From positions 124,001 to 188,000 of the forward strand of contig QHUK01000001.1 in the NCBI GenBank assembly GCA_003222085.1: a stretch of 64,000 nt of DNA, in the 5' to 3' direction. The notes under the pieces are model-generated. The model worked only from the letters and a program-made list of their open reading frames with translations, was not told where the DNA came from and made no database searches. The position numbers and the translations under genes were made by a program. Positions 1 through 64,000 of this stretch are shown piece after piece (position 1 is the first letter of the stretch; each line of letters opens with the position of its first letter). The stretch is from Gemmatimonadota bacterium (GTDB lineage Bacteria > Gemmatimonadota > Gemmatimonadetes > Gemmatimonadales > GWC2-71-9).

Positions 1-2037
1 GACCCACGTCTTGCCCCAGTCGCCGGTCTTGTAGACGTACGGCCGCCGGTCGTCGAGCTCATGGCGGTCGATCGCGACGTACGCCGCGCCTGCGTCGAAC
101 GGCGAGACCCCGATCTGGTACACCCGCCCCTCCACGTCCTTCGCCAGTCCGGGGAAGTGGCCGGAGACGTTGGACCACGTCTTCCCGCCGTCCCGGCTCA
201 CGTGCACGAGTCCGTCGTCCGTGCCGACCCAGATCACATTGGAATCCGTCGGGGCGAGGGTGACCGTGAGAATCGTATTGTAGGTCTCGGCGCCGGAGAT
301 GTCGTAGTTGATGGGACCACCGCTCGTCACTTGCTTCGACTTGTCGTTCCGGGTGAGGTCGGGGCTGATCGCCGTCCAGTGATCGCCGCCGTCGGTGGTC
401 TTGAACACCACATTGCCGCCCACGTACACCGTATTCGCGTCGCGCGACGACACGGCAATGGGTGACGTCCAGTTGAAGCGGTACTTCAGGTTCGCGGGCT
501 TCATTTCGGTCACGCCGGACAGGTACGGTCGAATGGAGCGGGTCAGGCCCGTCTTGAGATCGACGCGCGTGATGTTGCCGTTCTGCGAATCCACGTAGAG
601 GATCGACGAGTCGCTCGGCGCCGGCACCGCGTACTCGCCGTCGCCACCGGTGACCGTGAACCACTCGGAGCCGTTCAAGCCGCCGGCCCTACCCCCACCA
701 CCGCCACCACCCCCGCCACCTCCTGCGCCGCTCGAGGGCCCGCACCATGCGTTGTTGTCCTGCAAGCCGCCGCACAGCATGTACGGATTGTTGTTGTCCG
801 CCGCCACCATGTAGAACTGACCGATCGGCAAGTTATTCAAGGATCGCCAGCTCTTGGCGGCGTTCTCGGTGACGTACGCCCCGCCGTCGTTCCCCTGGAT
901 CATGCGGTCGGGATTCTGCGGGTCGATCCACAATGCATGATGGTCTACGTGCACGCCGCGGTCGATCGGTGTCGTCGTCTTGCCGCCGTCGTCCGAGCGG
1001 AGCAGCAGGTACGACGAGAAGAACAGCTTCCGGTCATCCGCCGGCGAGACGTGCAGCAGGGAGAAGTAGAACGGCCGGGCGGACAGCCCATGGAAGTCGG
1101 AGACCCGGGTCCAGTGGTCCCCCAGATCCTTCGAGTCCCACAGCATCCCCTGCGTCGTCTCGATCAGCGCGTACAGGTGGCTCGGGTTGGTAGGGCCGAC
1201 GGCGAGGGCGATCCTACCGAGAGGGCCCGCGGGCAGGCCTTCCTTGAGCCGCTCCCACGTGAGGCCGCCGTCCTTGGAGCGATAAATCCCGCTCCCCGCT
1301 CCGCCCGACACGAGCTCCCACGGATAGCGCACGAATTGCCACACGCCCGCGAACAGGACGCGCGGGTTGCCGGGCACCATCACCAGATCCGCGGCGCCCG
1401 TCGTGTCGTTGACGAACAGCACCTTCTGCCAGCTCTTGCCCCCGTCCGCGGTCCGGAACACGCCTCGCTCTGCATTGGGTGCCCACACGTGCCCCAGCGC
1501 GCCCACGAATACGACGTCGGGATTGGCCGGATCGATCACGATCCGGGTGATCTGGCCGACGTCGCCCAGACCCATGAACTGCCAGCTCTTGCCCGCGTCG
1601 GGAGACATGAAGACGCCGCGGCCGTCCACGACGTCGTTCCGCGGGTTCCCCTCCCCGGTGCCCACCCACACGACATTCGGGTTCGACGGAGCGAGCGCTA
1701 CGGCACCGATCGACGAGGTCGTCTGGTCCTTGAAGACCGCCTCCCACGAATCGCCGCCATCGATCGTCTTCCATACGCCGCCCGCCGCGGCGCCGACGTA
1801 GTACACGTTGCGGTCTCCCGGTACGCCGACGACGGCGGCCACGCGCCCGCCGGCCACCGAGGGGCCGAGATTGCGGAACTTGAGGTTGTTGAGCGAATCC
1901 GCGCCGCCCACCGGAGGCACGTCGGTCGGCTGTTTCTGCTTCACTTTGCCGCGACCCTGCCCGGCGACCGGGAGAGCGAGGGCGAAAGACAAGAGTGCAC
2001 TGTAGGCGATGGCTTGACGGCGAGCCAGGCGGTGCAT
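1..2037 (-). CDS. VPS10/BNR-repeat (sortilin-like) secreted protein, 3' end outside window
   Basis: The N-terminal 679 codons are present; the reading frame is still open at base 1, so the C-terminus lies outside the window. The start is the ATG at 2037, preceded by AGGAG. Residues 1 to about 24 form a signal peptide ending LPVAGQG. The rest is a chain of beta-propeller repeats with many Asp-box motifs of the SxDxGxTW type (for example DWGKTW at the window edge), as in exo-sialidase and VPS10/sortilin N-terminal domains. An opening like NLKFRNLGPSVAGGR is typical of the large WD40/YVTN/BNR-like proteins common in Gemmatimonadota and Acidobacteriota. A run of about eleven glycines interrupts it near residues 437-450 (bases 690-730). 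No catalytic function can be assigned; it is probably exported. Confidence 0.85.
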   Translation of the reverse strand, partial: MHRLARRQAIAYSALLSFALALPVAGQGRGKVKQKQPTDVPPVGGADSLNNLKFRNLGPSVAGGRVAAVVGVPGDRNVYYVGAAAGGVWKTIDGGDSWEAVFKDQTTSSIGAVALAPSNPNVVWVGTGEGNPRNDVVDGRGVFMSPDAGKSWQFMGLGDVGQITRIVIDPANPDVVFVGALGHVWAPNAERGVFRTADGGKSWQKVLFVNDTTGAADLVMVPGNPRVLFAGVWQFVRYPWELVSGGAGSGIYRSKDGGLTWERLKEGLPAGPLGRIALAVGPTNPSHLYALIETTQGMLWDSKDLGDHWTRVSDFHGLSARPFYFSLLHVSPADDRKLFFSSYLLLRSDDGGKTTTPIDRGVHVDHHALWIDPQNPDRMIQGNDGGAYVTENAAKSWRSLNNLPIGQFYMVAADNNNPYMLCGGLQDNNAWCGPSSGAGGGGGGGGGGGRAGGLNGSEWFTVTGGDGEYAVPAPSDSSILYVDSQNGNITRVDLKTGLTRSIRPYLSGVTEMKPANLKYRFNWTSPIAVSSRDANTVYVGGNVVFKTTDGGDHWTAISPDLTRNDKSKQVTSGGPINYDISGAETYNTILTVTLAPTDSNVIWVGTDDGLVHVSRDGGKTWSNVSGHFPGLAKDVEGRVYQIGVSPFDAGAAYVAIDRHELDDRRPYVYKTGDWGKTWV

Positions 2038-2145
2038 CGGACGAGCTCCTAGAGGTGGGTCCCAAAGGGATACGAAAAGACGGCCAGGGGCGTTGGCTGA
2101 TTTACCGGCGCGCCCAACGCGCGTCAAGCGTGTAAGATTTTCTCT

Positions 2146-3504
2146 ATGAAAAGATCCTCGCTGCTCGTCGGAGCGTCGGTTGCCACTGTGGCATTGGCGC
2201 CACACCTCGCAGGCCAAGATCTCGCCAAGACCCGCCAGACGGCGATCGTCACGGCCGCGAGCCGGCTCGCTCCGGCGGTGGTGAGTGTCAACGTCCTACG
2301 GCGCGAGCGACAACTGCCCCAGGATCCGTTCGACCTGTTTTTCATGCCCCGCGGCTCGGAACAGGTGGTGGAGGGCTATGGGTCTGGCTTCATCATCTCG
2401 CCGGACGGTGTCGTGATCACCAACCAGCACGTCACACAAGGGGCCGAGCAGATCGTCGTCACGACGCGCGAAGGCCGGGACTTTGCGGCCAAGATCCTGG
2501 GCGAGGACCCGCTCACGGACATCGCCGTGCTCAAAGTGGACGGGAGCGGTCTTCCGACCGCGCCGCTCGGCAAGAGCACCGACCTGTTGATCGGGGAGTG
2601 GGTCGTGGCGGTCGGCAATCCGTTCGCCTACCTGCTGGGCAACACGGAGCCTACCGTTACGGCTGGGGTGGTGAGCGCCGTCGGCCGGAACCTGCTGCCC
2701 TCCCAAGGCCAGTCGGGCATTTACGTCGGAATGATACAGACCGACGCGCCGATCAACCCCGGCAATTCGGGCGGGCCGCTCGCGAACGCCGTGGGGGAGG
2801 TGGTCGGCGTGAACAGCTCGATCTTCACCAGCTCAGGCGGATCGGTGGGGATCGGATTTGCGATCCCGATCGAGCGCGCCCTACGGGTGGCCGACGAGCT
2901 ACGGCGGTTCGGGAAGGTGCGGCGTGCTTGGGTGGGGCTCGACGTCGCGGGCGCCGAGGATCTACGGGGGTGGAAGCGGGTAGGCGGCTTGCGGGTGACG
3001 CAGGTAGCCGCGGGCGGCCCCGCCGGCCGGGCCGGCCTCGCGGCGGGCGACGTGCTCGTGAGCGCGCGCGGCCGGCGGTTGCGCACGTTTCTCGACTGGG
3101 AGGCGGTCATGCTCGACACGGGCCCCGGCGACACGCTCACCGTGAGCTTCCGCCACGGAGGCGAAAGCCGCAGCGCCCGGCTGGCGGTCACCGATTTCCC
3201 GACCACGCTCGCGGAGAAGGTCGCCGTGCTGGGCGGCATGAAGGTGGTGACGGTGACCCCGGCGGTGCGCGCCGAGCGCAACATTCAAAGCGACCACGGG
3301 ACGCTGATCTACGATTTGCCCGAGGAAATGGAGGAAGCTACCGGCCTCCGATCGGGCGACGTGATTCTCCAGATCAACCGGGTGCGGGTGTCGAGCGCCG
3401 ACGATCTGCGCCGGGCGTTCGCGGCGACGGCGGGGGCCGGGGCGGTCACCGTATGGTTCGAGCGCGCGGGGCGCCTCGAGCGGACGGCGTTCTACGTGAG
3501 ATAG
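2146..3504 (+). CDS. HtrA/Do-like periplasmic serine protease with two PDZ domains
   Basis: This 452-residue protein has an N-terminal signal (residues 1-23) and a chymotrypsin-fold protease domain of about residues 30-240. The full catalytic triad is visible: His95 in TNQHV, Asp125 in LTDIAVLK and Ser208 in NPGNSGGP. Two C-terminal PDZ-like modules follow, about residues 245-335 and 350-450. The length and layout match DegP/DegQ/DegS-type proteases that degrade or refold misfolded envelope proteins. The start ATG at 2146 is the only one giving a complete signal peptide. It is divergent from the BNR-repeat gene, with 108 bases between. The sequence does not say which Deg subtype it is. Confidence 0.93.
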   Translation: MKRSSLLVGASVATVALAPHLAGQDLAKTRQTAIVTAASRLAPAVVSVNVLRRERQLPQDPFDLFFMPRGSEQVVEGYGSGFIISPDGVVITNQHVTQGAEQIVVTTREGRDFAAKILGEDPLTDIAVLKVDGSGLPTAPLGKSTDLLIGEWVVAVGNPFAYLLGNTEPTVTAGVVSAVGRNLLPSQGQSGIYVGMIQTDAPINPGNSGGPLANAVGEVVGVNSSIFTSSGGSVGIGFAIPIERALRVADELRRFGKVRRAWVGLDVAGAEDLRGWKRVGGLRVTQVAAGGPAGRAGLAAGDVLVSARGRRLRTFLDWEAVMLDTGPGDTLTVSFRHGGESRSARLAVTDFPTTLAEKVAVLGGMKVVTVTPAVRAERNIQSDHGTLIYDLPEEMEEATGLRSGDVILQINRVRVSSADDLRRAFAATAGAGAVTVWFERAGRLERTAFYVR

Positions 3505-3573
3505 AGTCACGATCTAGCGGTCAGGCGGACCATGGGCCATTGTCAAGCGTCGAGACCCCATCCGGAGACCGCC

Positions 3574-3987
3574 ATGGCCGACACGATCCGCAGGGTGAGC
3601 TACTTCTACACGACCATATCCGACAAGCCCGGCGAGGGCGCCCGCCTGCTCGAGACGCTGCGGAGCGCAGGCGTGAACCTCCTGGCCTTCCACGCCTTCC
3701 CGAGCGCACGCAAGGCGCAGGTGGATTTCGTGCCGTCGGATGCGGCGCTGTTCACGGCCGCCGCGAAGGGCGCCAAGATCAAGCTGTCGAAGCCGAAGAC
3801 GGCGTTTCTGATCGACGGCGACGATCGGGTCGGCGCCCTGGCCGGCGTCATGGCGCGGCTGGGCTCGGCGAAGATCAACGTCACGGCCGTCACCGGCGTG
3901 TGTGCCGGCATGGGACGGTATGGCGCGCTTCTCTGGGTCAAGCCGGGCGCGGTGAACAAGGCCGCTGCGGCCCTCGGCGCCATGTAG
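3574..3987 (+). CDS. ACT-domain-like small protein
   Basis: The product has 137 residues from the ATG at 3574, which follows a GGAG; an upstream ATG at 3532 adds 14 residues that look unlike the rest, so the later start is preferred. The sequence resembles a pair of beta-alpha-beta-beta-alpha-beta ACT modules: the first with SDKPGEGARLLETLRSAGVNL, the second with DDRVGALAGVMARLGSAKINV and a VTAVTG segment. ACT domains bind amino acids or other small ligands and usually regulate metabolic enzymes; stand-alone forms are common. It faces dinB, whose stop codon directly abuts it. Ligand unknown. Confidence 0.8.
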   Translation: MADTIRRVSYFYTTISDKPGEGARLLETLRSAGVNLLAFHAFPSARKAQVDFVPSDAALFTAAAKGAKIKLSKPKTAFLIDGDDRVGALAGVMARLGSAKINVTAVTGVCAGMGRYGALLWVKPGAVNKAAAALGAM

Positions 3988-5217
3988 CTAGCGCTGCCGG
4001 GCACCCCCGCGCCCGAGTGCGTCGGGGCCGAACTTCTCGCGCACTTCGTCGATCATGCGGGAGATGACCCGGTCACGCTCGGTCTCGAGCGGGTTGCTCG
4101 GGGCCTCGAGCAGAGACAACTGGCCCTCCCCGTCCGTTCGCACGAGCTGCGACAGGGCGACGCCGAGCAGGCGAGCCGGGACACGGCGGGCGGCGCGGAG
4201 CCGGGTCAACAGCTCGCGCGCCACGGCGTACACGGCGCGGTCCGACTGGACGGCGTCGGCGAGCGTGCGGCTCGCCTGTCGTGTCGTGAAGTCGGCATCG
4301 CGCAGCTTCACCGTGACGGTGCGGGCGACGAGGCCGGCCTCTCGGACGTCCGCGCTGGCACGATCGGCCAGGGAGAGCAGCCTGGCGGCGAGCGCGGCGT
4401 CGTCGTCCAGATCGGTGGCGAACGTCTCGTCGCGACTCACCGACTTGGCCTCGCGATTGGGCTCGACCGACGCCCGATCGACGCCCTGCGCCCGCTCGTG
4501 CAGCCACGTCCCCTCGCGCTCACCCAGCCAACTCACCAGCGTCTCCAGGTCGTGCCGGACCACGTCGCGCACCGTGTGGAGGCCGAAACGCGCCAGGCGC
4601 TGCTGGAACTTGGGCCCGACCAGCGGGATGTCCGCCAGCGCGAATTGGAGCATGAAGTCGGCCTCCGCTCCGGAGGCCACCACGAGGACGCCGTCCGCCG
4701 CGCCGCCGGGGCGCGGCTTGGCCAGACCGGCGGCGAGCTTCGCCACGAGCTTCGACGTCGCCCCTCCGATCGACAGCGAGAGCGAAGTCTCGGCCATCAC
4801 GGCGTCGCGCATCCGTCGCGCCGTCGCGGCGAGCGGTTCACCTCCGTACAGCTGCTCGGTGCCCGAGAGATCGAGATAGAACTCGTCGCTCGAGGCCTGT
4901 TCCACAACGGGGGTGAAGCGGCGCAGCACCGCGCCGATCTCCCGGCTCTTCCGCGCGCACGCTTCCCACGGCACCGGCACGACGGTCGCCCCGGGACAGA
5001 GGCGCACCGCGCGCGCCATCGGCATCGCGGAGTGTACGCCGTAGGCTCGGGCTTCGTACGACGCGGAGGTCACGACGCCGCGGTGCTCGGGAGAGCCGCC
5101 GACGATGAGGAGCGGAGCCTTGCCCGCACCCTCCGGATCCGCCAGCCGCGCCACCGCCACGTAGAACGCGTCCGCGTCGGCGAGGAGAATCCGTCGGACG
5201 GATGCGTCCCTGGACAC
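3988..5217 (-). CDS. dinB: DNA polymerase IV (Y-family translesion polymerase)
   Basis: This 409-residue Y-family polymerase carries the catalytic acidic residues in LLADADAFYVAV (Asp14, Asp16) and SSDEFYLDL (Asp111, Glu112). The steric-gate position is Tyr19. A little-finger domain follows, and a QLSLLE motif near the C-terminus fits a beta-clamp binding peptide. The start is GTG at 5217, whose G is also the last base of the TAG stop of the upstream gene, so translation is probably coupled. It is the last gene of an EVE - bTHX - secreted protein - dinB run on the minus strand. It should act in DNA damage tolerance. Confidence 0.93.
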   Translation of the reverse strand: MSRDASVRRILLADADAFYVAVARLADPEGAGKAPLLIVGGSPEHRGVVTSASYEARAYGVHSAMPMARAVRLCPGATVVPVPWEACARKSREIGAVLRRFTPVVEQASSDEFYLDLSGTEQLYGGEPLAATARRMRDAVMAETSLSLSIGGATSKLVAKLAAGLAKPRPGGAADGVLVVASGAEADFMLQFALADIPLVGPKFQQRLARFGLHTVRDVVRHDLETLVSWLGEREGTWLHERAQGVDRASVEPNREAKSVSRDETFATDLDDDAALAARLLSLADRASADVREAGLVARTVTVKLRDADFTTRQASRTLADAVQSDRAVYAVARELLTRLRAARRVPARLLGVALSQLVRTDGEGQLSLLEAPSNPLETERDRVISRMIDEVREKFGPDALGRGGARQR

Positions 5218-5585
5218 TAGGGCGACGCGGGCGGATGGTCCTGGAAGATCTGTGCGACGATCTGACGACGCTCGGCGAGGTCGTACAGCGTGAGCCGGAA
5301 GACCTCGTCATCGGCGCCCCCCAGCACGCCACCGTAGCGGTTGGGCTCGGCGGTCTGGCGTCGCTCGGCTTTCCGCACGAGGCGCAGCTCGTCGACCCGA
5401 CTGATGGGGAAGCGGAACGTCGAGTCGCCCTGCTGCACGACGAGCGTGTCGCCCCGGAACCGGACCAGACGCAGCTCCCAGCGGATCGTTCCGTCGTTGA
5501 GCGTGAGCTGCCAGCGGTCACCTTGCTGCGCCCTGCCCGGCCCGGCGTCGAGGAGGAGGATCACGGCGACCCACAGGGCTCTCAC
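5217..5585 (-). CDS. Small secreted protein of unknown function
   Basis: The 122-residue product begins with a clear signal peptide (RALWVAVILLLDAGPGRAQ) from a GTG start. That GTG overlaps the TGA stop of the bTHX gene, and its own stop overlaps the dinB start, so it lies inside a tightly coupled operon. The mature part is short, charged and beta-rich (WQLTLNDGTIRWELRLVRF) and has no motif I recognise. An exported protein between a ribosomal protein and a polymerase is odd; the coupling argues that the gene is real. Confidence 0.7.
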   Translation of the reverse strand: MRALWVAVILLLDAGPGRAQQGDRWQLTLNDGTIRWELRLVRFRGDTLVVQQGDSTFRFPISRVDELRLVRKAERRQTAEPNRYGGVLGGADDEVFRLTLYDLAERRQIVAQIFQDHPPASP

Positions 5586-5716
5586 TGTCCCTCAACCTTC
5601 CCCGTCTTGGCCGCGGCGGCGGCCTGCTTCTTCTTCTTTTTCTTCTTGAGGCGAGTGGTCCCGTACGTCCCGCGGAAAATCTTGCCTCGCCTGGTGCGAA
5701 TGTCGCCTTTGCCCAT
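5582..5716 (-). CDS. Small ribosomal subunit protein bTHX
   Basis: This 44-codon gene begins MGKGDIRTRRGKIFRGTYG, very close to the start of the Thermus 30S protein Thx ([20 protein letters not shown]). A run of seven lysines follows, then an Ala-rich tail ending KVEGQ. Thx binds at the top of the 30S head in a cavity of 16S rRNA. GGAG lies 8 bases before the ATG. The TGA stop overlaps the GTG start of the next gene. Only the C-terminal tail after the lysine run is longer than in Thermus. Confidence 0.9.
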   Translation of the reverse strand: MGKGDIRTRRGKIFRGTYGTTRLKKKKKKKQAAAAAKTGKVEGQ

Positions 5717-5736
5717 GAAGAGTTCTCCGTCGTCGG

Positions 5737-6150
5737 TTACTTCGCTCCACCCATTTTTCGGAGCCGGTTGTATTGCTCCGCCGAGGCCGGCATGACCGAG
5801 AGGCGGCCCATGCGGACGAGTCCGAGGTCGGCGAACGTCCGGTCCTTCTTAATCTCGGCGAGCGGCACCGGCCGCGGCAGTCTCTCCACTGCCCGGAGAT
5901 CCACCACGGCCAGCTTGGGGTCCTTCTGCTTGGGGTCGGGATAGGCCTCAGACGTCACCTCGGCTACGCCCACCACGGCCTTCTCGTCTCCGGTGTGATA
6001 GACCAGCACCCAGTCGCCGGGCTTCATCTGGCGCAGATGCTTCAGGGCCAGATTGTTCTTGACGCCGTCCCAGACGGCGGTCTTCTGTCCGGCGAGGTCA
6101 TCATAGCTGTACGTAGACGGCTCAGTTTTGACAATCCAGTAGTTGGCCAT
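5737..6150 (-). CDS. EVE domain-containing protein
   Basis: The 137-residue protein starts MANYWIVKTEPSTYSYDDL and continues with TAVWDGVKNNLALKHLR, PGDWVLVYHTGDEKAVVGVAEV and a PVPLAEIK segment. This is the full-length pattern of stand-alone EVE proteins (thymocyte nuclear protein 1 family), which share the PUA-like fold and are thought to bind modified nucleic acid bases. Its stop lies 20 bases before the bTHX start, so it is likely the first gene of the operon ending in dinB. No Shine-Dalgarno is visible before the ATG. Confidence 0.9.
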   Translation of the reverse strand: MANYWIVKTEPSTYSYDDLAGQKTAVWDGVKNNLALKHLRQMKPGDWVLVYHTGDEKAVVGVAEVTSEAYPDPKQKDPKLAVVDLRAVERLPRPVPLAEIKKDRTFADLGLVRMGRLSVMPASAEQYNRLRKMGGAK

Positions 6151-6159
6151 AAAGCAGGT

Positions 6160-6249
6160 TGTGGAGGTTGGTGGAGGTTAGGGGAGGTTGGGGAGGTTGG
6201 GGAAGCCCAGGAGCAACCTCCCCTAGCCTCCCGAACCTCCCCCAACCTT
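6160..6249. repeat. G-rich quasi-palindrome made of short repeats
   Basis: The left part (6160-6203) repeats GGAGGTT/GGGGAGGTT about five times; the right part (6215-6249) is made of the complement, AACCTCCCC and relatives. The two halves could pair into one long imperfect hairpin, and the G-runs could also form a G-quadruplex. It fills the gap between the hydrolase stop (6250) and the EVE gene. It resembles in design the element inside ligD at 7790-7861, but the repeat unit differs. Confidence 0.7.
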
Positions 6250-6909
6250 CTAGATAAGCTGCCTGCTCCAATCCACGATGGCCTGCACGAGTTCTGTCAT
6301 CACGTCCGCATCGGTCCTGCCCGACCGCTTGAGCACGTGAAACGAATGGTCCCCACCTTCCACCGGGTACAGCGTGGCCCCCGCGCCGAGCCGTTTCACG
6401 ACCGGCTTCAACAAATTCAGGTCGGCGAACTCGTCCCGGTCTCCTTGAAGAAACAGCATGGGGATCCGTACCTGCGCCAGATGCTCCGCCCGCTTGTCGC
6501 CCGGCCGCCCGGGAGGATGCAGCGGAAAGCCGAGGAACACGAGCCCCCGGACGCCAGAGAGCGGGTCCTCCGCCTGTGCCGTGGACGTCATGCGCCCGCC
6601 GAACGACTTGCCGCCCGCGACGAGCGGCAGCCCCGGCGCGACGCGGGCTGCCTCCTCTACCGCGGCTCGCACCGTCGCTGCGGCCACCGCGGGCGGATCG
6701 GGCCGGCTGGCCCGCCGCTCCATGTAGGGAAACTGATACCGCAGGGTCGCGACACTTCGGTCGGCGAGCCGTTGGGCGAGGGATTCGAGGAACGGATGCC
6801 GCATCCCGGCTCCCGCGCCGTGCGCGAGGACGTAGAGCAGCCGGGCGTCGGCCGGCCGGAGCAACAGCCCCGACACGTCACCCACCCGCACGTCAGCCGA
6901 GGCGATCAT
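6250..6909 (-). CDS. Alpha/beta hydrolase, KANL3/Tex30-like
   Basis: The 219-residue protein has [15 protein letters not shown] (oxyanion-side loop), the nucleophile elbow GGKSFGGRM with Ser as nucleophile, an acid in [11 protein letters not shown], and the catalytic His in GGDHSFHV. Size and motifs match the short hydrolases grouped with dienelactone hydrolases or KANL3/Tex30. The substrate is unknown. Its 5' end overlaps the 3' end of ligD by 17 bases, so it is probably cotranscribed with ligD. Confidence 0.85.
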
Positions 6910-9433
6910 TGAGCTGCTCGAGCGCGTGGACGAGATCGGGCTTGAGCTCGAGCACCGAGCGCAGCGGGTCTGCTTGCAGCTTGGTCATCCTGGTCGGGGC
7001 GGTCTTGATCGTGAATTTCCTGATGTCGAGCTTCGGTGTCACCTCGGTCCACTTGAGCGGCATCGACACCGGCGCGCCCGGCAGCGGCCGCACGCTGAAC
7101 GGCGCGACCAGCAGGCGTCCGTGGCCGTTCTGCACGTAATCGAGGTACACCTTGCCGCCGCGCTTTTGGACCTGGCGGGTGACCGTGGCGATGTCGGGCA
7201 GCTCGACGGCGATGACCCGCGCCAGGAGTCCCCCGAGCGTACGGGATTGCTCGTACGTGCACTGGCGGCCCAACGGGATCAGTACGTGTAGGCCGGTCGA
7301 GCCACTCGTCTTGATGCCCGTCGGCAGGCCGATGTCGTCGCACAACGCCTGCACGGCCTTCGCGACCGTGACCACGTCCGTAAACGGAGCATCCTTCGGA
7401 TCGAGGTCCAGGATGCACCAGTCGGGCGCCTCCAAGGTCTCCACCCGGGACGACCAGACGTGGAGCAGGATCGCCGCCATGTTGGCGATGTAGAGGAGCG
7501 AGGACTCGTTGTCGCACACGAAATAGTCGAGGTCGCGCTGCGAGTCCTCGCTCCAGATCGTGACCGTTCGCACGAATGCCTGGGCATACTCCGGGGCGTC
7601 CTTCTGGAAAAAGGATTTCCCGTTGATGCCGTCGGGGAAGCGCGTCAGGACCAGGGGCCGGTCGGCGAGATAGGGCAGCATCCACTGGGATACGGCGCGG
7701 TAGTACTCGATCAGGTCGCCCTTCGTGTAGCCCTCGTCGGGCCAGAAGACCTTCTCCAGATTCGAAAACCGGACCTCCCTCCGCTCTTCGGGAAACGGGA
7801 CAGGGGAAACGGGAGACGTGGGATCACTCTCGTTTCCCGTTTCCCGCTTCCCGTTTCCCGGTATCACGCATTCTTCCGCCTTCTTGTCGTCCCGAAACCT
7901 CAGAAACACGGGTTGCCGCAGCAGGCCGTCCCCGGTCACCTCCTTATAGCGGACCTCGGCCACGAGCTCCGGCTTTACCCAGTGGCTCTCCTTCTCCGCC
8001 GGGACCGGACCCTCGAACGGCGGCCGAGGCGTCGCGAGCGCCTGCAGCTGGTCCCCCACGTCCTTCAGCATCTGACCGGTGAATCCGCTGCCCGCGCGAC
8101 CGGCATAGACGAGTTTCCCGTCGGCGTAGCCCCCGAGGTGGAGCGCCCCGAACCCGCCACGGCTGCCCTTGGGCGCGGTGTAGCCCACGACGACGAAATC
8201 GCCGGTCTTGTCGGCGCGGATCTTCTGCCAGAGGTCCGAGCGGCCGCTCTTGTACGGGGCGTCGGCTTTCTTAGCGACGATTCCCTCGAGGCCCATTCCC
8301 ACCGCCCGGTCGTACAGCGCCTCGCCGTCCTTCTCGAAATGCTCCGAGTACCGCAGGGGTCCCGCCTCCGGCACCACTTTCCTCAGGAGTGCCTTGCGCT
8401 TCACGAGCGGCAGGGACCGCAGGTCGAACCCTTCGACCGCCATCAGGTCGAAGAGATAGAGCGTGCCGGGCGTTTCGACGGACGCATGGCGGATCTCCGG
8501 GGCGCGTCCGAGGCGCGCCCGGTTCTGGAGGCGTTGGAAGCTCGGCCGCCCCTGCTCGTCCAGGATCACCAGCTCCCCATCCATAATGAGGCTGGAGTAC
8601 GGCAGTGCGGCGATCGGGCGGATCAGCTCCGGGAAGGCCGCGGAGTAATCGTTGCCGTTGCGTGTGATCAGGCGGGCCGTTCCGTCTTGCTTCACCACCC
8701 GCATGCGATAGCCATCGAGCTTCACCTCGAACACCCACCCAGCGCGGGAGAACGGCTCTTCCCGCGTTTCCGCGAGCATGGGAGCGACATCCTCGGCACG
8801 GACGGCGCGCACGGGCGCCTTGAGCTTCTTTAACTCGGCCACGAGCTTCGCCGCTTTCTTGTTGCCGTCGCGCAGCTCCTCGACCGTCAGCCCCGACAGC
8901 ACGGATCCGGGGGGAAACGTGGCCCCGTTCTTCGAGGTATAGGCGTCCCGCTCCTTGATCAGGAGCCAGTCCTTCACCGACTTCTTGATCTTCACGAGCG
9001 TCCACACGCCGCGCAGCTTGTAGCCGCGCAGCTCGAAGAGCAGTTTTCCCTTTGCGAATCCTGCCACCGGATCTTCGATTGGCACCCACACGCCGCGGTC
9101 CCACACGATCACGGCGCCCGCGCCGTAGTTGCCCTCGGGAATGAGCCCCTCGAAGTCGCCGTACTCGATGGGGTGGTCCTCGACATGGACGGCGAGGCGC
9201 TTGTCGGCGGGGTCGCGCGACGGCCCTTTGGGCACGGCCCACGATTTCAATACTCCGTCCATCTCGAGCCGCAGGTCGAAATGGAGGCGGGTGGCGGCAT
9301 GCTGGTGAACGATGAACCGCCGCCCGGGCGCAGCGGCGACCGAGCCCGAAGGCTCCGGCGTGCGGTCGGCGGAGCGCTTGGCGCGGTAGGTCTTGAGCGC
9401 GTCGTGAGACGGAGGCGGGGGCTTTGGGGTCAC
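6893..9433 (-). CDS. ligD: ATP-dependent DNA ligase LigD (phosphoesterase-ligase-polymerase)
   Basis: From the GTG at 9433 the protein has 846 residues. The 3'-phosphoesterase domain (about 36-190) shows HQHAATRLHFDLR and HVEDHPIEYGDFEG. The ligase domain (about 213-520) has the nucleotidyl-accepting Lys238 in FEVKLDGYRMR. The polymerase/primase domain (about 551-846) has the metal-binding pair Asp676 and Asp678 in ILDLDP. The order PE-Lig-Pol is that of Pseudomonas, not Mycobacterium (Pol-PE-Lig). With Ku it repairs double-strand breaks by end joining. The frame is open to 9763, but that extension runs through the divergent ku gene and is rejected. A linker at residues about 526-550 is encoded by a repeat element. 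A promoter lies only 12 bases upstream of the GTG, suggesting a leaderless mRNA. Confidence 0.95.
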   Translation of the reverse strand: MTPKPPPPSHDALKTYRAKRSADRTPEPSGSVAAAPGRRFIVHQHAATRLHFDLRLEMDGVLKSWAVPKGPSRDPADKRLAVHVEDHPIEYGDFEGLIPEGNYGAGAVIVWDRGVWVPIEDPVAGFAKGKLLFELRGYKLRGVWTLVKIKKSVKDWLLIKERDAYTSKNGATFPPGSVLSGLTVEELRDGNKKAAKLVAELKKLKAPVRAVRAEDVAPMLAETREEPFSRAGWVFEVKLDGYRMRVVKQDGTARLITRNGNDYSAAFPELIRPIAALPYSSLIMDGELVILDEQGRPSFQRLQNRARLGRAPEIRHASVETPGTLYLFDLMAVEGFDLRSLPLVKRKALLRKVVPEAGPLRYSEHFEKDGEALYDRAVGMGLEGIVAKKADAPYKSGRSDLWQKIRADKTGDFVVVGYTAPKGSRGGFGALHLGGYADGKLVYAGRAGSGFTGQMLKDVGDQLQALATPRPPFEGPVPAEKESHWVKPELVAEVRYKEVTGDGLLRQPVFLRFRDDKKAEECVIPGNGKRETGNESDPTSPVSPVPFPEERREVRFSNLEKVFWPDEGYTKGDLIEYYRAVSQWMLPYLADRPLVLTRFPDGINGKSFFQKDAPEYAQAFVRTVTIWSEDSQRDLDYFVCDNESSLLYIANMAAILLHVWSSRVETLEAPDWCILDLDPKDAPFTDVVTVAKAVQALCDDIGLPTGIKTSGSTGLHVLIPLGRQCTYEQSRTLGGLLARVIAVELPDIATVTRQVQKRGGKVYLDYVQNGHGRLLVAPFSVRPLPGAPVSMPLKWTEVTPKLDIRKFTIKTAPTRMTKLQADPLRSVLELKPDLVHALEQLNDRLG
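7790..7861. repeat. Inverted simple-sequence repeat inside ligD
   Basis: The left arm (about 7790-7820) holds GGGAAACGGGA-type repeats; the right arm (about 7831-7861) holds the complement, CGTTTCCC repeated with small changes. The 72 bases are read in frame on the minus strand and give the low-complexity linker GNGKRETGNESDPTSPV and following residues between the ligase and polymerase domains. A related tract with the same reading frame lies in the xdhC-like gene at 41699-41733. Confidence 0.75.
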
Positions 9434-9444
9434 GGTCGTGGTCC

Positions 9445-9474
9445 ATTGTAGACCGAAAGCGCGCCTGGTCGCAA
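9445..9474 (-). promoter_or_regulatory. Candidate ligD promoter
   Basis: On the minus strand TTGCGA and TACAAT are separated by 18 bases. The -10 box ends 12 bases before the GTG start of ligD, so the predicted transcript begins about 5 bases from the start codon. No ribosome binding site is present. Confidence 0.55.
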
Positions 9475-9494
9475 TCCGCGCGGCCGGCGCAGGA

Positions 9495-9523
9495 TGGACC
9501 CTCCCCCGCGCCGGTAGTAATAT
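9495..9523 (+). promoter_or_regulatory. Candidate ku promoter
   Basis: TGGACC and TAATAT are separated by 17 bases, 47 bases before the ku ATG. It is divergent from the ligD promoter in the same 136-base gap. Each box matches the sigma-70 consensus at four of six positions. Confidence 0.4.
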
Positions 9524-9569
9524 CCTAAGGCAGTCTCGTGCGGTCACCCTTTCACGATCAGCAGGTCCT

Positions 9570-10436
9570 ATGCCCGCGCATTCCATCGGTTCCGCCACGA
9601 TTTCCTTCGGGCTCGTCTCGGTCCCGATCAAAATGTTTTCGGCTGGCGAGTCGTCGGCCGCGATCTCGTTCAACTGGCTGCACAAGAAGGACGGGGCCCG
9701 CCTGAAGCAGCAATACGTCTGCTCGAAGGATGGTGAGAAGGTCGAGAAAGAGGACATGATCAAGGGCTACGAGTTCGCCAAGGGCCGCTACGTTCAGTTC
9801 ACTCCCGACGAGCTGAAGGCGCTCGAGGAGAAGGGGACGGGGTCGATCAACATCACGGAATTCGTGGATGCCGACACGGTAGACCGGATGTACATGGACA
9901 AGGTCTACTTCATGGGACCCGACAAGGGCGGCGACCGGGCGTTCACGCTGCTGGGCGAAGCCCTGAAGAAGACGCGCAAGGTGGCGATCGGGCAATGGGC
10001 GGCGCGCGGCAAACAATACCTCGTCATGATCCGGCCACTGGCCCGGGGGCTCGCGATGGAGCAGCTGCGCTACGCCAACGAAGTGCGCTCGATCGACGAC
10101 GTGCCGATCCCGAAGGTCGACGTCAAGAAGGCGGAGCTGGACATGGCGGTGCAGCTCGTCGAGCAGGCGGCGTCGGAGAAGTTCGAGCCCCAGAAGTACG
10201 AGGACACGGTCAAGATGCGCATCCAGGAGCAGATCCAGCGGAAGGTGGACGGGGAGGAGATCACCGAGGAGCCCACCGAAGCCCCCAAGACGCAGATCAT
10301 CGACCTCATGGAGGCGCTGAAGGCAAGTCTCGCCAAGGGCAAAGGCTCGACCGGTGGCGAGCGCAAACCGGCGAAGCGCGCCGAGCGGGCCGCCGAAGCC
10401 AAGCCGGCCAAGAGACGAAGGGCCGCCAGCGCCTAG
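9570..10436 (+). CDS. ku: Non-homologous end-joining protein Ku
   Basis: The 288-residue protein begins PAHSIGSATISFGLVSVPIKMFSA, the standard opening of bacterial Ku. It continues with LHKKDGARLKQQYVCSKDGEKVEKEDMIKGYEF and the beta-barrel/bridge core, and ends in a Lys/Arg-rich tail (KPAKRAERAAEAKPAKRRRA) of the kind that contacts DNA or LigD. Homodimeric Ku rings bind broken DNA ends and recruit LigD, encoded divergently next door. The ATG at 9570 is chosen because the family starts there; upstream in-frame residues are not Ku-like. The next gene begins 3 bases after the stop. Confidence 0.96.
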   Translation: MPAHSIGSATISFGLVSVPIKMFSAGESSAAISFNWLHKKDGARLKQQYVCSKDGEKVEKEDMIKGYEFAKGRYVQFTPDELKALEEKGTGSINITEFVDADTVDRMYMDKVYFMGPDKGGDRAFTLLGEALKKTRKVAIGQWAARGKQYLVMIRPLARGLAMEQLRYANEVRSIDDVPIPKVDVKKAELDMAVQLVEQAASEKFEPQKYEDTVKMRIQEQIQRKVDGEEITEEPTEAPKTQIIDLMEALKASLAKGKGSTGGERKPAKRAERAAEAKPAKRRRAASA

Positions 10437-10439
10437 GCG

Positions 10440-11285
10440 ATGACGGGATACACCACCGAGGAGGTCGCGCGGCTCCTCGGTCTCTCTCCCGCGCAGATCC
10501 GGTCCTACACTCGAGCAGGTTTCCTCTCCCCCTCCCCCGCGCGCGCTGCGGGGGGGAGGGGGGAGTTGCGCTTTTCGTTTCAGGACCTGGTGCTGCTGCG
10601 CGCGGCGAAGGGGCTGATGGCGGCTCGTATCCCGGCCGCGAAGATCCGCGGCTCGCTGCGCCGGCTGAAGCAGCAGCTGCCGCGGGGACGGGCGCTCTCG
10701 GAACTGCGCATCACGGCCGAGGGACATCGGGTGGTAGCGCGAGACGGCGCGCTCGCCTGGAATCCGGATTCGGGGCAGCTGGTGCTCGACTTCGACGTCG
10801 CGAGCCTGGCCGCGCGTGCGGCGCCGCTGGCGCGCCGCCAGGCGGCGGCCGCCCGGCGTGTGGAGGACGATCTCGACGCCGAGCAATGGTTCGACTTGGG
10901 GCTCGAGCTCGAGGTGAGCGCGCCCGACGACGCGCGCGATGCCTACCGGCGGACGCTCGAGCTGGACCCGCATCATGCCGACGCGCGGGTAAACCTGGGA
11001 CGGCTGCTGGTCGAATCCGGTCGCGCCGAGGAGGCGGAGACGCATTTCCGGGCGGTGCTGGCCGACTGTCCCGACCACGCGACCGCGTGGTACAACCTCG
11101 GCATCGCGCTGGAAGACCGGCGGCGGCCCAACGACGCGGTGAAGGCCTACGAGCAGGCGATCGCCGCCGATCGGCGGCTGGCGGACGCGTACTTCAACCT
11201 GGCGCGGCTGTACGAGCAGGCGGGGAAGAAGGCGGCGGCGCTGCGCCACTTGTCGATTTATCGAAGACTGACGGGGGAGGGATAG
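10440..11285 (+). CDS. MerR-type HTH protein with C-terminal TPR repeats
   Basis: The product has 281 residues. Residues 1-70 read as a MerR winged helix: YTTEEVARLLGLSPAQIRSYTRAGFL, then RFSFQDLVLLRAAKGL. A middle region (about 70-140) lacks known motifs. Residues about 146-280 hold three or four TPR units (AEQWFDLGLELE, ADARVNLGRLLVESGRAEEAE, ATAWYNLGIALEDRRRPNDA, ADAYFNLARLYEQAGKKAAA). Gene spacing of 3 bases places it in the ku operon. It could regulate the operon or act as a scaffold; neither is shown. A GC-only inverted repeat (10524-10565) encodes the turn between HTH and wing. Confidence 0.85.
   Translation: MTGYTTEEVARLLGLSPAQIRSYTRAGFLSPSPARAAGGRGELRFSFQDLVLLRAAKGLMAARIPAAKIRGSLRRLKQQLPRGRALSELRITAEGHRVVARDGALAWNPDSGQLVLDFDVASLAARAAPLARRQAAAARRVEDDLDAEQWFDLGLELEVSAPDDARDAYRRTLELDPHHADARVNLGRLLVESGRAEEAETHFRAVLADCPDHATAWYNLGIALEDRRRPNDAVKAYEQAIAADRRLADAYFNLARLYEQAGKKAAALRHLSIYRRLTGEG
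10524..10565. repeat. C/G-tract inverted repeat in coding sequence
   Basis: CTCTCCCCCTCCCCCGC (10524-10540) faces GCGGGGGGGAGGGGGGAG (10548-10565) with a GC-rich loop. The element lies within the MerR-TPR gene and encodes LSPSPARAAGGRGEL near the wing of the DNA-binding domain. Confidence 0.6.
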
Positions 11286-11286
11286 G

Positions 11287-11922
11287 ATGAACCTCGTGGC
11301 CCCACGCGTGGCGGCGTATCTGGACGCACTCGTACCGCCGCGCCCTGCCCGGCTCGCCGAGCTGGAGGCGGAGGCGCGGCGCACCGGCTTCCCCATCATC
11401 GGCCCCGCGACGGGACACCTGTGCTACCTGCTGGCACGCCTCAGCAACGCCCGCCACGTCTTCGAGCTCGGCTCGGGGTTCGGCTATTCGACCGCGTGGT
11501 TCGCGCGCGCCGTAAAAGAAAACGGCGGCGGGACGGTGCACCATGTCGTCTGGGACGAGCGGTTGTCCCGCGAAGCGCGCGACAACCTCGCGGCCCTCGG
11601 CCTGGCCGACGTGGTCGAGTTCCACGTGGGGGAGGCGGTGGCGACCCTGCGACGCGCTTCCGGGCCGTTCGACGTCGTCTTCAACGACATCGACAAACAG
11701 GATTACCCGAAGGCACTCGACGTCATCGTGACCAAGCTGCGACCGGGTGGATTGCTCCTGGTCGACAACATGCTGTGGAGCGGGCGCATCTTCGAGCGCC
11801 GCGACACGAGCCCCGCGACCCGCGGCGTGCGGGAGCTGACGCGGCGCATTCAGGCCGACCCGCGGTGGATTGCGTCCGTGATCCCGGTGCGAGACGGTCT
11901 GCTGGTTGCGCATCGCGTGTAG
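11287..11922 (+). CDS. SAM-dependent O-methyltransferase (COMT/class I family)
   Basis: The 211-residue protein has the SAM-binding loop VFELGSGFGYSTAWFA, an acidic second-strand region in HHVVWDE, the metal-site sequence VFNDIDKQDYP and the later Asp-Asn pair in LLVDNMLWSG. These match small bacterial O-methyltransferases of the catechol/caffeoyl-CoA type. The ATG lies 1 base after the stop of the MerR-TPR gene, with GGAGGG in front, so it probably shares the ku transcript. Substrate unknown; any link to DNA repair is unproven. Confidence 0.88.
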   Translation: MNLVAPRVAAYLDALVPPRPARLAELEAEARRTGFPIIGPATGHLCYLLARLSNARHVFELGSGFGYSTAWFARAVKENGGGTVHHVVWDERLSREARDNLAALGLADVVEFHVGEAVATLRRASGPFDVVFNDIDKQDYPKALDVIVTKLRPGGLLLVDNMLWSGRIFERRDTSPATRGVRELTRRIQADPRWIASVIPVRDGLLVAHRV

Positions 11923-11942
11923 GGGCCGGGCGGCGACTCACG

Positions 11943-12644
11943 TTACTCGAGAAACGTCGCGAACTGTTGCGCCAGCTTCGGCCCGATCCCCGACTCCTCG
12001 TGCTTGAAGAAGATGAACGCGTCCCGCCATTCTTTCCCTACATCTTTTACCGTCCCGGCCCACTGCTCGAGATCCTTCTTGGTATATCCTTCGTTGCGCA
12101 GCCGCATGTAGCCGAAGTCGGCGGTCGTGACCAGCGGCGTGTGACCGTTCTCCGTGTCCGCCACGCATAACGCCGCGTTCCCGACCCGCAACGCCTCGTA
12201 GACGTCGTCCCCGAACCACGACTCGTGCCGGAACTCCCAGGCGCACCGCAGGTCCGCGGGGAACTGGGTGAGCAAGTCGTTCAGCCGGTCCAAGTCCTTT
12301 TTGAAATTGGGCGGGAGCTGAAACAGGATCGGCCCGAGCTTGGGACCGAGCTTGCGCGCCGTCTCGAGGAAGTAGCGCAGCGACTCGTCCACGTCCCGCA
12401 GCCGGGCGATGTGGGTGATGCGCTGCGGCGCCTTGAGCACGAAGGTGAAGGCGGCCGGCGTGGCGGTGTCCCAGCCGGCGATCGTCTTCGCATTGGGCAT
12501 GCGGTAAAACGTGTAGTTGATCTCCACGGTGCCGAGCCGCTGAGCGTAGTACTCGAGCATCTTGGACTCGGGTGTCTTGGCCGGATAAAACGTCCCCTTC
12601 CACTCCGGGAAGTTGTAGCCCGAGGTGCCGACGCGGACGTTCAC
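11943..12644 (-). CDS. DUF72 domain-containing protein (YecE family)
   Basis: The 233-residue protein starts NVRVGTSGYNFPEWKGTFYP and contains TVEINYTFYRMP, FTFVLKAPQRITH, GPILFQLPPNFKKD and CAWEFRHESWF. These are the hallmarks of the TIM-barrel-like DUF72/YecE family, whose biochemical role is unknown. The start is GTG at 12644, overlapping the TGA of the aldehyde dehydrogenase as GTGA. The same frame stays open over the dehydrogenase to 13619, but those residues are shadow sequence. It is the last gene of the RuBisCO-like operon. Confidence 0.9.
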   Translation of the reverse strand: MNVRVGTSGYNFPEWKGTFYPAKTPESKMLEYYAQRLGTVEINYTFYRMPNAKTIAGWDTATPAAFTFVLKAPQRITHIARLRDVDESLRYFLETARKLGPKLGPILFQLPPNFKKDLDRLNDLLTQFPADLRCAWEFRHESWFGDDVYEALRVGNAALCVADTENGHTPLVTTADFGYMRLRNEGYTKKDLEQWAGTVKDVGKEWRDAFIFFKHEESGIGPKLAQQFATFLE

Positions 12645-14005
12645 GCCACCCACACGGTCTTGACGTTCACGAACTCCCGCAGGCCCTCCACGGACAGCTC
12701 GCGCCCGTAGCCGGAGCGCTTCACGCCGCCGAACGGCAGTCGAGGATCGGACTTGACGAGGCCGTTCACGAACACGCTTCCGGCCTCGATCTCGCGGGCG
12801 ACGCGCTCGCCACGCTGCGCGTCGCGGGTCCACACCGCCGCGCCGAGGCCGTAGGAGGACGCGTTGGCGATGCGGATCGCGTTCGCCTCGTCCTTGGCGC
12901 GGATCACGGCTGCGACAGGGCCGAACGTCTCCTGGTCGAACGCCGGCATCCCGGGCTCCACCGCAACGAGGACCGTAGGTGGGTAGAAGGCGCCGCGGCC
13001 ACGCGGGAGCTCGCCACCCAGAATTGCCTGCGCCCCGCGTTGCACCGACTCCTGCACCTGCCGGTGGAGGTTCTCGCGCAGATCGAGCCGCGCCTGTGGC
13101 CCGACGTGGGTCGTCGCGTCGAGCGGATCCCCCATCTTCCGGGCCCGCATCTCGGTCGTGAACCGCTCGAGGAATTGGTCGGCCACGCGCTCCACGACGA
13201 TGAAGCGCTTCGCGGCGATGCAACTTTGACCGCTGTTGATCAGACGCGCCTCGGCAGCGGTCCGGGCTGCTCGCTCCAGATCGGCATCGTCGAGCACGAT
13301 GAAGGGATCGCTGCCGCCCAGCTCGAGCACGGTCTTCTTGAGGTGCCGTCCCGCCTGCTCGGCCACCTGGCTCCCCGCGCGGTCCGAGCCGGTGAGCGTC
13401 ACCGCCCGGACGCGCCCGTCGGCGATCGCGCTGCCGGCGCCCTCGTTCGACAGGAACACCGCGCGGAACAGACCATCCGGGAAGCCCGCGTCCCGGAAGA
13501 CCTCTTCGATCTCGACGGCGCATCGTGGCACGTTGGGCGCGTGCTTCAGGATGCCGGCGTTCCCGGCGACCAGCGCCGGCGCGGCGAAGCGGAACACCTG
13601 CCAGAACGGGAAATTCCACGGCATGATCGCGAGCACCGGACCGAGCGCTTCGAAGCGGATGTAGCTCCGCGATGCGTCGCTCGGGCGGGGCTCATCCGCC
13701 AGGAGGGCCGGCCCCTGCTCCGCGTAGTAGTCGCACACCCAGGCACATTTCTCGGCTTCTCCCGCGCCTTGCGCCAGCGGCTTTCCCATCTCGAGCGCCA
13801 TCGTACGAGCGTACGCCTCCTTACGCTCGCGCAACACCCGCCCGGCAGCGCGGAGCCGCTCGGCTCGCTCCGTCACCGGCCGGCGACGCCAATCCCGGGA
13901 CGCGACATCGGCGCGCTCCAGGATCCCGGTCAGCGCGTCGGGCGCCGTCTCCTCGAACGTCTCAAGCACCTCGCCGGTCGCGGGGTTAACCGACTGGAAG
14001 CTCAT
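12641..14005 (-). CDS. NAD(P)-dependent aldehyde dehydrogenase, succinate-semialdehyde type
   Basis: The 454-residue protein has the full family signature: SVNPATGEVLETF at the start, MPWNFPFWQVFR (cofactor and active-site Asn), TGSDRAGSQVAEQ, the general base in VLELGGSDPFIV, and the catalytic Cys in NSGQSCIAAKRF. It ends with RLPFGGVKRSGYGRELS. Closest by pattern are succinate-semialdehyde dehydrogenases of the GabD/Sad type, though substrate cannot be read from sequence. The ATG at 14005 overlaps the TGA of the cupin gene (ATGA). It likely oxidises an aldehyde made by the pathway of this operon. Confidence 0.92.
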   Translation of the reverse strand: MSFQSVNPATGEVLETFEETAPDALTGILERADVASRDWRRRPVTERAERLRAAGRVLRERKEAYARTMALEMGKPLAQGAGEAEKCAWVCDYYAEQGPALLADEPRPSDASRSYIRFEALGPVLAIMPWNFPFWQVFRFAAPALVAGNAGILKHAPNVPRCAVEIEEVFRDAGFPDGLFRAVFLSNEGAGSAIADGRVRAVTLTGSDRAGSQVAEQAGRHLKKTVLELGGSDPFIVLDDADLERAARTAAEARLINSGQSCIAAKRFIVVERVADQFLERFTTEMRARKMGDPLDATTHVGPQARLDLRENLHRQVQESVQRGAQAILGGELPRGRGAFYPPTVLVAVEPGMPAFDQETFGPVAAVIRAKDEANAIRIANASSYGLGAAVWTRDAQRGERVAREIEAGSVFVNGLVKSDPRLPFGGVKRSGYGRELSVEGLREFVNVKTVWVA

Positions 14006-14403
14006 TCGATGACCTCCGGGCGATCCCGCACTCGATCCACCGTGCAGAGAAAGCCCAACGGCTCGGCGCCCGTCGCCCGGAACTGGTGCGCCACACCGGG
14101 CGACACGTACACGCAGTCGAACGGCGCGATCTCGTAGCTCTTGTCCCCCAGCGTCACCCACCCGCGACCGCGAATCACGACCACCGCGTGGGGATGCCGG
14201 TGCCGCTCGAGCGTCGAGTAGCCGCCGGGTTGAATCTCGAAATACCGGGTGACAAAGCTGAACGGCTCCTCGCCGGCGCCTTCGCCCAGGAGCGTCTGAC
14301 GGGTCACGTCCCGGTACGGCACGTCCCCCGTCTTGTACTCGCGCGCGGGAACGCCGTCCCAGCGAAACCCGCTGAACTTGAGGACCTTCGATCGGTCATC
14401 CAT
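14002..14403 (-). CDS. Cupin-domain protein
   Basis: The 133-residue protein is a single cupin barrel. Motif 1 appears as GGYSTLERHRHPHAVVVIRGRG and motif 2 as PFDCVYVSPGVAHQFRA, giving His residues and a Tyr suited to bind a divalent metal. Such small cupins can be sugar or sugar-acid isomerases, dioxygenases or sensors. The ATG lies 8 bases inside the end of the RuBisCO-like gene, and its stop overlaps the dehydrogenase start, so all four genes are translated as one coupled unit. The specific reaction is unknown. Confidence 0.88.
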   Translation of the reverse strand: MDDRSKVLKFSGFRWDGVPAREYKTGDVPYRDVTRQTLLGEGAGEEPFSFVTRYFEIQPGGYSTLERHRHPHAVVVIRGRGWVTLGDKSYEIAPFDCVYVSPGVAHQFRATGAEPLGFLCTVDRVRDRPEVIE

Positions 14404-15499
14404 GGGAGTGTCGTCTCACTGCGGCCACCAGCCGCTCCGCCGCCGTGGTGGGATCGGCTTGCGCGTACAGGCTCCCGCCGATCAGGAAGATCGTGTCCGC
14501 GCCATACCGGTCGATCCAGTGCGGCACACGCGCCGCGTCGATTCCCCCCGCCGGCACGGGGAAGGAAGGGGACACGGGTCCAAGCGGCCCGCGCAGCCGC
14601 GCGTTGATCGCGGCGCACGTCGCCTCGGAGAACGTAAACCGCCCCCCGGCGTTGGGATAGATCACCCCGTCGCTTCCCGCAACGCGGAACAGATCGCCCA
14701 ACAACACTTCCGGAGAGATGCCGTGGGCCGGCTGGAAAAAAGCACCTGCGAGCGACGGGTGCGACATGATCGCCAGCCCGGTGGCTGCCGCGATCGCGCT
14801 CACGGCGCCGAGTCCCGCAGGGAGCGCGTTGACCACGACGCCGCGGCAGCCGGCGGCCCGCGCGACGCCCGCGCGCTCCAACATCCCGACGGGGCCGCTC
14901 GTGACGTTCGGGAAGTACAGCGCGTTCCCCCCGGTCGCGTCGTTGGCCCGTGCAACGGCCTCCTGGCAGCGCTCGACCCGCTCGCGAAACGGCGCGGTGG
15001 TCTGATCCGCGAGGCTGTGATCGTCCTTGATGAGATCGATCCCCGCTCGGGCGAATCCATAGGCCAGCTGCGCGAGCTGCGGGGCGGTGAGCCCGAGCGG
15101 TTTGAGCGCCGTGCAGAGGAGGGGCCGTCCGCGGGCGCCGGTGAGCTCGCGAAGCCCCGCAATGCCGAGCCGCGGGCCGCGCAGCGCGGCGAGCAGCTCG
15201 TCCGGCCAGTCGAGGCCGGCGATCAGGATCCCCGCCTTGAGCGAGATGTTGCCGAACAGGAGGTTCAGGAGTTGGGGCAGGTCCCCGCACACAGCGCCCG
15301 GGTCGAACGAGATGACGGCGCGGGAGCGCCCCCGGCCGAGCGACTCGACCGACTCGACTCGCCCCGCGACCCGCTCCGCGACCTCCGGGGACACGGCGTC
15401 CTCGGGGAGCTCGAGGGTTTGCTCGAACGCGATGTCGCGCGCCTTTGCGGCGGCGACCCGGCGCGAGCAGGCGAGGTGGTACGTCACGCGCAGACGCAT
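14396..15499 (-). CDS. RuBisCO-like protein (form IV large-chain homologue)
   Basis: From the ATG at 15499 the protein has 367 residues, shorter than true RuBisCO (about 470). It keeps the fold markers FEQTLELPEDAV, LLNLLFGNISLKAG, GLRELTGARGRPLLCTALKP and IDLIKDDHSLADQ. The carbamylated-Lys motif KDDE reads KDDH, so Lys201 and Asp203 (spinach numbering) are kept but Glu204 is His. The loop 6 Lys334 position reads Arg (GGRF), the His294-Arg295 pair reads His-Pro (SHPSL), and Ser379 reads Ala (PAGGID). These changes rule out normal CO2 fixation and point to an enolase, isomerase or transcarboxylase-like reaction. It heads an operon with cupin, aldehyde dehydrogenase and DUF72 genes. An in-frame extension to 15571 is not homologous. 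Confidence 0.88.
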   Translation of the reverse strand: MRLRVTYHLACSRRVAAAKARDIAFEQTLELPEDAVSPEVAERVAGRVESVESLGRGRSRAVISFDPGAVCGDLPQLLNLLFGNISLKAGILIAGLDWPDELLAALRGPRLGIAGLRELTGARGRPLLCTALKPLGLTAPQLAQLAYGFARAGIDLIKDDHSLADQTTAPFRERVERCQEAVARANDATGGNALYFPNVTSGPVGMLERAGVARAAGCRGVVVNALPAGLGAVSAIAAATGLAIMSHPSLAGAFFQPAHGISPEVLLGDLFRVAGSDGVIYPNAGGRFTFSEATCAAINARLRGPLGPVSPSFPVPAGGIDAARVPHWIDRYGADTIFLIGGSLYAQADPTTAAERLVAAVRRHSHG

Positions 15500-15580
15500 G
15501 GTGATCGCGGTCACGCTGGATGTTACTGTCGGAGCGCCGCATCGCGGCCGATTCTGCCACAGCCCGGGCACCGACGGTCC

Positions 15581-15608
15581 TTGGGCGATCCGCCCCCTAT
15601 CCTTATAG
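15581..15608 (+). promoter_or_regulatory. Candidate promoter for the small Trp-rich protein gene
   Basis: TTGGGC and TTATAG are separated by 16 bases, about 95 bases before the ATG at 15704. It is the best sigma-70-like match in the 204-base gap between the divergent RuBisCO-like gene and the small gene. Confidence 0.3.
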
Positions 15609-15703
15609 CACAGGCCGACTTGTCACGCACGTCTTCCGCCAGGCACACGCCTTGCGACTCAGGTGTTTCCGGCCGCACAGGCGCGGCCCCCGAGGAGTGA
15701 CGT

Positions 15704-15898
15704 ATGACACAGTCTTGGCGACCAGACGATTGGGCGGACGACGACGAGGCGTGGCGCGGGGATCTCCACCGCCCCACCGAGTCGTGGCGCGCGGATCCGA
15801 GCGACGATCGCTGGCGCGGCCAAGAGCACCTTGCCGACTGGCCGGAGGCGCAGGCCGGGCCGGAATACTGGATGTACAAGCGCGCGGCCGAAGAGTGA
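15704..15898 (+). CDS. Small acidic Trp-rich protein of unknown function
   Basis: The 64-residue product begins TQSWRPDDWADDDEAWRGD and has six Trp residues and many Asp/Glu; I recognise no family. The gene is well supported: GAGGAG stands 7 bases before the ATG and a perfect 10-bp terminator hairpin follows the stop by 26 bases, so it forms its own transcription unit. The repeated W-(R/P/A)-D pattern suggests a disordered or binding peptide. Role unknown. Confidence 0.65.
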   Translation: MTQSWRPDDWADDDEAWRGDLHRPTESWRADPSDDRWRGQEHLADWPEAQAGPEYWMYKRAAEE

Positions 15899-15924
15899 CC
15901 GCGTAGCCTCGCGAGCTGCCTACC

Positions 15925-15960
15925 GAGGCCCGGCCCCGTCCTAGCGACGAGCCGGGCCTC
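15925..15960 (+). terminator. Intrinsic terminator
   Basis: GAGGCCCGGC (15925-15934) pairs perfectly with GCCGGGCCTC (15951-15960) around a 16-base loop, followed by CTTGCTTCTC. The U-tract is poor, as is usual in GC-rich genomes. It separates the Trp-rich protein gene from the TonB receptor gene. Confidence 0.75.
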
Positions 15961-15975
15961 CTTGCTTCTCCCGCC

Positions 15976-16005
15976 TTGCGAACCGACCCACTCCCGCGGT
16001 ATGGT
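15976..16005 (+). promoter_or_regulatory. Candidate promoter for the TonB-dependent receptor
   Basis: TTGCGA and TATGGT are separated by 18 bases, directly after the upstream terminator and 45 bases before the proposed ATG at 16051. Confidence 0.45.
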
Positions 16006-16050
16006 CAGCGCTCTGCCGCCTCCGACCGCAACGCTGCTCGGGCAATTCGC

Positions 16051-18294
16051 ATGGGGAACGCAGTGACTCTAGGAGCGCTGATGCTTCTCGCACCAGTCGT
16101 CGCGAGTGGCGACACGCTTTCGGGCCGGGTCGTCGACCGCGACGGTCACGCCGTCGCGGGCGCGACAGTGGTCGTGGTCGAGCTGCACCGCGTGGCGCTC
16201 ACCCAGACCGACGGTCGGTTCCGTTTCGCCGACTTGCCGGCGGGGAGCTACACGGTGACCGTCCGCCGCCTCGGGTTCGCGCCCCTCGCGCGACAGGTGG
16301 CGGTGAGCGGGCCGACCACGCTGGATCTCATCCTGGAGCGGACGTCGGTGTGGGTCGAGCCGGTCACGGTGACGGCGACCCGCGCTCCGCTCGACGTCCT
16401 CTCGTCACCACTCCCGACCGAGGCGCTCTCCGAGGACCGGCTGCGCCGCGCGCAGAGCGTGTCGCTCGCCCACGCGCTCGCCGAGCTTCCAGGAATCAAT
16501 GCCCTCACCACCGGACAGCAGATCGGCAAGCCCGTCATCCGCGGGCTCGCCGGGCCGCGCGTGCTGGTGCTCGAGGACGGCAGCCGCCTGGAGGACTACT
16601 CCTGGAGCGACGAGGACGGTCCCTCGGTGGACGCCCGGCTCGCACAGCGCGTGGAGGTGATCCGCGGGCCGGCGAGCGTACTGTACGGCTCCGACGCCCT
16701 GGGCGGCGTAGTGAACGTGATTCCCGAGGAGCTGCCGGACGCGAACGGGGGACCGAGGGCGACCCACACCGGATTCGAGATATCGGGCGCCTCGAACAAC
16801 GCCGAGCTCGAAGGCGCGGCGCGTGTCGAGGGAGCGAGCGGCGGCTGGGGCTGGCGACTCTTCGGGATCGGCCGATTCGCGAGCAGCCTCCACACGCCCG
16901 CGGGCGAACTCGACAACACCGGCTTCAGCGCGCTCTCCGGGGAGGCCGCAGTCGGCACGCGCGGGCCGCGCGGCAGCACGACGCTGCGCTACACACGGTA
17001 CGGCGGCGAGTTCAAGCTGCTCGAAGCCGAGGGGCCGGCGAGCGGGGAGGCGGGAGGGCCCGAGCGCAAACTGTCCGACGACCGTGTGCAGGTCGCGGGT
17101 GACTATCTCCTGGGTGGCGTCCGACTGGAAACGAAGGCCCAATGGCAGCGCCATTCGCTCATCGAGGTCTCGGACACGGGCACGAGCCCGGGCGGCGCGC
17201 CGCTCGAGGGGACCGCGTTCGATCTGCTGCTCAACACGCTCACCGTCGACGTCCTGGCTCATCACGCAGCGGGCTCGCGCGTGCGCGGCACGCTCGGGGC
17301 GTCGGGCTTCTACCAGACCAACGACACGCGGGGCCGGATCCCGCTCGTCCCCGCCGCCCGCGCGGGCGCTGCCGCCGTTTTTGACTTCGAAGAAGTCGGA
17401 CTGGGCCGTGTGAGCGTGCTGGCGGGCGGACGCGTCGACGTGCGGCGGCTCGCGGCCGACGCAAACGCGGCCCTCGGCCGGTCGGACGAAACGCGCGATT
17501 ACACGGCGCTCTCAGGCACCCTGGGCGTCGTCTACCGGCCTGCGGCGGCGGTGGCGCTCACGGCGAACCTGGGCCGCGCCTGGCGGGCGCCGACGTTGTT
17601 CGAGCTGTTCGCCAACGGACCACACCTGGGCGAGGCGCGCTACGAGATCGGAGACCCCGGCCTCAAGCCGGAGGCGGGAACGAACATGGATGTCGGAGTG
17701 CGCTGGCAGGGGGCGCGCGTCCGCGTCGAGCTCGCGGGGTACCGCAACGCGATCGGGCGGTTCATCTACATCACGCCGACGGACTCGTTCGTGACGGTAT
17801 CGACTTCCCCGCCAGCCTCGCTGCGCGTGTATCGCTACCAGCAGGCTGATGCCCGCCTGCTGGGCGGCGAGGCGGCCGTCGAAGTCGAAGTCGCCCCCCC
17901 ACTGACGCTGCGCGCGCGCGGGGACGCCGTCCGCGGCACCAATCGGGCGACCAGCGAGCCGCTGCCGCTCGTACCGCCGGCGCGCGCGGCGCTCGGCGCG
18001 GAGCTGCACCGCGCCGGCGGGAGCCGGCAGGCCGACCGCGCCTACGCGGGCGTCGAGGTCGAAGCTGCCACGCGGCAGACCCGCCTCAACCCCCTCGACA
18101 TCCCCACCGGCGGGTACACGCTGCTCAATCTCTCGGCCGGCTTCGTGCAACCCCTGCTCGGTCGAGCCTGCCACGTCGACCTCGCGGTCCACAACGCGAC
18201 CAATGTGAGCTACCGCAGTTTCCTGAGTCGTTATAAGGAATTCGCACTCAACCCCGGCCGAAACGTGGTGCTGAGAATCTCTCTGGGAGAATAG
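16051..18294 (+). CDS. TonB-dependent outer-membrane receptor
   Basis: The proposed start at 16051 gives 747 residues with a signal peptide (NAVTLGALMLLAPVVASGD). A carboxypeptidase-like regulatory domain follows (GRVVDRDGHAVAGATVVV, residues about 25-105), as is common in Bacteroidota and Gemmatimonadota receptors. The plug domain includes VTVTATRAPL, LAHALAELPGINA, PVIRGLAGPRVLVLEDG and VEVIRGPASVLYGSDALGGVVNV. The rest is a 22-strand barrel ending in LNPGRNVVLRISLGE with the aromatic-free terminal strand. It imports an unknown siderophore, cobalamin or glycan. The serine hydrolase gene starts 7 bases after the stop and is likely cotranscribed. Confidence 0.93.
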   Translation: MGNAVTLGALMLLAPVVASGDTLSGRVVDRDGHAVAGATVVVVELHRVALTQTDGRFRFADLPAGSYTVTVRRLGFAPLARQVAVSGPTTLDLILERTSVWVEPVTVTATRAPLDVLSSPLPTEALSEDRLRRAQSVSLAHALAELPGINALTTGQQIGKPVIRGLAGPRVLVLEDGSRLEDYSWSDEDGPSVDARLAQRVEVIRGPASVLYGSDALGGVVNVIPEELPDANGGPRATHTGFEISGASNNAELEGAARVEGASGGWGWRLFGIGRFASSLHTPAGELDNTGFSALSGEAAVGTRGPRGSTTLRYTRYGGEFKLLEAEGPASGEAGGPERKLSDDRVQVAGDYLLGGVRLETKAQWQRHSLIEVSDTGTSPGGAPLEGTAFDLLLNTLTVDVLAHHAAGSRVRGTLGASGFYQTNDTRGRIPLVPAARAGAAAVFDFEEVGLGRVSVLAGGRVDVRRLAADANAALGRSDETRDYTALSGTLGVVYRPAAAVALTANLGRAWRAPTLFELFANGPHLGEARYEIGDPGLKPEAGTNMDVGVRWQGARVRVELAGYRNAIGRFIYITPTDSFVTVSTSPPASLRVYRYQQADARLLGGEAAVEVEVAPPLTLRARGDAVRGTNRATSEPLPLVPPARAALGAELHRAGGSRQADRAYAGVEVEAATRQTRLNPLDIPTGGYTLLNLSAGFVQPLLGRACHVDLAVHNATNVSYRSFLSRYKEFALNPGRNVVLRISLGE

Positions 18295-18301
18295 GGTCGC
18301 C

Positions 18302-19864
18302 GTGAGAATCACCGTCGCCGCCGCTCTGGCGCTGGCCACCGCTGCGCCGGCCCTTCCCGCCCAGGTTTTCCGTCAGAAGGACTTCGACGCCTACGTCGCC
18401 CGAGGACTCCAGGTGCTGCGGACTCCGGGCGCGAGCATCGCCGTCGTGAGGAACGGCCGGATGCTGTTCGCCAAGGGCTACGGCGTGCGCACGATAGGCG
18501 ACACGGCCCGGGTGGACGCGCACACGCTCTTCCAAATCGCGTCGAACACCAAAGCGTTCACCACCGCCGCGCTCGCGATCCTGGTCGACGAGGGGAAGCT
18601 CGCCTGGGACGATCCGGTGACGAAATTCCTGCCAGGGTTTCAGCTGTACGACCCATACGTGACGCGTGAGCTCACGGTGCGTGATCTCGTCACGCACAAG
18701 AGCGGCCTGGGGCTGGGCGCCGGTGACCTCCTGTGGTTCCACTCGAGCTACAACCGCGCTGAGATCGCCCACCGGATCCGCTTTGCCAGGCCCGCGTCGA
18801 GCTTCCGCAGCGCCTACGCGTACGACAACGTCCTCTACATCGTCGCGGGCGAGATCTTCCCAGCCGTCGCCGGTCAGAGCTGGGACGACGTCGTGAAGAC
18901 CCGCGTCTTCACGCCGCTCGGCATGTCCGAGTCGGGGACGACGACGGCGTTCTTCACGTCGAGCCGAAACGCCGCCACGCCACACGGGATCGAGGACGGC
19001 AGGCTGCAGGTCGTCCCGCTCGATTCCGTCGACAACATCTCCCCCGCCGGCGGGATCGCGTCCAACGTGACGGATCTCGCCCGGTGGCTCGTCTGCCGGC
19101 TCGACTCGGGCCGCTACTCGGGCGGGGGCGGACGTCTCTTCAGCGAGGCGCAGGCGCGCGAGATGTGGTCGGGCCAGACCATCCTGCCGATTCCGGACCC
19201 GCCACCGCCCCTCGCCGCGCTACGGCCGAACTTTGCCGAATACGGGCTCGGCTGGCGACTGCGGGACTACCTGGGGCGGAAGGTCGTATCCCATACCGGG
19301 GGACTCGCCGGCATGTCGTCGCAGATCACACTCGTGCCGGCCGAGAAGCTCGGCGTGGTGATCCTCACCAACTCGGAGTCCGATCTGATGGCCGCGCTCA
19401 CGTACCGGCTGCTCGACGACCTGCTGGGCGCGCCGCGGCCGCGGGCGGATTGGGTCGCGGCATTCGCTCAGGCCGACCAGATTGCCCGGGCGCGGGCCGA
19501 CTCGACGCTCCAGGCCGGCCGCGCGGGCCGGGATTCGATGTCGCAGCCGTCTCTGCCGCTCGCCAGGTACGCGGGCCCCTACCGCGACGACCTGTACGGC
19601 GACGCCAGCGTGGCGCTCGAGGACGGCCGGCTCGTCCTCCGGTTCAGCCGCTCGCCCGCGTTCGTGGGCGACCTCGAGCACTGGCAGTACGACACGTTCA
19701 TCGCGCGCTGGCGCGCGAAACACCTGGAGGACGCCTACGTGACCTTCGCGCTCACCCCGGACGGGGCCGTCGATCGGTTCCAGATGGCGGCCGTGTCGCC
19801 GCTCGCGGACTTCAGCTTCGACTACCAGGATCTGCTGTTCCGACCGGTCGCGGCGCCGCGTTAG
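18302..19864 (+). CDS. Secreted serine hydrolase, class C beta-lactamase family
   Basis: The 520-residue protein starts at GTG 18302 with a signal peptide (ITVAAALALATAAPALPAQ). The penicillin-binding fold is marked by the SxxK motif SNTK in FQIASNTKAFT, the YxN motif in AYDNVLY and HTGG in VVSHTGGLAGM. A C-terminal lipocalin-like DUF3471-type region (about 410-520) follows. Members act as esterases, D-aminopeptidases or beta-lactamases in the periplasm; the substrate cannot be told. It directly follows the TonB receptor gene, which suggests that it processes a related ligand. Confidence 0.9.
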   Translation: MRITVAAALALATAAPALPAQVFRQKDFDAYVARGLQVLRTPGASIAVVRNGRMLFAKGYGVRTIGDTARVDAHTLFQIASNTKAFTTAALAILVDEGKLAWDDPVTKFLPGFQLYDPYVTRELTVRDLVTHKSGLGLGAGDLLWFHSSYNRAEIAHRIRFARPASSFRSAYAYDNVLYIVAGEIFPAVAGQSWDDVVKTRVFTPLGMSESGTTTAFFTSSRNAATPHGIEDGRLQVVPLDSVDNISPAGGIASNVTDLARWLVCRLDSGRYSGGGGRLFSEAQAREMWSGQTILPIPDPPPPLAALRPNFAEYGLGWRLRDYLGRKVVSHTGGLAGMSSQITLVPAEKLGVVILTNSESDLMAALTYRLLDDLLGAPRPRADWVAAFAQADQIARARADSTLQAGRAGRDSMSQPSLPLARYAGPYRDDLYGDASVALEDGRLVLRFSRSPAFVGDLEHWQYDTFIARWRAKHLEDAYVTFALTPDGAVDRFQMAAVSPLADFSFDYQDLLFRPVAAPR

Positions 19865-19891
19865 GATTCGGGTGGAGCTCAAGGAGGGCGC

Positions 19892-20458
19892 ATGCAAGAC
19901 CTTCTGCACCAACCCTGGCCGTGGTACGTGACCGGTCCCGTCGTGGGCCTCGTCGCGGTTGGTCTGCTCGCGATCGGGCACAAGCCGTTCGGCGTTTCGA
20001 GCAACTTGCGCCATATCTGTGCCGCGTGGTTGCCCGGGAATGTGGCGTACTTCAAGTACGACTGGCGGCGTGACGGATTGTGGAATCTCGTCTTCATTCT
20101 GGGCGTGGTTGCGGGCGGGTTCGTTGGTGGCGTGCTGCTCGCGAACCCGCACCCCGTCGCGATCACGCCCGCAGCCGTCACCTCGCTCGCGAAGCTCGGC
20201 ATCCACGACTTCTCGGGCCTCGTCCCGCGCGAGCTCTTCACTTTGCACATGCTGCTGACACCGCGGGGCTTCGTCATGTTCATCGGCGGGGGGTTCTTGA
20301 TCGGGTTCGGGACCGCGTACGCCGGCGGCTGCACCTCGGGGCACGGGATCACGGGCCTCGCAGACCTGCAGCTTCCATCGCTCCTGACCGTCATCTCGTT
20401 CTTTGCCGCCGGAGCGGCGGCGAGCTTTTTCGTGCTGCCGTTGCTCGTGTCACGATGA
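19892..20458 (+). CDS. YeeE/YedE family membrane protein (TsuA-type sulfur transporter), first half
   Basis: The 188-residue protein has about four or five membrane helices and the family motif YAGGCTSGHGITGL, in which the Cys is central to thiosulfate passage in TsuA. In E. coli both halves are in one chain; here this is one half, and the next gene, overlapping by ATGA, is the other. An LFTLHMLLTPRGFVMFIGGGFLIGFG segment precedes the Cys motif. AGGAGG lies 6 bases before the ATG. It probably moves thiosulfate or a related sulfur compound across the inner membrane. Confidence 0.9.
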   Translation: MQDLLHQPWPWYVTGPVVGLVAVGLLAIGHKPFGVSSNLRHICAAWLPGNVAYFKYDWRRDGLWNLVFILGVVAGGFVGGVLLANPHPVAITPAAVTSLAKLGIHDFSGLVPRELFTLHMLLTPRGFVMFIGGGFLIGFGTAYAGGCTSGHGITGLADLQLPSLLTVISFFAAGAAASFFVLPLLVSR

Positions 20459-20874
20459 CCGCGACGCCAGTTCAGCGGCAGCGCCCGCTCGGCGTGTACC
20501 TCGCGATGGGAGTGCTGTTCGGGATCGTGCTGACCAAGGGAGAGCTGGTCTCCTGGTTTCGCATCGAGGAGGCCCTCCGCTTCAAAGGTCTCTACCTGTA
20601 CGAGGTGTTTGCCTCCGCCCTCGCGGTCGCGGCCCCAGGGTTCGCGCTGCTCAAGCGGCGGGGGATCGCGCTTCCACCGAAAGCGTTCGGCCGCGGCGTG
20701 CGCTATGTTGCGGGCGGGGCGGTGTTCGGGCTCGGCTGGGGCACCGTGGGTGCCTGCCCGGGACCGCTGTTCGCGCTGATCGGGGCCGGTGTCGGTGTAT
20801 TGGCGGCGACGGTCGTCGCCGCCCTGGCAGGAACGTGGACGTACGGTTACCTGCGGCCGCGGCTGCCGCATTGA
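20455..20874 (+). CDS. YeeE/YedE (DUF6691-type) membrane protein, second half
   Basis: The 139-residue protein has four predicted membrane helices and the paired motif GTVGACPGPLFALIGAG, the second Cys-containing pore motif of the family. Its ATG overlaps the TGA of the first half. It presumably pairs with that protein to form the complete sulfur channel. The next gene begins at a TTG overlapping its own TGA (TTGA), so three genes are coupled. Confidence 0.88.
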   Translation: MTATPVQRQRPLGVYLAMGVLFGIVLTKGELVSWFRIEEALRFKGLYLYEVFASALAVAAPGFALLKRRGIALPPKAFGRGVRYVAGGAVFGLGWGTVGACPGPLFALIGAGVGVLAATVVAALAGTWTYGYLRPRLPH

Positions 20875-22106
20875 CCCGCGAGAGACTCGCGGCGGCGGCG
20901 GTCGTGCTGATCGCCGCCGTCCTGCTGCTCGGCTACGAGATCCCTCCCGTCCCCACCTGGTTCTATGTCCTGGCCTGGTACCCCACCCTCGTCATCCTCG
21001 ACGAGGTGGTGGTGGTGCTGGGCGGTGAGTCGCTGCTCGCCCGGCCCCGCGAGCCGGCGACCATGCTGTGGTGGTCCGCCGTGATCTGGCTCGTGTTCGA
21101 GGCGATCAACTTTCGGCTGCGGGACTGGTACTACGTCTTCCTTCCGGCGGGCCGCCTCGAGCGCTGGCTCGGGATCACCGTATCGCTCGCGACGGTGGTC
21201 CCCGCCGTGCTGCTCCCCGAGCGTATACTGGACCGCCTGGGGGTGTGGCGCGACCTGCGCTCCCGCTCCTTCGCTCTCGAGCCGCGGCACTGGAGAATCG
21301 CCGGCTGGGTCGGCTGGGGGCTGTTGGCTGCGGTGCTGGCGTTCCCTCGCTATCTCTACCCGCTCACCTGGGGAGCGGTCTGGCTCATTGCCGAGCCGCT
21401 CTTGTACCGGCGCGACCCCGAGCGCTCGCTGTTCGCCGATATCGCGCGCGGTAGCTGGGGGCGAATCGCACGGCTCATGGCCGCGGGGCTCTTCGCCGGC
21501 GTGCTGTGGGAATCGTTCAATGCCCTGGCGCGGGGCCGCTGGATCTACACCGTGCCGTTCCTGGAGCACTGGAAGATCTTCGAGATGCCGCTGGTCGGGT
21601 TCCTCGGCTTCCCGTTTTTCGCGCTCGAGGTGTGGTCGCTCTATCACCTCCTCGTGCGGCACACCACCCGCCGCACGCTGCTCGCCTCCGCGGCGTTCGT
21701 CGTGCTCGTGCTCAGCGGGATCGATCACTGGACGGTGAGCTCCACGTCGCCGGCCCTGCGCGATCTGCCGGGTGTGACGAACGCGGTGATCTCCCGATTG
21801 CAAGCGGCCGGATTGGAGAATGTGTTCCGTATCGCGCGGAGCCCCGTAGCGGAGCTCGCCTACCGCGCCAACTTGAGCCCGGACGACGCGCGCGCGGCGC
21901 ACGAGGCGGCGCGCCTCGTGACCCTCCGCGGCATCGGCACCGCGCACGCCGCCGCTCTGATCGGCGGTGGGGTGGCGAGCATCGAGGAGCTCGCCCGCTC
22001 CGATCCCGACTCGGTGTGGCGGAGGGTACGCGGAGACCGCGGCGCGCGCCCGACAATTGCGGAAGTGCGGGTGTGGGTGCACGCCGCGGAGGGAGCGGTG
22101 CGGTGA
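20871..22106 (+). CDS. Polytopic membrane protein with C-terminal helix-hairpin-helix domain
   Basis: From the TTG at 20871 the product has 411 residues; longer readings to 20403 overlap real genes. About eight hydrophobic segments fill residues 3-290 (for example LAAAAVVLIAAVLLLGY, MLWWSAVIWLVFEAINF, FEMPLVGFLGFPFFALEVW). The last 80 residues are soluble and look like helix-hairpin-helix units (LSPDDARAAHEAARLVTLRGIGTAHAAALI, then GGGVASIEELARSDPDSVW), as in DUF4332-type domains. I know no name for the fusion. TTGA overlap with the sulfur transporter gene indicates coupled expression and a possible shared role. Confidence 0.75.
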   Translation: MTRERLAAAAVVLIAAVLLLGYEIPPVPTWFYVLAWYPTLVILDEVVVVLGGESLLARPREPATMLWWSAVIWLVFEAINFRLRDWYYVFLPAGRLERWLGITVSLATVVPAVLLPERILDRLGVWRDLRSRSFALEPRHWRIAGWVGWGLLAAVLAFPRYLYPLTWGAVWLIAEPLLYRRDPERSLFADIARGSWGRIARLMAAGLFAGVLWESFNALARGRWIYTVPFLEHWKIFEMPLVGFLGFPFFALEVWSLYHLLVRHTTRRTLLASAAFVVLVLSGIDHWTVSSTSPALRDLPGVTNAVISRLQAAGLENVFRIARSPVAELAYRANLSPDDARAAHEAARLVTLRGIGTAHAAALIGGGVASIEELARSDPDSVWRRVRGDRGARPTIAEVRVWVHAAEGAVR

Positions 22107-22107
22107 A

Positions 22108-23154
22108 TCACCGCTTGGGTCCGCGGCTGAGAGCCGCGGCCTCGCTCGCCGCCGGCCGTGTCGGGCCGGTTCCCGCACCGGTTCGCGTGATCGCCGCGGC
22201 GATCTCGTCGAGGTCCGCCGCCGTGAGGTCGAGCGTCGCCGCGCCGATCCAGCCGTCCACCTGCGCCGCGGTGCGGGCGCCGACGATCGCCCCGGTGACC
22301 CCCGGCCACGCGAGCGTCCAGGCGACCGCCACCGCCGACGCCGTCGTGCCGTGACGGCGCGCGATCGGCTTGAGCGCGTCGCGCAGCGCGACGTTCTTGC
22401 CGAGGGCCGGCTGCTGGAACTGGGGGCTGCGGCGGCGCCAGTCGTCCGGAGCCAGCGCCGCGACGCGCGCGGCTGTAAAGCTGTCCGTCAAGAGACCCGA
22501 TTGCATCGGGCTGTAGACGATGACGCCGGTCTCGTGCTCCGCGCACCAGGGAATCTCCCGCTCCGCGGCGTCGCGGCGGATCAGGGAGAAGGGCGGCTGC
22601 AGCGAATCCACGTGGTGGATCGCCTCGCAGCGCTCCAGCAGCGGGACAGCGAAGTTCGACACCCCGGCGGCCCGCACTTTGCCTTCTTCGACGAGCCGTA
22701 CCATCGCCTGCCAGGAATCCTCCACGGGCGTCCCCGTCTCGTCGGGCCAATGAAACTGATAGAGGTCGATCCGTTCGACGCCGAGCCGGCGGAGCGATGC
22801 GTCGCACTCTTTGCGGATGGAGTCGGGCCGGAGCACGCGCCGTGCCTCCTTCATGGGATCGCGCGCATCCCACGCCAGGCCGCACTTGGTGAACACGAGC
22901 GGCCGCTCGCCGGCGGGCAGCTCCCCCAGCAGCCGTCCAACCACCTCTTCGGAATGCCCGAGTCCGTACACCGCGGCGGTATCGATCCAGTTGATTCCCA
23001 GCTCGAGGGCGCGACGCATCGCGGCGAGCGAGTCGGCATCGTCCTGCGGGCCCCACCCAAACGCCCAGCCGCCGCCGCCGATCGCCCACGCGCCGAAGCC
23101 GACCGTCGTGATGTCGAGTCCGCTCGAGCCGAGGGGACGGGTTGGCAACGTCAT
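22108..23154 (-). CDS. Aldo/keto reductase
   Basis: The 348-residue (beta/alpha)8 enzyme has the complete catalytic tetrad Asp58, Tyr63 (INWIDTAAVYGLGHSEE), Lys90 (VFTKCGL) and His135 (YQFHWPDE), plus VIVYSPMQSGLLT and GAIVGARTAAQ for NADP binding. Members reduce aldehydes and ketones; the substrate here is unknown. It is convergent with the membrane-HhH gene, leaving one base between stops. It may share a transcript with the quinone reductase upstream, whose stop is 25 bases away. Confidence 0.92.
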   Translation of the reverse strand: MTLPTRPLGSSGLDITTVGFGAWAIGGGGWAFGWGPQDDADSLAAMRRALELGINWIDTAAVYGLGHSEEVVGRLLGELPAGERPLVFTKCGLAWDARDPMKEARRVLRPDSIRKECDASLRRLGVERIDLYQFHWPDETGTPVEDSWQAMVRLVEEGKVRAAGVSNFAVPLLERCEAIHHVDSLQPPFSLIRRDAAEREIPWCAEHETGVIVYSPMQSGLLTDSFTAARVAALAPDDWRRRSPQFQQPALGKNVALRDALKPIARRHGTTASAVAVAWTLAWPGVTGAIVGARTAAQVDGWIGAATLDLTAADLDEIAAAITRTGAGTGPTRPAASEAAALSRGPKR

Positions 23155-23179
23155 AGGAACAACTCCCGGTGACTAGAGG

Positions 23180-24148
23180 TCAGGGAATCAGCAGCACTTT
23201 CCCCGTGGTCTTCCGTCCTTCGAGCAGCCGGTGCGCCTCCGCCGCCTGCGCGAGCGGGAGCTCGCGCTCGATGCGTAGCTTGAGTTTTCCGCTCTTGATC
23301 CAGCCCAACACTTCGTCCGCCCGCGCGAGCAGCTCGGCGCGCGTCGCGATGTAGTGCACCAGCGTGGGCCGCGTGAGGAAGAGCGATCCCTTCTGGCTCA
23401 GCACCTGAGGGTCGAACGGTCCTACCGGTCCGCTCGACTGGCCGAACAGCACCATCATCCCGCGCGGCGCGAGGCAGCTCAGGCCCTTCTCGAACGTCGT
23501 CTTGCCGACCGAGTCGTAGATCACCCGCAGTCCCGCGCCACCCGTCAGGCGCTTCACTTCCACTTCGAAGTCCTGCTCGGTGTACAGGATCACCTCGTCG
23601 GCGCCGGCCGCTCGCGCCAGCGCGGCCTTCTCGCGCGTCGACACCGTTCCCAGCACGCGGGCACCGCGGAGTTTCGCGATCTGACAGAGCAACAGGCCCA
23701 CTCCCCCGGCGGCGGCGTGCACCAGGCAAGCGTCCCCGACCTTCAAGGGGTACGTGGTGGTCGCGAGATAGTGAGCCGTCAATCCCTGGAGCATCGCTGC
23801 GGCGCCCTGCTTGGCGCTCACGCCGTCCGGGAGGGTCACGACGCGGTCGGCCGGGACGACCGCATACTCGGCGTACGCGCCCAGGATCGTGGTGTAGGCC
23901 ACGCGTTCCCCGACTCCGGGCTCGGCCACGCCCGAGCCAACGGCGGCCACGGTGCCGGCCGCTTCCTGTCCCAGCGTGAACGGCAGCGGCACCTTATAGT
24001 GCCCCGTGCGCTGATACACGTCGATGAAGTTCACGCCGGCGGCCTCGACCTTCACGAGGACCTGGCCCGCTTCCGGTTTGGGCTCCGGAACGTCCTCGAG
24101 ACGCAGCGCCTCGGGCCCGCCCGGGGTGTGCACGCGAATAGCTTTCAT
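23180..24148 (-). CDS. Zinc-independent NADPH:quinone oxidoreductase (MDR family)
   Basis: The 322-residue protein from the ATG at 24148 starts [22 protein letters not shown], the usual opening of quinone oxidoreductases. It has [12 protein letters not shown], the dinucleotide-binding [17 protein letters not shown], and [22 protein letters not shown]. Structural zinc Cys residues are absent, as expected. It should reduce quinones or alpha,beta-unsaturated carbonyls with NADPH. An extension to 24178 adds ten unconserved residues. Confidence 0.92.
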
Positions 24149-24201
24149 GCCTGGAAACCTATCAGCCACCGACGACACGCGTCGGCGAAGGAGAGTTCCA
24201 C

Positions 24202-25101
24202 ATGAAAGTCGGATTCATCGGTCTCGGCAACATGGGACTGCCGATCGCTCGACACGTGTTGCAGGCGGGCCACACGGTTGTCGTTTACAACCGCACGCGC
24301 AGCCGCGCGGATGCGCTCAAACCGCTCCGACCCACAATCGCCGACAGCCCGGCTGCGGCGGCGCGGGGCGTGGACGTGCTCGTCACCATGGTAGCCGACG
24401 ACCCGGCGCTCGAAGACGTGATGCTCGGCCCGCAGAGCGCGCTCGCATCGCTCCCGCGTGGGGCGATCCACGTTTCCATGAGCACGATCAGTCCCGGCCT
24501 GTCCCGCCGGCTCGCCGAGCGCCATACGGCGGCTGGTCAAACGTACGTGGCTGCGCCGGTGTTCGGGCGGCCGGAGGCCGCGGAGGCTAAGAAGCTCTGG
24601 ATCGTGGCCGCCGGACCCCCGGATGCACTCGAGCGCTGTCGGCCGGTGCTCGACGCGATGGGCCAGGGGGTGATCGTCGCGGGCGACGACCCGGTGCGCG
24701 CCAACGTGATCAAGGTCGCGGGCAACTTCCTGCTTGCCGCGGCGATCGAGGCCATGGGCGAGGCGTTCGCGCTGACGCGCAAGTACGGCGTCGCGCCGGC
24801 GGAGCTGCTGGATATCGTGAACGGCCGGCTCTTCCGCTCGCCCATTTACGAAAACTACGGCAAGCTCATCGCCGAGGAGCGTTACGAGCCTGCCGGGTTC
24901 AAGCTGAAATACGGCCTGAAGGACGTCCGCCTCGCGCTCGGTGCCGCGGACGAGGTCGCCGCGCCGATGCCGCTCGCCAGCCTGATCCGGGACCGCTACC
25001 TCTCCGGCGTCGCCCGCGGCTGGGGCGACATCGACTGGGCCGGGTTGGCCCGCATCGCCGCGGCGGACGCGGGGCTCAGCCCCCAGCGATCGCCGGGATG
25101 A
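24202..25101 (+). CDS. Beta-hydroxyacid dehydrogenase (3-hydroxyisobutyrate dehydrogenase family)
   Basis: The 299-residue enzyme has the Rossmann motif [21 protein letters not shown], an Asn-Arg-Thr after strand 2 (VVYNRTRSR) that favours NADPH, the substrate loop [16 protein letters not shown], and catalytic Lys in [20 protein letters not shown]. It could be a 3-hydroxyisobutyrate, tartronate-semialdehyde or glyoxylate/succinic-semialdehyde reductase. GGAG precedes the ATG at 24202. Its last 26 bases overlap the end of the convergent ThiS/MoaD gene. Confidence 0.92.
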
Positions 25102-25351
25102 CCGTCACCTCGTCGCCGTCCTGGACGGGAGCCGCGAAGCCGCCGCGGAAGCGCACGTCTTCGTCGTTCAAGTAAAAGTTGACGAAGGGATAGGGCTTGC
25201 CCTCCTTGTCCCGCAGCCGCGGCGCGAGGGCGGGGTAGCGAGCGGCCACGTCGGCCACGGCCTCGCCCAGCGTCCGACCCGTCGCCTCGATCGTCCGGGC
25301 GCCGCCGGTGTGAGCGGCGAGCACGGATGGCAGGTTCAGCGTGATGGCCAT
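25076..25351 (-). CDS. ThiS/MoaD-type ubiquitin-like sulfur carrier
   Basis: The 91-residue beta-grasp protein has ITLNLPSVLAAHTGG at the start, YPFVNFYLNDEDVRF in the middle and [13 protein letters not shown] at the end. The terminal Gly-Gly is the thiocarboxylate site in MoaD, ThiS and CysO. The gene begins inside the last 16 bases of the threonine-synthase-type gene, so the two are cotranslated. CysO-CysM in Mycobacterium is a known case where such a carrier feeds a PLP enzyme. The same design is plausible here for cysteine or homocysteine synthesis, but is not shown. Confidence 0.9.
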   Translation of the reverse strand: MAITLNLPSVLAAHTGGARTIEATGRTLGEAVADVAARYPALAPRLRDKEGKPYPFVNFYLNDEDVRFRGGFAAPVQDGDEVTVIPAIAGG

Positions 25352-26601
25352 GTCCGTTCCTCCTCAACGAGAGTCGTCACCTCCCGAAGCCGCGGCGCGA
25401 TGACCGGGGCTTCGGGAACCGCTCCCTGCACCGCCTCGACCGTCTTCAAGCCGTGGCCGGTGATGCAGAGCACCACTTCGTCCTGTGGGGCGAATCGGCC
25501 CGCACGCGCCAGGGCGAGTGCGCCGGCGGTGGTGACACCGCCCGCCGTCTCCGCGAACACCCCCGTGTCCTCGGCGAGCAAGCGGATCCCTTCGACGAGC
25601 TCCGCGTCGGTCACCGCCGCGGCCCAGCCACCCGTCTCCCGCATCGCCCGCGCGGCGAACGCGCCGTCGGCAGGATTGCCGATTGCGAGCGAGCGGCAGA
25701 TCGTTTTCGGCACCTCGGGCTCGATCGCGTCTCCGCCGCGCTCCACCAGGTGCACGATCGGCGCGCACCCTGCGGCCTGCGCGCCGTAGAGCCGGGGCAG
25801 GTCCCCGCTGACCAGCCTCGCCTCGAGAAACTCGCCGAACCCCTTCCGCAGCTTCGAGAGGAGCGAGCCACCCGCCATCGGCGCGACCACCGCCGTCGGC
25901 AGCCGCCAGCCGAGCTGCTCGGCGATCTCGTAGGCGACGGTCTTCGAGCCTTCGCCGTAGTAGCTGCGCAGATTGACGTTCGCGATCCCCCAGCCGAAGT
26001 GGTCCGCCACCTGGGCGCACAGCCGGTTCACATCGTCGTAGGTCCCGCGCACCCGCACGAGGCGGGCGCCGTAGACGCTCGTGCCGATCACCTTCGCCGC
26101 CTCGAGCTCATCGGGGATGAAGATCCACGCCTTGAGTCCGGCCCGTGCCGCGTGCGCCGCGACGGCATTCGCGAGGTTGCCGGTCGAGGCGCAGCCGATG
26201 GTATCCAGCCCGAAGGCGGCGGCCGCGTTGATCGCCGCGGCCACGACGCGATCCTTGAACGACAGCGAAGGATGGGACACCGTGTCGTTCTTCACCCACA
26301 CCCGCGCGACGCCGAAGCGCCGTGCGAGCGCCGGAGCGTCGACCAGCGGCGTGAAACCGGTGTCGAGCGACCACACCGCATCGCCGTCGAACGGCAGCCA
26401 CTCCTTGTAGCGCCAGAGCGAGGGCGCCCGGCCGGCGATGATCTCGCGGTCGGGCAACGGGCGGCCCGGCTCGTACACGGGGTCGAGGGGGCCGAGACAC
26501 TCCTCGCAGATCGCGGTCGGGGCGGCGGCGCGCTCGGTCCCGCAGCCGCGGCAGCGGAGCGGCCGGGCGGTGAGCGGTGGAGAAGCGATGGTAGCCGGCA
26601 T
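25336..26601 (-). CDS. thrC: Threonine synthase-type PLP enzyme with N-terminal zinc ribbon
   Basis: From the ATG at 26601 the protein has 421 residues. A zinc ribbon opens it (Cys17, Cys20, Cys32, Cys35). The PLP Lys is Lys116 in LSFKDR, and the phosphate-binding loop CASTGNLANAVAAHAA and VAPMAGGSLLSKL follow. This pattern is that of class II-like threonine synthases with an N-terminal ribbon, acting on O-phosphohomoserine. A TGAGG Shine-Dalgarno precedes ATG 26601; a TTG at 26616 is too close to the terminator. The coupled sulfur-carrier gene hints that it could use a protein thiocarboxylate instead. Confidence 0.88.
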   Translation of the reverse strand: MPATIASPPLTARPLRCRGCGTERAAAPTAICEECLGPLDPVYEPGRPLPDREIIAGRAPSLWRYKEWLPFDGDAVWSLDTGFTPLVDAPALARRFGVARVWVKNDTVSHPSLSFKDRVVAAAINAAAAFGLDTIGCASTGNLANAVAAHAARAGLKAWIFIPDELEAAKVIGTSVYGARLVRVRGTYDDVNRLCAQVADHFGWGIANVNLRSYYGEGSKTVAYEIAEQLGWRLPTAVVAPMAGGSLLSKLRKGFGEFLEARLVSGDLPRLYGAQAAGCAPIVHLVERGGDAIEPEVPKTICRSLAIGNPADGAFAARAMRETGGWAAAVTDAELVEGIRLLAEDTGVFAETAGGVTTAGALALARAGRFAPQDEVVLCITGHGLKTVEAVQGAVPEAPVIAPRLREVTTLVEEERTWPSR

Positions 26602-26720
26602 CTCGAGCCTCAACAAAAAAACCCGGGCAACAACTGCCGCGGGCGGTCGCTTTTTAGCACCTTGTTTAACGTGGCGGCAATACGCGGCAAAGCACCACGA
26701 GTCGTCGATTATCGATTAGC
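26602..26720 (-). promoter_or_regulatory. thrC leader with candidate transcription attenuator
   Basis: The leader of about 120 bases runs from the predicted start site near 26720 to the thrC ATG. Its last part is a terminator hairpin (26622-26643) with seven U, and the Shine-Dalgarno follows at once. Upstream, CGTGG and CCACG could pair (bases about 26669-26698). No Thr-rich leader peptide and no T-box motif is visible, so the sensed signal is unknown. Confidence 0.5.
26615..26643 (-). terminator. Intrinsic terminator in the thrC leader
   Basis: On the minus strand CCCG-C-GGCA pairs with TGCC-CGGG (8 bp with one bulged C, loop GTTGT), followed by seven T. It ends 13 bases before the thrC ATG. 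It could also simply end transcripts from the aminotransferase upstream. Confidence 0.65.
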
Positions 26721-26726
26721 TGCGTA

Positions 26727-26754
26727 AGAATAGCCTACGACCCCCGAAGGTCAA
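26727..26754 (-). promoter_or_regulatory. Candidate thrC promoter
   Basis: On the minus strand TTGACC and TATTCT are separated by 16 bases. A start site near 26720 gives a 120-base leader ending in the terminator described separately. Confidence 0.55.
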
Positions 26755-26769
26755 GGTCACCCCGAGATT

Positions 26770-26861
26770 CCCAGGCTGAAGCCTGGGCCCGGAGGGCACT
26801 GTCCTTAAGGACAGTGATGCCCGGGCCCATCCTTTAGGATGGGGAAACCTGCGCCGCAGGT
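26770..26861. repeat. Cluster of four adjacent palindromes
   Basis: Four hairpins follow one another: CCCAGGC-tgaa-GCCTGGG (26770-26787); the perfect 20-bp palindrome CACTGTCCTTAAGGACAGTG (26797-26816), itself flanked by GGGCCC on both sides; CCCATCC-ttta-GGATGGG (26826-26843); and ACCTGC-gcc-GCAGGT (26847-26861). The last two reach into the 3' end of the aminotransferase gene. Confidence 0.8.
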
Positions 26862-28039
26862 GACCTCTCCAGCGCGCCCACGAGCCCGCGGATCCGCTCG
26901 AGCGCCCGCTCGAGCTCCGTCGCCTCGGTGGCGTAGCACAACCGCAGGTGCCCTTCCCCACCCGGCCCGAACGCCGTGCCCGCCAGCACGGCCGTATACT
27001 GCTCGGCGAGCAGTCGCTCGGCGAATGATCTGCACGTGAGGCCGGTGCGCTCGAGGACCCCGCTGATGTCGGGGAAGCAGTAAAAGGCGCCCGCGGGCGA
27101 CGCACAGCTGATCCCGTCGATCGCCTTCAGCCCGCGGACCAGCAGATCGCGCTTCGCGCGGAGTCCGGCCACCATGCGAGTGACCGCATCTTGCGGACCC
27201 GTGAGTGCGGCGATACCTGCGTATTGTACGAAAGTCGCCGTGCAGGAAACGTTGTTGATGACGAGCGTGGTCATCGCGTCGGTGAGCGACGCCGGCATGA
27301 CCGCGTAGCCCAGGCGCCAGCCCGTCATCGAGTACCCCTTCGAAAAGCCGTCCACGATCACGGTGCGGCCCGACATGCCGGGGAGCGCGGCGATCGAGTC
27401 GCGCCGCCCGTCGTAGCGGATCTGCCCGTACACCTCGTCCGAGATGACCCACAGATCGTGGCGCTGCGCCACGTCGGCGAGCGCCGCGAGGTCGTGCGCC
27501 GTCGCCACGCCGCCGGTGGGGTTGTGCGGCACGTTGAGGATGAGCACGCGCGTGCGAGGCGTGATCCGCTCCGCGATCGCCGCCACGTGCGGCGCGAACT
27601 CCCGCGTCTCGTCGAGCGGGTAGTAGACCGGCCGCCCACCCGTGAAGCGGACGACGGACTCGTAGATCGGGAACCCGGGGTCGGGGCACAGCACCTCGTC
27701 CCCGGGCTCGATCACGGAGAGTGCCGTGCAGAACAGCGCCGGCTTCGCCCCGGGGGTGACCACGACGTTTTCGGCGGCGGCCCGCACGCCGCGCGCCGCC
27801 AGCGAGCGGGCGATCGCATCGCGCAGCTCCGGCACCCCCGCAGCGAGGGCGTAGCGCGTGAGGCCGTCACGCAACGCGCGGACGCCCGCCTCCACCACGT
27901 GGGGCGGCGTCGGCATGTCCGGCTCGCCGATCTCCAGGTGCACGACCTTGTGCCCCGCCGCCTCGAGGCGTCTCGCGGCGGCGAGGACCACGTAGGCCTG
28001 TTCCGTACCGAGCGTGTCGAGCCGTGCAGCCGAGTGCAT
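26834..28039 (-). CDS. PLP-dependent class I aminotransferase
   Basis: From the ATG at 28039, after GAGG, the product has 401 residues. It shows the fold type I features HLEIGEPDMPTPPHV, TRYALAAGVPELRDAIA, NVPHNPTGG, VISDEVYGQIRYDG and the PLP Lys in VDGFSKGYSMTGWRLGYAV. It is most like aspartate/aromatic or alanine aminotransferases of the AspC/AlaA groups. The C-terminal residues PAAQVSPS are encoded by a palindromic repeat and are probably not original to the enzyme. A hairpin with T-tract sits just before its Shine-Dalgarno. Confidence 0.92.
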   Translation of the reverse strand: MHSAARLDTLGTEQAYVVLAAARRLEAAGHKVVHLEIGEPDMPTPPHVVEAGVRALRDGLTRYALAAGVPELRDAIARSLAARGVRAAAENVVVTPGAKPALFCTALSVIEPGDEVLCPDPGFPIYESVVRFTGGRPVYYPLDETREFAPHVAAIAERITPRTRVLILNVPHNPTGGVATAHDLAALADVAQRHDLWVISDEVYGQIRYDGRRDSIAALPGMSGRTVIVDGFSKGYSMTGWRLGYAVMPASLTDAMTTLVINNVSCTATFVQYAGIAALTGPQDAVTRMVAGLRAKRDLLVRGLKAIDGISCASPAGAFYCFPDISGVLERTGLTCRSFAERLLAEQYTAVLAGTAFGPGGEGHLRLCYATEATELERALERIRGLVGALERSPAAQVSPS

Positions 28040-28055
28040 ATCCGGTCCTCGGTGA

Positions 28056-28086
28056 TAACGAAACCCCGGGGCGAGTCCCCCGGGGT
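28056..28086 (-). terminator. Intrinsic terminator after efp
   Basis: On the minus strand ACCCCGGGG pairs perfectly with CCCCGGGGT (9 bp, loop GACTCG; plus-strand 28063-28086), followed by TTCGTTAT. It lies 68 bases after the efp stop and 24 bases before the aminotransferase ATG, so it ends efp transcription and may also act as a leader attenuator. The stem resembles the REP-like family. Confidence 0.6.
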
Positions 28087-28153
28087 CGGGCACTGCGACG
28101 CAATTTACCTGCGCGCCTGCTCCCGTGCCCTACCCAATCGGGGGGGCGGGGGT

Positions 28154-28711
28154 CTACTTGGCGCGCTCCAAATAGGCGCCCTCGCGAGGGTCCACCCGGA
28201 CTTTCTCCCCCTCGGAGATGAACTCGGGCACCTGGATCGTCACGCCGTTCGAGAGCTTCGCAGGCTTGGTGCTCGCGGTCTTCGTGGCCCCGCGCATCAC
28301 CGGAGAGGTCTGCACGACCGTGAGCTCCACCACCGATGGGAGCTCGATACCCACGGGGCGGCCGTTCAGCCACTCCACCTGTATGTGCATCTCGGGCTGC
28401 AGCCAGTCGGCGTGATCCCCCACCGCTTCGGCGTCGAGCGTGTGCTGCTCGTAACTCGTCGTGTCCATCACGTGCACCCCGCCCTGATCGCGATACAGGA
28501 CCTGGAACTCCTTCGTCTCGAGCGGCGCCTCGTCCACGAAGTCGGTGGCGGCGAGGCGCGTGTCGAAGGTGTTCCCCGTGACGAGGTTGCGGAACCGCAC
28601 CTGAACGAACGCCCGGAGGTTGCCGGGGGTGCGGTGGGTGAAGTCCATCACGCGACACGGCTGCCCGTCGATCATGATGACGTGGCCGCGGCGTATGTCT
28701 GTTGCCTTCAT
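28154..28711 (-). CDS. efp: Translation elongation factor P
   Basis: The 185-residue protein has the three-domain EF-P layout: KATDIRRGHVIMIDGQPCRV, the domain I tip loop FTHRTPGNLRAFVQ, and the C-terminal signature KPAKLSNGVTIQVPEFISEGEKVRV. EF-P helps ribosomes through polyproline stretches. The tip residue that is Lys34 in E. coli (PGKG) or Arg32 in Pseudomonas reads Asn31 (PGNL), so neither lysylation nor rhamnosylation is possible at that site. A sigma-70-like promoter overlaps the end of the upstream gene. Confidence in the family is high; the tip alignment is by eye. Confidence 0.93.
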   Translation of the reverse strand: MKATDIRRGHVIMIDGQPCRVMDFTHRTPGNLRAFVQVRFRNLVTGNTFDTRLAATDFVDEAPLETKEFQVLYRDQGGVHVMDTTSYEQHTLDAEAVGDHADWLQPEMHIQVEWLNGRPVGIELPSVVELTVVQTSPVMRGATKTASTKPAKLSNGVTIQVPEFISEGEKVRVDPREGAYLERAK

Positions 28712-28737
28712 TACGAACGCTCTCTAGAAGAGGCGGG

Positions 28738-28765
28738 AAGATAAGCCGGATGGGGGCGGAATCAA
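28738..28765 (-). promoter_or_regulatory. Candidate efp promoter
   Basis: On the minus strand TTGATT and TATCTT are separated by 16 bases, about 27 bases before the efp ATG. The -35 box overlaps the stop codon of the lipase maturation factor gene. Confidence 0.45.
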
Positions 28766-30195
28766 CGGGGCGGCAACGACCCCTCCAGCGACAGCGGCGC
28801 CGTCAGGTACCCCACCCGCTCCCGTTGCCACCACGCGCCGCGCGTGGCCCGCTCGGTCGGCGTGCTGAAGCGGTACCGGTAATAGACGAGCCGCACGTAG
28901 CGGGGCGGGGCGCCGGGAAACGGGTTTTCGCCCAGCAGCGCGAGCACCTCGGGCGTCCCGACGAGCAGGTGGCGCAGCAAAGGCACGAGCCATTCCCGGG
29001 CACCCTCCGGGTTGAGCGCCGCGAACCACATTTGCCAATCGAGCCGCGGCATGTGTGGCGCCACGAACGCCGGGCGGCGGGTGGGATCGCCGGGCTTCCA
29101 GCGGAACCGATACTCGCGCCAATGCACGCTGTCGGCACCGCCTTCGATCACGATCTCGAAGCGCTCCGTGGTCATCACGCGGAACAAGCCGTACCCATTC
29201 ACCGAGCGCAGCGGAGCCACCGCGTCGAGCAGCGGGTTGGCGAAGGCCCCTCCTCCCCGCGTCCCGGGCAACGTCTGCGCGATCTCGCGCGCGAAGGCGA
29301 GGACGCCGAGCAGCGCCAGCAGCGGTGCGAGCCCGCGGACCGTATACTGCTTCCAGCGGGGCTCCGGGTCGCCGGCGGCGAGCCGGAGCGGCAGCACCCG
29401 CTCGAGGGCGGCGTCATCGAGCAGCGATAAGCACAACACGATCGCCAGCAGGTTGAAGAATCCGTAGTTGCCCGTCAGCGCGATGCCAAGCTGGCCGAGC
29501 ACCAGGAGCCCGCACGCCGCGTAGCGCGCGCGGCGCCCGCCCCACCGCTCGGGAACCACGATGAGCCACGGGGCGAACAGCTCGATCGCGATGATCGCGA
29601 GCGTCATGGCCCGGTGCGTCCAGTCGGGGAGCCAGTGCGCGTACCACGCCGGCCAGGGAGGGAGCGGTTGAGTCCAGAAGTGGTAGTCGAGGGCGGTGAG
29701 GTGCAGCCACGTCGGGTCGCCGCTCGCGAGCTTCGTGATGCCTGAGAGAACCATCAGGCGGAACACGAGCCCCCAGACGAGCCATCGCATGGCGGTGGAG
29801 GGCGCGCGCTCCCGTGCCAGGCTCGGACGGAGCTGGGTGGGTCCGTACCAGACAGCCAAGAGCCCCGTCTCGAGCAGGAGCCCGTCCCACTGGAACCAGA
29901 GGAACGTCTGCCCGACCACGGCGAGCGATAGGTAGCAGAGCCAGAGGAGCATGAGGACGGGTCCCTGGGCGACCCCCGCCATGAGCAGCACGGCGAGCGC
30001 CGCCCCGGCCCAGCCCAGCGCGCGCAGCATCCCATCACCCGCCCCCAGCCAGCAGAGCGTGGGGAACAGCCGGTAGGCCCCGCTCCCGTAGGCAGCGTGC
30101 GCCCGCTCGAGGAACCCACCCGCCGGGAGGATGCCGTGATCTCCCACGAGGCCCGTGATTTGCAGCGTAAGCGAGACAAAGGCGACGAAGTACAC
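28762..30195 (-). CDS. Lipase maturation factor (LMF1) family membrane protein
   Basis: The 477-residue polytopic protein carries the family core FLWFQWDGLLLETGLLAVWYGP, SGITKLASGDPTWLHLTAL, NYGFFNLLAIVLCLSLLDD and a C-terminal region with YRFRWKPGDPTRRPAFVAPHMPRLDWQMWFAAL. In animals LMF1 aids folding of lipases; bacterial roles are unknown. The GTG at 30195 is the first standard start, yet the frame upstream to about 30255 still reads as family sequence (HPTYVLSRWLFIRLLGV), so the true start is probably a rare codon further upstream. Stop codon abuts the efp promoter. Confidence 0.87.
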   Translation of the reverse strand: MYFVAFVSLTLQITGLVGDHGILPAGGFLERAHAAYGSGAYRLFPTLCWLGAGDGMLRALGWAGAALAVLLMAGVAQGPVLMLLWLCYLSLAVVGQTFLWFQWDGLLLETGLLAVWYGPTQLRPSLARERAPSTAMRWLVWGLVFRLMVLSGITKLASGDPTWLHLTALDYHFWTQPLPPWPAWYAHWLPDWTHRAMTLAIIAIELFAPWLIVVPERWGGRRARYAACGLLVLGQLGIALTGNYGFFNLLAIVLCLSLLDDAALERVLPLRLAAGDPEPRWKQYTVRGLAPLLALLGVLAFAREIAQTLPGTRGGGAFANPLLDAVAPLRSVNGYGLFRVMTTERFEIVIEGGADSVHWREYRFRWKPGDPTRRPAFVAPHMPRLDWQMWFAALNPEGAREWLVPLLRHLLVGTPEVLALLGENPFPGAPPRYVRLVYYRYRFSTPTERATRGAWWQRERVGYLTAPLSLEGSLPPR

Positions 30196-30425
30196 GACGC
30201 CGAGCAGGCGAATGAACAGCCAGCGCGAGAGGACGTAGGTCGGGTGGGCGGTACGGGTTGCCCAACCCTCGGTGATGTCTATCGTTGTGCCCTCGCGGCG
30301 AAGACAGTATTAATCATGGAGAACCGTGCAATGCCTTGCGGTGTAGCACCGGTCCAACAGACCCGTTGTCGATGCCTGACACCTATGATTTACGTCACGC
30401 CAGTCCTGGCAGGAGGGTGAGAAAG

Positions 30426-31304
30426 ATGACCCGCAATTGCCGTCGCCTTGTGCGCGGCGCATGGCTCCCCATCGCGCTACTCGTCGCCGCAGGGTGCAAA
30501 CAGGGACCGTCCCCGGAGGTACAGGCGCGCATCGACAGCCTGTCCCAGGCGTCGTCCCAGCGCGACCGGTTGATGCAGGAGGTCGCGGAGAACACCCGCC
30601 TCGTGAGCGAGATCAGCCGCGAGCTCGCCAGGGTGAACGTCCCGGCGCGAGCGCTCAAGGTGTCCGGCGAGTCGCCGCTGCGCGCATCGCGCGACACGCT
30701 CATCCAGAAGATCCGGTACATGACCACGCGGGTGAAGGACCTGGAGCCCCGGCTCAAGGAGAGCGAGCAGCGTATCAAGGATCTCACCACTCTCTCCGAC
30801 AGCATGCGGAACGAGCTCGCGTCGACGATGCAGAACCTGCAGGGCGTGATCGCCAATCAGAAGGAGACGATTGACGCGCTCACGCTCCAGGTGGAGACGC
30901 TCACCGCCGAGAACTCGGCCCTCCGAGACACGCTCGAGAACATGTCCACGATCTCGAACACGGTCTACTACGTAGTCGGCACCAAGGACGAGCTCGAGCA
31001 GAAGGGGATCATCCAGGAGGAGGGGGGCGCTCGGTTCCTCTTCGTCCTGTGGAAGAGCGGGAAGACGCTCGTACCGGCTCGCAATCTCGATCCTGGCGTG
31101 TTCACGGTGGCGGACCGGCGTCATTTCACGGAGCTGCCGCTGCCGGCCTCCGACAAGGAGTACCGGATCGTGTCGCGCCAGGACACTTCGGCACTCGAGA
31201 CGCCGCCGGACCACGACGGCAAGATCAGCGGGCACGCGGTGAAGATCGCGGACCCGGCGAAGTTCTGGGCCAATTCGAAATACCTCATCATCGTCGAAGG
31301 CTGA
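30426..31304 (+). CDS. Coiled-coil lipoprotein of unknown function
   Basis: The 292-residue product starts at the ATG at 30426 with GGAGGG 9 bases upstream. A lipoprotein signal ends LLVAAGC, giving a lipidated Cys. Residues about 35-190 form a long heptad-rich coiled coil (RLVSEISRELARVN, KDLEPRLKESEQRIKDL, TLQVETLTAENSALRDTLENM). A small C-terminal domain follows (NTVYYVVGTKDELEQKGII, SKYLIIVEG). The layout suggests an envelope-anchored structural or tethering protein. No family name is known to me. Confidence 0.85.
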   Translation: MTRNCRRLVRGAWLPIALLVAAGCKQGPSPEVQARIDSLSQASSQRDRLMQEVAENTRLVSEISRELARVNVPARALKVSGESPLRASRDTLIQKIRYMTTRVKDLEPRLKESEQRIKDLTTLSDSMRNELASTMQNLQGVIANQKETIDALTLQVETLTAENSALRDTLENMSTISNTVYYVVGTKDELEQKGIIQEEGGARFLFVLWKSGKTLVPARNLDPGVFTVADRRHFTELPLPASDKEYRIVSRQDTSALETPPDHDGKISGHAVKIADPAKFWANSKYLIIVEG

Positions 31305-31332
31305 ACGCCAACTCGCAGGGGGCTCGCGGCGC

Positions 31333-31361
31333 TTGACCGGGAACATCCGGGCCGCTAGCCT
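31333..31361 (+). promoter_or_regulatory. Candidate promoter for the ABM-like gene
   Basis: TTGACC and TAGCCT are separated by 17 bases. The predicted leader is about 200 bases; the 267-base gap it lies in holds no other gene that I can support. Confidence 0.35.
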
Positions 31362-31571
31362 CCCCGTTGTGGACCATTTCGCGCAGGCCCCCGGTCTCTT
31401 GAGCCCGGACCGGGTGACCTGTAGCGGGGCGCCAGCAGTTTTGTGGTTGGTTCGGTCGCCCGAGCGTGCGTTGGGTCGCACGGGAAACACCGCCGCAACG
31501 CGCGCACCAGGGCGCGGGACTTGCGATTGCCCGCCGACGCGTCCGCACGAACTGAACCTGAAGGGGGGCTC

Positions 31572-31985
31572 ATGCACGGAGTGATCAGGCGGTATCGGGT
31601 GAGGTTGGGCACGGTGCAGCAGGCGGCCCACTACGCGGAGAAGGGGTTCCTGCCCATCGTCCGCGACATCCCGGGCTTCGTCTCCTGCCACTTGCTGGAC
31701 GCGGGGAACGACATCCTGACCTGCATCGCCCTGTTCGAGACTGAGCAGGGAGCCGAGGCGGGTGTGCGGGCCTCGCGCGACTGGTTCCGCGACGAGTGGT
31801 CGTCGTTCCGGCCGGTTCCCCCGGAGCTGACCCTGGGTGAAGTCCTGGCCCGGGCCACCGCCGATCGGCGCGCGGCAGACCGCCGGCAGTTGGCCCTGGT
31901 GGGTGCCGCCACCTGGAGCGGCCCGGAGCGCCGGGTGAACGGCGACCGCCGGATCGAGGCTCAGAGCTGGGCCGCGGCGGGCTAG
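31572..31985 (+). CDS. Small protein with ABM-like fold and Arg-rich tail
   Basis: The 137-residue protein from the ATG at 31572 (after AAGGGGGG) resembles antibiotic-biosynthesis-monooxygenase-type ferredoxin-like folds in its first 80 residues: GVIRRYRVRLGTV, GFLPIVRDIPGFVSCHLLDAGNDILTCIALFET. The tail has repeated RRxxDRR motifs (DRRAADRRQ, ERRVNGDRR). The same style of motif appears in the protein at 56034-56438. The function is unknown; an enzyme or a stress-related sensor are both possible. Confidence 0.7.
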   Translation: MHGVIRRYRVRLGTVQQAAHYAEKGFLPIVRDIPGFVSCHLLDAGNDILTCIALFETEQGAEAGVRASRDWFRDEWSSFRPVPPELTLGEVLARATADRRAADRRQLALVGAATWSGPERRVNGDRRIEAQSWAAAG

Positions 31986-32108
31986 AGCCCTAGCCCCGAG
32001 TCCCCCAAAGGCTTCGTGTAGCTCGTCGAGGCGCGGCACTGCCGCGCTCGACGCGTGCGTCGTGCACCCCTTCCCCCGTCCGTGGTCCCGCTGTCTTTTT
32101 TCCCGTCC

Positions 32109-33038
32109 ATGGCCCTCTTCCGCCGCCTGCTGCTCGGCGCATCCCGCAGCCCATGGCTCGCGCGGCAGCTGTCCGAGCGGCCGTTCTTCCGCCGCGCCGT
32201 GCGGCGGTTCATGCCCGGGGAGGACCTCGACGCGGCACTCGCCGCAGCCGCCGACCTCGCCCGGGAGGGCATGGGTAGCGTGCTGACCCAGCTCGGCGAG
32301 CAGGTCACGAGCCGCGACGAGGCCGCCACGGTGCGCGATCACTACCAGCGCGTGCTCGAGGAAATCCGACAGCGCCAGCTGCCGGCTGAAATCTCCGTCA
32401 AGCTCACCCACCTGGGGCTCGACCTGAATCCCAAAGCGTGCCTCCAGGACCTGCTGGCACTCGCGGCCCGGGCGGCGGCCGCCGGGTCATTTCTCTGGAT
32501 CGACATGGAGGAGTCCCGCTATGTGGACGCGACGCTGGAGCTGTTCCAGGCAGTCCGCGCCGCGCACGCGCGCGTCGGCGTGTGCCTGCAGGCCTACCTG
32601 CGCCGCACGCCGGCCGACCTCGAGGCGCTGCTCCCGCTCGCGCCCGCCATCCGGCTCGTGAAAGGCGCCTACAACGAGTCGCCGGACGTCGCGCTTCCGA
32701 AGAAGCGCGATGTGGACGCCGCCTACGGCGTGCTCGCCGGCCGGCTGCTCGAGCGCGCCGCGCGAGGCGAGGCGCGTGCGGTGCTCGGCACCCACGATCT
32801 CAGTCTCATCGCGCGCCTGCGCGAGCGAGCGCTCGGGCTCGGCGCCGCCCCGGGAGGGGGGGCCTACGAAGTCCACATGCTGTACGGGATTCGGGCCGCC
32901 GAGCAGCGCGCCCTGCAGAGCGAGGGAGTACCGGTGCGGGTCTTGATCAGCTATGGGACGCACTGGTTCCCGTGGTACATGCGGCGGCTCGCCGAGCGGC
33001 CGGCGAATGTGTGGTTCGTGGTGCGCAATCTGTTCTAG
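32109..33038 (+). CDS. Proline dehydrogenase
   Basis: The 309-residue FAD enzyme shows EISVKLTHLGLDL, FLWIDMEESRYVDATLELFQ, VGVCLQAYLRRTPADLEALL, IRLVKGAYNE and VRVLISYGTHWFPWYMRRLAERPANVWFVVRN. These are the barrel motifs of monofunctional ProDH/PutA N-terminal enzymes, which oxidise proline to pyrroline-5-carboxylate and pass electrons to quinone. The second enzyme of the pathway is not in the window. The ATG at 32109 fits the family start; an upstream start at 32055 adds Pro-rich residues. Confidence 0.92.
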   Translation: MALFRRLLLGASRSPWLARQLSERPFFRRAVRRFMPGEDLDAALAAAADLAREGMGSVLTQLGEQVTSRDEAATVRDHYQRVLEEIRQRQLPAEISVKLTHLGLDLNPKACLQDLLALAARAAAAGSFLWIDMEESRYVDATLELFQAVRAAHARVGVCLQAYLRRTPADLEALLPLAPAIRLVKGAYNESPDVALPKKRDVDAAYGVLAGRLLERAARGEARAVLGTHDLSLIARLRERALGLGAAPGGGAYEVHMLYGIRAAEQRALQSEGVPVRVLISYGTHWFPWYMRRLAERPANVWFVVRNLF

Positions 33039-33040
33039 TC

Positions 33041-33070
33041 GTGATCCCCGGGCTTGCGCCCGGGGTCAGT
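33041..33070. repeat. REP-like palindrome, copy 1
   Basis: CCCCGGGC (33046-33053) and GCCCGGGG (33058-33065) form a perfect 8-bp stem with loop TTGC; the outer TGA and TCA can also pair. It begins 2 bases after the proline dehydrogenase stop. Nearly identical copies lie at 50497-50525 and, inverted, at 51021-51047. Confidence 0.85.
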
Positions 33071-33132
33071 CGAAACTCTTGAGAAGGTGCGTGCGACTTG
33101 AGCAGGAACGCCCATCCCGCGACCTTTCCACC

Positions 33133-34347
33133 ATGACCGCCCGGACCTCCTCCCCTCCTTCCGTCCCAGCCGAGCTGGACCGCTGGCGCCGCGAGACGCC
33201 GGGATGCCGGGAGCGGATCCACCTCAACAACGCGGGTGCCGCGCTCATGCCTCAGGCGGTGCTTCAGGCGCTCGTCGGGTTCCTCGAGCGGGAAGCGGCG
33301 ATCGGCGGCTATGAAGCAGCCGATGAAGCAGAGCCCCGCGTACGCGAGACGTACGAGCTGCTGGGGCGTCTGGTGGGCGCGGCGGCCCGGAACGTAGCCA
33401 TCGTCGAGAACGCGACCGTGGCCTTCAGCCAGGCGGTGTCCGCGTTCGACTTCCGTCCGGGCGACCGCATCGTCACCACGCGCGCCGACTATCCCTCGAA
33501 CCAGCTGACGTACCTGTCGCTCGCTCGCCGCGCGGGCGTCGAGACGGTGCGGGCGGACGATCTCCCCGAGGGTGGCGTCGATCCGGCCAGTGTGCGCCGG
33601 CTTGCGAGCCACCCACGCACGCGCCTCGTCGCGCTGAGCTGGGTCCCGACGAACTCGGGGTTGGTCCAGGACGCCGCTCTCGTGGGAGAGGTGTGCACGG
33701 AGCTGGGCGTGCCGTACCTGATCGACGGGTGTCAGGCCGTGGGACAGCTGGCGGTGGACGTCGCCGCGCTGCGCTGCGATTTTCTGGCCGGCACCGGACG
33801 CAAGTTCCTACGCGGCCCGCGCGGCATTGGCTTCCTGTACGTGTCCGATCGGATGCTCGAGCGTGGGGCCTTCCCCTTGTTCCTCGATATGCGGGGTGCG
33901 GACTGGACCGACCCCGACGCCTTCCGGCTCGCCGATGGCGCACGCCGGTTCGAGAACTGGGAGTTCGCCTACGCGCTCGTGGCGGGCCTCGGGGCGGCGG
34001 CGCGTTACGCCCTCGCCGTGGGCGCAGGGGGCCGAGAGCGCGCCCGCCGGCTCGCTGCGCTGCTGCGCCCGCAGCTCGCTGAAATTCCGGGGGTGCGGGT
34101 GCTCGATCGCGGGCGGGAGCAATGCGCCATCGTGACCGTGGACGTGGCGGGCCGGGACGCAGCCGACCTCAAACTGCGGCTCCGCCAGCGCGGCATCAAC
34201 GCGAGCTCGGCGGATCGGACGTCGGGGGTCCTCGACATGGACGAGAAGGGGGCCAGCACCGTGCTTCGCTTCTCACCTCACTACTACAACACGGAGGACG
34301 AGCTCGAAACCGCCGTCGCGGCGCTCGCCGAGCTCGCGCGCTCGTGA
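33133..34347 (+). CDS. Class V aminotransferase-fold PLP enzyme (cysteine desulfurase/isopenicillin epimerase-like)
   Basis: The 404-residue protein has HLNNAGAALMPQAVLQAL, IVENATVAFSQAVSAF, GDRIVTTRADYPSNQLTYL, VALSWVPTNSGLVQD, YLIDGCQAVGQLAVDV with the PLP-stacking Asp, and the PLP Lys in AGTGRKFLRGPRGIGFLYV. This fits the CsdA/isopenicillin-N-epimerase-like branch. A catalytic Cys near the C-terminus, needed for desulfurases, is not evident, so a lyase, epimerase or transaminase role is more likely. The ATG at 33133 is preferred over 32953, which lies within the preceding gene. Confidence 0.88.
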   Translation: MTARTSSPPSVPAELDRWRRETPGCRERIHLNNAGAALMPQAVLQALVGFLEREAAIGGYEAADEAEPRVRETYELLGRLVGAAARNVAIVENATVAFSQAVSAFDFRPGDRIVTTRADYPSNQLTYLSLARRAGVETVRADDLPEGGVDPASVRRLASHPRTRLVALSWVPTNSGLVQDAALVGEVCTELGVPYLIDGCQAVGQLAVDVAALRCDFLAGTGRKFLRGPRGIGFLYVSDRMLERGAFPLFLDMRGADWTDPDAFRLADGARRFENWEFAYALVAGLGAAARYALAVGAGGRERARRLAALLRPQLAEIPGVRVLDRGREQCAIVTVDVAGRDAADLKLRLRQRGINASSADRTSGVLDMDEKGASTVLRFSPHYYNTEDELETAVAALAELARS

Positions 34348-34892
34348 GCGCCGGCGGCGCGACGGCGGTTTGGCGCGCCGCGCTCGCCGCGGGGGCGCTC
34401 ATCACGCCGATGGCCCTCGCGGCGCAGGCCCCGAAGAGCCAGCACGCCACGGTGACTCAGCTCGTCGGCACGACTCAGATCACGATCGTCTACAACCGGC
34501 CGAGCGCGCGGGGGCGGACACTCTTCGGCAGGGGGGGAGTCGTGCCGTGGGGCAAGGTGTGGTGTCCCGGTGCCGACACGGCCACGACGATCGCACTAAG
34601 CAGAAACATGGTGGTCGGTGGGCAGCCGCTTGCGGCCGGGAAGTACAGCATCTGGGCGATCCCCGATCCCGACGAATGGACGCTGATCTTCAGCCGGGCG
34701 GCGGACGTGTTCCACATCCCCTATCCCGGCGAAGCCCACGACGCCCTGCGGCTCAGAGTGAAGCCGCAAGCGGAAACAGGACCGTTTATGGAATCGCTGG
34801 CGTTTTACTTCCCGGCCGCCGACACGGGCCGGGCGCTCCTCAACCTGCACTGGGGCGAGACGATCGTGCAGGTCCCGCTCGCGCTGAGGTAG
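34344..34892 (+). CDS. Secreted DUF2911 protein
   Basis: The 182-residue product starts at a GTG that overlaps the TGA of the PLP enzyme gene (GTGA). A signal peptide ends PMALAAQA. The DUF2911 core is clear: ITIVYNRPSARGRTLFG, VPWGKVWCPGADTATTIALS, LAAGKYSIWAIPDPDEWTLIFS and LLNLHWGETIVQVPL. Members are predicted beta-sandwich periplasmic proteins of unknown role, frequent in Bacteroidota and Gemmatimonadota. Confidence 0.88.
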   Translation: MSAGGATAVWRAALAAGALITPMALAAQAPKSQHATVTQLVGTTQITIVYNRPSARGRTLFGRGGVVPWGKVWCPGADTATTIALSRNMVVGGQPLAAGKYSIWAIPDPDEWTLIFSRAADVFHIPYPGEAHDALRLRVKPQAETGPFMESLAFYFPAADTGRALLNLHWGETIVQVPLALR

Positions 34893-34901
34893 CCGCCCGG
34901 G

Positions 34902-35804
34902 TCACTCCTGGTAGGTCTTCCACGCCCGGTAACACACATCGGCCTCATCCAGAAATCCGGCGTGAGTCGGCTGCCAGCCGAGCAGGCGGACCGCCTTGCG
35001 CGCATCGATGTGCTGGCTCAGGGCGAGCGCGTCGGCGAAGTCGCCCAGGGTCTTCCGGGCTTCCGGGAGGGGCGTCGGCCGGACGTCTCCCTGGTACCCG
35101 GCGGCACGTGCGGCCGCCGTCGCCATCTCGAGTACCGTAAAGCGCGACCGGTCGTTCACGTTGAAGATCTCGCCCGCCAGTCCGCTTTCCCCGATTCGCA
35201 CGTACGCGTCGGCCAGGTCATCGATGTGAACCATTGGTACGCGATTGCGACCATCCCCCACCACCAACGGCGGCTTCCCGGTGCTCGGCCCGGCGAACCA
35301 CTGGCCGGTCAGACCACCGGGGCCGCCGTAGACGTCGCCGGGTCGGACGACCAGGCCCCGCACGCCCGCGGCCTGCAACACCAGCTGCTCGTGAGCCGGT
35401 CGCCAGGCGACGAGCCTGGTGGGATTCGGGGGGGTCGTCTCGTCCACCATGCGGTCGCCGGTGTCGCCGTACACCCACGCCCCGCTCGTGAAGACGAACG
35501 TCTTGGGCTTCGCGCCCCGGCGCCCGGCCTCGAGCAGCGTGTCGATGGCGCTCTTGTCCTTGGCCACCCCACCCGCTGCGTAGTCGAACGCCGTGTGGAC
35601 CAAGAGGGCACAGTGGCTGGCGACCTCGAGATAGGTGTTCGGGTCAGCCAGGTCACCGATAACCGGCTCGATCTCATGCTGCGTAAGGCGACGCGCCTTC
35701 GCCTCGCTCCGGGCCAGGCCCAGGACCCGATGTCCCGCGCGCCGCAGCGCCGCCGCGACGGCGAACCCGATGTACCCCGTGGCTCCCGTGACGAGGACTC
35801 GCAT
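34902..35804 (-). CDS. NAD-dependent epimerase/dehydratase (extended SDR)
   Basis: The 300-residue protein opens with the Rossmann motif VLVTGATGYIGFAVAAALRRAG. It keeps VFTSGAWVYGDTGD in the catalytic-Ser region but the canonical YxxxK is not clear; WRPAHEQLVL occupies its place, as in atypical SDRs. RPGDVYGGPGGLTGQ and VHIDDLADAYV complete the pattern. The substrate, a sugar nucleotide or another carbonyl, is unknown. The ATG comes directly after the rmuC stop (TGAATG), so both are cotranscribed. Confidence 0.87.
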   Translation of the reverse strand: MRVLVTGATGYIGFAVAAALRRAGHRVLGLARSEAKARRLTQHEIEPVIGDLADPNTYLEVASHCALLVHTAFDYAAGGVAKDKSAIDTLLEAGRRGAKPKTFVFTSGAWVYGDTGDRMVDETTPPNPTRLVAWRPAHEQLVLQAAGVRGLVVRPGDVYGGPGGLTGQWFAGPSTGKPPLVVGDGRNRVPMVHIDDLADAYVRIGESGLAGEIFNVNDRSRFTVLEMATAAARAAGYQGDVRPTPLPEARKTLGDFADALALSQHIDARKAVRLLGWQPTHAGFLDEADVCYRAWKTYQE

Positions 35805-36713
35805 TCACGCAGAACCGTCGCGGACGTGCCCGGGTTCCCCCGGGTCCATACGATCGTCCACGCCCGTGATCCGCTCGAAGCGCTCCTGAACCCGTCCCGC
35901 TTGGCGCTCGCTCTCCTCGAAGCGCTTCTGAGCATTGGCGAGGTGCGCGCCGACCCCCTGGAACGCGGCCCAGAACCCCGCGAACTGCTGGCGGAGCCCG
36001 CCGAGCTGCTCCTGGATCTCACGGGCCTGCTGCTCCACCCGCATGCCCTTGAGCCCGTGGAGGACCACCAGCAGGTACGCATAGAAGGTGTGGGGCGACA
36101 CGGGGATGACGCGACGGCGCAGCGCGTGCCCGAGGACGCTCTTCGCATCCCCCGGATCTTCCGCGCGCAGCACCGCCTCGTAGTACACGTTCTCGGCCGG
36201 GATGTACATCAGCGCGAAGTCATAGGTGCCCTCGTCCGGCCGGATGTACTTGTCGGCGATCTCGTCGATCCGCTCCTTGAGGGAGCGCGCGAACGCGCGC
36301 ATCTCGCGCTCGGCTTCGGCGCCGGTCGCGGCGAGCAGCCGCCGGCACGCCTCGAGCGGAAACTTCGCATCTACGGGGACCAGACGGTCGCCCAGCCTGA
36401 GGGCCGCATCGACCCGTTCACCGGAGCGGAACGCGTGCTGCATCTGGTAATGGGAGGCAGGGAGGATCTGTCGCAACAGCTCTTCGAGCCACACCTCGCC
36501 GATCGTGCCGCGCAGCTTGGGGACCTGGAGCAGCTGCTGCACTTCGGTCACGGCGGTGCCCATCGACTCGAGGCGTTTCGTCGCCTCACCGAGCGCCCCG
36601 AGCCGCTCATGCACATCCCGCAGCGCGCGTGTCTGGTCCGCGCTGCCCCGGAGGAGCACGAGCGCGAGCAGCACGACGAGCACGACGATCGCGAGCGCGA
36701 CCGCCGGTGACAC
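35805..36713 (-). CDS. rmuC: DNA recombination protein RmuC
   Basis: The 302-residue protein has one N-terminal membrane helix (VALAIVVLVVLLALVLLRG), a coiled segment, and the RmuC core KLRGTIGEVWLEELLRQILP, DAALRLGDRLVPVDAKFPLEACRR, and DFALMYIPAENVYYEAV with the PD-(D/E)XK-like residues. A coiled coil follows (LGGLRQQFAGFWAAFQGV). RmuC limits inversions at short inverted repeats in E. coli, which may matter in a region so rich in palindromes. The length is on the short side for the family. Confidence 0.9.
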   Translation of the reverse strand: MSPAVALAIVVLVVLLALVLLRGSADQTRALRDVHERLGALGEATKRLESMGTAVTEVQQLLQVPKLRGTIGEVWLEELLRQILPASHYQMQHAFRSGERVDAALRLGDRLVPVDAKFPLEACRRLLAATGAEAEREMRAFARSLKERIDEIADKYIRPDEGTYDFALMYIPAENVYYEAVLRAEDPGDAKSVLGHALRRRVIPVSPHTFYAYLLVVLHGLKGMRVEQQAREIQEQLGGLRQQFAGFWAAFQGVGAHLANAQKRFEESERQAGRVQERFERITGVDDRMDPGEPGHVRDGSA

Positions 36714-36744
36714 TCTACGGCAACCTGGTCATGGCGCGCGAAAT

Positions 36745-37674
36745 CTACTCTTGGTAGGCTCGGATTCGCTCCCCGTTTCCCGCCGCGCGTGCCTGGATGA
36801 GCGCGGCACCGGCGTGCTCGAGGAGGCGGTCGGGCGCGAGCGGGGTCGCGTGTAGGTCGGCAACGGCCTCGTAGCCGGCGCGGACCAGCAGCGGCGGCAG
36901 CCCTCGGGGTCTCGGGCCCGCCGTCTGGAGCGCCTGGGTCAGTCGTCGCGCCATCTGCACGGCGCCCGCGGGGGTGGTCGACGGGGCGAGCACCGCGAAC
37001 TCGCTCCGGCCCAGGCGGCCGATGGCGTCCGACGCGCGTCCCCGTGCCTGGAGGACTTCCCCGGCGTACGCGACCGCCACCGGTGGCGCCGCGAGCAGGG
37101 CGGGACGGACGTCGTGCGACTCCAGCTCGACAGCGAGCGCCACGCAGGCGAGCGGCGCGTGACGGCGGAACGCGTCCGAGACCAGCTCGCGGGCGCGCCG
37201 CTCGAGCCCGCGCATCGTGTACAACCCGCTCGCCGGCTCCACGGCGGCCTCCTCAAGAGCGCGATCCGTCTCGAGCTTGACGCGGACGAAGGCATCGAGC
37301 TTCAGGCCCAGCTCTTCCGAGTTGATCACCAAGCTCAGGTAATCCCACGCGCCGGCCTCGAGCGCGGCGAGCCGCTGCTGCTTGGTCGCCGGCGTCGACG
37401 TGATCATGAAAATCGGCGTGTGCCAGGAGACCGCGCGATTCTGCCGGAGGGCGCGGCACACCGCAATGCTGTCCAGGTCTTGAAGGTTCGCGTCCATGAG
37501 AACGACGTCGGGCCGCGCGGCGGGTGCCCGGTCCAGCAGCTCGCGCCCGCTCCCCACGGACACGACCCGATACCCCAGCGGCTCGAGCATGCTGTCGAGC
37601 GCCTGGTTGAGCCACGTTCCCGAGTTGGCGATCAGCACGGCGGGTGGGCGGGGGAACGGCGTGCGCGGAGGCAA
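36745..37674 (-). CDS. Response regulator with degenerate GGDEF domain
   Basis: The 309-residue protein has a receiver domain (residues about 10-130) with phospho-acceptor Asp61 in VVLMDANLQD. A GGDEF-like domain (about 146-309) follows, starting EPASGLYTMRGLERRAREL. The signature loop reads GRSEF (222-226) instead of GGDEF/GGEEF, so diguanylate cyclase activity is unlikely. It could bind GTP or c-di-GMP or act as a scaffold. The stop is 31 bases before the divergent side of rmuC; the NarL-type regulator lies upstream on the same strand. Confidence 0.85.
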   Translation of the reverse strand: MPPRTPFPRPPAVLIANSGTWLNQALDSMLEPLGYRVVSVGSGRELLDRAPAARPDVVLMDANLQDLDSIAVCRALRQNRAVSWHTPIFMITSTPATKQQRLAALEAGAWDYLSLVINSEELGLKLDAFVRVKLETDRALEEAAVEPASGLYTMRGLERRARELVSDAFRRHAPLACVALAVELESHDVRPALLAAPPVAVAYAGEVLQARGRASDAIGRLGRSEFAVLAPSTTPAGAVQMARRLTQALQTAGPRPRGLPPLLVRAGYEAVADLHATPLAPDRLLEHAGAALIQARAAGNGERIRAYQE

Positions 37675-37754
37675 TGTCGGGCCCTCAGGGTCAGGAGTGC
37701 TGCCATGAATGTGTGCCGGTGCCCCGGGGATGAGAATCGGGCGAAACCCTAGCT

Positions 37755-37776
37755 CCCCGGGGGAGAAGACCCGGGG
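37755..37776. repeat. REP-like palindrome, degenerate copy
   Basis: CCCCGGG (37755-37761) and CCCGGGG (37770-37776) flank an 8-base loop, and TCAG follows as in the other copies. It is at the 3' end of the NarL-type regulator gene, one base before its stop codon. Confidence 0.55.
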
Positions 37777-38409
37777 TCAGGGCGTGATCAGGCCTTCCCG
37801 GATGGCGTAGCGGACGAGGCCGGCGACGTCGTGGACATTCAACTTCTTCATCACGCGCGAGCGGTGAAACTCGGCGGTCTTGGGGCTGATCGCGAGCAGC
37901 GCGGCCACCTCCTTGGTCGACTTGCCTTCGGCCACGAGCTGCACGACCTGCCGCTCACGCGAGGTCAGCCGGCTGCGGTCTTCCGCGGCAGCCGCCCGGC
38001 AGGCGTCCACGACAGCCTGCGAGACGCCCGCCCCGACGTAGAACCCGCCGCGCGACACCTGCTGGATGGCCTGGGCGAGGTCTTCCCCCGCCTGGGTCTT
38101 GAGCACGAACCCCCGCACGCCCGCGCGTACCGCGTCCGTCACCAGACGGTCCTGCTCGAGCGCCGTCAGCATCACGACCTGGGTTTCAGGACATGCCTCG
38201 ACGATCTGGCGCGCGGCATCGATGCCGTTCAGGAGCGGCATCATGATATCGAGCACGGCCACATCCGGCTCATGCTGCCGCGTCAAGTCGACCGCCGCCC
38301 GACCGTCGGACGCTTCGGCGACCACCTCGAGGCCGTGGCGCTCGAGCAGGGCGCGCACGCCCTGCCGCAGCACGACGTGGTCGTCGGCCAGCACTACGCG
38401 TAGCGACAT
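37777..38409 (-). CDS. NarL/FixJ-family response regulator
   Basis: The 210-residue regulator has a receiver domain with acidic pocket LADDH, acceptor Asp54 in VAVLDIMMP and Lys in FVLKTQ. A LuxR-type helix-turn-helix (LTSRERQVVQLVAEGKSTKEVAALLAI, SPKTAEFHRSRVMKKL) occupies residues about 148-190. No histidine kinase gene is in the window, so the partner is elsewhere. A strong sigma-70-like promoter and GGAGG precede it. Confidence 0.93.
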   Translation of the reverse strand: MSLRVVLADDHVVLRQGVRALLERHGLEVVAEASDGRAAVDLTRQHEPDVAVLDIMMPLLNGIDAARQIVEACPETQVVMLTALEQDRLVTDAVRAGVRGFVLKTQAGEDLAQAIQQVSRGGFYVGAGVSQAVVDACRAAAAEDRSRLTSRERQVVQLVAEGKSTKEVAALLAISPKTAEFHRSRVMKKLNVHDVAGLVRYAIREGLITP

Positions 38410-38434
38410 CGTTCCTCCGCGGATCCCGAGCTCC

Positions 38435-38464
38435 TCTATATGGAGCGACCCGGCACGGCGTCAA
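38435..38464 (-). promoter_or_regulatory. Candidate promoter for the NarL-type regulator
   Basis: On the minus strand TTGACG and TATAGA are separated by 18 bases; -10 ends 25 bases before the ATG and GGAGG lies between. It is one of the closest consensus matches in the window. Confidence 0.6.
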
Positions 38465-38529
38465 GCAGCCTGCGTCACGGCACGTGTGAAGTACCCGTCC
38501 GGTAGCGAGTTATCGGTTACTGTTCGGTC

Positions 38530-40029
38530 ATGCCGGGCGAACCATCCCGCCTCTCCAAGTCGCGCTATCTCGCCGGCCTCCAGTGTCACAAGCAGCTGTG
38601 GTGGCGCGTGCACGAGCCCGAGGCGCCGGAGCTGTCCCCGACGCCGGGACAACAGAACCTGTTCGCACAGGGACGGGACGTGGGCGAGCGCGCGCGGCGC
38701 CACGTCCCCGGGGGCGAGCTGATCGATCTCCCGTTCTTTCAGTACGACGACAAGGTGGCGGCGACGCGGGAGGCCCTGAAGCGCGAGCCACCGGCGATCT
38801 ACGAGGCCTGGTTCCTGGCGGACGACACCTACGTGGGGGTCGACATCCTGGAGCGCACGCCCCGGGGCCACACCGTGATCGAGGTAAAGGCGTCCAACAG
38901 CCGCAAGCCGGAGCACCTTCCCGATGCGGCCGTGCAGGTGCACGTGCTGCGGGGCGCGGGCCTGCAGGTCGAACGCGCCGAGGTGATGCATCTCAACCCG
39001 GAATGCCGCCACCCCGACCTGTCCAACCTGTTCGTGCGCGAGGACGTGACCGCACTGGTCGAGGGCGCGCTGATCGGCGTGCCCGACGAGCTCGCCGCCC
39101 AGCGGCGGATGCTCGAGGGACCGCTGCCGGATGTCCCCATTGGGGAGCACTGCACTCGACCCTATGATTGCCCGTTCCTCGAGCGCTGCTGGCCCAAGCT
39201 CCCCGACCACCATGTGAGCAAGCTGTATCGCATCGAGCGCAAGCGGGCGCTCGAGCTCGAGGCCGACGGGTATGAGACGCTGTACGACCTACCCTCGGAC
39301 CTGGAGCTCTCGGTGATCCACGCGCGCCAGGTCAGGGCGGTGCAGACCGGTCGCATGGTCGTGGAGCCGACGCTCGCGAAGGCGCTCCCTCAATTTGCGT
39401 CGCCGCTCGCGTTTCTCGACTTCGAGACCGTGAGCCTGGCGATTCCGCGCTGGCCGGGGTGCCGCCCATGGCAGCAGGTCCCGGTGCAGTTCAGCGCCCA
39501 CCGGGAGGAGCGGGGTCGCGGGGGGAGCCTCGTGCATCATGAGTGGATCGCCGAGGGACCGGCGGATCCCCGCCCCGCCCTGGCGGAGGCTCTGGTCGAG
39601 GCGTGCGCGGAGGCGCGCAAGGTCGTGGCGTATCATGCGAGCTTCGAGCGCGAGTGCCTCAAGCAGCTCCGCGAGGCCGTGCCGCGCTTCGCGAAGGAGC
39701 TCGAGCGGATCGAAAAGCGCCTGGTGGACCTGTTGCCGGTGATCCGGAGGCATGTGTACCACCCTGATTTCGGTGGCGGATTCAGCATCAAGAAAACGCT
39801 GCCGGCACTGGTCCCCGGGCTCTCCTACGCCGACTTGTGGGTGCAGGACGGCGAGGTCGCGACGGTGGAGCTACAGCGGCTGATGCTCGAGGGCGACCGG
39901 ACGCCGCCGGCCGAGCGGGCGGCGCGACGTGAGGCGCTGCTGCGCTACTGCGAGCGGGACACGTGGGCGATGGTGAAACTGCTGGAAAAGCTCAGGAGCT
40001 TGGTGGCGGACCAGCTGGAGCTGTTTTGA
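38530..40029 (+). CDS. Cas4-like nuclease fused to DUF2779 exonuclease domain
   Basis: The 499-residue protein has two nuclease-like halves. The N-terminal half resembles RecB/Cas4 PD-(D/E)XK nucleases: Asp105 in VGVDILER, Glu118-x-Lys120 in IEVKAS, and four Cys placed one plus three (Cys19, then Cys208, Cys214, Cys220), as in iron-sulfur Cas4/AddB. The C-terminal half is DUF2779, with Asp297 and Glu299 in AFLDFET, VVAYHASFERECL and CERDTWAMVKLLEKL resembling a DnaQ-like exonuclease. No CRISPR or AddA partner is nearby. It may act in DNA repair or in defence; neither is shown. Confidence 0.85.
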   Translation: MPGEPSRLSKSRYLAGLQCHKQLWWRVHEPEAPELSPTPGQQNLFAQGRDVGERARRHVPGGELIDLPFFQYDDKVAATREALKREPPAIYEAWFLADDTYVGVDILERTPRGHTVIEVKASNSRKPEHLPDAAVQVHVLRGAGLQVERAEVMHLNPECRHPDLSNLFVREDVTALVEGALIGVPDELAAQRRMLEGPLPDVPIGEHCTRPYDCPFLERCWPKLPDHHVSKLYRIERKRALELEADGYETLYDLPSDLELSVIHARQVRAVQTGRMVVEPTLAKALPQFASPLAFLDFETVSLAIPRWPGCRPWQQVPVQFSAHREERGRGGSLVHHEWIAEGPADPRPALAEALVEACAEARKVVAYHASFERECLKQLREAVPRFAKELERIEKRLVDLLPVIRRHVYHPDFGGGFSIKKTLPALVPGLSYADLWVQDGEVATVELQRLMLEGDRTPPAERAARREALLRYCERDTWAMVKLLEKLRSLVADQLELF

Positions 40030-40039
40030 GGTGATGAAC

Positions 40040-40336
40040 TTACTGGGTCCGACCGTCCCCGGACTCGAGCTCGTTGAGCGCCGACCGCACGGCGCTCGCG
40101 TGGCCCCGCTCGCTGCTGCGGTACACATCCTGGGTGCTGCTGCCTCGCACGACGCGATACTCGCGCGCGCCGACGGCGCTGCCGCTGGCGTATTCGCGCA
40201 CGTCCCACTGGTCCTTCCCGCGACACCGTGGGTAACACTCCCGCACGTGGGACAGCTCTTCCGGGGTGAGAATCGCGCCTTGCAGCTCCACGTGGGCGCG
40301 TAGCAAACTCGGAAACTCCTGGGACTCGACGATCAT
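40040..40336 (-). CDS. Hypothetical protein, possibly last gene of the cox operon
   Basis: The 98-residue frame reads IVESQEFPSLLRAHVELQGAILTPEELSHVRECYPRCRGKDQW and so on. It resembles a real soluble protein in composition, but I recognise no family and no strong ribosome binding site precedes the ATG. It follows mocA on the same strand after 88 bases and is convergent with the DUF2779 nuclease gene. The opposite-strand frame of similar length looks like a shadow. It could be non-coding. Confidence 0.4.
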   Translation of the reverse strand: MIVESQEFPSLLRAHVELQGAILTPEELSHVRECYPRCRGKDQWDVREYASGSAVGAREYRVVRGSSTQDVYRSSERGHASAVRSALNELESGDGRTQ

Positions 40337-40424
40337 GTGATGGCCCCCAACCGCTGCGACGTCTCAAGCCACGGCCACCACGCACCGGCGCCGGCACTCA
40401 ACTGCACATACCGCACACCTCACA

Positions 40425-41054
40425 TTAGCGCGGAGGACGATCAGCGGCAAGGTAGTGCTGGCTCACCGCCGCAAAGTCCTCCGGCGTATCCACATCCGTG
40501 AGCAGCGCTTCCGGCCGTTCCACATACATCGCTTCGCGTCGGTGCGCCTGCACGACCGCCTTGCCGCACCCCTCCCCCGTCCAGGCGAGCAGCTCACCGA
40601 ACAGCGCGCGTCGGAAGAGCAAGGGCGGAGCCGTCACGTCGCCGTAGCGCGAGACGACCAGCGGCGCGTCGGTCCCGCGCGCCGCCGCGACCAGCATCGC
40701 GAGCGTCTCGACCGTCACGCGCACCATGTCGCCCAGCATCACGACGACGGCCTCGACATCCGCGCCGAGCAGGTTCAAGCCGCGATGCAGGGAGCCGCTC
40801 GTGGGGCCGGTGTAATCAGGATTCACCGCGAGCTCGAGCGGGAGGCCGTTCAGCTCGGCGCGCAACCGATCCGCCTCGTGGCCGATCACGACCACTACCG
40901 GCGACAGCCCCGCCGCGAGAGCGCGCTGGGCGGCCCGTCGCACGAGCGATTCGCCCTGGAGCTCGAGCAGCATCTTGTTCCTGCCCATGCGGCGCGACGC
41001 GCCGGCCGCGAGGATCACGCCCGCGACGCGAGACGGCTCAGTCGGTGGGGGCAT
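40425..41054 (-). CDS. mocA: Molybdenum cofactor nucleotidyltransferase, MocA-like
   Basis: The 209-residue protein opens GVILAAGASRRMGRNKMLLELQG, the nucleotidyltransferase signature with an acid-substituted G-S-R-M loop. It has AVNPDYTGPTSGSLHRGL, VVVMLGDMVRVT and an ending LLTDVDTPEDF. MocA attaches CMP to molybdopterin to make the MCD cofactor used by the xanthine oxidase family, which includes CoxL here. It overlaps the xdhC-like gene by 17 bases. Confidence 0.9.
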   Translation of the reverse strand: MPPPTEPSRVAGVILAAGASRRMGRNKMLLELQGESLVRRAAQRALAAGLSPVVVVIGHEADRLRAELNGLPLELAVNPDYTGPTSGSLHRGLNLLGADVEAVVVMLGDMVRVTVETLAMLVAAARGTDAPLVVSRYGDVTAPPLLFRRALFGELLAWTGEGCGKAVVQAHRREAMYVERPEALLTDVDTPEDFAAVSQHYLAADRPPR

Positions 41055-42126
41055 GAATGGCGGCGCGGCGCTCCCGGAGCGACCTCGCTCGCCGACCGGA
41101 GCGCACGGCGAGAATCTCCGCGATGACGGCGAGCGCGACCTGCTCCGCGCCGTCGGTCCCGATGTCCAACCCTACGGGCCCGTACACCCGCCCTTCGTCC
41201 GTCGACCCCTCGGCGCTCAGGTTCCGGAGGATGCGCTCGGTGCGCTGGCGCGGTCCCAGCATCCCGACGTAGGCGACCGGCGCCTTCAGGAGGGCGCGCA
41301 CGTACGCCTGATCATCCGCGAAATTGTGATTCATCACGACGGCGTAACACTCGGCGTCGAGCGGCAGCGCGTCCTCCAGCTCGTCGCCGACGCTCTGCAC
41401 GAGCGCCGCCGCGGCCGGGAACCGGTCGGCGGTGAGGTAGCCCGGCCGGCGATCGACCACCACGACGCGGAAGCCGACCTCGGCGGCGAAGCGCACCAAC
41501 GGCCGGGCATCGTCGCCCGCGCCCAGAACTACCAGCTGGGGCGGCGGAACCAGCACGTCGAAAAACACGGTGCGGCCCGCGATCTCCTGGATCCCGGATT
41601 CTCCGGTCTCGAGCAGCGCGCGCGCGCGCGTGGTCGCGTTCCGATTGAGGTCTGCCGAGCCCAAGTCGCCCTCGGCACCGTCGCCGGTCACGACCAGACG
41701 TGTCCCGTTTCCCCTTTCCCGTTTCCCGTCGAGCAGCGTGCAGACGACGAACGGGCGCCGGCCATCCAGCAGCTCCCGCTCCCTCGGCCGCGCGTCCGCC
41801 GCCTCGACGAACACATCGACCTGCCCCTCGCACCCCACGCCCAGGTCCCAGGCCGCGATCTCGTCGGCGCTCGAGCAATAGTTCCGGAGCTCCGGCTCCC
41901 CCTTTCGGATGACCTGCAGTGCCACTTCGCGTACGTCCTGCTCGAGGCAGCCGCCGCTCACGTTTCCGGCGGTGCGGCCGTCCTCGGCGACCGCGAGCTT
42001 CGCCCCTTCGTGGCGGTACGCCGAGCCCCGCACCCGCACGACGGTGGCGAGCGCGGCCCGTGTGCCCGCGGTGCGGGCCGCATGCAGGAAGTCCAGCACT
42101 TCGCGCGTTTCAAGCCACTGCTTCAT
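41038..42126 (-). CDS. XdhC/CoxF-family molybdenum cofactor insertion protein
   Basis: The 362-residue protein has the N-terminal XdhC/CoxI domain (ALATVVRVRGSAYRHEGAKLAV, NVSGGCLEQDVREVAL) and the C-terminal Rossmann domain (LVVLGAGDDARPLVRFAAEVGF, RPGYLTADRF, YVGMLGPRQRTERIL). XdhC proteins bind molybdenum cofactor, add the equatorial sulfur and insert it into the target enzyme. A tract of GGGAAA repeats (41699-41733) encodes GKRERGNGTR between the domains, as in ligD. The start at 42126 overlaps the coxE-like gene by 17 bases. Confidence 0.9.
   Translation of the reverse strand: MKQWLETREVLDFLHAARTAGTRAALATVVRVRGSAYRHEGAKLAVAEDGRTAGNVSGGCLEQDVREVALQVIRKGEPELRNYCSSADEIAAWDLGVGCEGQVDVFVEAADARPRERELLDGRRPFVVCTLLDGKRERGNGTRLVVTGDGAEGDLGSADLNRNATTRARALLETGESGIQEIAGRTVFFDVLVPPPQLVVLGAGDDARPLVRFAAEVGFRVVVVDRRPGYLTADRFPAAAALVQSVGDELEDALPLDAECYAVVMNHNFADDQAYVRALLKAPVAYVGMLGPRQRTERILRNLSAEGSTDEGRVYGPVGLDIGTDGAEQVALAVIAEILAVRSGRRARSLRERRAAIHAPTD
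41699..41733. repeat. GTTTCCC tandem repeat inside xdhC-like gene
   Basis: The plus strand reads CCCGTTTCCCC, TTTCCCG, TTTCCCG in tandem. On the coding strand this gives DGKRERGNGTR. The same repeat and the same frame occur in ligD at 7790-7861 (GKRETGNE). Confidence 0.7.
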
Positions 42127-43261
42127 GCAGTCTCTCCGCGAGATGCTCGAGCGATGCGACGGTGCCACACGCAATGAACTCATCCGCGTACGGCAGCGCG
42201 GCGACGAGGCCTTGCGTCGCAGGCTCAAACCCCGGCGTCCCGGCGAGCGGATCGAGCCAGATCAACCGTCGGCACGAGCGTCGGAGCACCGCCATCTCGC
42301 GCGCGAGCCGCGCCGGGTCGTCGCGCTCCCAGCCGTCCGACACGATGAGCACGACGGCGCCACTCCGTACGGTGCGACGCACCCAGCGGCGGTTGAGTTC
42401 CTGGAGGCTCGCGCCGATGCGCGTCCCCCCACTCCAGTCCACCACTTTCCCCGCCACGCGCGCGAGCGCCGCGTCGGGATCGCGCACCCGCAGCTCCCGC
42501 GTGACGCGGGTCAATCGCGTCCCGAAGACGAAGACCTCCACGGGTGCCCCGGAGCGCGCCAGGGCGTGCGCGAAGCGCAGCAGGAAGCGGCTGTACCGCT
42601 CCATCGAGCCCGAAATGTCGCATACCAGGACGATCGGGCGTGGCCGCGTACGGCGTTGCCAAAACCGCCAGGCCAGGGGCTCGCCGCCCGCGCCGAGCGA
42701 GGTCCGGAGCATGGCCCGCGGGGCGACCCGGCGCCCGCGGCGGCCCAGTCGCGGGCGACGCGATGGGCGGAGCGGCAGGCGCGGACGGAGCGCCGCCAGC
42801 ATCGCCGCGGCGTCGCGCGCCTCAGCGGGCGTGAGCCCCGCGAAATCGGCGGTCCGGAGTGCCTCTTGCACGCTCGCGCCGATGCGTGCCGAGTCGTCCA
42901 CGACCTCCGTGACGTCCGTGCCCGGCGGCGCGTCGGGACCGAACCGCGCTTCGGCGGGGGAGCCCTCGTTCTGGCGCAACCGCGGCAGCGCGGCGGACAC
43001 CGCTCCGCGAGCGGTGCTCGCGCGCCAGAAGAGATCGAACGCCGCGTCGTACACGGCGCGCTCCTCGCGCCGCCGCACGAACACGGCCCGCCCCGCCGCC
43101 TTCACGTCGTCCCGGCGCTCGAAGCCGAGCAGCGCGAGCACCTCGGCGAAGCGCCGGGTCTGCACGGAGTCGATGGACAGGCCGGCGCGGCGCAACATGC
43201 GGCCGAACACGATCACGTTACCGACAAGAGCGTTGCCGGAAACAGCGTTGCCCGCAGTCAC
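42110..43261 (-). CDS. VWA-domain protein, CoxE-like
   Basis: The 383-residue protein has an N-terminal helical region and a C-terminal von Willebrand A domain with a complete MIDAS start, LVCDISGSMERYSRFLL, and the later Thr/Asp elements DWSGGTRIGASL and LIVSDGWERDDP. CoxE-type VWA proteins work with the CoxD AAA ATPase to build the copper-sulfur-molybdenum site of CO dehydrogenase. GTG start overlaps the TGA of the AAA gene (GTGA). Orientation and partners are those of classical cox clusters. Confidence 0.9.
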   Translation of the reverse strand: MTAGNAVSGNALVGNVIVFGRMLRRAGLSIDSVQTRRFAEVLALLGFERRDDVKAAGRAVFVRRREERAVYDAAFDLFWRASTARGAVSAALPRLRQNEGSPAEARFGPDAPPGTDVTEVVDDSARIGASVQEALRTADFAGLTPAEARDAAAMLAALRPRLPLRPSRRPRLGRRGRRVAPRAMLRTSLGAGGEPLAWRFWQRRTRPRPIVLVCDISGSMERYSRFLLRFAHALARSGAPVEVFVFGTRLTRVTRELRVRDPDAALARVAGKVVDWSGGTRIGASLQELNRRWVRRTVRSGAVVLIVSDGWERDDPARLAREMAVLRRSCRRLIWLDPLAGTPGFEPATQGLVAALPYADEFIACGTVASLEHLAERLHEAVA

Positions 43262-44169
43262 GGCTTCACCGCCCGGACCTCGTCAAGCAGCTTTGCTGCT
43301 CCGCCCCCACGCAATGCGGCCACGTCCTCCTGATACTTGACGAGCGCCCCCAGTGTCCGCTCCACCTGCTCCGCCTCCAGGCGCCTGGCGCCAAGGGCTT
43401 CCAACGCCGCGGCCCAATCGATGGTCTCGGCAATCCCGGGGACCTTGGTCAGATCCGCGGAACGCAGACGCTGCACGAAGGCGACCACCTCGCTCGCCAG
43501 CACTTGCGACAGCTCCGGTCGCCGACAGGTGAGAATCGCAAGCTCCCGCTCGGCCGTGGGATAGTCGATCCAGTGATACAGGCAGCGCCGCTTGAGCGCA
43601 TCGTGCACCTCACGGGTCCGGTTGCTCGTGATGATCACGTGCGGCGGCCGCCCCGCGGGGGCCTTGATCGTCCCGATCTCGGGGATGGTGATCGCGAAGT
43701 CGGCGAGCACCTCGAGCAGGTAGGCCTCGAACTCCTCGTCGGCGCGATCCACCTCGTCGATCAGGAGGACTGGAGGCTCCGGGCGCGAGTTCTCGAGCGC
43801 CCGGAGCAGCGGCCGCCGGACGAGGAACTCCTCGGAGAAGATGTCCTTCGTCACGGCGCGCTTCGCGTCGCCGCGCGCCTCGAGCAGCCGGATCTCGAGC
43901 ATCTGACGGGGATAGTCCCACTCGTACACGGCCGTGTTGACGTCCAGCCCCTCATAACACTGCAGCCGGATCAGCTCCGTCTCGAGAACAGCGGCGAGCG
44001 TGCGGCCGACGTCGGTCTTCCCGACACCCGCTTCGCCTTCGACGAGCAGCGGGCGATCGAGCGTGAGGGAGAGATACACCGCTGTGGCGAGGTCGCGGTC
44101 GGCGACGTACCGTTGGGCCGCGAAGGCGGCCTGGACGGAATCGATCGATGCGAGCCGGTGCGTGCCCAT
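43258..44169 (-). CDS. MoxR-type AAA ATPase, CoxD-like
   Basis: From the ATG at 44169 the protein has 303 residues with Walker A LLVEGEAGVGKTDV, Walker B PVLLIDEVDRADEEFEAYLLE, sensor 1 HVIITSNRTREVHDALKRRC and a C-terminal helical lid. The segment YEGLDVNTAVYEWDYPRQML is typical of CoxD-like MoxR ATPases. It probably remodels the CO dehydrogenase precursor together with the VWA protein. The stop overlaps the VWA start. Confidence 0.92.
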   Translation of the reverse strand: MGTHRLASIDSVQAAFAAQRYVADRDLATAVYLSLTLDRPLLVEGEAGVGKTDVGRTLAAVLETELIRLQCYEGLDVNTAVYEWDYPRQMLEIRLLEARGDAKRAVTKDIFSEEFLVRRPLLRALENSRPEPPVLLIDEVDRADEEFEAYLLEVLADFAITIPEIGTIKAPAGRPPHVIITSNRTREVHDALKRRCLYHWIDYPTAERELAILTCRRPELSQVLASEVVAFVQRLRSADLTKVPGIAETIDWAAALEALGARRLEAEQVERTLGALVKYQEDVAALRGGGAAKLLDEVRAVKP

Positions 44170-44179
44170 CACCTGCAAT

Positions 44180-44641
44180 CTACTTGAAGCGCGCCCCCTC
44201 GCCGACGCGGGCCGCAAACGTGTCCCAGAAGTGCTCCGTGAGCTTCTTGGCGGTGCCCTTCAAGAGCCGAGCACCCACGCTGGCGACCGTGCCGCGAACC
44301 TCCGAGCTGGCGCTCCACTTGAGACGGGATCGGTTCGGGGGGATGGGCTCGATCTCGAGCGTGGTGCTCACGTCCACGCCCGACCCGGGGGCCTTGCCGT
44401 GGGCCGACATCTTGAGGCTCTTGGGCGGCTTCACCTCGGAGAGCTCCACGTCGAGCTGAAACTTGACCTTCACGGCACCCACCCCGAACCCCGAAATCAC
44501 CTTGAAGTGCCGGTCGTCGATCGGCTCCACCGACTCGACCCCGGGCGCCACCGACGCCACGAACTCGTGATCGAGCAGCCGCTTCCAGACTTCGGCCGGC
44601 GGGGCGGCGATTTCGGGCGCGCCGGAGAAGTCGAGTCGCAC
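44180..44641 (-). CDS. coxG: CoxG-like SRPBCC protein (CO dehydrogenase subunit G)
   Basis: The 153-residue protein from the GTG at 44641 starts VRLDFSGAPEIAAPPAEVWKRLLDHEFVASVAPGVESVE, the usual CoxG opening, and has an SRPBCC (START-like) fold with LKMSAHGKAPGSGVDV and WSASSEVRGTVASVGARLL. CoxG recruits CO dehydrogenase to the membrane and shuttles quinone in mycobacteria. It lacks the long tail with a membrane anchor seen in some homologues. The start G is shared with the TAG stop of coxM. Confidence 0.92.
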   Translation of the reverse strand: MRLDFSGAPEIAAPPAEVWKRLLDHEFVASVAPGVESVEPIDDRHFKVISGFGVGAVKVKFQLDVELSEVKPPKSLKMSAHGKAPGSGVDVSTTLEIEPIPPNRSRLKWSASSEVRGTVASVGARLLKGTAKKLTEHFWDTFAARVGEGARFK

Positions 44642-45507
44642 TACCCCGCCCGGGAGAGCGCCTGGGCGAGCGCCCGCCGCGCGGCCACCATCCCGAGATG
44701 CGTCCGGTACGCCGCCGAAGCGTGGATGTCGTCGTTCGCCTCGACACCGGCGACGGACGCCGCAGCGACTTCGGCGATCAGCTCCGCCTGGCCCTGGGTG
44801 CCCACCAGCTTCGCAGCCGCAGGGGCGAGGAACGGCGTGTCCGCGAGCCCGGTGAATGCCAGGTCCGCGCGCGTGATCATCCCCTTGGCGACTGTGATCA
44901 GCGCGGCGGCTCCCACCAGCGCGTATCCCGACGCCGCCTGCTCGAAGCTCGCGTACGCCCCCCCCGCCCCCCCTGTCCCCGCGCCTTTGGCAGGCGCCGG
45001 TAGCTGGATCTCCGTGAGCAGCTCGGTGGGCTTCATGGCGGTCGTAAACGGTCCCTTGAAGAATTTCCGGGCCGCCACGGAGCGCTTGCCGCCCTTGGAC
45101 TGGAGCACGAACGTCGCGTCGAGCACGAGCATCACCGGTGGCATATCGGCCGCGGGATCGGCATGGGCCAACCCTCCGCCGATGGTCCCCGCATTGCGGA
45201 CCTGTAAGTCGCCGATGTGCTCGGTCACCTCGCCGATGAGGGGGTACAGCGCCTTGAGCTCCGTGGACTCGAGCAGCTCGCGGTAGGTCGTGGCGGCACC
45301 GATCTTCACACCGCCACCCGCTCGCTTGATGCCCTTGAGCTCCCGCAGCTGCCCGATGTCCACGAGCGTCTCCGGCTGCGCCAGCCGGAACCTGAGGAGC
45401 GGCAGCAGGCTGTGCCCGCCGGCGATCACCTTGGTGCTCTTCCCCATGGCCTTGAGCGCGTCCTTCAAGCTCTTCGCGCGCACATAGTCGAAAGAAGTCG
45501 GGATCAC
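44641..45507 (-). CDS. coxM: CO dehydrogenase-type FAD subunit, CoxM
   Basis: The 288-residue flavoprotein starts IPTSFDYVRAKSLKDALKAM and has the FAD-binding motifs KVIAGGHSLLPLLRFRL and AGTIGGGLAHADPAADMP, and the C-terminal CO_deh_flav_C domain. It passes electrons from the iron-sulfur subunit to the acceptor. A Gly-rich insert (KGAGTGGAGGAYA, near residues 172-184) is encoded by a C/G tract at about 44946-44972. GTG at 45507 overlaps the coxL stop (45504-45506). Confidence 0.93.
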   Translation of the reverse strand: MIPTSFDYVRAKSLKDALKAMGKSTKVIAGGHSLLPLLRFRLAQPETLVDIGQLRELKGIKRAGGGVKIGAATTYRELLESTELKALYPLIGEVTEHIGDLQVRNAGTIGGGLAHADPAADMPPVMLVLDATFVLQSKGGKRSVAARKFFKGPFTTAMKPTELLTEIQLPAPAKGAGTGGAGGAYASFEQAASGYALVGAAALITVAKGMITRADLAFTGLADTPFLAPAAAKLVGTQGQAELIAEVAAASVAGVEANDDIHASAAYRTHLGMVAARRALAQALSRAG

Positions 45508-47876
45508 TTGGCGCCTCCTCCCCCTCCCCCTCCCGCTCTCGCCTGCTGGATCGCGGCCCACACGCGGGCCGGCGTGAGCGGCTTGTCGATGTGGGAGACA
45601 CCGAGGGGCGCAAGCGCGTCGCACACGGCGTTCACCAGCGTCGGCACCGAGGCGATCGTCCCGGTCTCCCCCACGCCTTTGACGCCGAGTGGGTTCACGG
45701 GTGACGGGGTGACGGTGTGGGCGGTCTCGACCTTCGGCATCTGCGATGCCTTCGGGACGGCGTAGTCCATCATCGTGCCGGTGAGGAGCTGGCCGTCCTC
45801 GTCGTACACCACCATCTCCTGCAGGGCCTCGCCCAACCCCTGGATCACGCCGCCGTGTACCTGGCCGTCCACGATCATCGGATTGATCTGGGGCCCGCAG
45901 TCGTCTACCGCGATGTAGCGGAGGATCTTGACCTCGCCGGTCTCGGGGTCCACGTCCACGGTGCAGATGTGCGTGCCGAACGGGTACACGAAGTTCGACG
46001 GATCGAAGAACGCCGTCGCTTCGAGCCCCGGCTCGACGCCGGGCGGCAGGTTCCAGGCGACGTTGGCCATCAGGGCGAGCTCCCCGAAGGTCTTTCCTTT
46101 ATCCGGTGAGCCCTTCACCGCGAACTTCCCGTCCTGCCACTCGAGGTCGGCCTCGCTCGCCTCGAGCAGGTGGGCGGCGATCTTCTTCGCTTTGTCCTTC
46201 ACCCGCTGCGCCGCCACCTTCACGGCGCTGCCGCACACCGCGGTGGTCCGGCTGCCGTATGTCCCCCACCCTTGGGGGGTCGCCTCGGTGTCGCCCGCCA
46301 CGACCTCGACGTTCTCGACCGGGATGCCGAACTCGTCGGCCACGATCTGTGCGAACGTCGTCTCCTCGCCCTGGCCGTGCGGCTTGCCGCCGATGTAGGC
46401 GCGGACGACGCCGGTCGGATACACGCGGACGATCGCCGAGTCGTACAGTCCCCCGCCGAACCCGACGGCCCCCGCCACCTGGGAGGGACCGAGGCCACAG
46501 ATCTCGCAGTAGGTCGTGACGCCGACGCCCAGATAGCGACCCGCTTTCCGCGCTTTGGCTTGCTCGGCGCGGAACTTCTTGTAGTCGAACATCTGGAGCG
46601 CTTTGTCGAGCGCGCCCTGGTAGTTCCCCGAGTCGTAGGTGATCCCGGTGGCCACGGTGTACGGAAACTTGTCCTTGGGGATCAGGTTCTTGCGCCGCAC
46701 GTCGACCGGATCCATGCCGATTTTCCGGGCGTACAGATCGATCATCCGCTCGAGCAGGAACGTGGCCTCCGGGCGACCGGCGCCACGGTAGGCGTCCACC
46801 GGCGTGGTGGTCGTGTACACGCCGTAGATCGTCCCCTCGATGTTCGGGATCGTATAGGGCCCGGAGTACATCAGGCCGTGCAGGATGGTGGGGATGCCGG
46901 GAGCCGCCGTGGAGGCGTAGCCGCCGAGCCCAGCGTACACCTTGGTGCGAAGCCCGGTGATCTGGCCGTCCTTCGTGCCGCACATCGCGACGTACTCCAC
47001 ATGGTCACGGCCGTGGATCGTCGCTTTGTAGTTCTCCGAGCGGTCCTCGGTCCACTTCACGGGACGTCCCAGCTGCATCGATGCGAAGCTCACCAGCGCT
47101 TCGTCGGCGTAGCCCGGGATCTTGCTGCCGAAGCCGCCGCCCACCTCGGGCGCGATCACGCGGATGCGATGCTCGGGGAGCTTGGTCATCACCGACAGAA
47201 GAAAGCGATGGATGTGCGGGTTCTGGCTCGTGATCCAGAGGGTGAGCTGGCCGGTGCCGGGGTTGTAGCTGGCGCACGCCGCGCGCGGCTCCATCGCGGT
47301 CGGCAGCAGGCGATTCTGCACGATGCGCTGCTCCACCGTGACCGGCGCCTCGGCAAACGCCTTCGCGGCGTCGCCCCCCGCCACCTTCCACGTGAACGCC
47401 ACGTTGCCGGGAACCTCCGGGTGGAGCTCGGGCGCCCCCTGTTGTGTGGCTTTCTCGGGATCGACCACTACGTCGAGGGCGTCGTAATCCACGTCGATCA
47501 GGTCGAGCGCGTCGCGCGCGGCGGCGCGCGACTCGGCCACGACCAGGGCGACGCCATCACCGACATAACGCACCCTGTCGATTGCGAGCAGTGGATGCGG
47601 CGGGACTTTGAGATCGCAGTTCGGTACGTTCCAGGCGCAGGGGACGGTGTTCAGCTTGTCCTTCACGTCGGCGCCGGTGAACACCGCCACGACGCCCGGC
47701 GCTTTCTTCGCCTTGGTGACGTCGACCTTGCCGAGTTTCGCGTGCGCGTAGGTGCTGCGCAGCACGGCGGCGTGCAGGAGACCGGGCAGCTTCACGTCGT
47801 CGGTGTAGGTCGCCCTGCCGGTGATGAGCCGCGGGTCCTCGCGTCGCTTGATGCCGGAGCCGAAGAGCGTTGCCAT
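45504..47876 (-). CDS. coxL: CO dehydrogenase-like molybdenum large subunit, form II CoxL
   Basis: The 790-residue molybdopterin-dinucleotide subunit has GGGFGSK (246-252), the active-site loop AYRGAGR (362-368) and the base-carrying VKGVGETGTIAS near the C-terminus. Form I enzymes, proven CO oxidisers, carry AYXCSFR; AYRGAGR defines form II, whose physiological substrate is uncertain. The electron path would be molybdenum to CoxS iron-sulfur to CoxM FAD. A Gly tail (ARAGGGGGGGAK) ends the protein. The order coxS-L-M-G-D-E-F-mocA is complete in this window, in one direction. Confidence 0.93.
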   Translation of the reverse strand: MATLFGSGIKRREDPRLITGRATYTDDVKLPGLLHAAVLRSTYAHAKLGKVDVTKAKKAPGVVAVFTGADVKDKLNTVPCAWNVPNCDLKVPPHPLLAIDRVRYVGDGVALVVAESRAAARDALDLIDVDYDALDVVVDPEKATQQGAPELHPEVPGNVAFTWKVAGGDAAKAFAEAPVTVEQRIVQNRLLPTAMEPRAACASYNPGTGQLTLWITSQNPHIHRFLLSVMTKLPEHRIRVIAPEVGGGFGSKIPGYADEALVSFASMQLGRPVKWTEDRSENYKATIHGRDHVEYVAMCGTKDGQITGLRTKVYAGLGGYASTAAPGIPTILHGLMYSGPYTIPNIEGTIYGVYTTTTPVDAYRGAGRPEATFLLERMIDLYARKIGMDPVDVRRKNLIPKDKFPYTVATGITYDSGNYQGALDKALQMFDYKKFRAEQAKARKAGRYLGVGVTTYCEICGLGPSQVAGAVGFGGGLYDSAIVRVYPTGVVRAYIGGKPHGQGEETTFAQIVADEFGIPVENVEVVAGDTEATPQGWGTYGSRTTAVCGSAVKVAAQRVKDKAKKIAAHLLEASEADLEWQDGKFAVKGSPDKGKTFGELALMANVAWNLPPGVEPGLEATAFFDPSNFVYPFGTHICTVDVDPETGEVKILRYIAVDDCGPQINPMIVDGQVHGGVIQGLGEALQEMVVYDEDGQLLTGTMMDYAVPKASQMPKVETAHTVTPSPVNPLGVKGVGETGTIASVPTLVNAVCDALAPLGVSHIDKPLTPARVWAAIQQARAGGGGGGGAK

Positions 47877-47888
47877 GTCGGGCTCCTC

Positions 47889-48359
47889 CTACCGTGCGGC
47901 CGCCGCGGCCTGGATCGCGGCGACGATGTTTTGATAGCCGGTGCAGCGGCACAGATTGCCCGCGAGCGCGTGGCGGATCTCCGCCTCGGTCGGCTTGGGA
48001 TTGGTGGCGAGCAGATCGGCCGCCGTCATGATCATCCCGGGAGTGCAGAAGCCGCACTGCAGCCCGTGCTTCTCCCAAAACGCCTGCTGGAGGGGGTGGA
48101 GCCCCCCGTCACGCTTCAGCCCTTCGATCGTGGTGATCGCGTGCCCTTCCGCCTGCAGCGCCAGGACGGTGCAGCTCTTCACCGCGCGCCCGTCCATATG
48201 GACCGTGCAGGCGCCGCACTGGCTCGTATCGCAGCCGACGTGGGTACCGGTGAGATCCAGCTGGTCGCGCAACACATAGACGAGCAGGTCCCGCGGCTCC
48301 ACCTCGGCCGTCCGCGTGACGCCGTTCACGTCGAGGGTAATGGAGCACGTCCCCGTCAT
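47889..48359 (-). CDS. coxS: 2Fe-2S small subunit, CoxS
   Basis: The 156-residue protein binds two [2Fe-2S] clusters: the plant-type site [17 protein letters not shown] with a later Cys (KSCTVLAL), and the C-terminal helical site [10 protein letters not shown] with [10 protein letters not shown]. It is the first gene of the operon. A promoter match (TTGCAG, 16 bases, CATATT; plus-strand 48368-48395) ends 8 bases before the ATG, so the transcript is probably leaderless; no Shine-Dalgarno is present. The divergent SBP56-like gene starts 104 bases away. Confidence 0.94.
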
Positions 48360-48367
48360 AGAGGTGG

Positions 48368-48395
48368 AATATGCCCGCCGGCCAAGGGGCTGCAA
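48368..48395 (-). promoter_or_regulatory. Candidate cox operon promoter
   Basis: On the minus strand TTGCAG and CATATT are separated by 16 bases. The -10 box ends 8 bases before the coxS ATG. Confidence 0.45.
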
Positions 48396-48401
48396 CTCGC
48401 C

Positions 48402-48429
48402 TTGCACCTTACCGCTCCGCGCGTAGCTT
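48402..48429 (+). promoter_or_regulatory. Candidate promoter for the SBP56-like gene
   Basis: TTGCAC and TAGCTT are separated by 16 bases. It is divergent from the cox promoter. GAGGAGG at about 48450 then precedes the GTG start. Confidence 0.45.
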
Positions 48430-48462
48430 CGCTGGACCAGCCGTTCATGAGGAGGTAGCATT

Positions 48463-49668
48463 GTGAACCGCACCGCGCTGCTGTTGCTGTTCGCCGCTCT
48501 GCCGGTGGGGATCGTCATCGCCCCCGCGTCGAGCGGCCCCGATGACGAGTCGGTCTTCGTCCGGGCCCTCCCCGCAGGCCAGCACGAGTCCGTGGTGTAC
48601 GTCTGGACCAGCGACGCCGATCAGAAGGACCCCGACTTCCTGTCGGTGCTCGACGCCGACCCCGCGTCGCCGAGTTACGGAAAGGTCATCGCCACGGCAT
48701 CCACGGGCTCGCCCGGGAACGAAGCGCATCACTTCGGCTACACCACCAACGCCGATCGCATCTTCGCCGGCGGGCTGTTCTCGAATCGTCTGTTCATCTA
48801 CGACGTCGCCACCGATCCGAAACACCCGAAGCTCGTCAAGACGGTCCCCGACCTCGCGGCGAGCACGGGCTTCTCGGGGCCGCACACCTTCTACGCGGTG
48901 CCGGGGGGCGTGCTGATCGCGATGCTCGGCTCGAAGGAGGGTGGCGCCCCGGGCGCGCTCGTGAAGCTCGACAACGACGGCAAGTTTCTCGAGGCGCATC
49001 CTGCGCCCGACTACATGTACGACGTCGGGATCAAGCCGGAGCTGAACCTGATCGTCACCTCGAGCTGGGCACATCCCCACGCCGTCAAGGCCGGCAACAC
49101 GCCGATGGACCAGGTCGGCGACGAGGTGGTCGCGTGGGACTGGAAGACCGGCAAGGTCCTCCAGGTCGAGCATCTCGACAAGTCACCGCTCGAGGTGCGC
49201 TGGCTGCACGGACCGGCGGCGCGCGGGGGATTCATCAACTGCGCGTTCGGCAACAGTGTGTGGCATTGGCAGGTGGGCAATGACGGGAAGCTCGCGTTCC
49301 ACCGCGTGATCAAGCTCGCGGACGGCTCGCTGCCGGCCGACATGCGGATCTCCTACGACAACAAGTTTTTGTATGTCTCGCTGTTCGGCGGGGGCGCGGT
49401 GCAGCAGTACGACGTCGCCGATCCGATGCAGCCGAAGCTCGTGAGCACCGTGACCATTCCCCAGGCCCAGATGATGAAGCTCACCCCCGACAGCAAGCGG
49501 CTGTACGTGAGCAATTCGCTGCTCTCGAACCTGGACGGGAAGGTCCCCTACCGCGTGCGGCTCGTGAACGTGGGACCGACCGGAATGACGCTCGACCCCA
49601 AGTTCGACGTGGATTTCGAGCACTTCCCGACGGGGCAGGCGCGCCCGCATGATATGTTGCTGAAGTAA
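48463..49668 (+). CDS. Secreted SBP56/methanethiol-oxidase-like beta-propeller protein
   Basis: From the GTG at 48463 (after GAGGAGG) the product has 401 residues with a signal peptide ([19 protein letters not shown]). The SBP56 pattern is clear: [30 protein letters not shown] with His89-His90, [21 protein letters not shown] and the C-terminal RPHDML. Family members bind copper or selenium and oxidise methanethiol. The DELHHxGWNxCSSC segment of classical members lacks its Cys residues here. It is divergent from the CO dehydrogenase-type operon with a shared 103-base gap. Confidence 0.87.
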
Positions 49669-49728
49669 AAAAAAACGTCGAGCAGAGGCGTCACGCAGAA
49701 GCGTAGCACGAAGGCGTCACGCGAATAC

Positions 49729-49756
49729 GTAGGGGCGCAGCATGCTGCGCCCCTAC
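49729..49756. repeat. 28-bp perfect palindrome
   Basis: GTAGGGGCGCAGCA is followed at once by its exact complement, TGCTGCGCCCCTAC. It lies 61 bases after the SBP56-like stop and just before the HAD gene. The preceding bases hold two copies of AGGCGTCACGC (49685 and 49711). It could act as a terminator or be a mobile palindrome. Confidence 0.85.
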
Positions 49757-49784
49757 AGTGCTTTGGCGATTACATTACCGGACC

Positions 49785-50471
49785 ATGCCCCCCGGTCCCG
49801 CGTTCCTGTTCGATCTCGACGGCACGCTCGTGGACAGCGTGTATCAGCACGTGCTCGCCTGGCGCGAAGCGCTCGAGAGCGCCGGCATCGAGCTCTCGGT
49901 GTGGCGCATCCATCGTCGCATCGGCATGAGCGGCGGCCTGTTCGTCAACGCGCTGTTCCGTGAGACGGGCCGCGAGCTGAAGCCCGAGCAGGAGGCGCAG
50001 ATCCGGCGCGTGCATGCCGAGGCGTACGCCCGCCAGGTGTCGCAGATCCGGCCCCTCCCCGGGGCGCGCGAACTCCTCACCTACCTGACGAAGGCGGGCG
50101 TCCCCTGGGCGATCGGCACGAGCGGCCGGATGGAGAGCGCCAAGCCGACGCTCGACCTGCTGGGGGTCCCGTCCAGCGTGCCCATCGTCACCCGCGATCA
50201 GGTGGAGCACGCGAAGCCCGATCCGGATCTGTTCCTTGCGGGCGCCGAGCGTCTGGGTGTGCCCATCGACGAGTCGGTGGTGGTTGGGGACAGCGTGTGG
50301 GACCTGCTCGCGGCGCGCCGCGCCCGCGCGCTGGGCGTGGGTCTCCTGTCGGGTGGCTACGGGGAAGAAGAGCTGGAGCGCGCCGGGGCCTACCGCGTGT
50401 ATGAGGATCCGGCGGATCTCTTGAAGCACCTCGACGAGGTCGGCGTGCGCATCGGGAGCACGCCGCCGTAA
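49785..50471 (+). CDS. HAD-superfamily phosphatase (beta-phosphoglucomutase/phosphatase-like)
   Basis: The 228-residue protein has HAD motif I FLFDLDGTLVDS, motif II in IGTSGRMES, the Lys of motif III in HAKPDPDLFL and motif IV in VVVGDSVWDLLAARRA. A helical cap (about residues 15-80) marks subclass I, like phosphoglycolate phosphatases or beta-phosphoglucomutases. The substrate is unknown. The ATG at 49785 is used; upstream in-frame residues lie in the palindrome region. Confidence 0.9.
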   Translation: MPPGPAFLFDLDGTLVDSVYQHVLAWREALESAGIELSVWRIHRRIGMSGGLFVNALFRETGRELKPEQEAQIRRVHAEAYARQVSQIRPLPGARELLTYLTKAGVPWAIGTSGRMESAKPTLDLLGVPSSVPIVTRDQVEHAKPDPDLFLAGAERLGVPIDESVVVGDSVWDLLAARRARALGVGLLSGGYGEEELERAGAYRVYEDPADLLKHLDEVGVRIGSTPP

Positions 50472-50496
50472 GGCCAAGCCCCCCAGGCCTCGGGCG

Positions 50497-50525
50497 TAAT
50501 CCCCGGGCTTGCGCCCGGGGTCAGT
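50497..50525. repeat. REP-like palindrome, copy 2
   Basis: CCCCGGGC (50501-50508), loop TTGC, GCCCGGGG (50513-50520), then TCAGT. It matches the copy at 33041-33070 over about 26 bases. It sits between the HAD gene and the end of the small secreted protein gene. Confidence 0.85.
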
Positions 50526-50964
50526 GCGACCCGAGCGCGGGCCGCGCGGCGCGAATCATTCGCGCGATCCGCCATTCGGCGCCGACCCGCAGCATCCACA
50601 GCTCATCCTGAGGCCCGGCGCACCCCGGGGCGACGAACACGCGGGCCCACCGGTCGTCGATCAGCGCGATGCTCATCGGCAACGCGAGGCCCAGCCCCGA
50701 CCGCGGCGAACAGGTCGAATCCACGGAGACCCGAAGCGCCTGCTGCCACCTCGTGTCCGTCGTGGGCGCCGTCCAGCGTGCGGAAATCTTCCCGACCCAG
50801 AAATAATCGAGCACGTCGGGCCACCGATGCGCCTGATCGTCCCGATAGAACCCCAGGACCTGCGAGCGGATCGCATCGCGATCAGATGCGACTTGGGCTG
50901 CTAGGGGAGTCACCCAAATCAGGGCCAACACCGCGCACGTCGCCGTACGACCGATGGTCGCCAT
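50521..50964 (-). CDS. Small secreted protein, NTF2/SnoaL-like in outline
   Basis: The 147-residue product has a signal peptide (CAVLALIWVTPLAAQV) and a short domain with DAIRSQVLGFYRDDQAHRW and LPMSIALIDDRWARVFV, GAEWRIARMIRAARP. The order resembles NTF2-like folds (helix, then curved sheet), but I do not recognise a family. Two Cys (residues about 85 and 114) could form a disulfide. The gene is bracketed by inverted copies of the REP-like palindrome, one of which supplies its stop region. Confidence 0.65.
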   Translation of the reverse strand: MATIGRTATCAVLALIWVTPLAAQVASDRDAIRSQVLGFYRDDQAHRWPDVLDYFWVGKISARWTAPTTDTRWQQALRVSVDSTCSPRSGLGLALPMSIALIDDRWARVFVAPGCAGPQDELWMLRVGAEWRIARMIRAARPALGSH

Positions 50965-51020
50965 CGCTCAGTGTATCTGGAGGCGGTCTTTCCTCGCTAT
51001 CCGGTTTTGAGAGGTGAACT

Positions 51021-51047
51021 ACTGACTCCGGGCGCAAGCCCGGCGTT
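51021..51047. repeat. REP-like palindrome, copy 3 (inverted)
   Basis: ACTGACTCCGGGCGCAAGCC followed by CGGCGTT is the reverse complement of the other copies with two changes. It lies between the secreted protein gene and the ion channel gene. Confidence 0.8.
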
Positions 51048-51055
51048 ACAGAAAG

Positions 51056-52201
51056 TCAGAAATGTTCTTCTTCGCCACGGGTTGTGGCCCCGCGGGCCGG
51101 TAGCTTGACCACCCGGTCCCAGGCGCTCGTCTGCCAGTTGTCCGGGCGTTCCACCTCGCGCAGCCACGGGGGGAGGGGCACCGCGAGATGTTGCGCCAGT
51201 GCCTCGACGTACGGCTCGTACATGCGGCGCAGCTCGGTGAGCCGCGGCTCGAAGTCGGGTCGGGCCCGCAGCCCGAGGCCGTCGCTCGCCAGGCGCTTCC
51301 GGAGCCCCGCCAGCTGGGCCGACGAGAGGCGCTCCGCAGTGGGTCGCGGCGGCGTGCTGAACACCTGCGCCAGGTCCACCACCGCGTGGCGCGCCATGGC
51401 GAACGTCAGTTCCGCCTGGCGCGCACACCACCCCTCGAGGCCCACGATGATGAACGCGCTCGCGTCGAGGATCGTCGTGAGCGCCGCGAGCCACGACTCG
51501 TTGTAGTGCTGCGACCTGAAGTAGGCGAGCGGCGGATACGACAAGTGGCTCTCGAGCACATCGGCCGCCCAGCGCTCCCAGTCGCGCAGCAGGTCGGTCA
51601 GCGCCGCGGAGCCGGGATCGCCGCGGTGCCGCCACAACAATTCCGATGCGCTGGGCGGCGAGCCGGCGCGGGCGTCGAGCAGCGAGATCGCGACCTCGCG
51701 CCGTGAAAAGGCCTGATAGATCACCGGAAAATACCCGATGACCGCCGCGAGAAAGGCGAACCCGGTTCCCGCCTCCACCACGGTGAGCGCCTTCGCGATC
51801 ACGGTGCGCGGCACAACGTCACCCAAGCCGAGCGTGAAGAATGTCGTGCCGCTCATGTACACGTCGGACCAGAACCCGGTCGCGCCGCCGCCCACCACCG
51901 TCATCGCGGAGCCGGCGGCCCACTGCAGCAGGCCGAATGAGAACACGCTGCCCAGCGCCCACAGGGCCAGCAGGAAGAGCAATGAGAGCGGTCCATAGAA
52001 GGAGAGGAACGCATCGCGCCGCCGCCCCGACAGAAGCCGCGCGGCGCCGCGCCAGGGCGTCCACGTGGATCGGTAAAAGAGCTTGGTGAGTCGGATCCGC
52101 CCGCTTACGCGGCGCGGCAGGATGATCGTCTCGAACGCATCCCACAGGACCACCGCGAGCAGCACTGCGCCGGCGAGACCGCTCAGCCATCGCATGGTCA
52201 T
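51056..52201 (-). CDS. Ion channel protein, two-TM potassium-channel type
   Basis: The 381-residue protein from the ATG at 52201 (overlapping the cytochrome TGA as ATGA) has a first helix (LAGAVLLAVVLWDAFETIILP), two pore-flanking helices and the pore loop with TLGLGD (123-128), close to the TxGYGD potassium filter. The long soluble C-terminal part (about 180-381) has no identified ligand-binding domain. The GTG at 52207 is an alternative start. It is cotranscribed with the PQQ dehydrogenase and cytochrome c genes, which is unusual for a channel. Confidence 0.85.
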   Translation of the reverse strand: MTMRWLSGLAGAVLLAVVLWDAFETIILPRRVSGRIRLTKLFYRSTWTPWRGAARLLSGRRRDAFLSFYGPLSLLFLLALWALGSVFSFGLLQWAAGSAMTVVGGGATGFWSDVYMSGTTFFTLGLGDVVPRTVIAKALTVVEAGTGFAFLAAVIGYFPVIYQAFSRREVAISLLDARAGSPPSASELLWRHRGDPGSAALTDLLRDWERWAADVLESHLSYPPLAYFRSQHYNESWLAALTTILDASAFIIVGLEGWCARQAELTFAMARHAVVDLAQVFSTPPRPTAERLSSAQLAGLRKRLASDGLGLRARPDFEPRLTELRRMYEPYVEALAQHLAVPLPPWLREVERPDNWQTSAWDRVVKLPARGATTRGEEEHF

Positions 52202-52638
52202 TTCCACGACTGCGTCGGCACGCTGGCTGGCGGCTCGAGCGACTGGAGATAGGTGACGACCTTCCAGATGGCACCCGGTGGCAGCAAACCGCCGTACGCC
52301 GGCATGCCGTGCGGCTGGCCGTAGTAGATCGACTGGAAGATCTCACTCTCTGAGCCGCCGTAGCGCCAGCGGCCGTCGCGCAGGCTGGGGCCCACCCAGC
52401 CCACCGCCCCGCCTCCGTGACAACCGTCGCAGTTCATCGCGCCGAACGTCCGCTCGCCTTCCGCCGCCGACTGCCGGTCGCCGCGGAAGGGATTCGCGAG
52501 GGCCGGCGCGGCGCCCGCCGGCGGTGCGACGCCGCCCGCGAAGACCCGCGCCTCGAGTTGCGTCGTGGCGGGCGCCGCCTCGTGGCCGCCACACCCAACC
52601 GAGAGCACCAGAGCCGGTACTAGAGGGCGAAGATCCAT
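52198..52638 (-). CDS. c-type cytochrome lipoprotein
   Basis: The 146-residue protein has a lipoprotein signal ending VLSVGC and one heme-attachment site CDGCH (MNCDGCHGGGAVGWVGP), with the likely Met ligand in GMPAYGG. This is the outline of class I cytochromes that take electrons from PQQ dehydrogenases. The start overlaps the end of the dehydrogenase gene by 19 bases, which supports direct pairing. It should be anchored on the periplasmic side. Confidence 0.92.
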   Translation of the reverse strand: MDLRPLVPALVLSVGCGGHEAAPATTQLEARVFAGGVAPPAGAAPALANPFRGDRQSAAEGERTFGAMNCDGCHGGGAVGWVGPSLRDGRWRYGGSESEIFQSIYYGQPHGMPAYGGLLPPGAIWKVVTYLQSLEPPASVPTQSWK

Positions 52639-54362
52639 ACGATCCCTCCCTGGCTCGTATGCCGGGCGATATCAGGCATGAAGTCCGCCGGCGGCCGCAC
52701 GTCCGCCGGGTCATCCGACCGCACGTCCCCCGACAGGAGGAGCCAGTCGCCGCCGATCCCGGCGTACACGGCGATATACTGCTTGCCGTCGGGACCCGTA
52801 TAGGTGATCGGGTTCGCGACGACTCCCGATCCCACCTTGAACCGCCACAGGACCTTGCCCGTCCTGGCGTCGGCCGCCTTGAACCACCCGTCGAGAGTGC
52901 CGTAGAAGGCGATGTCGCCGGCGGTCACGAGCGCGCCGCTCCACACCGGGAAACGCTCCGTCGTCCGCCACACCGTCTTCCCCGTGCTCGCATCCCAGGC
53001 GATGAACGCCCCGAGATGCCCGCCCCGACCCGCGTGGTAGGGCGTGGTCGCGCCGATGAACGGCGTACCGGCGATGCGGGTCGCCCGCGTCGCCTGGTAA
53101 TCCATACACATGTTGTTGGTCGCAAGGTAGAAGAGCCCCGTGCGGGGGGAGTACGCCGCGGGCGACGCCGGGCTCTTCCCGCCTTCCAGCGTCGGGCAGA
53201 CGTTCTTCACGTTTCCGCGGGACGCGCCCGTCAGCTTGGTGGAATCGACCACCGGACGGCCGGTGGCGACATCCACTCGCCTGGCCCAATTGACGTCCAC
53301 GAACGGCTCGGCCACCAGCACCTCGCCCGAGGCGCGGTCCATGGTATAGGCGAAGCCGTTCTTGTCGAAGTGGACGAGGACCTTCCGCGGCCGCCCGTCG
53401 ACGACCAGGTCGGCGAGGATCATCTCGGACGCGGCGTCGTAGTCCCAGCTGTCGTGTGGCGTGAACTGGTACGCCCACACCAACGTGCCGTCCTCCGGCC
53501 GGCGGGCCAGAACGCTGGCGGTCCACTTGTTGTCGCCGGCGCGCTGCTCGGGGTTGTAGGGCGCCGGATTGCCGGTGCCGTAGTAGAGCAGGTCGAGGCC
53601 CGGGTCGTAGGACATCCATCCCCAGACCGGCGCGCCGCCGTTCTTCCACACGTCGGCGGGCCAGCTCGTGAGCGCCAGCTCCGCGCCGCGGTCGTAGAAC
53701 GGCCGGAAGGTCCCCGGTTTCGCCAGGACCTCGCTGTCCGGGCCGATGTTATAGGCCGTCCAAACGATTTGGCCGGTTTCGAGATCGAGCCCCTTCACCC
53801 AGCCGTGGATACCGAACTCCCCACCGGACGCGCCGACGATGACCCGGTGCTTCACGACGAAAGGCGCGACCGGCGTGGTCTCGCCCTGGGAGAGATCCGC
53901 GATCCGGGTCTTCCACAGCTCCTGGCCCGTCGCGGCCGCGACTGCGACGGTGTGCCCGTCCAGCAGGTTGTACACGATCTTCCCGTCCGCATAGAAGGCG
54001 CCGCGATTGATCGCGTCGCAGCAGGCGATCCCGAGGGCGTTGGGATCCACCGGCGGACGGTATTTCCACTTCAGGGGGTAGCCCTCGCGGGTGAGGTCGA
54101 AGGCGTAGAGCACGTTCGGGTAGGGGGTGACGACGTACATCGTCTTGTCGACGACGAGCGGTTGTCCCTCGTGCCCGCCGAGCACGCCCGTGGAGAAGCT
54201 CCACACCGGGCGCAGGCGGCCCGCGTTGGCGCCGGTGATCTCGCTCAGGTCGCTGTAGCGAGTGGCCGCGTAGTCCTTGGCCGGCATGGGCCAGTCGCCG
54301 CGCTGCGCGGCGGCGGCGACGGGCAGAACCGCCAGCAGGGCCAAGATCGTCACCCGAATCAT
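52620..54362 (-). CDS. PQQ-dependent alcohol dehydrogenase, lanthanide (XoxF/ExaF) type
   Basis: The 580-residue quinoprotein has a signal peptide (LALLAVLPVAAAAQ), the adjacent-Cys disulfide IACCDAINRG (Cys114-Cys115), and eight-bladed propeller repeats (AFDLTREGYPLKW, DLETGQIVWTAYN, DASTGKTVWRT, DARTGKVLWRFK). The active-site segment PHDSWDYDAASEM has Asp307 plus Asp309 two residues later; that second Asp marks lanthanide-dependent XoxF/ExaF enzymes, where calcium types have Ala/Ser. Substrate is probably an alcohol or aldehyde. GGGGAGG precedes the ATG. Cytochrome c follows at once. Confidence 0.92.
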   Translation of the reverse strand: MIRVTILALLAVLPVAAAAQRGDWPMPAKDYAATRYSDLSEITGANAGRLRPVWSFSTGVLGGHEGQPLVVDKTMYVVTPYPNVLYAFDLTREGYPLKWKYRPPVDPNALGIACCDAINRGAFYADGKIVYNLLDGHTVAVAAATGQELWKTRIADLSQGETTPVAPFVVKHRVIVGASGGEFGIHGWVKGLDLETGQIVWTAYNIGPDSEVLAKPGTFRPFYDRGAELALTSWPADVWKNGGAPVWGWMSYDPGLDLLYYGTGNPAPYNPEQRAGDNKWTASVLARRPEDGTLVWAYQFTPHDSWDYDAASEMILADLVVDGRPRKVLVHFDKNGFAYTMDRASGEVLVAEPFVDVNWARRVDVATGRPVVDSTKLTGASRGNVKNVCPTLEGGKSPASPAAYSPRTGLFYLATNNMCMDYQATRATRIAGTPFIGATTPYHAGRGGHLGAFIAWDASTGKTVWRTTERFPVWSGALVTAGDIAFYGTLDGWFKAADARTGKVLWRFKVGSGVVANPITYTGPDGKQYIAVYAGIGGDWLLLSGDVRSDDPADVRPPADFMPDIARHTSQGGIVWIFAL

Positions 54363-54380
54363 GCGCACCTCCCCCTCCCC

Positions 54381-54408
54381 TTGAAGGGAATATGCAGGCC
54401 CGTAGACT
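54381..54408 (+). promoter_or_regulatory. Candidate promoter for the gene at 54415
   Basis: TTGAAG and TAGACT are separated by 16 bases; the -10 box ends 7 bases before the GTG start, so the transcript would be leaderless. It is divergent from the PQQ dehydrogenase gene. Confidence 0.45.
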
Positions 54409-54414
54409 TGCTGC

Positions 54415-55506
54415 GTGAGCCTTGACCGGGTGAGCCGCCGTTGGGGGGGTGGGGCGGCGCTCACCGCCCTGGCGGCGGTGTGCGCGGCGCCTCGTGCGGT
54501 CCAACACCTCGAGGCGCAATCCGTCGGCCGGCAGGCGTCGCCCGACTCGACCGAGTCGCGTCGCGCCCGGTTATTCGAGGCCGCGGATCCCCTCGACCTC
54601 ACGCTGACGGCGGATTTCGGCGCCATCCCCAGGCAGCCCGACAAGCCGAGCCAACCCGGCGTCCTCTCCTATGTCGCGGCCCCGACCGACTCGGTCACGC
54701 TCGATGTGCAGCTGCGCGCGCGCGGCCACTTCCGGCTCACCACGTGTCAGTATCCGCCCCTCAAGGTCACGTTCGACCGCGCACGGACGGCGCGCACGAT
54801 CTTCGCCCACCAGGGCGGACTCAAGCTCACGGTGCAGTGCCGCGGCGGGCGGTCGTATGCGAACTACCTGCTCGAAGAGTATCTGATCTACCGAGCCTAC
54901 AACCTGCTGACCGACCGGAGCTTCCGGACGCGTCTCGCGCGAGTGACCTATGTCGACGCCAAGGGCAAGCATTCCCCGGAGACCCGCCTCGCGTTCTTCG
55001 TCGAGAACGACGACCGCATGGCGCGGCGCAACAACACGCAGGTGTTGGAGCAGAAGGGGGTGACCCAGGACGAGCTGAACTTCGAGCAGACCGGTCTGGC
55101 GATGGTGTTCCAATACATGATCGGCAACACGGACTTCGCCGTCACGGCGCTGCACAACATCGTGCTCATCCGCGACTCGACGGGTGTCGTCTACCCGGTG
55201 CCCTACGACTTCGACTGGTCGGGAGTCATCTGGACTCCCTACGCCCACCCCGACGCGCGTCTGCCCATCCACAGCGTGCGCGAGCGCCTGTTCCGCGGCA
55301 CCTGCCGTGCGCCCGAGGAGCTCACGCCCCTGTTCGCGCGGTTCAACGCACAGAAGGATTCGCTCTACGCGCTGTACCATGGCCTCGAGACAGAAGGACT
55401 GGAGCCCAAGCGCGTGAAGCAGGCGCTCGACTACTACGACGAGTTCTACAAGATCATCAACGATCCGGGCGTCACGCGTCGCGAGTTTCTCCGGACCTGC
55501 AGATAG
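54415..55506 (+). CDS. Secreted protein with possible protein-kinase-like fold
   Basis: The 363-residue protein from the GTG at 54415 has an N-terminal export signal (ALTALAAVCAAPRAVQHLEAQ). I do not recognise a named family. The C-terminal half has a pattern like an atypical kinase core: FQYMIGNTDFAVTALHNIVLI (Asp and His-Asn, as in the catalytic loop) and PVPYDFDWSGV (DFD in the place of DFG). Earlier, ARGHFRLTTCQYPPLKVTF and YLLEEYLIYRAYNLLT may form the N-lobe. CotH and HipA kinases show a similar arrangement. Assignment is by eye and low in certainty. Confidence 0.75.
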   Translation: MSLDRVSRRWGGGAALTALAAVCAAPRAVQHLEAQSVGRQASPDSTESRRARLFEAADPLDLTLTADFGAIPRQPDKPSQPGVLSYVAAPTDSVTLDVQLRARGHFRLTTCQYPPLKVTFDRARTARTIFAHQGGLKLTVQCRGGRSYANYLLEEYLIYRAYNLLTDRSFRTRLARVTYVDAKGKHSPETRLAFFVENDDRMARRNNTQVLEQKGVTQDELNFEQTGLAMVFQYMIGNTDFAVTALHNIVLIRDSTGVVYPVPYDFDWSGVIWTPYAHPDARLPIHSVRERLFRGTCRAPEELTPLFARFNAQKDSLYALYHGLETEGLEPKRVKQALDYYDEFYKIINDPGVTRREFLRTCR

Positions 55507-55545
55507 AGCTGACGGCGCAAGGGCCCGTGACCGCGCCCGGCGGCC

Positions 55546-56031
55546 TCATAGGCGCCCGTCGTACCGCATCTCGTTCGTCGGCGTGAAGCCCAGCTTGTCG
55601 TAGAGCGGTCGTCCATCGTCCGACGCGTGCAGCACCACGCTCTCGATGCCGTTTCCGCGGCACCACCGCAGGAGCTCCCGCATCAACGCGTCGGCGACGC
55701 CCCGCCGCCGCCACGCCCGCTCGGTGTATACGTTCAGGACCAACCCTTGCGGCCCGCGAACCAGCCGCTCGCGGGCCGCGTCGGGTCGGGGCAGGAGCTC
55801 CCGCAATTGGAGGCCGGCGCCTGCGATGATCTCTCCCGACGGATGGTCCAGCTCCGCGACCCAGCCGACGTAGCGGCCGTCGCCGATGGCCGCGGCGAAG
55901 TACGCGCGCGCGGCGTCGACCAGCGTGTCATACAGGTCGTCGGGCAGCTCACGCATGTCGCGGAACATCTCCGCCCGATGGCGCGCGAGAACGCCCGCGT
56001 CGGCGGCGGTGGCGCGGCGGATCTGGTACAG
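55546..56031 (-). CDS. GNAT-family N-acetyltransferase
   Basis: The protein has the acetyl-CoA loop RRRGVADALMRELLRWC, LVLNVYTERAWR and the C-terminal LHASDDGRPLYDKLGFTPTNEMRY. The first ATG (55968) leaves out the family N-terminus, yet the frame upstream reads YQIRRATAADAGVLARHRAEM, so a CTG at 56031 is proposed (161 residues). The substrate is unknown. It follows the Arg-rich protein gene on the same strand, whose stop overlaps this region. Confidence 0.85.
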   Translation of the reverse strand: MYQIRRATAADAGVLARHRAEMFRDMRELPDDLYDTLVDAARAYFAAAIGDGRYVGWVAELDHPSGEIIAGAGLQLRELLPRPDAARERLVRGPQGLVLNVYTERAWRRRGVADALMRELLRWCRGNGIESVVLHASDDGRPLYDKLGFTPTNEMRYDGRL

Positions 56032-56033
56032 TG

Positions 56034-56438
56034 TTAGTGCCGTTTCTCGAGGAACTCCAGCGCGCGCCGCAACCGAGCCACGGCGGCGTCGAACATCGGC
56101 TCGCCAACGACCTGGAGCTGGCCGAGCAGCTGCAGGGCGTTCCGCACGTGCTCGCCGGGCCCTTCCAGGGCGGGATCGCGCTGTGGGCGGCTGCGGCGCT
56201 CCAGGGTGCTCCGCCGCTCCGCGCCGTGCCGGCGGTCCACCACGCGGCGGCGCTCGCCCGGTACGCCCCCCACGACGATGCGCCGCGGCACGGCACGCCG
56301 GTCGACGCCGTCGCGGCGGTCGGCAAACACACGGGTAGTCGTCACGACGCGGGGAATGTAGCCCCGACGGGCAGCGCTATCCAGGAGCGGCAGCCGCCGC
56401 CCGAGCTCGGACTCCACGTAGATTTCCTCCACACCCAT
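56034..56438 (-). CDS. Arg-rich protein with repeated DRR motifs
   Basis: The 134-residue frame from the ATG at 56438 has no family I know. The centre (residues about 38-92) is full of Arg pairs: FADRRDGVDRRAVPRR, GERRRVVDRRHGAERR, LERRSRPQRD. The C-terminal third is a plain helical segment (RNALQLLGQLQVVGEPMFDAAVARLRRALEFLEKRH). The start codon shares the bases CATG with the ATG of the ABC transporter gene on the other strand. Binding to nucleic acid, nucleotide or phospholipid is possible. A similar Arg style ends the protein at 31572. Confidence 0.6.
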   Translation of the reverse strand: MGVEEIYVESELGRRLPLLDSAARRGYIPRVVTTTRVFADRRDGVDRRAVPRRIVVGGVPGERRRVVDRRHGAERRSTLERRSRPQRDPALEGPGEHVRNALQLLGQLQVVGEPMFDAAVARLRRALEFLEKRH

Positions 56439-57441
56439 GTCATCGATCGTCACGGCGGAGCGGCTGAGCAAGACGTTCCAGGTAAAGGTGCGCGATCCGG
56501 GACTGCGCGGCGCCCTGCGGGCGCTGTTCCGACCGCACTATCGCGACGTGCTCGCCGTGCGCGACGTGACCTTCGGCATCGACCCGGGCGAGATCGTCGC
56601 GTTCCTGGGCCCCAACGGCGCCGGCAAGACCACCACGCTCAAGATGCTCGCCGGCCTCCTGTACCCGACCGGCGGGCGAGTGGAGGTGGCGGGGTTCATT
56701 CCCTGGACCGGTGGGCCCGCGTTCAAGCGGCGTATCGCGCTCGTGCTCGGCAACCGGCAGCAGCTCGTGTGGGACCTTCCGCCCGAGGAGACGTTCCTGC
56801 TCAATCGCGCGATCTATGACGTCGGCGACGGAGATTACCGAGAGCGGCTGGCCGAGCTCGTCGCCTTGCTCGAGCTGGGCGACGTGCTCCAGAAGCCGGT
56901 GCGCCAGCTCTCGCTCGGCGAGCGCATGAAGTGCGAGCTCGTCGCGTCCCTGCTCCATCGGCCGCCCCTCCTGTTCCTCGACGAGCCGACCCTCGGGCTC
57001 GACGTCACCGCGCAGGATGCGATCCGCCGCTTCCTCATCGAGTACCGCGACCGGCACGGCGCCACGGTGCTTCTCACATCGCACTACATGCAAGACGTGA
57101 CGGCCCTCGCGTCGCGAGTCCTGATGATCAACCGCGGTCGTCTGCTGTACGACGGGGCACTCGAGGCGCTCGTGGCGCGGATCGCGCGCACCAAACGGAT
57201 CGAGCTGGTGCTCGGTGGAGGAGACGGGAATCGCGTCACCGCCGAGGCGCTGGCCGCGTTCGGCGAGGTCAAGAGCTTCCACTTCCCGAACGCCGTGCTC
57301 GAGGTGCGGCGCGAAGACGCGCCCACGATGAGCGCCCGGCTGCTCGCCGCACTCCCCGTGGCCGATCTGTCGATCGAGGACCCGCCGATCGAAGAGGTGA
57401 TCCGGCTTGCGTTCGCCCGCGGCGGGGAGGAGGACGAGTGA
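56437..57441 (+). CDS. ABC transporter ATP-binding protein (ABC-2/NatA-like)
   Basis: The 334-residue ATPase has Walker A FLGPNGAGKTTTLKML, signature LSLGERMKCEL, Walker B LLFLDEPTLGLD and switch His in LLTSHYMQDV. The C-terminal extension after residue 230 is typical of exporters with separate ABC-2 permeases, such as daunorubicin or antibiotic exporters. Two permease genes follow with overlaps, so this is a complete exporter. The substrate is unknown. Confidence 0.93.
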   Translation: MSSIVTAERLSKTFQVKVRDPGLRGALRALFRPHYRDVLAVRDVTFGIDPGEIVAFLGPNGAGKTTTLKMLAGLLYPTGGRVEVAGFIPWTGGPAFKRRIALVLGNRQQLVWDLPPEETFLLNRAIYDVGDGDYRERLAELVALLELGDVLQKPVRQLSLGERMKCELVASLLHRPPLLFLDEPTLGLDVTAQDAIRRFLIEYRDRHGATVLLTSHYMQDVTALASRVLMINRGRLLYDGALEALVARIARTKRIELVLGGGDGNRVTAEALAAFGEVKSFHFPNAVLEVRREDAPTMSARLLAALPVADLSIEDPPIEEVIRLAFARGGEEDE

Positions 57442-58232
57442 TCAGGCGGTATGCGGCGCTGATCCGCAACGCCTGGCTGGTCGACCTCCAGTACCGGGCC
57501 TCGATCGTGCTCTGGCTCTTGTGGGGCGTGACCGAGCCGGCGATCGCGCTCGGCATCTGGTGGGCGATCGCCGGGGACGGATCGGTCGCCGGGTACGCGC
57601 GCGCCGACTTCGCCCGCTACTTCTTCGCCGTGATGCTCATCAACCAGCTGACCATCGCCTGGGACTCCTGGTACCTGGACCGCTGGATCCGTGACGGGGA
57701 GCTCAACTTTCGACTGGCCCGGCCGCTGCACCCCGCCCACGAGGCGGTGGCGGAGAACCTCGCCTACAAGGCGCGCACGGCCAGCGTCATCCTGGTGGTC
57801 TGGCTCGTCGTCGCGGTGGCGTGGCCCGCGGTGCGGCTGCCGTTCGCCCCCGGCCGCTGGGCGATCACGGCCGTGGCGGTGGTGCTCGCCGCCGCGATGC
57901 GGTTTTTCATCAGCTTCACGACGGGACTGCTGGCGTTCTGGACGACCCGCGCCACGGCGATCATGGAGCTGCACGCGGGCGTGTCCCTGTTCCTCGCCGG
58001 TCGGATCGCGCCCCTCGCCTTGCTCCCGCCGGCGGTGGCGGGGATCGCGGGGGTGCTGTGGTTCCGCTCCATGCTCGCCTTCCCCGTCGACCTCCTCACC
58101 GGCACCGTGCAGGGGACGGACGCCATCCTGCGCGGGCTCGGCGGGCAGATCGTCTGGCTCGGCGTCTGGATCCTGGCGTACCGCGTCGCGTGGAGTCGGG
58201 GCATTCGCAAGTATGGAGCAGTGGGCGGATGA
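57438..58232 (+). CDS. ABC-2 type permease, first subunit
   Basis: The 264-residue protein has about six membrane helices (for example IVLWLLWGVTEPAIALGIWWAIA, TASVILVVWLVVAVAWPAV, WAITAVAVVLAAAMRFFISF). DGELNFRLARPLHPAHEAVAENLAYK is the ABC-2 coupling region. The GTG start overlaps the TGA of the ATPase gene (GTGA). It belongs to the DUF990/ABC-2 group of exporter permeases. Confidence 0.9.
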   Translation: MIRRYAALIRNAWLVDLQYRASIVLWLLWGVTEPAIALGIWWAIAGDGSVAGYARADFARYFFAVMLINQLTIAWDSWYLDRWIRDGELNFRLARPLHPAHEAVAENLAYKARTASVILVVWLVVAVAWPAVRLPFAPGRWAITAVAVVLAAAMRFFISFTTGLLAFWTTRATAIMELHAGVSLFLAGRIAPLALLPPAVAGIAGVLWFRSMLAFPVDLLTGTVQGTDAILRGLGGQIVWLGVWILAYRVAWSRGIRKYGAVGG

Positions 58233-59058
58233 GACGAACGCGGCGAACCTGGTCATGATGTTCCGCGTTCCCACTTCCGCGTTCCGCCTTCTCTCGGCCT
58301 TCTGGCGCTTGAACGTCGCCGAGGAGCTCCAGTACCGCGCCAACTTCATCGCGAGCGTGCTCGGCACCGTGTTTAACATGGCGACCGCACTGCTCACGCT
58401 CTCCCTCTTCTTTCACCACACGACCACGCTGGGCGGCTGGGACTACTGGGAGATCGTCGTGCTGCTCGGCGTATTCAACGCGCTCACCGGCGTGATCGAG
58501 GCGGTGCTCCGGCCCGGGATCGGCCAGCTGGCCGGCGAGGTGCGGAGCGGCGAGCTGGACCTGGTGCTCGTGAAGCCGGTGGACGCCCAGGGCTTCGTCT
58601 CGTTCCGGCAGCTCGACATCTGGCGCCTCACCGACATCGTACTCGGACTCGGCCTGGCGGGATATGCGCTCTTCCGGCTGGGCCATACGCCATCCCTCGC
58701 ACAACTCATGGCGTTCGGGTTGACCATAGCGGCTGCAGCCGTCGTCGTTTACGCCATCTGGGTGGTGCTGATGAGCCTGGCGTTCTGGTTCGTGTCGGTC
58801 GAGAACATCGCCGTGTTGTTCGACGCGGTGTACGAGGGTGCGCGCTATCCCGTCTCGGCGTACCCCGGCGCGCTGCGGTTCCTGTTCGTGTACCTGATCC
58901 CGATTGCGTGGACCACCACGATTCCTGCCTCGGCGCTCACCGGCCGGCTGCGACCGGAGATCGGGCTTGCCGCCGCGGCGGTCGCCGGCGTGGCGTTCGG
59001 GCTGGCGAGGGCGTTGTGGCGGACGGCGCTCAGGCGGTATGCCGGCGCCAGCGGATGA
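58213..59058 (+). CDS. ABC-2 type permease, second subunit
   Basis: The 281-residue protein has six helices (ASVLGTVFNMATALLTLSLFF, LTDIVLGLGLAGYALFRL, LTIAAAAVVVYAIWVVLMSLAFW) and the matching SGELDLVLVKPVDAQGFVSFRQ coupling region. The start is uncertain: ATG 58213 overlaps the previous gene by 20 bases; ATG 58255 or 58258 would give a 14- or 15-residue shorter form. Bases 58261-58285 hold a direct repeat of TTCCGCGTTCC that encodes FRVPTSAFR just before the conserved part. Confidence 0.9.
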   Translation: MEQWADETNAANLVMMFRVPTSAFRLLSAFWRLNVAEELQYRANFIASVLGTVFNMATALLTLSLFFHHTTTLGGWDYWEIVVLLGVFNALTGVIEAVLRPGIGQLAGEVRSGELDLVLVKPVDAQGFVSFRQLDIWRLTDIVLGLGLAGYALFRLGHTPSLAQLMAFGLTIAAAAVVVYAIWVVLMSLAFWFVSVENIAVLFDAVYEGARYPVSAYPGALRFLFVYLIPIAWTTTIPASALTGRLRPEIGLAAAAVAGVAFGLARALWRTALRRYAGASG

Positions 59059-59094
59059 AGCGCGGGCCGCGGTTTCGTGAAAGGGAGGCGTGAA

Positions 59095-59625
59095 ATGAGA
59101 CAAGAACCGCAGCTCAGCACCTGGATCGCCGGGATCCTGGTGCGCGATCTTCGAGCACTACGACGGGAGGTGGAGGCGTTCGCCGACGAGCGCGATCTCT
59201 GGCGCGTGCCGCCGGGGATCAGCAACTCGGCCGGCACGCTGGCGCTCCATCTGGCGGGAAACATCCGGCACTACATCGGCGCGGTATTGGGCCGAACCGG
59301 CTACGTGCGCGATCGCGACGCCGAGTTCGCGCTGCGCGACGTGCCGCGAACGGACCTGTTGGCGGACATCGACGCCGCGCTCGTCGCCGTGGAACGCGGC
59401 ATGGCACGTGTGAGCGACGCCGATCTGACCAGGCCCTACCCCGACCCGCCGAGGGGGCTCGCGGTCACCACGAGGGATTACCTCATCCATCTCGTCGCGC
59501 ATTTCACCTACCACCTCGGCCAAGTGGACTACCACCGGCGCCTGCTCACCGGCCAACCGGGGCGGATCCAAGCCGTGGCTTTCCAAGAGCTCATGACGGC
59601 AGGAGACGATACGAAGCGGACCTAG
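59095..59625 (+). CDS. DinB-superfamily four-helix protein (DUF1572/DUF664-like)
   Basis: The 176-residue protein has three His that suit a divalent metal site: TLALHLAGNIRHYIGAVL, and YLIHLVAHFTYHLGQVDYHRR near the C-terminus. This is the DinB/YfiT four-helix-bundle pattern; members can be thiol transferases (bacillithiol, mycothiol) or have unknown roles. The name is unrelated to the DinB polymerase. GGGAGG precedes the ATG at 59095. Confidence 0.85.
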   Translation: MRQEPQLSTWIAGILVRDLRALRREVEAFADERDLWRVPPGISNSAGTLALHLAGNIRHYIGAVLGRTGYVRDRDAEFALRDVPRTDLLADIDAALVAVERGMARVSDADLTRPYPDPPRGLAVTTRDYLIHLVAHFTYHLGQVDYHRRLLTGQPGRIQAVAFQELMTAGDDTKRT

Positions 59626-59671
59626 GCCGCCGCGTCGAATGGGGAAGCGACGTGTGGTGGCGCGCCGCCCC

Positions 59672-60394
59672 TCACCAGGCGAGCGGTCGGCCGTCGCGAA
59701 AGAATCCGCCGGTCGGTCCGTCGTCCGGGAGGGTCGCGGCCCACACCACGCTCGCCGCCCCTTCGGCGACCGGACGTCCACCCTTACCGCCCATGTCCGT
59801 AGCCACCCAGCCGGGGCACACCGCGTTCACGAGAATCCGCTCGCTTCGTAACTCGGCCGCGAGCATCCGGGTGAGCGCGTTGAGGGCCGCCTTCGAGAGA
59901 CTGTAGGCCGGGGTCCCGCCGCCCATCGTGGCCAGGGACCCCGCCTCGCTCGACACGTTTACCACGCGCGCGTGGCGACTGCGTCGCAGCAGCGGCAGGA
60001 AGGTGCGCACCATGCTCCACGCCCCGAACAGGTTGGTCTCGAGCGCCTCGCGCACCAGGGCGAGATCGGCGTCCACGGCGTGCTGCCAGGTGTCGTACAG
60101 AATCGCGGCATTGTTCACCAGCACGTCGAGTCGTCCGAAATCAGCGGCGACGCGCGCCTGCGCGCGCTCGATGCTGTCCGGGTCGGTCACATCGAGCTGG
60201 CAAGGGAGCACGGCATTCTTTCCCACGCCGAGCGCCGCGACGACCCGCTGACCCTTGCCCGCGTCGCGCGATCCGAGTAGCACCGTGATGCCGCGGCCGG
60301 CGAGCTGACGACAGACTTCGAGGCCGATCCCCCGGTTCGCTCCCGTGACGAGCGCGACGCCGCGTGGGGCTGGGCCGCCTACCGGTCCGTCCAC
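59672..60394 (-). CDS. Short-chain dehydrogenase/reductase, carbonyl-reductase-like
   Basis: The 240-residue SDR has TGANRGIGLEVCRQLAGRG, the NNAA strand (VLVNNAAILYD), the catalytic Ser in VNVSSEAGS and YSLSK with Tyr and Lys. The late segment LVNAVCPGWVATDMGG completes the fold. It resembles NADPH carbonyl reductases of the CBR1/plant (−)-menthone type. It overlaps the VOC gene by 16 bases and is likely cotranscribed. Confidence 0.92.
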   Translation of the reverse strand: MDGPVGGPAPRGVALVTGANRGIGLEVCRQLAGRGITVLLGSRDAGKGQRVVAALGVGKNAVLPCQLDVTDPDSIERAQARVAADFGRLDVLVNNAAILYDTWQHAVDADLALVREALETNLFGAWSMVRTFLPLLRRSRHARVVNVSSEAGSLATMGGGTPAYSLSKAALNALTRMLAAELRSERILVNAVCPGWVATDMGGKGGRPVAEGAASVVWAATLPDDGPTGGFFRDGRPLAW

Positions 60395-60732
60395 ACCGCC
60401 AGCTCGTTCCCACTGGGGTCGGTGAAGTGGAAGCGGCGGCCGCCCGGGAACGTGTAGGTCGTGCGGACGACCTTCCCACCCGCCGGCTTGACCTTGGCTT
60501 CGACGTCTTCCAACCGCGCGGCGTAGATCACCACGAGCGGATTGGCGGGCCGGACGGGCGCGTCCTTGGTGAAGCCGCCGCTCAAGCGGCCGTCCTGAAA
60601 GCTGGTATAGTCCGGTCCGTAATCCTCGAACTTCCAGCCGAAGACCTGCTGATAGAATTGCTTGGTCCGGCCGATATCGGTCGCGCCGAACTCGATGTAG
60701 TCAATGCGCCGATCGTGATCGGCCTGGGTCAT
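60379..60732 (-). CDS. VOC-family protein (glyoxalase/bleomycin resistance fold)
   Basis: The 117-residue protein has the paired beta-alpha-beta-beta-beta design: RIDYIEFGATDIGRTKQFYQQVFGWKFEDYG, then FHFTDPSGNELAVWTD at the end. The metal-binding His/Glu residues of glyoxalase I are only partly present (Glu at position 14 and near 112), so a binding or resistance role is possible as well as an enzyme. It is divergent from infA with a 157-base gap. Confidence 0.9.
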   Translation of the reverse strand: MTQADHDRRIDYIEFGATDIGRTKQFYQQVFGWKFEDYGPDYTSFQDGRLSGGFTKDAPVRPANPLVVIYAARLEDVEAKVKPAGGKVVRTTYTFPGGRRFHFTDPSGNELAVWTDR

Positions 60733-60777
60733 TGGACACCCCTTTCATGACATGACGGCCCCACCGGCCCTTCCCGT

Positions 60778-60806
60778 TTGACTTCCCCGGTCCCGACCGC
60801 TACGCT
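60778..60806 (+). promoter_or_regulatory. Candidate infA promoter
   Basis: TTGACT and TACGCT are separated by 17 bases. The predicted start near 60813 leaves a leader of about 77 bases. Confidence 0.55.
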
Positions 60807-60825
60807 TCATCGAGCGTTGCACGTG

Positions 60826-60889
60826 AAGGCGGGACTTCGCCATGGCGCCGGTCCCGCCTTTTCGTTTCCCCCTCACCCGGGCGGGACCG
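60826..60889 (+). promoter_or_regulatory. infA leader with three mutually exclusive pairing arms
   Basis: Arm 1 AAGGCGGGAC (60826-60835) pairs perfectly with arm 2 GTCCCGCCTT (60851-60860), followed by TTCGTTT, giving a terminator-like hairpin. Arm 3 GGCGGGACCG (60880-60889) lies directly before the infA ATG and is the exact complement of CGGTCCCGCC (60849-60858), which overlaps arm 2. So the leader can fold either as arm 1 with arm 2 or as arm 2 with arm 3; the second form buries the translation start. Confidence 0.6.
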
Positions 60890-61108
60890 ATGGCGAAGGA
60901 AGAGGCGATCGAGATCAATGGCACGGTCGAGCAGGTGCTGCCGAACACCACGTTCCGCGTCCTGCTCGAGAACGGCCACTACGTCCTCGCGACCATCGCC
61001 GGCAAGATGCGGCGCTTCCGAATCCGCGTGCTCGCCGGCGATCGGGTCACGCTGGCCGTGTCCCCCTACGACCTCACCCGCGGCCGCATCACGTACCGGT
61101 ACAAGTGA
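60890..61108 (+). CDS. infA: Translation initiation factor IF-1
   Basis: The 72-residue protein starts [23 protein letters not shown] and ends [26 protein letters not shown], a full-length IF-1 OB fold with the usual RxxxGRIxYRxK end. It binds the ribosomal A site in initiation. The start is the ATG at 60890; an in-frame ATG at 60842 would add 16 Pro-rich residues and lies in the loop of a leader hairpin. No ordinary Shine-Dalgarno is present; GGGCGGGACC takes its place. The next gene overlaps the stop. Confidence 0.95.
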
Positions 61109-61320
61109 ACCGGGCGCTGGCGCGGACGGGCCTCATCAAAGACGGCGGCCCGCCCCGCTGCCCCCAATGTGCGCGACCCCTCGCGTTCGGGACCGACCGG
61201 CTCGGTCGGACGACGGAAGCGTGCGGGTGCGGATACCGCGCGTACGTGCGGGTCCGGAGTACCGAGCCGGAATTGGGTGAAGCCCTTACACGACCGGTGG
61301 CCGCCGCGCGTCGAGGCTGA
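61105..61320 (+). CDS. Small zinc-ribbon-like protein coupled to infA
   Basis: The GTG at 61105 overlaps the TGA of infA (GTGA). The 71-residue product reads [27 protein letters not shown] and then [17 protein letters not shown]. The CxxC and CxC pairs suit one zinc ion. I know no family name. The 3' end overlaps the convergent DoxX gene by 35 bases. Coupling to infA suggests a link with translation. Confidence 0.6.
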
Positions 61321-61684
61321 GGGGGCCCGCGCCAAAGTGCGTGATCAAGAGCGCGGCGCCCAGCATCGAGACGTTCTTCATGAACAGCGCCATCTGCAGG
61401 CCGCGCATCATCGGGTCGATCACCGCCCAGAAGTTGTGCATCTTGAGCGAGACGGGCACCAGAAACAGCACGATCAGCCAGGCGCCGATTCTGGCCTTGT
61501 AGCCGAGCGTGATGCTCAGGCCTCCGAGCGTGGCAATCACACCCGACAGCGGGACCAGCAGCCCGGGGGCCGGCACACCCGCCTGGGCGGCGTATCCGAT
61601 GTATCCCGCCGAGAAATGCCCCATCACGGTCATCAAGAAGATCGCCGAATAGAGGAAGCGACCTAGGGGGACGAGGTAGACCAC
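61286..61684 (-). CDS. DoxX-family membrane protein
   Basis: The 132-residue protein has four membrane helices: LGRFLYSAIFLMTVMGHF, LLVPLSGVIATLGGLSITLG, IGAWLIVLFLVPVSLKMHNFW and [21 protein letters not shown]. The pattern, including HNFW and the terminal GPLSLD, is that of DoxX/SURF4-like bacterial proteins, some linked to thiol or redox stress. The substrate is unknown. The MarR gene lies upstream on the same strand after 32 bases, so it may be controlled by MarR. Confidence 0.9.
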   Translation of the reverse strand: MVYLVPLGRFLYSAIFLMTVMGHFSAGYIGYAAQAGVPAPGLLVPLSGVIATLGGLSITLGYKARIGAWLIVLFLVPVSLKMHNFWAVIDPMMRGLQMALFMKNVSMLGAALLITHFGAGPLSLDARRPPVV

Positions 61685-61716
61685 GGGAATCCCCTTTCTG
61701 TAGTTGGGAGAACCAA

Positions 61717-62178
61717 TCAGGATGTCAGCGCAGTGAGGGCGTTCTGGAGGCTCGTCGCCTCACCAGCCTTGAGTGCCCTCACGATGGCGCGTTGCGCTTC
61801 GGCGAGCGCGCGTACGCCCTTGGCGTGGGCTTGCTGGCCCGCCGGTGTGAGCTCGGCCAGAACACTGCGGCGGTCCTCCGGATCGGGACGCCGGCGGACC
61901 AGGCCGTCCTTCTCCAGGCGATCGACCAGCTGGGTGATGTTGGAGCGCACGCAGTGCTGGCGTGCGGCCAGATCCGACAGGGGGAGGGCTTCCTTCGCAT
62001 CCGCCAGAAAATGGAGCACCGCAAGCTTCGCGAGGGACAATCCGGTCGGGCTCAAGGCCGCTTCGAGGCGTGCTTCGACCGCGTCCGCCGCGCTCAGGAA
62101 CGAGAACACGAGGGCATCGGCCGCCGGGCGGCGCGTGCCTGTCCGGCCACGCTTGCGCACAGCCTCATTATGGCTCAC
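61717..62178 (-). CDS. MarR-family transcriptional regulator
   Basis: The 153-residue protein has a winged helix with LAKLAVLHFLADAKEALPLSDLAARQHCVRSNITQLVDRLEKDGLVRRRPDPEDRRSVLAELT, where DRR in the wing is the MarR hallmark. The GTG at 62178 overlaps the TGA of the outer-membrane factor gene (GTGA); a GTG at 62160 is an alternative. It follows the efflux genes, so it probably controls the RND system and perhaps DoxX. One Cys lies in the recognition region (HCVRS), open to redox sensing. Confidence 0.9.
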   Translation of the reverse strand: MSHNEAVRKRGRTGTRRPAADALVFSFLSAADAVEARLEAALSPTGLSLAKLAVLHFLADAKEALPLSDLAARQHCVRSNITQLVDRLEKDGLVRRRPDPEDRRSVLAELTPAGQQAHAKGVRALAEAQRAIVRALKAGEATSLQNALTALTS

Positions 62179-63689
62179 TCCTTGACGGCGGGCCACCCGG
62201 CTCCCACGGCGCGATACAGCTGCACCGCGGCGACGAGCTGGTCCCGCTCCGCCTGGGTGAGCCCCAGCTCGGCGCCGAAGAGGCCGCGCTGCGCGTCCAG
62301 CACATCGAGATAGCTCGACACCCCGTTCCGATAGCGCATGTCCGCGAGCTCGAGCGCCCGGCGCAGCGCGATCACCTGGCGCTCCTGCGCCCCGGTCCGA
62401 TCCTGGGCCGTGCGCAGTCCCACGAGCGCGTCCTCCACTTCGCGCAGCGCCACGAGCACCGTCTGCTCGTAGCGGGACCGCGCCTGCGACGCGCGCGCCT
62501 GCGCGATGTTGACCTGCTCGCCCGCCCCCGGCCGGCCTTCCGTGAACAGCGGGATCGAGACCCCGGCGAACGCCTGCCAGATGTTGGTCCCGGACGCGAA
62601 CCACTGGGAGAATTCGGTGCTCTGCGTGCCGTACTGCCCGGTGATCGTGAAGGTCGGCAGGAAGGCGGCCTGCGCGACGCCGATCCGGGCCGTGGCGGCG
62701 CGGAGCGTCGCTTCGGCGCCCCGCACGTCCGGGCGGTTGCCGAGCAGCGCGGACGGCACGCCGGCCGGCACCGGGATGCGCGCCGCCATCTCGGTGAGCG
62801 CGCGGCCCCGCGCGATCGCGCCGGGGTTGTGCCCCACCAGCACGCTCAGCGCGTTCTCCTGTTGGGCCACCTGGCGCTCGAAGTCGGCGACGCTCGCCGC
62901 CGGGCTCGCCACCTCGGCCTCGAACTGCCGCACATCGAGCTCCGAGATCAGGCCCTGGTCGAGGCGCCGCCGGGCCAGCGCGAGCGTTTGCCGCCGCGAG
63001 TCGAGCGTGCGGCGCGCGATCGCGAGGTTCAAGTCGGCCGCGCGCAGGTCGAAATACGCCGTCGCCACGTCGCCGATCAGCGACAATCGCAGCGCCCGCC
63101 GATCTTCCTCCCGCGCCACGAGCTCCGAGCGTGCGGCGCTCGTGGCGCGACGCAGCCGGCCCCAGACATCGAGCTCCCAGCTCAGGTCGGCCGTCGCCCG
63201 GTACACGTTGTAGGTGAACGACCCGAACGTGCCGAACACCGTTTGGTTGCGGCCCGCCTGCCCGTTGGCCGTCAGCTCGGGCAGGAGCGCGCCCCGCGTG
63301 GCCCGGTACTGCGCGCGGAACTCGTCGATCACGGCGAGGGCGGTGCGCATGTCGCGGTTCGCCCGCAGGCTCGTGTCCACGAGCTGCCGCAACACGGAGT
63401 CCTGGATCAGGTCGAGCCACCGCAGCGCGGCCGTCGAGTCCATACGCGGAGCGGGAGACGCGGTGTCGTACGCGAACGGCACGCGCGCCGTGTCGGCGCC
63501 GGCCGGCAACAGCGTATCCCGGCTGGTGCGGAGCGAGTCGTAGAACGACCGCAGCGAGTCTTCGGACACCGCCGGCCGCCGCCAGCCGTCCGGCAGGCCG
63601 AGGGAGGAGCGGCGATATCGCGGTCCGACGGCGCACGCTTCGGTCAGGGCGAGCAGCGCGACGACGGTGAACAGTACGAACCGTCGCAT
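62175..63689 (-). CDS. RND efflux outer-membrane factor, OprM/NodT-type lipoprotein
   Basis: The 504-residue protein has a lipoprotein signal ending LTEACAVGPRY and two repeats of the TolC fold. Helical hairpins read DEFRAQYRATRGALLPELTANGQAG and ATARIGVAQAAFLPTFTITGQYG; PDVRGAEATLRAA and YRNGVSSYLDVLDAQRGLF are family motifs. It forms the trimeric outer-membrane duct. An insert near residues 42-85 (SLRSFYDSLRTSRDTLLPAG) is longer than usual. The start lies one base after the RND pump stop. Confidence 0.93.
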   Translation of the reverse strand: MRRFVLFTVVALLALTEACAVGPRYRRSSLGLPDGWRRPAVSEDSLRSFYDSLRTSRDTLLPAGADTARVPFAYDTASPAPRMDSTAALRWLDLIQDSVLRQLVDTSLRANRDMRTALAVIDEFRAQYRATRGALLPELTANGQAGRNQTVFGTFGSFTYNVYRATADLSWELDVWGRLRRATSAARSELVAREEDRRALRLSLIGDVATAYFDLRAADLNLAIARRTLDSRRQTLALARRRLDQGLISELDVRQFEAEVASPAASVADFERQVAQQENALSVLVGHNPGAIARGRALTEMAARIPVPAGVPSALLGNRPDVRGAEATLRAATARIGVAQAAFLPTFTITGQYGTQSTEFSQWFASGTNIWQAFAGVSIPLFTEGRPGAGEQVNIAQARASQARSRYEQTVLVALREVEDALVGLRTAQDRTGAQERQVIALRRALELADMRYRNGVSSYLDVLDAQRGLFGAELGLTQAERDQLVAAVQLYRAVGAGWPAVKE

Positions 63690-63690
63690 G

Positions 63691-64000
63691 TCAGTCGCCC
63701 TCCACGGCGACGGGCACCGCTTGCGGGACGACGGTACGCGCCCCGCGGCCGAACAGGCCCCGCTCGCTCAAGCCGCGGATCGCCGTGAAGAACAGCGGGA
63801 TGAAGAACACGCCCACCAGGGTCGCCACGAGCATCCCGAAAAAGACGCCCGTGCCGATCGAGTGACGGCTCGCGGCGCCCGCACCGCTCGACGTGAGCAA
63901 CGGCGTGACGCCCAGGATGAACGCGAACGAGGTCATCAGAATCGGCCGCAGCCGCTCCCGGCCGGCCTCGAGCGCCGCCTCGCGAATCGAGCGCCCCTGG
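63691..64000 (-). CDS. RND (HAE1/AcrB-type) efflux pump, C-terminal fragment
   Basis: Only the last about 103 codons are in the window; the frame continues past 64000. The visible end reads [28 protein letters not shown], then [23 protein letters not shown], the last membrane helices of AcrB-like pumps. The ATG at 63936 is internal, not a true start. With the outer-membrane factor and MarR it forms a multidrug efflux operon. The adaptor gene is presumably upstream. Confidence 0.92.

Follow-up and report, generated by a model that had tools for sequence, protein, structure and literature searches.

The mycobacterial CysM/CysO/Mec system comprises a PLP enzyme, a carrier, an E1-like protein and a JAMM protease and leads from O-phosphoserine to cysteine. 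For a sulfur carrier of the MetM/MetO type the GG ending is defining. The HcyS/HcyD/HcyF-MetY system of Wolinella, reportedly described by Krishnamoorthy and Begley in 2011, is said to use a protein thiocarboxylate as sulfur donor for homocysteine, which it has in common with the route proposed here, and it reportedly employs MetY and an acyl-homoserine, whereas the locus described here encodes a ThrC-fold enzyme instead. In Streptomyces, MetM was described as a homocysteine synthase acting on O-phosphohomoserine, according to the accessible excerpt of one study (PMC12172450, citing Hasebe et al., 2024, doi 10.1128/aem.01247-24). In S. albulus, metO is the neighbour of MetM and a SAM riboswitch is located upstream of metM; the same excerpt reports a Microcystis ThrC that is 51.6% identical to MetM, adjoins a MetO-like gene, possesses threonine synthase activity and is apparently not fully functional as MetM in vivo (PMC12172450). 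As far as the available portion of PMC9373788 goes, transcription termination was predicted for the SAM-II riboswitch of S. meliloti metZ, with a small RNA derived from the riboswitch as support; the SAM-II from the Sargasso Sea probably works at the level of translation, and in S. meliloti metA a translational SAM-II is combined with a terminator for which SAM dependence is not predicted. Proteobacterial targets of the SAM_alpha family named in the accessible text of PMC4239095 are metY, metA, metX, metC, hom and metW. Homocysteine synthesis in Aquifex is given as unsolved in the portion seen of PMC5764234.

The leader described here precedes a gene called thrC and the gene of a sulfur carrier, and is encoded in a 64-kb stretch of Gemmatimonadota DNA, which as a whole is referred to as the window. 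The earlier note on this DNA had read the leader as an attenuator whose sensor would be of another kind than a T-box or a leader peptide rich in Thr. This part of its reading is supported: Rfam places a SAM-II riboswitch in exactly that leader. We are rather confident that a SAM-II riboswitch in this leader switches transcription of a metM-metO operon by a terminator and an antiterminator, and that MetM and MetO make homocysteine. The elements are, in ascending coordinates:

25076-25351, minus strand: gene of a MoaD/ThiS-family sulfur carrier of 91 aa that ends in AIAGG, candidate MetO (profile models; homologues in relatives)
25336-26601, minus strand: gene of a ThrC-fold PLP enzyme of 421 aa, called thrC, candidate MetM (profile models, phylogeny, neighbours)
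about 26720-26602, minus strand: leader of ~120 nt
26608-26611, minus strand: Shine-Dalgarno GAGG, 6 nt before the ATG at 26601 (sequence)
26615-26643, minus strand: intrinsic terminator CCCG(C)GGCA-GUUGU-UGCCCGGG plus seven U (sequence; folding energy against shuffles)
26634-26641, minus strand: 3' strand of the predicted antiterminator, CGCGGCAG, within the 5' arm of the terminator (complementarity; covariation)
26650-26699, minus strand: SAM-II riboswitch aptamer, Rfam RF00521 SAM_alpha (covariance-model match, 38.3 bits)
26683-26690, minus strand: 5' strand of the predicted antiterminator, UUGCCGCG, in aptamer loop 1 (complementarity; covariation)
26727-26732, minus strand: -10 hexamer TATTCT, 16-nt spacer (promoter scan; relatives)
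26749-26754, minus strand: -35 hexamer TTGACC (promoter scan; relatives have similar sites there)

The covariance-model search against Rfam, which had been advised as a check, matched RF00521 at 26699-26650 (minus strand) with 38.3 bits, a margin of only 2.3 bits over the gathering cut-off of 36, and this is the only match at gathering score across the window (Rfam 15). Its E-value is 4.6e-5 for the 64 kb and 4227 families and 2.1e-7 for 301 bases. The phylum covariance model R1 re-finds the window aptamer at 62.5 bits; it was trained on 29 other SAM-II aptamers of the phylum, none of which precedes this gene and some of which stem from the same genomes, and its E-values are rough. Read from the sequence, the P1 helix joins 26699-26694 with 26675-26670 by six pairs, and the P2 pseudoknot joins GCUUUG (26693-26688) with CAAGGU (26664-26659) by 6 pairs, 2 of them G-U. 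R1 and the Rfam model score P1 alone and not P2, and P2 contains an A-G mismatch in several close relatives. Judged by its sequence, the leader in question very probably senses SAM as a SAM-II riboswitch and ends in a terminator; its RNA at 26699-26650 would bind SAM. A Thr attenuator or T-box reading is unsupported: T-box models gave no gathering-score match in the window and none up to E 1 in 26560-26860 (Rfam), and the short frame MVLCRVLPPR (GTG 26698 to TAA 26666), which had been judged unconvincing, is the aptamer read in frame and contains no Thr codon.

The promoter, the ~120-nt leader, the 8-bp terminator stem with seven U, the Shine-Dalgarno sequence and the ATG were all found where the earlier note had placed them. 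TTGACC-16-TATTCT (26754-26727, minus strand) is the sole sigma-70-like site in 24000-31000, compared to 0.3 expected in shuffles, and a -35/-10 pair of at least 9/12 within 75 nt before P1 is present in 34 of 56 SAM-II leaders versus 1.9% of mononucleotide shuffles. The terminator hairpin (26643-26622) has the stem CCCG-(C)-GGCA / UGCC-CGGG with 8 pairs and a closing G-U, a single bulged C and a 5-nt loop, and it is followed by the seven U at 26621-26615; its energy of -14.7 kcal/mol (z -2.5) was equalled by 3 of 200 shuffles. In the terminator scan the inner part of this hairpin is one of 5 terminator-like sites where 2.3 are expected, and for this reason the scan alone is weak evidence. A terminator was scored downstream of 50 of the 55 SAM-II aptamers that a crude script parsed, with 3 further aptamers unparsed; this count and the 34 of 56 for the promoter take in the three SAM-II leaders of this genome itself. 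The Shine-Dalgarno sequence is positioned past the terminator and about 40 nt past the SAM-II aptamer. Just upstream of the promoter and touching the -35 hexamer, a compact multi-hairpin element at 26754-26866, closed by AGGTCACC/GGTGACCT, overlaps the aminotransferase gene, whose 3' end it enters (z -5.7, with 0 of 200 shuffles as good). Parts of it are repeated in the genome, with 22 matches at E <=1 when itself and matches on the opposite strand are counted, and the six best other copies show 80-90% identity across 49-79 bases; the element resembles repeats of the REP or MITE type.

Loop 1 of the aptamer carries UUGCCGCG (26690-26683), which is complementary to CGCGGCAG (26641-26634) over 8 pairs, one of them G-U. 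The predicted antiterminator formed in this way shares bases with P2 (three, via its 5' strand) and with the 5' arm of the terminator. At the variable pair of this helix, 33 leaders, namely those with both motifs among 36 chosen for TTGCC in the first 40 nt (the platform motif is missing in L081, L091 and L103), show G-C in 19 cases, C-G in 10, G-U in 1 and a mismatch in 3, so that 30 of 33 are paired in a count made without kinship correction. The C-G leaders come from family f2, in which they span four genera, and from a single genome of family f4, a spread suggesting that the swap probably happened in more than one event. Compared with shuffled platforms, loop-1 complementarity reached p <=0.05 in 7 of 55 leaders (median p 0.24); the covariation count is better evidence for the antiterminator than this shuffle test, which gives weak support. 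From the shared bases and the covariation (30 of 33), terminator and antiterminator are predicted to be mutually exclusive. A second group of leaders, with CGGC in loop 1, is incompatible with this pairing and would therefore use another switching mode, if it switches at all.

The ThrC-fold gene has a well-delimited ortholog set, with 69 matches at E <=5.4e-119 in 68 of 298 genomes of the phylum and the next match at 3.5e-66. The window's own gene is one of the 69 and genome G104 contributes two; in genome G228 the gene is split over two contigs, and its second half, which falls below the E gap, was left uncounted. Comparison of the leaders in relatives, likewise proposed beforehand, was carried out on the 68 loci that exclude the window's own (L079-L146), and model R1 detected a SAM-II on the same strand at most 4 kb upstream in 55 of them. 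Among the 13 of 68 in which SAM-II was absent within this range, L132 and L145 have zero upstream DNA and L095, L111, L121 and L142 have 1.1-1.6 kb, while L118, L126, L139-L141, L143 and L144 gave no SAM-II despite at least 3.6 kb of upstream sequence. The aptamer, usually together with the terminator, persists where panB, an aminotransferase gene or other genes separate the switch from the gene. In 17 of the 68 loci (L135:5160-6050, L098:7301-8206 and 15 further loci; two of the 17 were Pfam-tested), the metM-like gene is preceded by panB (ketopantoate hydroxymethyltransferase), and in 14 of the 17 a SAM-II is located further upstream; pantothenate synthesis may therefore be SAM-controlled there.

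Of the 298 genomes, 202 carry a SAM-II match at E <=0.001 and 174 carry one above the cut-off, and 0 of 14 control genomes gave a match. The window's own genome has two SAM-II sites in addition to the one described. One precedes a gene with homocysteine S-methyltransferase and MTHFR domains (MetH-N/MTHFR), the other precedes thrB-thrA-thrC, encoding homoserine kinase, aspartokinase-homoserine dehydrogenase and a second ThrC, an operon that would supply O-phosphohomoserine. As this thrB-thrA-thrC operon (L005:5368-10231, contig C59) has its own SAM-II and a terminator of the same design, the supply of O-phosphohomoserine may also be SAM-gated.

The gene called thrC and the carrier gene overlap at the 3' end of the former (25351-25336). 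The PLP enzyme scores 245 bits against TIGR00260, the generic thrC model with a cut-off of 167. The own genome encodes two additional ThrC proteins, and the candidate MetM stands apart from both. In a tree of 35 proteins it falls into a clade of 30 rows with support 100/99, which includes 13 orthologs, 15 homologues from other phyla and one Nonomuraea protein, used in place of the S. albulus MetM, and it lies outside the five canonical ThrC, three of which are long-branched. Twenty near-invariant residues of the clade differ from all five canonical ThrC. The actinobacterial (Nonomuraea) homologue is 48% identical, and its locus has a MoaD-like neighbour and a SAM-I. In the 68 ortholog loci, a moaD homologue is present in 63, a ThiF-family protein in 39 (by clustering; of four members Pfam-tested, three carry rhodanese), thrB within the cluster in 17, and a JAMM protease adjoining moaD in 4 (one Pfam-tested). 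The adjacent 91-aa protein of the MoaD/ThiS family has the GG end expected of the carrier (AIAGG). The gene is thus most likely MetM, an O-phosphohomoserine-dependent homocysteine synthase, with the adjacent carrier as MetO; O-phosphohomoserine as substrate is indirectly suggested by the SAM control and by thrB, which is linked in 17 of the 68 loci. The name thrC, which the earlier note had used, and a role in threonine synthesis are probably a misannotation: although the TIGR00260 cut-off is passed, the phylogeny, the neighbouring genes and the control by SAM argue for MetM. The only match in the own genome to the operonic ThiF-rhodanese protein is a fusion with a MoaD domain. This single-frame MoaD-ThiF-rhodanese fusion shares a cluster with a JAMM protease and a PALP enzyme (L236:2471-5558, contig C64); the cluster is perhaps a cysteine system of the CysO/CysM type, in which the carrier domain of the fusion would need release, perhaps by the neighbouring JAMM.

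In other phyla, a MoaD-like gene occurs within the retrieved flank in 69 of 80 loci of the candidate MetM family taken from genome_contigs; these are the best 80 of more than 547, for which reason the sample is uneven. Within the same best 80, a SAM-I on the same strand upstream reaches gathering score in 37 of 79 loci (11/20, 8/20, 11/20 and 7/19 per batch), and the 80th locus, L231, has no SAM-I match. We lean slightly toward MetM/MetO serving this phylum and many others as a main route to homocysteine, for which different SAM riboswitch classes were recruited or swapped more than once, namely SAM-II with a loop-1 antiterminator here and SAM-I in Verrucomicrobia, Deltaproteobacteria, Nitrospirae and Actinomycetota. 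In a member of the Aquificaceae, a metM-like gene is directly followed by a MoaD-like gene (L215:2297-3795), and this locus has no SAM riboswitch match at gathering score. The Aquificaceae homologue with its MoaD-like neighbour may be a candidate to fill the Aquifex homocysteine gap that is listed in the accessible part of PMC5764234.

Other genes for homocysteine synthesis were surveyed in the same genomes. The own genome encodes three PLP enzymes of Cys/Met metabolism, one of them above the cut-off of the cystathionine gamma-synthase model, so that another homocysteine route is possible. MetA (PF04204) is present in 7 of 298 genomes and in 0 of 6 of the window's genus, and 2 of the 7 also carry the candidate MetM. 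The curated MetX cut-off (TIGR01392, 500 bits) was reached by none of the 298 genomes nor by the 14 controls, and 190 bits was for this reason taken as strong MetX; by this measure no strong MetX was found in the six genomes of the window's genus, the best score in the own genome being 131 bits. Of the 68 genomes with candidate MetM, 11 have strong MetX and 2 have MetA. Counted as both, candidate MetM only, MetX only and neither, in tests that ignore kinship, the genomes distribute as 0/24/40/39 in the order-mates of family f2 (p 1.4e-6, both genes in 0 of 103 genomes), as 8/28/5/24 in the own family f1 (p 0.76) and as 11/57/58/172 in all 298 (p 0.14), where MetX and candidate MetM are not significantly exclusive. 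The exclusion thus holds in family f2 and is not general, as neither the own family nor the whole set shows it. A SAM-II is located at most 2.5 kb upstream of strong MetX in at least 13 genomes, a lower bound because it derives from 29 of roughly 150 SAM rows, picked mostly for strong MetX in the genome; one of these 13 genomes has a second SAM-II/MetX pair, 108 kb apart, which was uncounted.

The strongest published fact against inferring function from the clade is, as far as the excerpt of PMC12172450 goes, the result on Microcystis ThrC, and because of it clade and neighbour fall short of proving the reaction. With 51.6% identity to MetM and threonine synthase activity (PMC12172450, same excerpt), this protein would be in line with a reading in which the gene in the window, under SAM-II, encodes a threonine synthase or an enzyme with both functions, and the MoaD-like partner serves molybdopterin or tRNA thiolation. 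The passed TIGR00260 thrC cut-off and the other ThrC of the own genome, encoded in the SAM-II-led thrB-thrA-thrC operon, fit this as well, but we regard it as unlikely in view of the two other ThrC proteins of the own genome, the separate 100/99 clade with its 20 near-invariant residues unlike the five canonical ThrC, and the MoaD linkage across many phyla (69 of the best 80 of more than 547 loci). A CysM/CysO-like synthesis of cysteine from O-phosphoserine would draw on an identical parts list (a PLP enzyme with its carrier, an E1-like protein and a JAMM protease); this is very unlikely, as the separate PALP/JAMM/MoaD-ThiF-rhodanese cluster of the own genome would suit that role, and the SAM control and the clustering of thrB in 17 of the 68 loci speak against it.

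For the switch itself, it is improbable that the SAM-II acts mainly on translation, with a hidden Shine-Dalgarno sequence or Rho aiding and the hairpin as a constitutive terminator. The Sargasso Sea SAM-II and S. meliloti metA are precedents for such an action in the available portion of PMC9373788, but here the Shine-Dalgarno sequence lies past the terminator, about 40 nt from the aptamer, and the covarying antiterminator overlaps both P2 and the terminator. The same-strand aminotransferase gene ends at 26834, and the hairpin might merely end its transcripts, with no switch at all; a promoter-like site, conserved in relatives, and the SAM-II aptamer are located in between, however, and because the aptamer and usually the terminator recur beside other neighbour genes, with different genes intervening, this is extremely unlikely.

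For the preferred SAM-II switch of metM-metO, the aptamer family, the promoter-like site, the terminator hairpin, the conserved linkage, the antiterminator covariation and the protein clade were computed, and from there we infer SAM binding, switching, the charging enzyme and the reaction. RNA polymerase would start near 26720. With SAM plentiful, the aptamer would be bound and loop 1 kept in the P1/P2 pseudoknot, leaving the CGCGGCAG strand free; the terminator would fold, transcription would halt at the seven U ahead of the Shine-Dalgarno sequence, and metM-metO would be off. With SAM scarce, UUGCCGCG of loop 1 would pair with CGCGGCAG, disrupting P2 and the terminator, and metM-metO would be transcribed. 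MetM would then convert O-phosphohomoserine to homocysteine, the methionine precursor, with sulfur from the MetO thiocarboxylate, and a ThiF-rhodanese protein, whose gene lies elsewhere in the own genome, would charge MetO.

By this reading, an unexplained leader becomes a candidate SAM switch that is open to testing. The misannotation is likely recurrent, and "threonine synthases" of the clade with a MoaD-like gene and a SAM riboswitch next to them are candidate homocysteine synthases. Their reannotation would alter what is predicted about methionine and threonine in many uncultured bacteria, and a gene-level homocysteine candidate is offered for genomes that have neither MetX nor MetA.

The riboswitch class, the termination logic and the pathway have each been described before. 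The literature searches yielded no report of metM-metO under SAM-II control, nor any that joins a SAM-II riboswitch with a Gemmatimonad, and the accessible portions of PMC7311316, PMC12452182 and PMC11237513 contain nothing on this gene pair. Components like those of CysM/CysO/Mec also occur in the own genome, in a cluster of their own (PALP, JAMM, MoaD-ThiF-rhodanese). The SAM-II of S. meliloti metZ, as presented in the available portion of PMC9373788, is alike in an aptamer above the cut-off, a terminator just downstream and the expectation that SAM terminates transcription, whereas the target here is a ThrC-fold enzyme with a sulfur carrier. With Streptomyces MetM/MetO, as far as the excerpt of PMC12172450 describes them, the locus shares the ThrC-like enzyme, the sulfur-carrier neighbour and a SAM riboswitch upstream; in contrast, the riboswitch is SAM-II here and SAM-I in the Nonomuraea homologue, and thrB joins the cluster in 17 of the 68 relatives.
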